Origin: Thermoleophilia bacterium
GTDB lineage: Bacteria > Actinomycetota > Thermoleophilia > Gaiellales > SKUG01
Reading direction: 5' to 3'
Length of the DNA stretch: 9,050 nt
NCBI GenBank assembly: GCA_020438525.1
Contig: JAGQUL010000198.1
Location: forward strand, 1-9,050
In this document: positions 1-9,050 of the stretch, in pieces
Layout of the letters: every line of letters starts with the position of its first letter
Position numbering within the stretch: position 1 is the first letter of the stretch
Notes under the pieces: model-generated
The model's database searches: none
Seen by the model: the letters and a program-made list of their open reading frames with translations, nothing else
What the model was told of the DNA's origin: nothing
Made by a program: the position numbers and the translations under genes

Positions 1-2
1 CC

Positions 3-29
3 TCGTGGCTGGCCCGCGCCGGGCTGTAG
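3..29 (+). CDS. possible 3' end of an upstream gene (very partial)
   Basis: Reading from base 3 gives eight codons (SWLARAGL) followed by a TAG stop at 27-29, with mostly G/C third positions. This could be the tail of a gene lying to the left of the window. Eight codons are too few to assign a product, and the frame could be open by chance. If it is real, its stop codon is the first half of the TAGAAT -10 element proposed for the next gene. Confidence 0.2.
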   Translation, partial: SWLARAGL

Positions 30-32
30 AAT
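27..32 (+). promoter_or_regulatory. -10 element (TAGAAT) for a near-leaderless transcript
   Basis: TAGAAT matches the actinobacterial TANNNT -10 consensus and lies 8 bases before the ATG at 41. Transcription would begin about base 39, leaving essentially no 5' leader. No Shine-Dalgarno sequence precedes the ATG, which agrees with leaderless translation. No convincing -35 is visible because the window begins too close. Confidence 0.5.
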
Positions 33-40
33 TTCAGATC

Positions 41-391
41 ATGGCCGAAGCACCCGAACAGCCACGCGACGAGCAGCCCGACGAGCGACGAGACGCCGCC
101 GCACGAAGCGGCCACCTCGACCGCATGGCGCGCGACGCCGAGGATGCGACCTTCGGCGAGTCCGAGAGCTCGCGCGTCCGGGTTCCGGGCGTTCTCAGCG
201 GCGACCTCGGGCCCAAGGGGAAGGTCTCCGCGCAGATGCGCGACATGTCGCGCAGCGAGCGCGATCGCTACGGCGAGGTGCCGCCCGGCACCGTCGCCTC
301 GCGCGGCGGGCTGCTCGTGCTGCTGCCGATGCTCGCGATCGCGCTGGGGCTGATCGCGCTCGTGGTGCTGCTCGGGTGGTTGCTCGCGTGA
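41..391 (+). CDS. small C-terminally anchored membrane protein, unknown function
   Basis: A 116-residue protein that I do not recognise as a named family. Residues 1-88 are hydrophilic and highly charged, rich in D/E/R, with little sign of a fold apart from a segment around 45-62 (VRVPGVLSGDLGPKGKV). Residues 91-115 form one strongly hydrophobic helix (GLLVLLPMLAIALG...) ending at the C-terminus, preceded by Arg88. This is a tail-anchor layout with the charged part probably cytoplasmic. I chose the ATG at 41 over the in-frame GTG at 5 because a TAGAAT -10 box sits 8 bases before it and the added residues would overlap the presumed promoter. Its TGA stop overlaps the likely GTG start of the aldolase-like gene (GTGA, 388-391), so the two are probably translationally coupled. 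It could tether or regulate the two downstream barrel proteins at the membrane; that is inference. Confidence 0.75.
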   Translation: MAEAPEQPRDEQPDERRDAAARSGHLDRMARDAEDATFGESESSRVRVPGVLSGDLGPKGKVSAQMRDMSRSERDRYGEVPPGTVASRGGLLVLLPMLAIALGLIALVVLLGWLLA

Positions 392-1092
392 GCGGCATAT
401 CCGTCGCGAAGAGCCTGGAGCTGCACCTGCTGCAGCCGCTCGTCACGCGCGAGGAAGTGCAGGCCGCGTGCCGGCGTGCCGCCGACGCGCACCTCGCGTC
501 GGTCTGCGTGTGGCCCGTCCACGTGCGGCTCGCCGCCGAGGTGCTGGCGGGCAGCGACACCCGCATTCGCGCCGCGATCGGATTTCCATACGGGCAGGAC
601 CACGTCGACGTGCGCGTCGCCGCGTGCGACCGGGCGATCGACGACGGCGCACACGAGCTCGCGGTGATGCTCGACCAGTCGCTCGTCGGCCCACGGGCGC
701 TCGTCGGGGAGCTCGACCGGCTGCTCGGGCATGCCTGGTGGTCGTCGCTCAGCTCCGCGCGCGGTCGTGGCGAGCTCACGATCGTGCTCGAGACCACGAT
801 GATGAATCCGGAGACGCTGACTCCCGCGCTCGAGCGGCTGCGTGAATCGCCGGCAGGGTTCCTTCAGACCGGTTCCGGGCATCAGCCGCGAGCAGTCACC
901 GAGCAGCACGTTCGCGAGCTGCGCGAGCTGCTGCCGCACGACATCGCGATCATCGCCGTGGGCGGGATCGCGACCTACGCGGACGCGGAGACGATGCTCG
1001 CCGCGGGCGCCGTGCGGGTCGGCAGCGGCACTGCGGTCGGCATCGTCGACCAGGAACGTCACGCACGCGAGATCAGGCACGGGAGCACATGA
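388..1092 (+). CDS. deoxyribose-phosphate aldolase (DeoC)-like TIM barrel lacking catalytic residues
   Basis: A 234-residue DeoC-family protein of normal length. Recognisable family segments are SVCVWP (Cys40), IGFPYG (64-69), a GAHEL segment (87-91), VLETTMM (133-139), GFLQTGSG (157-164), AVGGIAT (190-196) and RVGSGTAVGI (210-219). Genuine DERA cleaves 2-deoxyribose-5-phosphate through a Schiff-base lysine in a VKTSTG motif, helped by an Asp (E. coli D102) and a second Lys (E. coli K201). Here the Schiff-base position is Gln160, the Asp position is Ala92 and the second Lys position is Ile189. The glycine-rich phosphate-binding loops (G192-G193 and 210-215) remain. It therefore probably cannot perform class I aldolase chemistry, yet it is intact and under codon-bias selection. 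GTG 388 is preferred because it makes a GTGA overlap with the upstream stop; GTG 376 is an alternative start. It overlaps the next gene by ATGA. Confidence 0.85.
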   Translation: MSGISVAKSLELHLLQPLVTREEVQAACRRAADAHLASVCVWPVHVRLAAEVLAGSDTRIRAAIGFPYGQDHVDVRVAACDRAIDDGAHELAVMLDQSLVGPRALVGELDRLLGHAWWSSLSSARGRGELTIVLETTMMNPETLTPALERLRESPAGFLQTGSGHQPRAVTEQHVRELRELLPHDIAIIAVGGIATYADAETMLAAGAVRVGSGTAVGIVDQERHAREIRHGST

Positions 1093-1826
1093 GCGAGGCA
1101 ACCGAGGCAGTGGACGACGGATCGGCGGGAGGCGCGGCACGGCGCTCGCTCACCGAGGTGCTGAGCACGGACGAGCTCTCGTTCATCGTCGAGCCGCGCC
1201 GCGAGGACCGCGGCTCGGTGCAGCGGATCGCCGGCGAGTGCGAGCAGGCGGGCGCGAGCGCGATCAGCCTGTCGGTCGATGCCGGATTCGGGATCGACGA
1301 TCTCGCGCTGGCCCGCTCGGGCTGCACGCTGCCGGTGATCGCGCGCGGGCACGTCGCGGACGCGGGGCGGGTGCAGGCGCTGCGCGACGCCGGCGCGGAT
1401 GCGCTGATGGCACCCGCGCGCTCGTGGATCCGCGAGGCGACCGACGAGCCCCAGGACGGCGTCGAGCCGGCACACGACTCGCTCGCCGGGATCGTTCGTG
1501 CGGCGCACGCCGCCGGCATGGAGGTCGTGCTCACCGTGCACGACGAGGACGAGCTCGGGTTCGCGGTCGACAGCGATGCGGACGTGCTCAACATCGACAA
1601 TCGCGACCAGGACGGGCGCGTCGACGTCGAGCGCACGTTCGACCTGCTCGCCCAGGTCCCGGTCGGTTGGCCGGTGATCAGCGAGTCGATCGCAGCGCTC
1701 GAGCAGGTCGCGAAGCTGCACCGCGCCGGCGTGGATGCGCTGCTGCTCGACGAGGGGCACCTCGACACGGGGCTCCAAAGCGCGTTGGCCGTGTATGCGG
1801 ACGCCTCCGTCGACCAGCACCAGTGA
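1089..1826 (+). CDS. indole-3-glycerol-phosphate synthase (TrpC)-like TIM barrel with altered active site
   Basis: A 245-residue protein with the strand order of IGPS: FIVEPRRED (32-40, family pattern AEIKRASP), QAGASAISLSVD (53-64), LPVIARGHV (81-89, family LPVLRKDF), DAGADALM (100-107), GMEVVLTVHD (143-152, family LVEVHD), NIDNRD (168-173, family GINNRD), VISES (196-200) and LLLDEGHL (218-225, family LIGESLM). True IGPS closes the indole ring of CdRP in tryptophan synthesis using two Lys, two Glu, Asn and Ser. Here the first Glu (E35) and the Ser (S200) are kept. The lysines are Arg37 and Arg86, the second Glu is Thr149, and the Asn is Asp170. The conserved Gly after SES is Ile201 and the C-terminal phosphate-loop Gly is Asp221. 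No other trp gene is nearby. ATG 1089 overlaps the previous stop (ATGA) with GGGAG at 1081-1085. Residues 1-20 are a loose acidic extension. It is likely a paralogue with another role, not the biosynthetic TrpC. Confidence 0.78.
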   Translation: MSEATEAVDDGSAGGAARRSLTEVLSTDELSFIVEPRREDRGSVQRIAGECEQAGASAISLSVDAGFGIDDLALARSGCTLPVIARGHVADAGRVQALRDAGADALMAPARSWIREATDEPQDGVEPAHDSLAGIVRAAHAAGMEVVLTVHDEDELGFAVDSDADVLNIDNRDQDGRVDVERTFDLLAQVPVGWPVISESIAALEQVAKLHRAGVDALLLDEGHLDTGLQSALAVYADASVDQHQ

Positions 1827-1861
1827 CATCATCATACATCACGTGATGTGATATGATGTCA
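1824..1861. promoter_or_regulatory. 38-bp near-perfect palindrome, probable VapBC operator
   Basis: The segment reads the same on both strands apart from one symmetric 3-base patch in each arm (1833-1835 against 1850-1852). Its centre is CACGTG at 1840-1845 within a perfect 14-bp core (1836-1849). Repeated CATCA/TGATG units make it markedly more AT-rich than its surroundings. It covers the vapB -10 box and starts with the TGA of the preceding gene. RHH antitoxins such as VapB bind such paired sites, alone and with VapC, to repress their own operon; assignment to this pair is inferred from position. Confidence 0.75.
1852..1857 (+). promoter_or_regulatory. -10 element (TATGAT) of vapBC
   Basis: TATGAT is a strong -10 match inside the right arm of the palindrome. 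Predicted transcription start is about 1864, two bases before the ATG at 1866, so the vapB message would be nearly leaderless. No clear -35 hexamer is seen. Repressor bound on the palindrome would cover this box. Confidence 0.55.
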
Positions 1862-1865
1862 TGCG

Positions 1866-2135
1866 ATGGGTCATCGCATGCAGATCACGCTCACCGACGA
1901 GCAGTACGCGCGGCTGAGCCGTGCATCAAGCGAGACGGGGGTGTCGATCGCCGAGTTGATCCGTCGTCGCATCGACGAGTCGCGCACGCAGTACACGCTC
2001 GACCAGAAGCTCCAGGCCGTTCGTGATACTGCAGGAATGTGGGCACAGGAGCCCGGCGCGCCCGAGTCCGGGTCGGAATATGTCGAGCGTATGCGACCTG
2101 GCGTGGCGGAGCGCCTGCGACGCAAGGGCGTATGA
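1866..2135 (+). CDS. vapB: VapB-type ribbon-helix-helix antitoxin
   Basis: An 89-residue protein. Residues 5-39 form a ribbon-helix-helix DNA-binding domain: strand MQITL, then two helices with the pattern DEQYARLSRASSETGVS and IAELIRRRIDE. The charged C-terminal half (about 45-89) is where such antitoxins usually thread into the VapC active site. Its role would be to neutralise the neighbouring PIN-domain toxin and, as a dimer with VapC, repress the operon at the palindrome just upstream. The start at 1866 fits the TATGAT box 8 bases earlier; an in-frame ATG at 1878 begins directly at the first strand (MQITL) and is a reasonable alternative. Its stop overlaps the vapC start by ATGA. Third positions are somewhat less G/C-biased than in the neighbouring housekeeping genes, consistent with a mobile module, but this is weak evidence. 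Confidence 0.85.
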   Translation: MGHRMQITLTDEQYARLSRASSETGVSIAELIRRRIDESRTQYTLDQKLQAVRDTAGMWAQEPGAPESGSEYVERMRPGVAERLRRKGV

Positions 2136-2509
2136 CCACCCTGCTCGACACCGGGGTCGTCGTCGATCATCTTCGCGGTGTCGAGCGCGCGACCGAGTTC
2201 CTGGTCACCACGCTCGCGAACGGCGATGCGGCCTGCTCGCGGCTGACGATGGTCGAGCTCGCCGTTGGCATGCGGCCGCATCAGGAACCAGAGTTCTCGC
2301 GGCTGCTGCAATTCGTCGACATCATCGAGGTCGACGGCCAGATCGGGCAGCGAGCCGAACAGCTGGCGCGAACCTGGGGGCGATCGCACGCAGCGATTGA
2401 CGTGACCGATTACGTCATTGCCGCCACGGCCGATCTGCGGCAGTTCACGCTCGCGACGTGCAACGTCAAGCACTTCCCGATGTTCGAGGGCCTGACCGCC
2501 CCGTACTGA
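2132..2509 (+). CDS. vapC: VapC-type PIN-domain ribonuclease toxin
   Basis: A 125-residue PIN-domain protein of typical VapC length. Visible features are the N-terminal LLDTGVVVDHLRG (Asp6, first metal ligand), TMVELAVGM (Glu42), IDVTDYVIAATA (Asp90/Asp93) and TCNVKHF (Asn111 at the fourth acidic/polar position). These acidic residues hold Mg2+/Mn2+ in VapC enzymes, which cleave tRNA or rRNA and stop growth when released from VapB. The start is set by the ATGA overlap with vapB at 2132-2135 and by the first residues matching the usual MxxLLDT opening of the family; longer upstream reading-frame extensions overlap vapB and are not real. The gene is convergent with the L,D-transpeptidase gene, with only 6 bases between the two stop codons and no visible terminator. 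The catalytic set looks intact, so the toxin is probably active. The RNA target cannot be read from sequence. Confidence 0.92.
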   Translation: MTTLLDTGVVVDHLRGVERATEFLVTTLANGDAACSRLTMVELAVGMRPHQEPEFSRLLQFVDIIEVDGQIGQRAEQLARTWGRSHAAIDVTDYVIAATADLRQFTLATCNVKHFPMFEGLTAPY

Positions 2510-2515
2510 CGGGAA

Positions 2516-3793
2516 TCAGAGCCGCTCGTCGGCCCAGCGGTCCGGATCCACGCCGGTGAGCTCAGGCACATCCTCGTGCGCGCTGCGCTGGCCGACCGCG
2601 GTGCTCGTGCCGCCCGGTCCCTCGTAGATGTAGACCTTCGTGCCGACCGGGGTCTTCGAGTAGAGCGTCGCGGCGATCCACATCGGCACGCGCACGCAGC
2701 CATGGCTGGCCGGCGTGGTGGGCACGCTCGGGTAGCCATGGATCGCGAACGAGCCGACGAACGACATCGACTTGTAGAGCAGGCTGCCATAGAGCGACGG
2801 CACCCAGTTGCCCTTCCAGTTGATCCGCCAGTGCCCCGCGGGCGTGTTGCCGGTGGCCCCCGACGAGACGTGGATCACGAAGGTGGGTCGCCCGTCGGTG
2901 ACCTGCATCAGGATCTGGCGGGACTTGTCGATCTCGATGTGCATGCCGCTGCTGCGGTCGCGCACCTGCACGCGCTTGCGGGTGAGGCGCGTCCAATCGC
3001 TCGCCTCGAACGTGGTGGTGCGCGCGCGCCCGTACGCCTTGTGGAACGCGACCACCGCATCGCCCATCCGGTAGTCGAAGCTGCGACCGCCGGGAGCGTG
3101 GAATCCACGGAACCGCAGCGCCGCACGCAGCGATCGGTTCCAGGTCGAGCTCGAGCCGCTGCCGACCCGCTCGCCGCGCACGCGGAAGCTCACGGGGGCG
3201 AACCGCGCCAGGTGCAGGCCGCCTCGCGCTGGCAGCACGAGCCGCGCCTGGAAGCGGCCCACGCCGTTGACCGGCAGCTTCAGCGAGACGCGCTGGTTGC
3301 GGATCGTCGCCCGCACCGTGCCGGCGCGTCGCCCGTCGATCGACAGCTCGATCCGGACGCGGCCGTTCGGGTAGCCGCCGGCGACCCGCCATGCGGCGCG
3401 TGCGCCCAGGAACGGGTAGATGCGACCGCGCTGGACGGAGGACGACAGGAGCTTCGGGACCACCGCGACCGTCGTCGCCTCGCTCGAGCCGCCCGTTCCC
3501 GTGATCTGCGTCGCGCGCAGCTCGCCACCGGTTCGCGGCACGAAGTCGAGCGACCAGCTGCCGGTGGCGTCGGTCGCGACCGGTCCGGCAACGAGCGTCC
3601 ACGTCGAGCCGTCGAGCTGCTCGAGCTGTACCTGCTCGCCGGGTGCGGCCGGATCGACCGTGCCTGTCACCGTGACCGTCGTTCCGGCCACGACCTTGTT
3701 CGACGAGACGCCCGACACGACCGGCGTGGCGTGCGCCACCGCCGGCGCGACGAACGTGGCGACGAGGGCAAGGGGCAGGATGCGGCGGAGCAT
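2516..3793 (-). CDS. secreted L,D-transpeptidase (YkuD/ErfK family) with Ig-like and PG-binding-like domains
   Basis: A 425-residue exported cell-wall enzyme. Residues 1-23 are a signal peptide (MLRRILPLALVATFVAPAVA, then HAT). Residues about 25-105 look like a bacterial Ig-like repeat (GTTVTVTGTVDP). A further beta-rich segment runs to about 215. Residues about 220-275 resemble a degenerate peptidoglycan-binding-1 domain (GFHAPGG...DAVVAFHKAYG). The C-terminal YkuD domain carries HGYPSVPTTPASHGCVR, with His352, His364 and nucleophile Cys366. YkuD enzymes form 3-3 cross-links in peptidoglycan or attach proteins to it, resisting most beta-lactams. About 30 extra residues of unclear role follow the domain. 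The ATG at 3793 is chosen because it begins the signal peptide and has GAGGAA 7 bases upstream. A longer frame upstream overlaps pfkA and is spurious. It lies 29 bases downstream of pfkA on the same strand and is probably cotranscribed. Confidence 0.92.
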   Translation of the reverse strand: MLRRILPLALVATFVAPAVAHATPVVSGVSSNKVVAGTTVTVTGTVDPAAPGEQVQLEQLDGSTWTLVAGPVATDATGSWSLDFVPRTGGELRATQITGTGGSSEATTVAVVPKLLSSSVQRGRIYPFLGARAAWRVAGGYPNGRVRIELSIDGRRAGTVRATIRNQRVSLKLPVNGVGRFQARLVLPARGGLHLARFAPVSFRVRGERVGSGSSSTWNRSLRAALRFRGFHAPGGRSFDYRMGDAVVAFHKAYGRARTTTFEASDWTRLTRKRVQVRDRSSGMHIEIDKSRQILMQVTDGRPTFVIHVSSGATGNTPAGHWRINWKGNWVPSLYGSLLYKSMSFVGSFAIHGYPSVPTTPASHGCVRVPMWIAATLYSKTPVGTKVYIYEGPGGTSTAVGQRSAHEDVPELTGVDPDRWADERL

Positions 3794-3800
3794 GGCGGGG

Positions 3801-3806
3801 TTCCTC
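3801..3806 (-). promoter_or_regulatory. ribosome binding site (GAGGAA) of the L,D-transpeptidase gene
   Basis: On the minus strand GAGGAA precedes the ATG at 3793 by 7 bases. It decides the start in favour of the signal-peptide methionine over the long upstream frame extension that runs into pfkA. Confidence 0.65.
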
Positions 3807-3822
3807 GGGGGTCGGGTGGGCG

Positions 3823-4863
3823 TCAGCCCATGAAGGATCGGACGAAGGGGAACCAGTCGGGCGGGATCACGCGGGCGTCGCCCTCGGTCTGCTCGAGCGG
3901 CACGGGCAGCACCTCGCGGCCGACCTGCGCGGTCAGCATGCCGAACTTCCCGTCGTTGATCAGGTCGGCGGCCAGGAACCCGAAGCGAGATGCGAGCGCA
4001 CGGTCGCGCGCGGTCGGCGGACCGCCGCGCTGCACGTGCCCGAGGATCGTGACGCGGGTCTCGAATCCGGTGATCTGCTCCACGGCGCGCGCGACGTGGT
4101 GCGACACGCCGCCCAGGCGCGGATAGCCGTACGCGTCCAGCTCGTGCTCGATCGTGACCCCGTCGAACAGCCCGCCGCTGGAGCTCGGCTCGTACCCCTC
4201 GCCGACCACGATCAGCGAGCTGTCGCGGCCCTGGTGGTGGCGCTTCATCACGATCTTCGCAGCGTCCTCGACCGTGAGGTCCATCTCCGGCAGCAGGATC
4301 ACGTCGGCCCCGCCCGCGATGCCGGCGTACATCGCGAGCCAGCCGGCGGTGCGACCCATGACCTCGCACACCATCACGCGGTCGTGGCTCTCCGCGGTCG
4401 TCGCCAGGCGATCGAGCGCCTCGGTGGCGATCGCGAGCGCGCTGTCGAACCCGACCGTGAGCTCGGTGCCGGGCAGGTCGTTGTCGATCGTCTTGGGCAC
4501 GCCCACGACCGGCAGGCCGTGCTCGCGGTGCATGTGCAGCGCGCCCTTCATCGTGCCCTCGCCACCGATCACCACGAGCGCGTCGATCCCGTGCTTCTCG
4601 ATCGTCTGCATCACCCGTTCGGGGCGGTCACCGCCGTGCGCGGGGTTGTCGCCGCTCGAGCGGAGGATCGTGCCGCCCTCGCGCATGATCCCGCGCACCT
4701 CGTCGCGGCCGAGCGGCACCACCTCGTCCTCGATCACCCCCCGCCAGCCGTAGGTGAATCCGACCATCTCGTGGCCGTGGTCCCAGCTGCGCCTGGCAAC
4801 GGAGGAAATGACTGCATTCAGTCCGGGGCAGTCGCCGCCGCCGGTGAGTATCCCGATTCGCAT
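3823..4863 (-). CDS. pfkA: 6-phosphofructokinase, actinobacterial mixed-type, probably ATP-dependent
   Basis: A 346-residue phosphofructokinase that phosphorylates fructose 6-phosphate to the 1,6-bisphosphate in glycolysis. Motifs: GGGDCPGLNAVI (8-19), GGEGTMKGA (100-108), VPKTIDNDLPG (122-132, catalytic base Asp127), EVMGRTAGW and GHVQRGGPPTA. The Gly in GGEG (G103; E. coli 104) marks the ATP type, since PPi enzymes carry Asp there. Lys124 is the residue shared with PPi enzymes and with Streptomyces-like ATP enzymes. One oddity: the conserved Arg in GGTILGSSR (E. coli R72, which contacts ATP phosphates) is Gly71, while an Arg appears at position 68. The ATG at 4863 follows a TAGGAT -10 box by exactly 6 bases, giving a leaderless message. 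It is divergent from the SseB-like gene (33 bases between start codons) and leads into the transpeptidase gene. Confidence 0.95.
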   Translation of the reverse strand: MRIGILTGGGDCPGLNAVISSVARRSWDHGHEMVGFTYGWRGVIEDEVVPLGRDEVRGIMREGGTILRSSGDNPAHGGDRPERVMQTIEKHGIDALVVIGGEGTMKGALHMHREHGLPVVGVPKTIDNDLPGTELTVGFDSALAIATEALDRLATTAESHDRVMVCEVMGRTAGWLAMYAGIAGGADVILLPEMDLTVEDAAKIVMKRHHQGRDSSLIVVGEGYEPSSSGGLFDGVTIEHELDAYGYPRLGGVSHHVARAVEQITGFETRVTILGHVQRGGPPTARDRALASRFGFLAADLINDGKFGMLTAQVGREVLPVPLEQTEGDARVIPPDWFPFVRSFMG

Positions 4864-4869
4864 GCGAGC

Positions 4870-4875
4870 ATCCTA
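4870..4875 (-). promoter_or_regulatory. -10 element (TAGGAT) giving a leaderless pfkA message
   Basis: On the minus strand TAGGAT is followed by exactly 6 bases and then the ATG at 4863, placing the predicted first transcribed base on the A of the start codon. There is no Shine-Dalgarno sequence in the gap. The matching -35 region would fall within the leader or start of the divergent gene. Confidence 0.6.
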
Positions 4876-4884
4876 TGCACGTGC

Positions 4885-4889
4885 GAGGA
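4885..4889 (+). promoter_or_regulatory. ribosome binding site (GAGGA) for the SseB-like gene
   Basis: GAGGA stands 7 bases before the GTG at 4897 and supports that start over any earlier codon in the frame, which would read back through pfkA. No clear plus-strand -10 box was found in the 33-base divergent gap; it may lie inside the pfkA coding sequence. Confidence 0.5.
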
Positions 4890-4896
4890 TGGAGTC

Positions 4897-5826
4897 GTGT
4901 GGACGGAACCTGACCACCACGAAGACGACGACGACGATTCGGGAAACTGGCCTGAAGCCGATGCCGAGCCTTCCGCCGAGGAGGACGGCGACTTCAGCCT
5001 GCCCACGCACGTCTTCTTCGAGAACGAGCCGCTGATCCGGGCACTGAACGACCCGCGACGCGGCGAGAACGACCCCGAGCTCGCGAAGCGACTCTTCGGC
5101 GCGCTGCTCGGCTCGACGCTGATCGCGCTCGTGCCGGAGGAGCAGCAGCTCGACGACATCGACGGCTCTGGCGAGGTCACGCTCGACGGCGAGCTCGAGC
5201 TCAGCTTCGTGCTCGTGCGCCATCCCGACGTGGAGGGCGACATCGTCCCGATGTTCACCGACGAGGGCGCGCTCGGCTCGTTCATGCCCGATGGCGGGCG
5301 CTACGTGGCGCTGGCCGTGAAGGACCTGTTCCCGCTGCTCGGCACCGGCCACGACGGCCCGCCCAACATCGTGATCAACCCCGGCGGCGACGAGGCACTG
5401 CTGCTCACCCCGCGGATGGTGCAGGACATCATCGACTCCGCGCGTGGCTACGGAACCGAGGTGATCGACGAGGGCGTCGAGGTGATCGTCGGCCCCGCCG
5501 AGACCGAGCTGCCCGACGACGCCCGCAAGGCGGTGTCGACCCTGCTCGCCGAGCACGAGGCCGTCACGAAGTGCACGCAGCTGCAGTGGTTCATGCCGGA
5601 CCGACACGACGAGCCGTCGCTCGTGCTGGCGGTCGAGCTGGATCCCGAGCTCGAGGGTGATACCAGGCGCTTCGCGCTCGCATCGATCTGGCGCGACCTG
5701 TCGCCGGTGCTGCGGACCCTCGACCGGCAGGTCGAGATGGTCGACCTCGCCGGGCAGCGCGAGCGGCTCGAGGCAACGGTTCGCTCGCTCGAGCCGTTCT
5801 ACCTGCGCGCCGACTCCGACGAGTAG
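4897..5826 (+). CDS. sseB: SseB-like protein with SseB N- and C-terminal domains
   Basis: A 309-residue cytoplasmic protein. Residues 1-40 are an extremely acidic, probably disordered tail containing HHEDDDDD. Residues about 45-175 match the SseB N-terminal domain: NEPLIRALNDP, LLGSTLIALVPEE, FVLVRHPDVEGDIVPMFTDE, YVALAVKDLFPLL and NIVINPGGDEALLLTP. Residues about 195-300 match the C-terminal SseB domain: VIVGPAETELPDDARKAV, LAVELDPELEGDTRRFALA and a final LDRQVEMVDL. E. coli SseB (about 258 aa) was named for increased serine sensitivity when overexpressed; its biochemical role is not established, so function here stays open. GTG 4897 with GAGGA upstream is the best start; it adds the acidic tail not found in the E. 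coli protein. The gene is divergent from pfkA and ends 13 bases before a tRNA gene. Confidence 0.88.
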   Translation: MWTEPDHHEDDDDDSGNWPEADAEPSAEEDGDFSLPTHVFFENEPLIRALNDPRRGENDPELAKRLFGALLGSTLIALVPEEQQLDDIDGSGEVTLDGELELSFVLVRHPDVEGDIVPMFTDEGALGSFMPDGGRYVALAVKDLFPLLGTGHDGPPNIVINPGGDEALLLTPRMVQDIIDSARGYGTEVIDEGVEVIVGPAETELPDDARKAVSTLLAEHEAVTKCTQLQWFMPDRHDEPSLVLAVELDPELEGDTRRFALASIWRDLSPVLRTLDRQVEMVDLAGQRERLEATVRSLEPFYLRADSDE

Positions 5827-5829
5827 AGT
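5824..5829 (+). promoter_or_regulatory. possible -10 element (TAGAGT) of the tRNA gene
   Basis: TAGAGT fits TANNNT, begins with the TAG stop codon of the SseB-like gene and would start transcription near 5836, four bases before the mature tRNA 5' end. No good -35 hexamer is present about 17 bases upstream, so read-through from the SseB-like gene is an equally good source of the tRNA. Confidence 0.3.
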
Positions 5830-5839
5830 CGAGCCGCAC

Positions 5840-5913
5840 GGCCACGTAGCCCAATTGGTAGAGGCAGCGGATTCAAAACCCGCCCAGTGTCGGTTCGAGT
5901 CCGACCGTGGCTA
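5840..5913 (+). tRNA. tRNA-Leu(CAA) with a short (class I) variable arm
   Basis: A 74-base cloverleaf. Acceptor 5840-5846 pairs with 5906-5912 (six Watson-Crick pairs plus a G1-U72 wobble), discriminator A at 5913. The D stem is G10-C25, C11-G24, C12-G23 with a C13/A22 mismatch and a loop holding G18G19. The anticodon stem GCGGA/CCCGC has an A31/C39 mismatch at the loop, and the loop UUCAAAA gives anticodon CAA at 5874-5876 (reads UUG, Leu). The variable region is only 5 bases (CCAGU), T stem GUCGG/CCGAC with loop UUCGAGU. U8-A14 and A15-U48 tertiary pairs are available. CCA is not encoded. Bacterial tRNA-Leu normally has a long variable arm, so the short one is notable; A73 and the 3-bp D stem are otherwise leucine-like. 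Confidence 0.88.
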
Positions 5914-6108
5914 TCAGCCCGAGGCGCCGTCCTTCGCGTCCTTCACCGGACCGGCCGGATCGGACGGCTCGGCATCGAGGAACGCCAGGGCGTCGTCGAC
6001 GGCGCCGCTGCGCACCGACTCGACCTTCGTGCGCGTGTTCGCGTCGACCTTCGAGTCGAAGGGCGTCGTGCTGCGGTGGTGGATGTGGCGGGCGTGGTGG
6101 ACGTTCAT
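5914..6108 (-). CDS. small hypothetical protein with a histidine-rich N-terminus (64 aa)
   Basis: A 64-residue protein not assigned to any family. It opens MNVHHARHIHHRSTTPF with five histidines in the first 11 residues, a possible metal-binding or nucleic-acid-contact patch. The middle (about 18-47, KVDANTRTKVESVRSGAVDDALAFLDAEP) could form one amphipathic helix, and the tail is Pro/Asp/Lys/Gly-rich and likely disordered. No signal peptide or membrane segment. Support for it being real: GAGGAA stands 7 bases before the ATG (same sequence and spacing as the transpeptidase gene), and about 95% of codons end in G or C. It is last of three minus-strand genes after the lipid kinase. Its stop codon begins at the base following the tRNA discriminator on the opposite strand, so its message tail must run antisense through the tRNA unless it ends at once. 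Confidence 0.72.
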   Translation of the reverse strand: MNVHHARHIHHRSTTPFDSKVDANTRTKVESVRSGAVDDALAFLDAEPSDPAGPVKDAKDGASG

Positions 6109-6115
6109 ACGCCCG

Positions 6116-6121
6116 TTCCTC
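6116..6121 (-). promoter_or_regulatory. ribosome binding site (GAGGAA) of the 64-aa gene
   Basis: On the minus strand GAGGAA is 7 bases before the ATG at 6108. It selects this short frame rather than the longer in-frame extension starting at 6324, whose upstream part shows no coding character. Confidence 0.65.
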
Positions 6122-6187
6122 GCAGGGGGATGCGCGCACGCTGCGCACGATCCGGGGGCGTGGCCGCCCGTGCCGCCGGCAGTGTCC

Positions 6188-6445
6188 TCAGTCGACCGCG
6201 TCGCGGGCGCGAGCGGAGAAGCTGAACAGGCCGCTGCGCAGTCGTCGGCGCTGCGGCGCCGCCACGGCGAGACGATCCTCGGCAGGCACGACCTCGAACG
6301 GGTCGAGCATGCCGACGGTTCCACGCTGCTCGCGTGCGTGGGAAAGCCGCTGGAGCGCGTCGCCCAGGGACTCCTGTCGCTGCTGCTGGTGCTGCTCGTC
6401 CATTACCTCGACGATGCCCTCGATTGGCGAAAAGCGCAAGTCCAT
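6188..6445 (-). CDS. small hypothetical protein with a Gln-rich helical segment (85 aa)
   Basis: An 85-residue protein that I do not recognise. It starts MDLRFSPIEGIVEVMDEQ, continues with a Q/E-rich, probably helical stretch (DEQHQQQRQESLGDALQRL, about 16-34), then GMLDPFEVVPAEDRLAV and a basic, serine/arginine-rich end. There is no signal peptide or transmembrane segment. About 84% of its codons end in G or C, against a lower bias in the upstream extension of the frame to 6526, which supports coding from 6445. The start is uncertain: only a weak purine run (GCGGAA) precedes ATG 6445, and ATG at 6403 is an alternative. It lies 87 bases after the lipid-kinase stop and 79 bases before the 64-aa gene, all on the minus strand, so the three may share a transcript. 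Confidence 0.6.
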   Translation of the reverse strand: MDLRFSPIEGIVEVMDEQHQQQRQESLGDALQRLSHAREQRGTVGMLDPFEVVPAEDRLAVAAPQRRRLRSGLFSFSARARDAVD

Positions 6446-6532
6446 ATTCCGCTTGTTCCCGTCGATGCAGGAATCATGCGCGCACGAGCGGCCACCTCGT
6501 GGCCTGCCCACGCGACCGCGCCGCATGCTCGG
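6446..6532 (-). other. intergenic gap between the lipid-kinase gene and the 85-aa gene
   Basis: Eighty-seven bases, relatively AT-rich near the 85-aa start. No clear -10 box, terminator hairpin with a T run, or RNA gene is seen. It may hold a weak promoter or simply be a leader within the operon. Confidence 0.3.
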
Positions 6533-7399
6533 TCAGCCGACCACGAGCTGCACGGGATCCGGCTCCACCCGGGCCACGACACGCCGATCGTCGAGCTGCA
6601 CGATCTCACCGTCGACGACCATGCTCGGTGCGCGATGCAGCGCCAGCTCGACCTGCCGACCTCGATCGTGGTGCACGCCGTCGCGGCGGGCGAGCTCGCC
6701 GTCGAACAGCGATTTCGCGTCGAATGCGAGCGCACGCGTGCCGCGCCCTGCAGGAACGACGACCAGGTCGAGCGCGCCGTCGCCGGGCTGCGTCGATCCG
6801 ATCTCCGCCCAGCCACCGAACGCGCCGGTGCTGGCAACCATCACCTGCCACGCCGGACCGCTCCACACCAGGTTGCCGTCGATCCGCGCGGAGACGTCCA
6901 CGGGACGTGAGCGGATCGCGGCGATTGCCGCGCCGATCGGATACGCGATCGCGCCGAGGCCCCGCTTGAGCGGCTCGGCGGCCGCCGCCGCCTTCGGGGC
7001 AAGGCCGATCGATGCCACGTTCACGAACGGCACTTCGTCGACCCGACCGAGGTCGATCGGCCGGGTCCGATCCCCGGTCGCCGCAAGCAGGCACGCTCGG
7101 TCGGCGTCGTCGGGAAGCCCGGTCGCGCGGACGAAGTCGTTCGCGGTTCCGGCCGGCACAACGCCGATCGGAACCTCGAGCCTCGCCGCCAGCGCCGCGC
7201 ACGGCCCGAGCGATCCGTCGCCGCCCGCCACGATCACCCGGTCCACGTCGTGCAGCGACCCGGGGGGCGAATCGCTCCACCGTGCGGCCTGCGCGATCTC
7301 CGCATCGGTGACGACGCACCCGTGGCGTACGAGCAGCGCGGCGGGATCCACCTGGTCGGCGGACCCGCTCTTGTGGTTGCGGACGAGCAGCACGTGCAT
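6533..7399 (-). CDS. diacylglycerol kinase-family lipid kinase (YegS/DgkB-like)
   Basis: A 288-residue cytoplasmic or membrane-associated kinase of the DAGK catalytic-domain family, which phosphorylates diacylglycerol or related lipids with ATP. Motifs: VRNHKSGSAD (6-15, family NPxSG), IVAGGDGSL (56-64, nucleotide-binding GGDGT), GVVPAGTANDFVRATGLP (79-96), IDLGRVDEVPFVNVASIG in the middle, and VDGE near the end (family LDGE, a conserved acidic pair). Length is near the family norm of about 290-310. The ATG at 7399 is chosen because the protein then begins directly with the first strand MHVLLVRN; GTG 7402 is adjacent, and the longer extension to 7609 runs through the divergent gap. No strong Shine-Dalgarno is visible. 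Lipid substrate (diacylglycerol, sphingoid base, or a step in phosphatidylinositol-type lipid synthesis) cannot be told from sequence. Confidence 0.9.
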   Translation of the reverse strand: MHVLLVRNHKSGSADQVDPAALLVRHGCVVTDAEIAQAARWSDSPPGSLHDVDRVIVAGGDGSLGPCAALAARLEVPIGVVPAGTANDFVRATGLPDDADRACLLAATGDRTRPIDLGRVDEVPFVNVASIGLAPKAAAAAEPLKRGLGAIAYPIGAAIAAIRSRPVDVSARIDGNLVWSGPAWQVMVASTGAFGGWAEIGSTQPGDGALDLVVVPAGRGTRALAFDAKSLFDGELARRDGVHHDRGRQVELALHRAPSMVVDGEIVQLDDRRVVARVEPDPVQLVVG

Positions 7400-7581
7400 C
7401 ACCAGCTCATGCCCGCTCGCAACGCTCAGGTCACGCGACGCCCTGAGCAGGCACGTTGCACCACTGCGGCCGTCCCGTGGCCGCCCCCGGCGACGCAGCG
7501 TCGCCTGCTGCTGCACGCGATGCCCGCAGCATGGCCGGTTCCAGACGCGCCGGCACGCTCGCATGAAGCCGATACCCCGGT
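7400..7581. promoter_or_regulatory. divergent regulatory gap with three dyad-symmetric elements
   Basis: This 182-base gap separates the lipid-kinase gene (minus) from the Liv operon (plus). It contains a bulged inverted repeat (GCAACGCTCAGG at 7419-7430 with CCTGAG at 7442-7447 and CGTTGC at 7454-7459), a 6-bp hairpin (7466-7471 with 7479-7484) and a perfect 8+1+8 dyad GGCGACGCAGCGTCGCC at 7489-7505. The last is the best operator candidate. No clean TANNNT box was found for either gene; GATACC at 7571-7576, five bases before the plus ATG, is a weak possibility. Confidence 0.4.
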
Positions 7582-8856
7582 ATGAGGAGCAGGGGCATCC
7601 AACAGGCATTTCGGGCAGCGGTGCTGCTCACGGCAGCGGCGCTCGTCGCCGTGGGCTGTGGCGGCGGCGGCAGCGGCAGCGGCAGCGGTGGCAGCGGCGG
7701 TGGCAAGCCGCTCACGAAGGTCGTGATCGCATCCGACCTGCCGCTCACCGGCAGCGCACGCGCGCAGACCGAGACGATGGTCCAGGCGATCCAGATGGCC
7801 GTGGACGAGGTCAACGGCAAGGCCGCCGGCGTGAAGCTCGAGTACCGCAGCATGGACGACGCCACCGCCCAGGCCGGCAAGTGGGACGAGGCCAAGTGCG
7901 CCGACAACATGAACGAGCTCGCCCAGGACGAGAGCGTCGTGGTGGTGATCGGCCCGATGAACTCCGGCTGCGCTCAGGTGCAGATCAAGACCGCCAACAC
8001 CGCAGGTCTTGCGATCGTAAGCCCCGCCGCCACCAAGATCGGACTCACCAAGTCGGGTGACGAGCCGGGCGAGCCCGACAAGTACTACCCCAACGGCACC
8101 CGCAACTTCCTGCGCGTTGTGCCGGCCGACGACCTGCAGGCCTCGGCCGCGGCGCTCTGGGCGTCCGAGCTCGGCGTGAAGAAGGCGTTCGTGATCAACG
8201 ACAAGGAGACCTACGGCAAGGGCCTTGCCGACGCGTTCGAGGGGGCCGCAGAGGACAAGGGCATCGAGGTGGTGGCGAACGAGGGCATCGATCCGCTCGC
8301 ATCCAACTACCGACCGCTGATCCCGAAGATCACCGGCGACAAGGCCGACATGGTGTTCTTCGGCGGCATCACCCAGAACAACGCCGGACAGGTGCTCAAG
8401 GACCTGCGCGCCGCCTCCAAGGACATCATCTTCATGGGCCCCGACGGCATCTTCGAGGACGCGTTCATCGAGGCCGCCGGCGATTCCGGCGACGGCGCCT
8501 ACGCAACCTTCGGCGGCATCCCGCCCGAGAAGCTCCAGGGCAAGGGCAAGCAGTTCATCGATGCATTCACCAAGGCGCACGGCGCGCCGCAGGCGTACAC
8601 CGCGTACGCGTACGACGCGGCGACGGTCGCGATCGCCGCGATCACCCGCTGTGCGGAGGGCGACGGAGTCACGCGCGCATGCGTGCTCGAGGAGCTGTTC
8701 AAGACCAGGGATCACGAGGGCGCGCTCGGCACGTTCTCGATCACCGACACGGGCGACACGACCCTGTCGCAGCTGAGTGGCGTGAAGGTCTCGAAGGGCG
8801 CGTGGGCGTTCGACCGAACGCTCGACGTGTCCGGTGGTGCAGGGGGCGACGCATGA
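7582..8856 (+). CDS. branched-chain amino acid-type (HAAT) ABC transporter substrate-binding lipoprotein
   Basis: A 424-residue LivJ/LivK-type periplasmic-binding-fold-I protein. Residues 1-25 are a lipoprotein signal with basic start (MRSRGIQQAFR) and hydrophobic core; the lipobox is AVGC with lipidated Cys26. A Gly/Ser linker (27-42) follows, then the binding domain: KVVIASDLPLTG, QAIQMAVDEVNGKAAG, VVVVIGPMNSGCAQ (lobe I ligand loop), AIVSPAAT, FLRVVPADDLQ, AFVINDKETYGKGLADAFE, DMVFFGGITQNNAGQ and ALGTFSITDTGDT. It would sit on the outer face of the membrane and deliver branched-chain amino acids, or other amides or small acids, to the permeases. Ligand specificity cannot be read reliably. 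The ATG at 7582 is the only one giving a proper basic signal region, though no Shine-Dalgarno precedes it. It overlaps the permease gene by ATGA. Confidence 0.93.
   Translation: MRSRGIQQAFRAAVLLTAAALVAVGCGGGGSGSGSGGSGGGKPLTKVVIASDLPLTGSARAQTETMVQAIQMAVDEVNGKAAGVKLEYRSMDDATAQAGKWDEAKCADNMNELAQDESVVVVIGPMNSGCAQVQIKTANTAGLAIVSPAATKIGLTKSGDEPGEPDKYYPNGTRNFLRVVPADDLQASAAALWASELGVKKAFVINDKETYGKGLADAFEGAAEDKGIEVVANEGIDPLASNYRPLIPKITGDKADMVFFGGITQNNAGQVLKDLRAASKDIIFMGPDGIFEDAFIEAAGDSGDGAYATFGGIPPEKLQGKGKQFIDAFTKAHGAPQAYTAYAYDAATVAIAAITRCAEGDGVTRACVLEELFKTRDHEGALGTFSITDTGDTTLSQLSGVKVSKGAWAFDRTLDVSGGAGGDA
8841..8846 (+). promoter_or_regulatory. ribosome binding site (AGGGGG) of the permease gene
   Basis: AGGGGG lies 6 bases before the ATG at 8853, inside the end of the binding-protein gene, and supports that start and translational coupling. 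Confidence 0.5.
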
Positions 8857-9050
8857 ACATGAGCGCCGCGCAGAAGCAGGTCCTGATCGACCGCGGTGGT
8901 CAGCTCACCGCCACGCTGCTCATGCTGTGGCTCGTGCTGATGGCCGCGAAGGATCCCGCCGCATTCGCCGCACAGACGACGATCGGCCTCACCTTCGGCG
9001 CCACGCTCGCGCTGATCGCGCTCGGCTACACGATGGTCTACGGGATCATC
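8853..9050 (+). CDS. LivH-type branched-chain amino acid ABC permease (5' part, cut by window end)
   Basis: The first 66 residues of a membrane permease. After a short polar start (MNMSAAQKQVLIDRGGQ) come a hydrophobic stretch (about 18-32, LTATLLMLWLVLMAA), a polar interval, and then TTIGLTFGATLALIALGYTMVYGII. The last part matches the LivH signature in which a first helix reading G..xG..YALIALGLTLVYGI opens the permease. LivH and LivM form the membrane channel of HAAT importers, energised by LivG and LivF, which would be expected to the right of the window. ATG 8853 overlaps the binding-protein stop by ATGA and has AGGGGG upstream; ATG 8859 is an in-frame alternative. The additional N-terminal hydrophobic segment of about 15 residues is longer than I expect for a minimal LivH. 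The frame is open to the window end. Confidence 0.88.
   Translation, partial: MNMSAAQKQVLIDRGGQLTATLLMLWLVLMAAKDPAAFAAQTTIGLTFGATLALIALGYTMVYGII

Follow-up and report, generated by a model that had tools for sequence, protein, structure and literature searches.

The window, by which we mean the whole stretch of 9,050 nucleotides analysed, carries close to its first letter three overlapping genes, coding for a small protein with a predicted membrane anchor and for two TIM barrels, one akin to deoxyribose-phosphate aldolase (DERA, the product of deoC) and the other to indole-3-glycerol phosphate synthase (IGPS, the product of trpC). The features are as follows:

41..391, + strand: small protein gene (ATG at 41, stop at 391, 116 aa), with a charged N-terminal part, conserved PGVLSGDLGPKG and YGEVPPGTV, and a C-terminal hydrophobic anchor
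311..388, + strand: predicted C-terminal membrane anchor of the small protein (residues 91-116), from hydropathy
388..391, + strand: GTGA overlap of 4 bases, small protein stop and DeoC-like start
388..1092, + strand: DeoC-like TIM barrel gene (GTG at 388, stop at 1092, 234 aa), without the catalytic lysines
865..867, + strand: Q160 codon of the DeoC-like barrel, at the position of the Schiff-base lysine (DERA K167)
1089..1092, + strand: ATGA overlap of 4 bases, DeoC-like stop and TrpC-like start
1089..1826, + strand: TrpC-like TIM barrel gene (ATG at 1089, stop at 1826, 245 aa), with the IGPS active site replaced
1344..1346, + strand: R86 codon of the TrpC-like barrel, at the position of IGPS K110
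1596..1604, + strand: D170-N171-R172 codons of the TrpC-like barrel, against N-N-R in IGPS (N180 to D)
1749..1760, + strand: D221-E222-G223-H224 codons of the TrpC-like barrel, against the phosphate-loop G-E-x-L of IGPS
1866-2509: RHH antitoxin-like and PIN toxin-like pair, downstream of the three-gene unit
7582-8856: periplasmic binding protein gene

Both overlaps lie exactly where the sequence-only reading had placed them, and the coding bias on which it relied is present in all three genes, since the G+C content at third codon positions is 0.89 in the small protein, 0.88 in the DeoC-like and 0.91 in the TrpC-like gene; this codon-position G+C supports the three reading frames as genes. As just 40 bases precede the first of them, the operon may start outside the window.

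Beyond the RHH-PIN pair, the window contains a YkuD L,D-transpeptidase gene and a phosphofructokinase gene on the other strand, an SseB-like gene, a tRNA and a diacylglycerol kinase-like gene, and none of these downstream neighbours points to the function of the three-gene unit. Two inverted repeats are found where the TrpC-like gene stops and the RHH antitoxin-like gene starts, one with arms at 1824-1842 and 1843-1861 (84% complementary), the other with arms at 1860-1868 and 1872-1880 (perfect); those in 1824-1880 are plausible operators of the toxin-antitoxin pair. The search of the window for RNA elements returned the tRNA at 5840-5913 only, which is called tRNA-Leu(CAA) and is just 74 nt long; as a rule, leucine tRNAs have a long variable arm, and thus this one is either unusual or miscalled in its identity. 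Near the end, an open frame from 8853 overlaps the gene of the periplasmic binding protein and leaves the window; its 66 residues match no Pfam family.

The small protein matches nothing in Pfam or NCBIfam, and its family comprises 10 listed members, the window's own included, with invariant residues in the part that precedes the C-terminal hydrophobic segment. This segment is the single strongly hydrophobic one in the window's protein (Kyte-Doolittle mean of 3.02 over 19 residues from residue 91), and by the same measure it reaches 2.81-3.35 in the nine other listed members, which do not exceed 0.62 outside their C-terminal 35 residues. The C-terminal anchor proposed earlier is therefore predicted, by hydropathy, in 10/10 members, and the N-terminal part would lie inside the cell.

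In the databases, the TrpC-like protein has at least 84 close relatives (P0001-P0084, its own entry included) with an identity of at least 43%, followed by a gap down to canonical IGPS at 38% or less, this family being drawn from the 120 listed of 336 matches; the relatives of the DeoC-like protein number 65 (P0121-P0185, again with its own) among 68 matches. An organism is named for 12 relatives among the matches listed (6 TrpC-like, 4 DeoC-like and 2 of the small protein), and 12/12 are metagenome-assembled genomes of Thermoleophilia, so that uncultured lineages may be the only ones to have the three-gene unit, as is weakly suggested by these twelve, none of them a cultivated isolate. The search of genome contigs with the single DeoC-like protein as query gave 20 loci, none titled Thermoleophilia: 19 are titled Verrucomicrobiota or Bacteroidota, and the remaining one (L009) 'bacterium'. 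The viral contigs, searched with two alignments (A1 and A2), yielded no relatives, and matches to the TrpC-like protein were found in 12 plasmid records, all under 60% identity, the 8 listed of these being 26-32% identical to it and 5 of the 8 annotated as trpC.

The DeoC-like barrel is related to DERA (TIGR00126; PDB 6d33, 8qps, 1jcl) over nearly its whole length (profile E-value 7e-43 to 6d33), and the VCVxP and IGFPxG framework is common to both, as are the GG and GS motifs of the phosphate cradle, which in the window are G192-G193 and G212-S213, the GG being kept in 64/65 rows of the family. However, its family is a separate clade with 100/100 support, and its score lies under the cut-offs both of TIGR00126 (102.8 bits, cut-off 117.3) and of the Pfam DeoC model PF01791 (12.3 bits, cut-off 23.8), which is likewise unmatched in the six relatives scanned. 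The position of the Schiff-base lysine, which we take to be K167 in the numbering of the E. coli enzyme, is Lys in 22/22 canonical rows, whereas in the DeoC-like family it is Gln in 64/65, as in the window, and Arg in one. The second catalytic lysine (K201) is Ile in the window and Val, Ile or Thr in 60/65 rows; the five that keep it (P0178, P0179, P0180, P0183 and P0184) all branch near the base of the family, whose fine branching order is unsure because of long branches and modest supports. D102, present in 22/22 canonical rows, is found in 0/65 DeoC-like ones, and 61 of these have Ala, the residue of the window; a canonical Asn has given way to D96 and a Phe to H165. Seven histidines are conserved in at least 80% of 63 rows, and since K8 is the only lysine conserved to that extent, Schiff-base chemistry is very unlikely in this family.

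The sole Pfam family over its cut-off in the DeoC-like protein is that of dihydroorotate dehydrogenase (PF01180), with 36.1 bits (cut-off 27) at residues 152-220, that is, in strands 6-8. The six relatives scanned give 29.4, 24.8, 18.9, 19.8, 13.9 and none, so that one of them passes; as a precomputed domain it is recorded in 49/65 listed relatives. Four canonical DERAs give 15.8, 15.0, 13.4 and none (0/4 over the cut-off), so that the DeoC-like proteins tend to score above the canonical ones, in keeping with a retained phosphate site, although among the basal DeoC-like members, two of the three scanned score no higher than these. The match covers about 70 residues, whereas the barrel overall aligns with DERA; even so, the resemblance of strands 6-8 to an FMN/phosphate cradle makes a phosphate-bearing ligand or FMN a fair guess for the DeoC-like barrel.

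The TrpC-like barrel shows kinship to IGPS (PDB 6y88, 1a53) along the whole barrel (profile E-value 2e-28 to 6y88) and passes Pfam PF00218 with 60.3 bits against a cut-off of 27, and thus the affinities first read from the sequence hold for both barrels; nevertheless, it fails the equivalog cut-offs of NCBIfam for TrpC, its best score being 69.8 bits against 260. Its family, 83 rows in a FastTree tree with P0119 as root, forms a single clade (support 0.745). The equivalents of IGPS E51, E210 and S211 are kept (E35 in 83/83, E199 in 83/83 and S200 in 82/83 rows), and that of K53 is Lys in 68/83 and Arg in 15/83, the window among the latter. In contrast, K110, whose numbering and role as general acid we presume, is Lys in 15/15 canonical rows and Arg (R86) in 83/83 of the family; E159, standard in 15/15 canonical rows, is Glu in none of the 83 and Ser or Thr in 79, with Thr in the window; and N180, Asn in 15/15, is Asp (D170) in 83/83. 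Of the phosphate-loop glycines, both Gly in 15/15 canonical rows, G212 is a gap and G233 is Asp (D221) in 83/83, and a new histidine, H224, stands in 83/83 where the 15 canonical rows have Leu or Ile. The stretch after strand 4 has a median of 22 residues in the family and 8 in canonical rows.

The loss of hallmark catalytic residues, claimed earlier for the two proteins of the window, is thus family-wide, with a Schiff-base Lys in 0/65 DeoC-like rows and K110, N180 and G233 replaced in 83/83 TrpC-like rows. The same cannot be said of the ligand then guessed, a phosphorylated sugar or an indole-like metabolite: the phosphate-cradle motifs are indeed kept in the DeoC-like barrel (GG, GS), but in the TrpC-like one the absence of one phosphate-loop Gly and the change of the next to Asp argue against indole-glycerol-phosphate or any other phosphate ester at that site. 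That the genes are ordinary, if divergent, deoC and trpC brought together by chance would agree with the fold kinship to DERA and IGPS and with the source annotations of the relatives, which read deoxyribose-phosphate aldolase and indole-3-glycerol phosphate synthase; yet with the Schiff-base Lys, K110, E159, N180 and the phosphate Gly gone family-wide, and the scores under the NCBIfam cut-offs, it is very improbable.

The claim that both barrels are full length needs correction for the TrpC-like protein of the window, which falls somewhat short, being without an N-terminal stretch (an estimated 30 residues or so) that most relatives possess, and without most of the beta1-alpha1 loop (around 1089-1200). 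The first is a trait of a subclade of 8 rows (support 0.998), and the loop is short in 14/83 rows, namely these 8 and 6 further ones; in the window's subclade, moreover, K37 is Arg and D87 is Gly, and taken together these changes look like a further loosening, a point against a re-tooled pair of enzymes. The trimmed N-terminus and loop are what could be said in favour of pseudogenes undergoing decay, or of frames that are open by chance, an idea that is hardly credible in the face of open frames, codon bias and relatives that share 37-83% identity and have invariant residues. The altered residues are rather fixed traits of the families, with Arg, Asp and Asp for K110, N180 and G233 in 83/83 TrpC-like rows and no Schiff-base lysine in 65/65 DeoC-like ones.

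Do the three families travel together? As a measure of linkage, the exact size in bases of the longest contig of each entry was compared between families. Between the 84 TrpC-like and 65 DeoC-like entries there are 28 identical sizes, with 0 between the DeoC-like family and canonical IGPS (35 entries with a size), while a null in which contig sizes were jittered by up to 10% gave a mean of 0.68 and a maximum of 5 in 2000 trials. Of the 9 non-self entries of the small protein, 7 have a contig size in common with at least one barrel and 4 with both; 7369, 3828, 19045 and 13946 are sizes present in each of the three families. On contigs of at least 4000 bases a partner was found for 18/30 DeoC-like and 18/39 TrpC-like entries, although an unmatched size says little, there being one longest contig per entry and only among the matches listed. 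The three-gene composition described for the window therefore recurs in relatives, as neighbourhood on shared contigs, which is weaker than strict adjacency. The basal DeoC-like P0183 and P0184 are linked to the TrpC-like P0083 and P0065, which carry the new signature, and the pairing would accordingly seem to be of about the same age as the two families. The pairwise distances of the two barrels also correlate (r=0.78, 29 pairs; permutation maximum 0.49), a result that shared ancestry alone would give.

It is in the distribution of the changes that the two barrels differ. Positions fixed but different, taken in the TrpC-like case as those fixed in at least 90% both of the family (80 rows) and of canonical IGPS (32 rows) with differing residues, number 11, of which 9 lie on the catalytic face (hypergeometric p=4e-6), the sets of catalytic-face residues for both barrels being our own choice. 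In the DeoC-like barrel the fixed differences were expected on this face as well, yet 3/18 are there, which is chance level (p=0.68), with an outgroup that is mostly Verrucomicrobiota and thereby of inflated uniformity; accordingly, this barrel may be a scaffold or a regulator. Such a contrast (9/11 against 3/18) would fit one active barrel with a non-catalytic partner, either a TrpC-like enzyme with a DeoC-like partner or the reverse, as would the greater overall conservation of the DeoC-like family (mean distance 0.32 against 0.41, 29 pairs), which an interface-rich partner might show. We regard this arrangement as improbable, however, because seven residues at the DeoC-like mouth (W42, H45, D96, H97, Q160, H165 and Q166) are each conserved in at least 57/63 rows.

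A more serious candidate, doubtful though it is, would be a pseudoenzyme module without any catalysis, which would sense a ligand or serve as a scaffold, binding metabolites or proteins and regulating at the membrane. It would account for the absence of the Schiff-base lysine and D102 from the DeoC-like family and the loss of the second lysine in 60/65, for changes not clustered on the catalytic face, for the conservation of H115, W118 and R125, which lie at a distance from the strand ends, and for the predicted anchor of the small protein. A precedent could be PDB 3qyq and 4eiv, which we take to be a Toxoplasma protein of DeoC fold that has departed from DERA function; it is distant in sequence from the DeoC-like barrel (profile E-value 9e-11), and we know of no TrpC-like partner for it. 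On the other hand, the searches of Pfam and NCBIfam revealed no effector or sensor domain in the three proteins, and the mouth residues of the TrpC-like barrel are new and invariant (83/83), which is more typical of a site that has been re-used. It is this invariant new mouth that inclines us towards a re-tooled, active enzyme and away from a dead scaffold.

In summary, we tentatively prefer, at somewhat short of an even chance, the view that this is a lineage-specific unit of three genes of uncultured Thermoleophilia, encoding a re-functionalised pair of enzymes and not dead scaffolds. Judging from sequence, both barrels probably do a job so far undescribed, and that they do it as catalysts we infer. 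The mechanism of such a re-functionalised pair could be: (i) two old metabolic barrels, one DERA-like and one IGPS-like, would have been re-tooled and have stayed linked to a small protein with a membrane anchor; (ii) each would still be a binder of small molecules, and the two would work together in one pathway, perhaps as a complex; (iii) with no Schiff-base chemistry, the GG/GS cradle of the DeoC-like barrel would accommodate a phosphorylated ligand or cofactor; (iv) the TrpC-like barrel would act on a ligand with no phosphate at the old site, by means of E35, K/R37, R86, D170, E199, D221 and H224; and (v) the small protein would bring the pair to the membrane. A more specific and unlikely version is a two-barrel enzyme recruited to the membrane, with a reaction special to uncultured Thermoleophilia, in which a class I aldolase fold would have exchanged its Schiff-base lysine for a mouth free of lysine and rich in histidine (H13, H45, H97, H165; E11, D96, E135) that would bind a metal, or its GG/GS cradle a phosphate cofactor of FMN type, coupled to the TrpC-like barrel, where the phosphate loop of IGPS would have turned into an acidic/His site (D170, D221, H224); in the window, which has Q97, a metal site would have to manage without H97.

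No paper on a pairing of DeoC-like and TrpC-like proteins was found in the literature searched, by titles and the beginnings of abstracts. The conserved signature proteins of Thermoleophilia (PMC6544083) are limited to this class, as the unit may be, and the words aldolase and indole are absent from the main text of that article, a comparison by wording.

As the relatives are annotated as aldolase and synthase, metabolic reconstructions for uncultured Thermoleophilia may assign to these barrels steps that they probably cannot perform. Finally, should the re-tooling prove to be real chemistry, those basal members of the DeoC-like family that have one lysine would record the stepwise exit of a Schiff-base aldolase fold from that chemistry.
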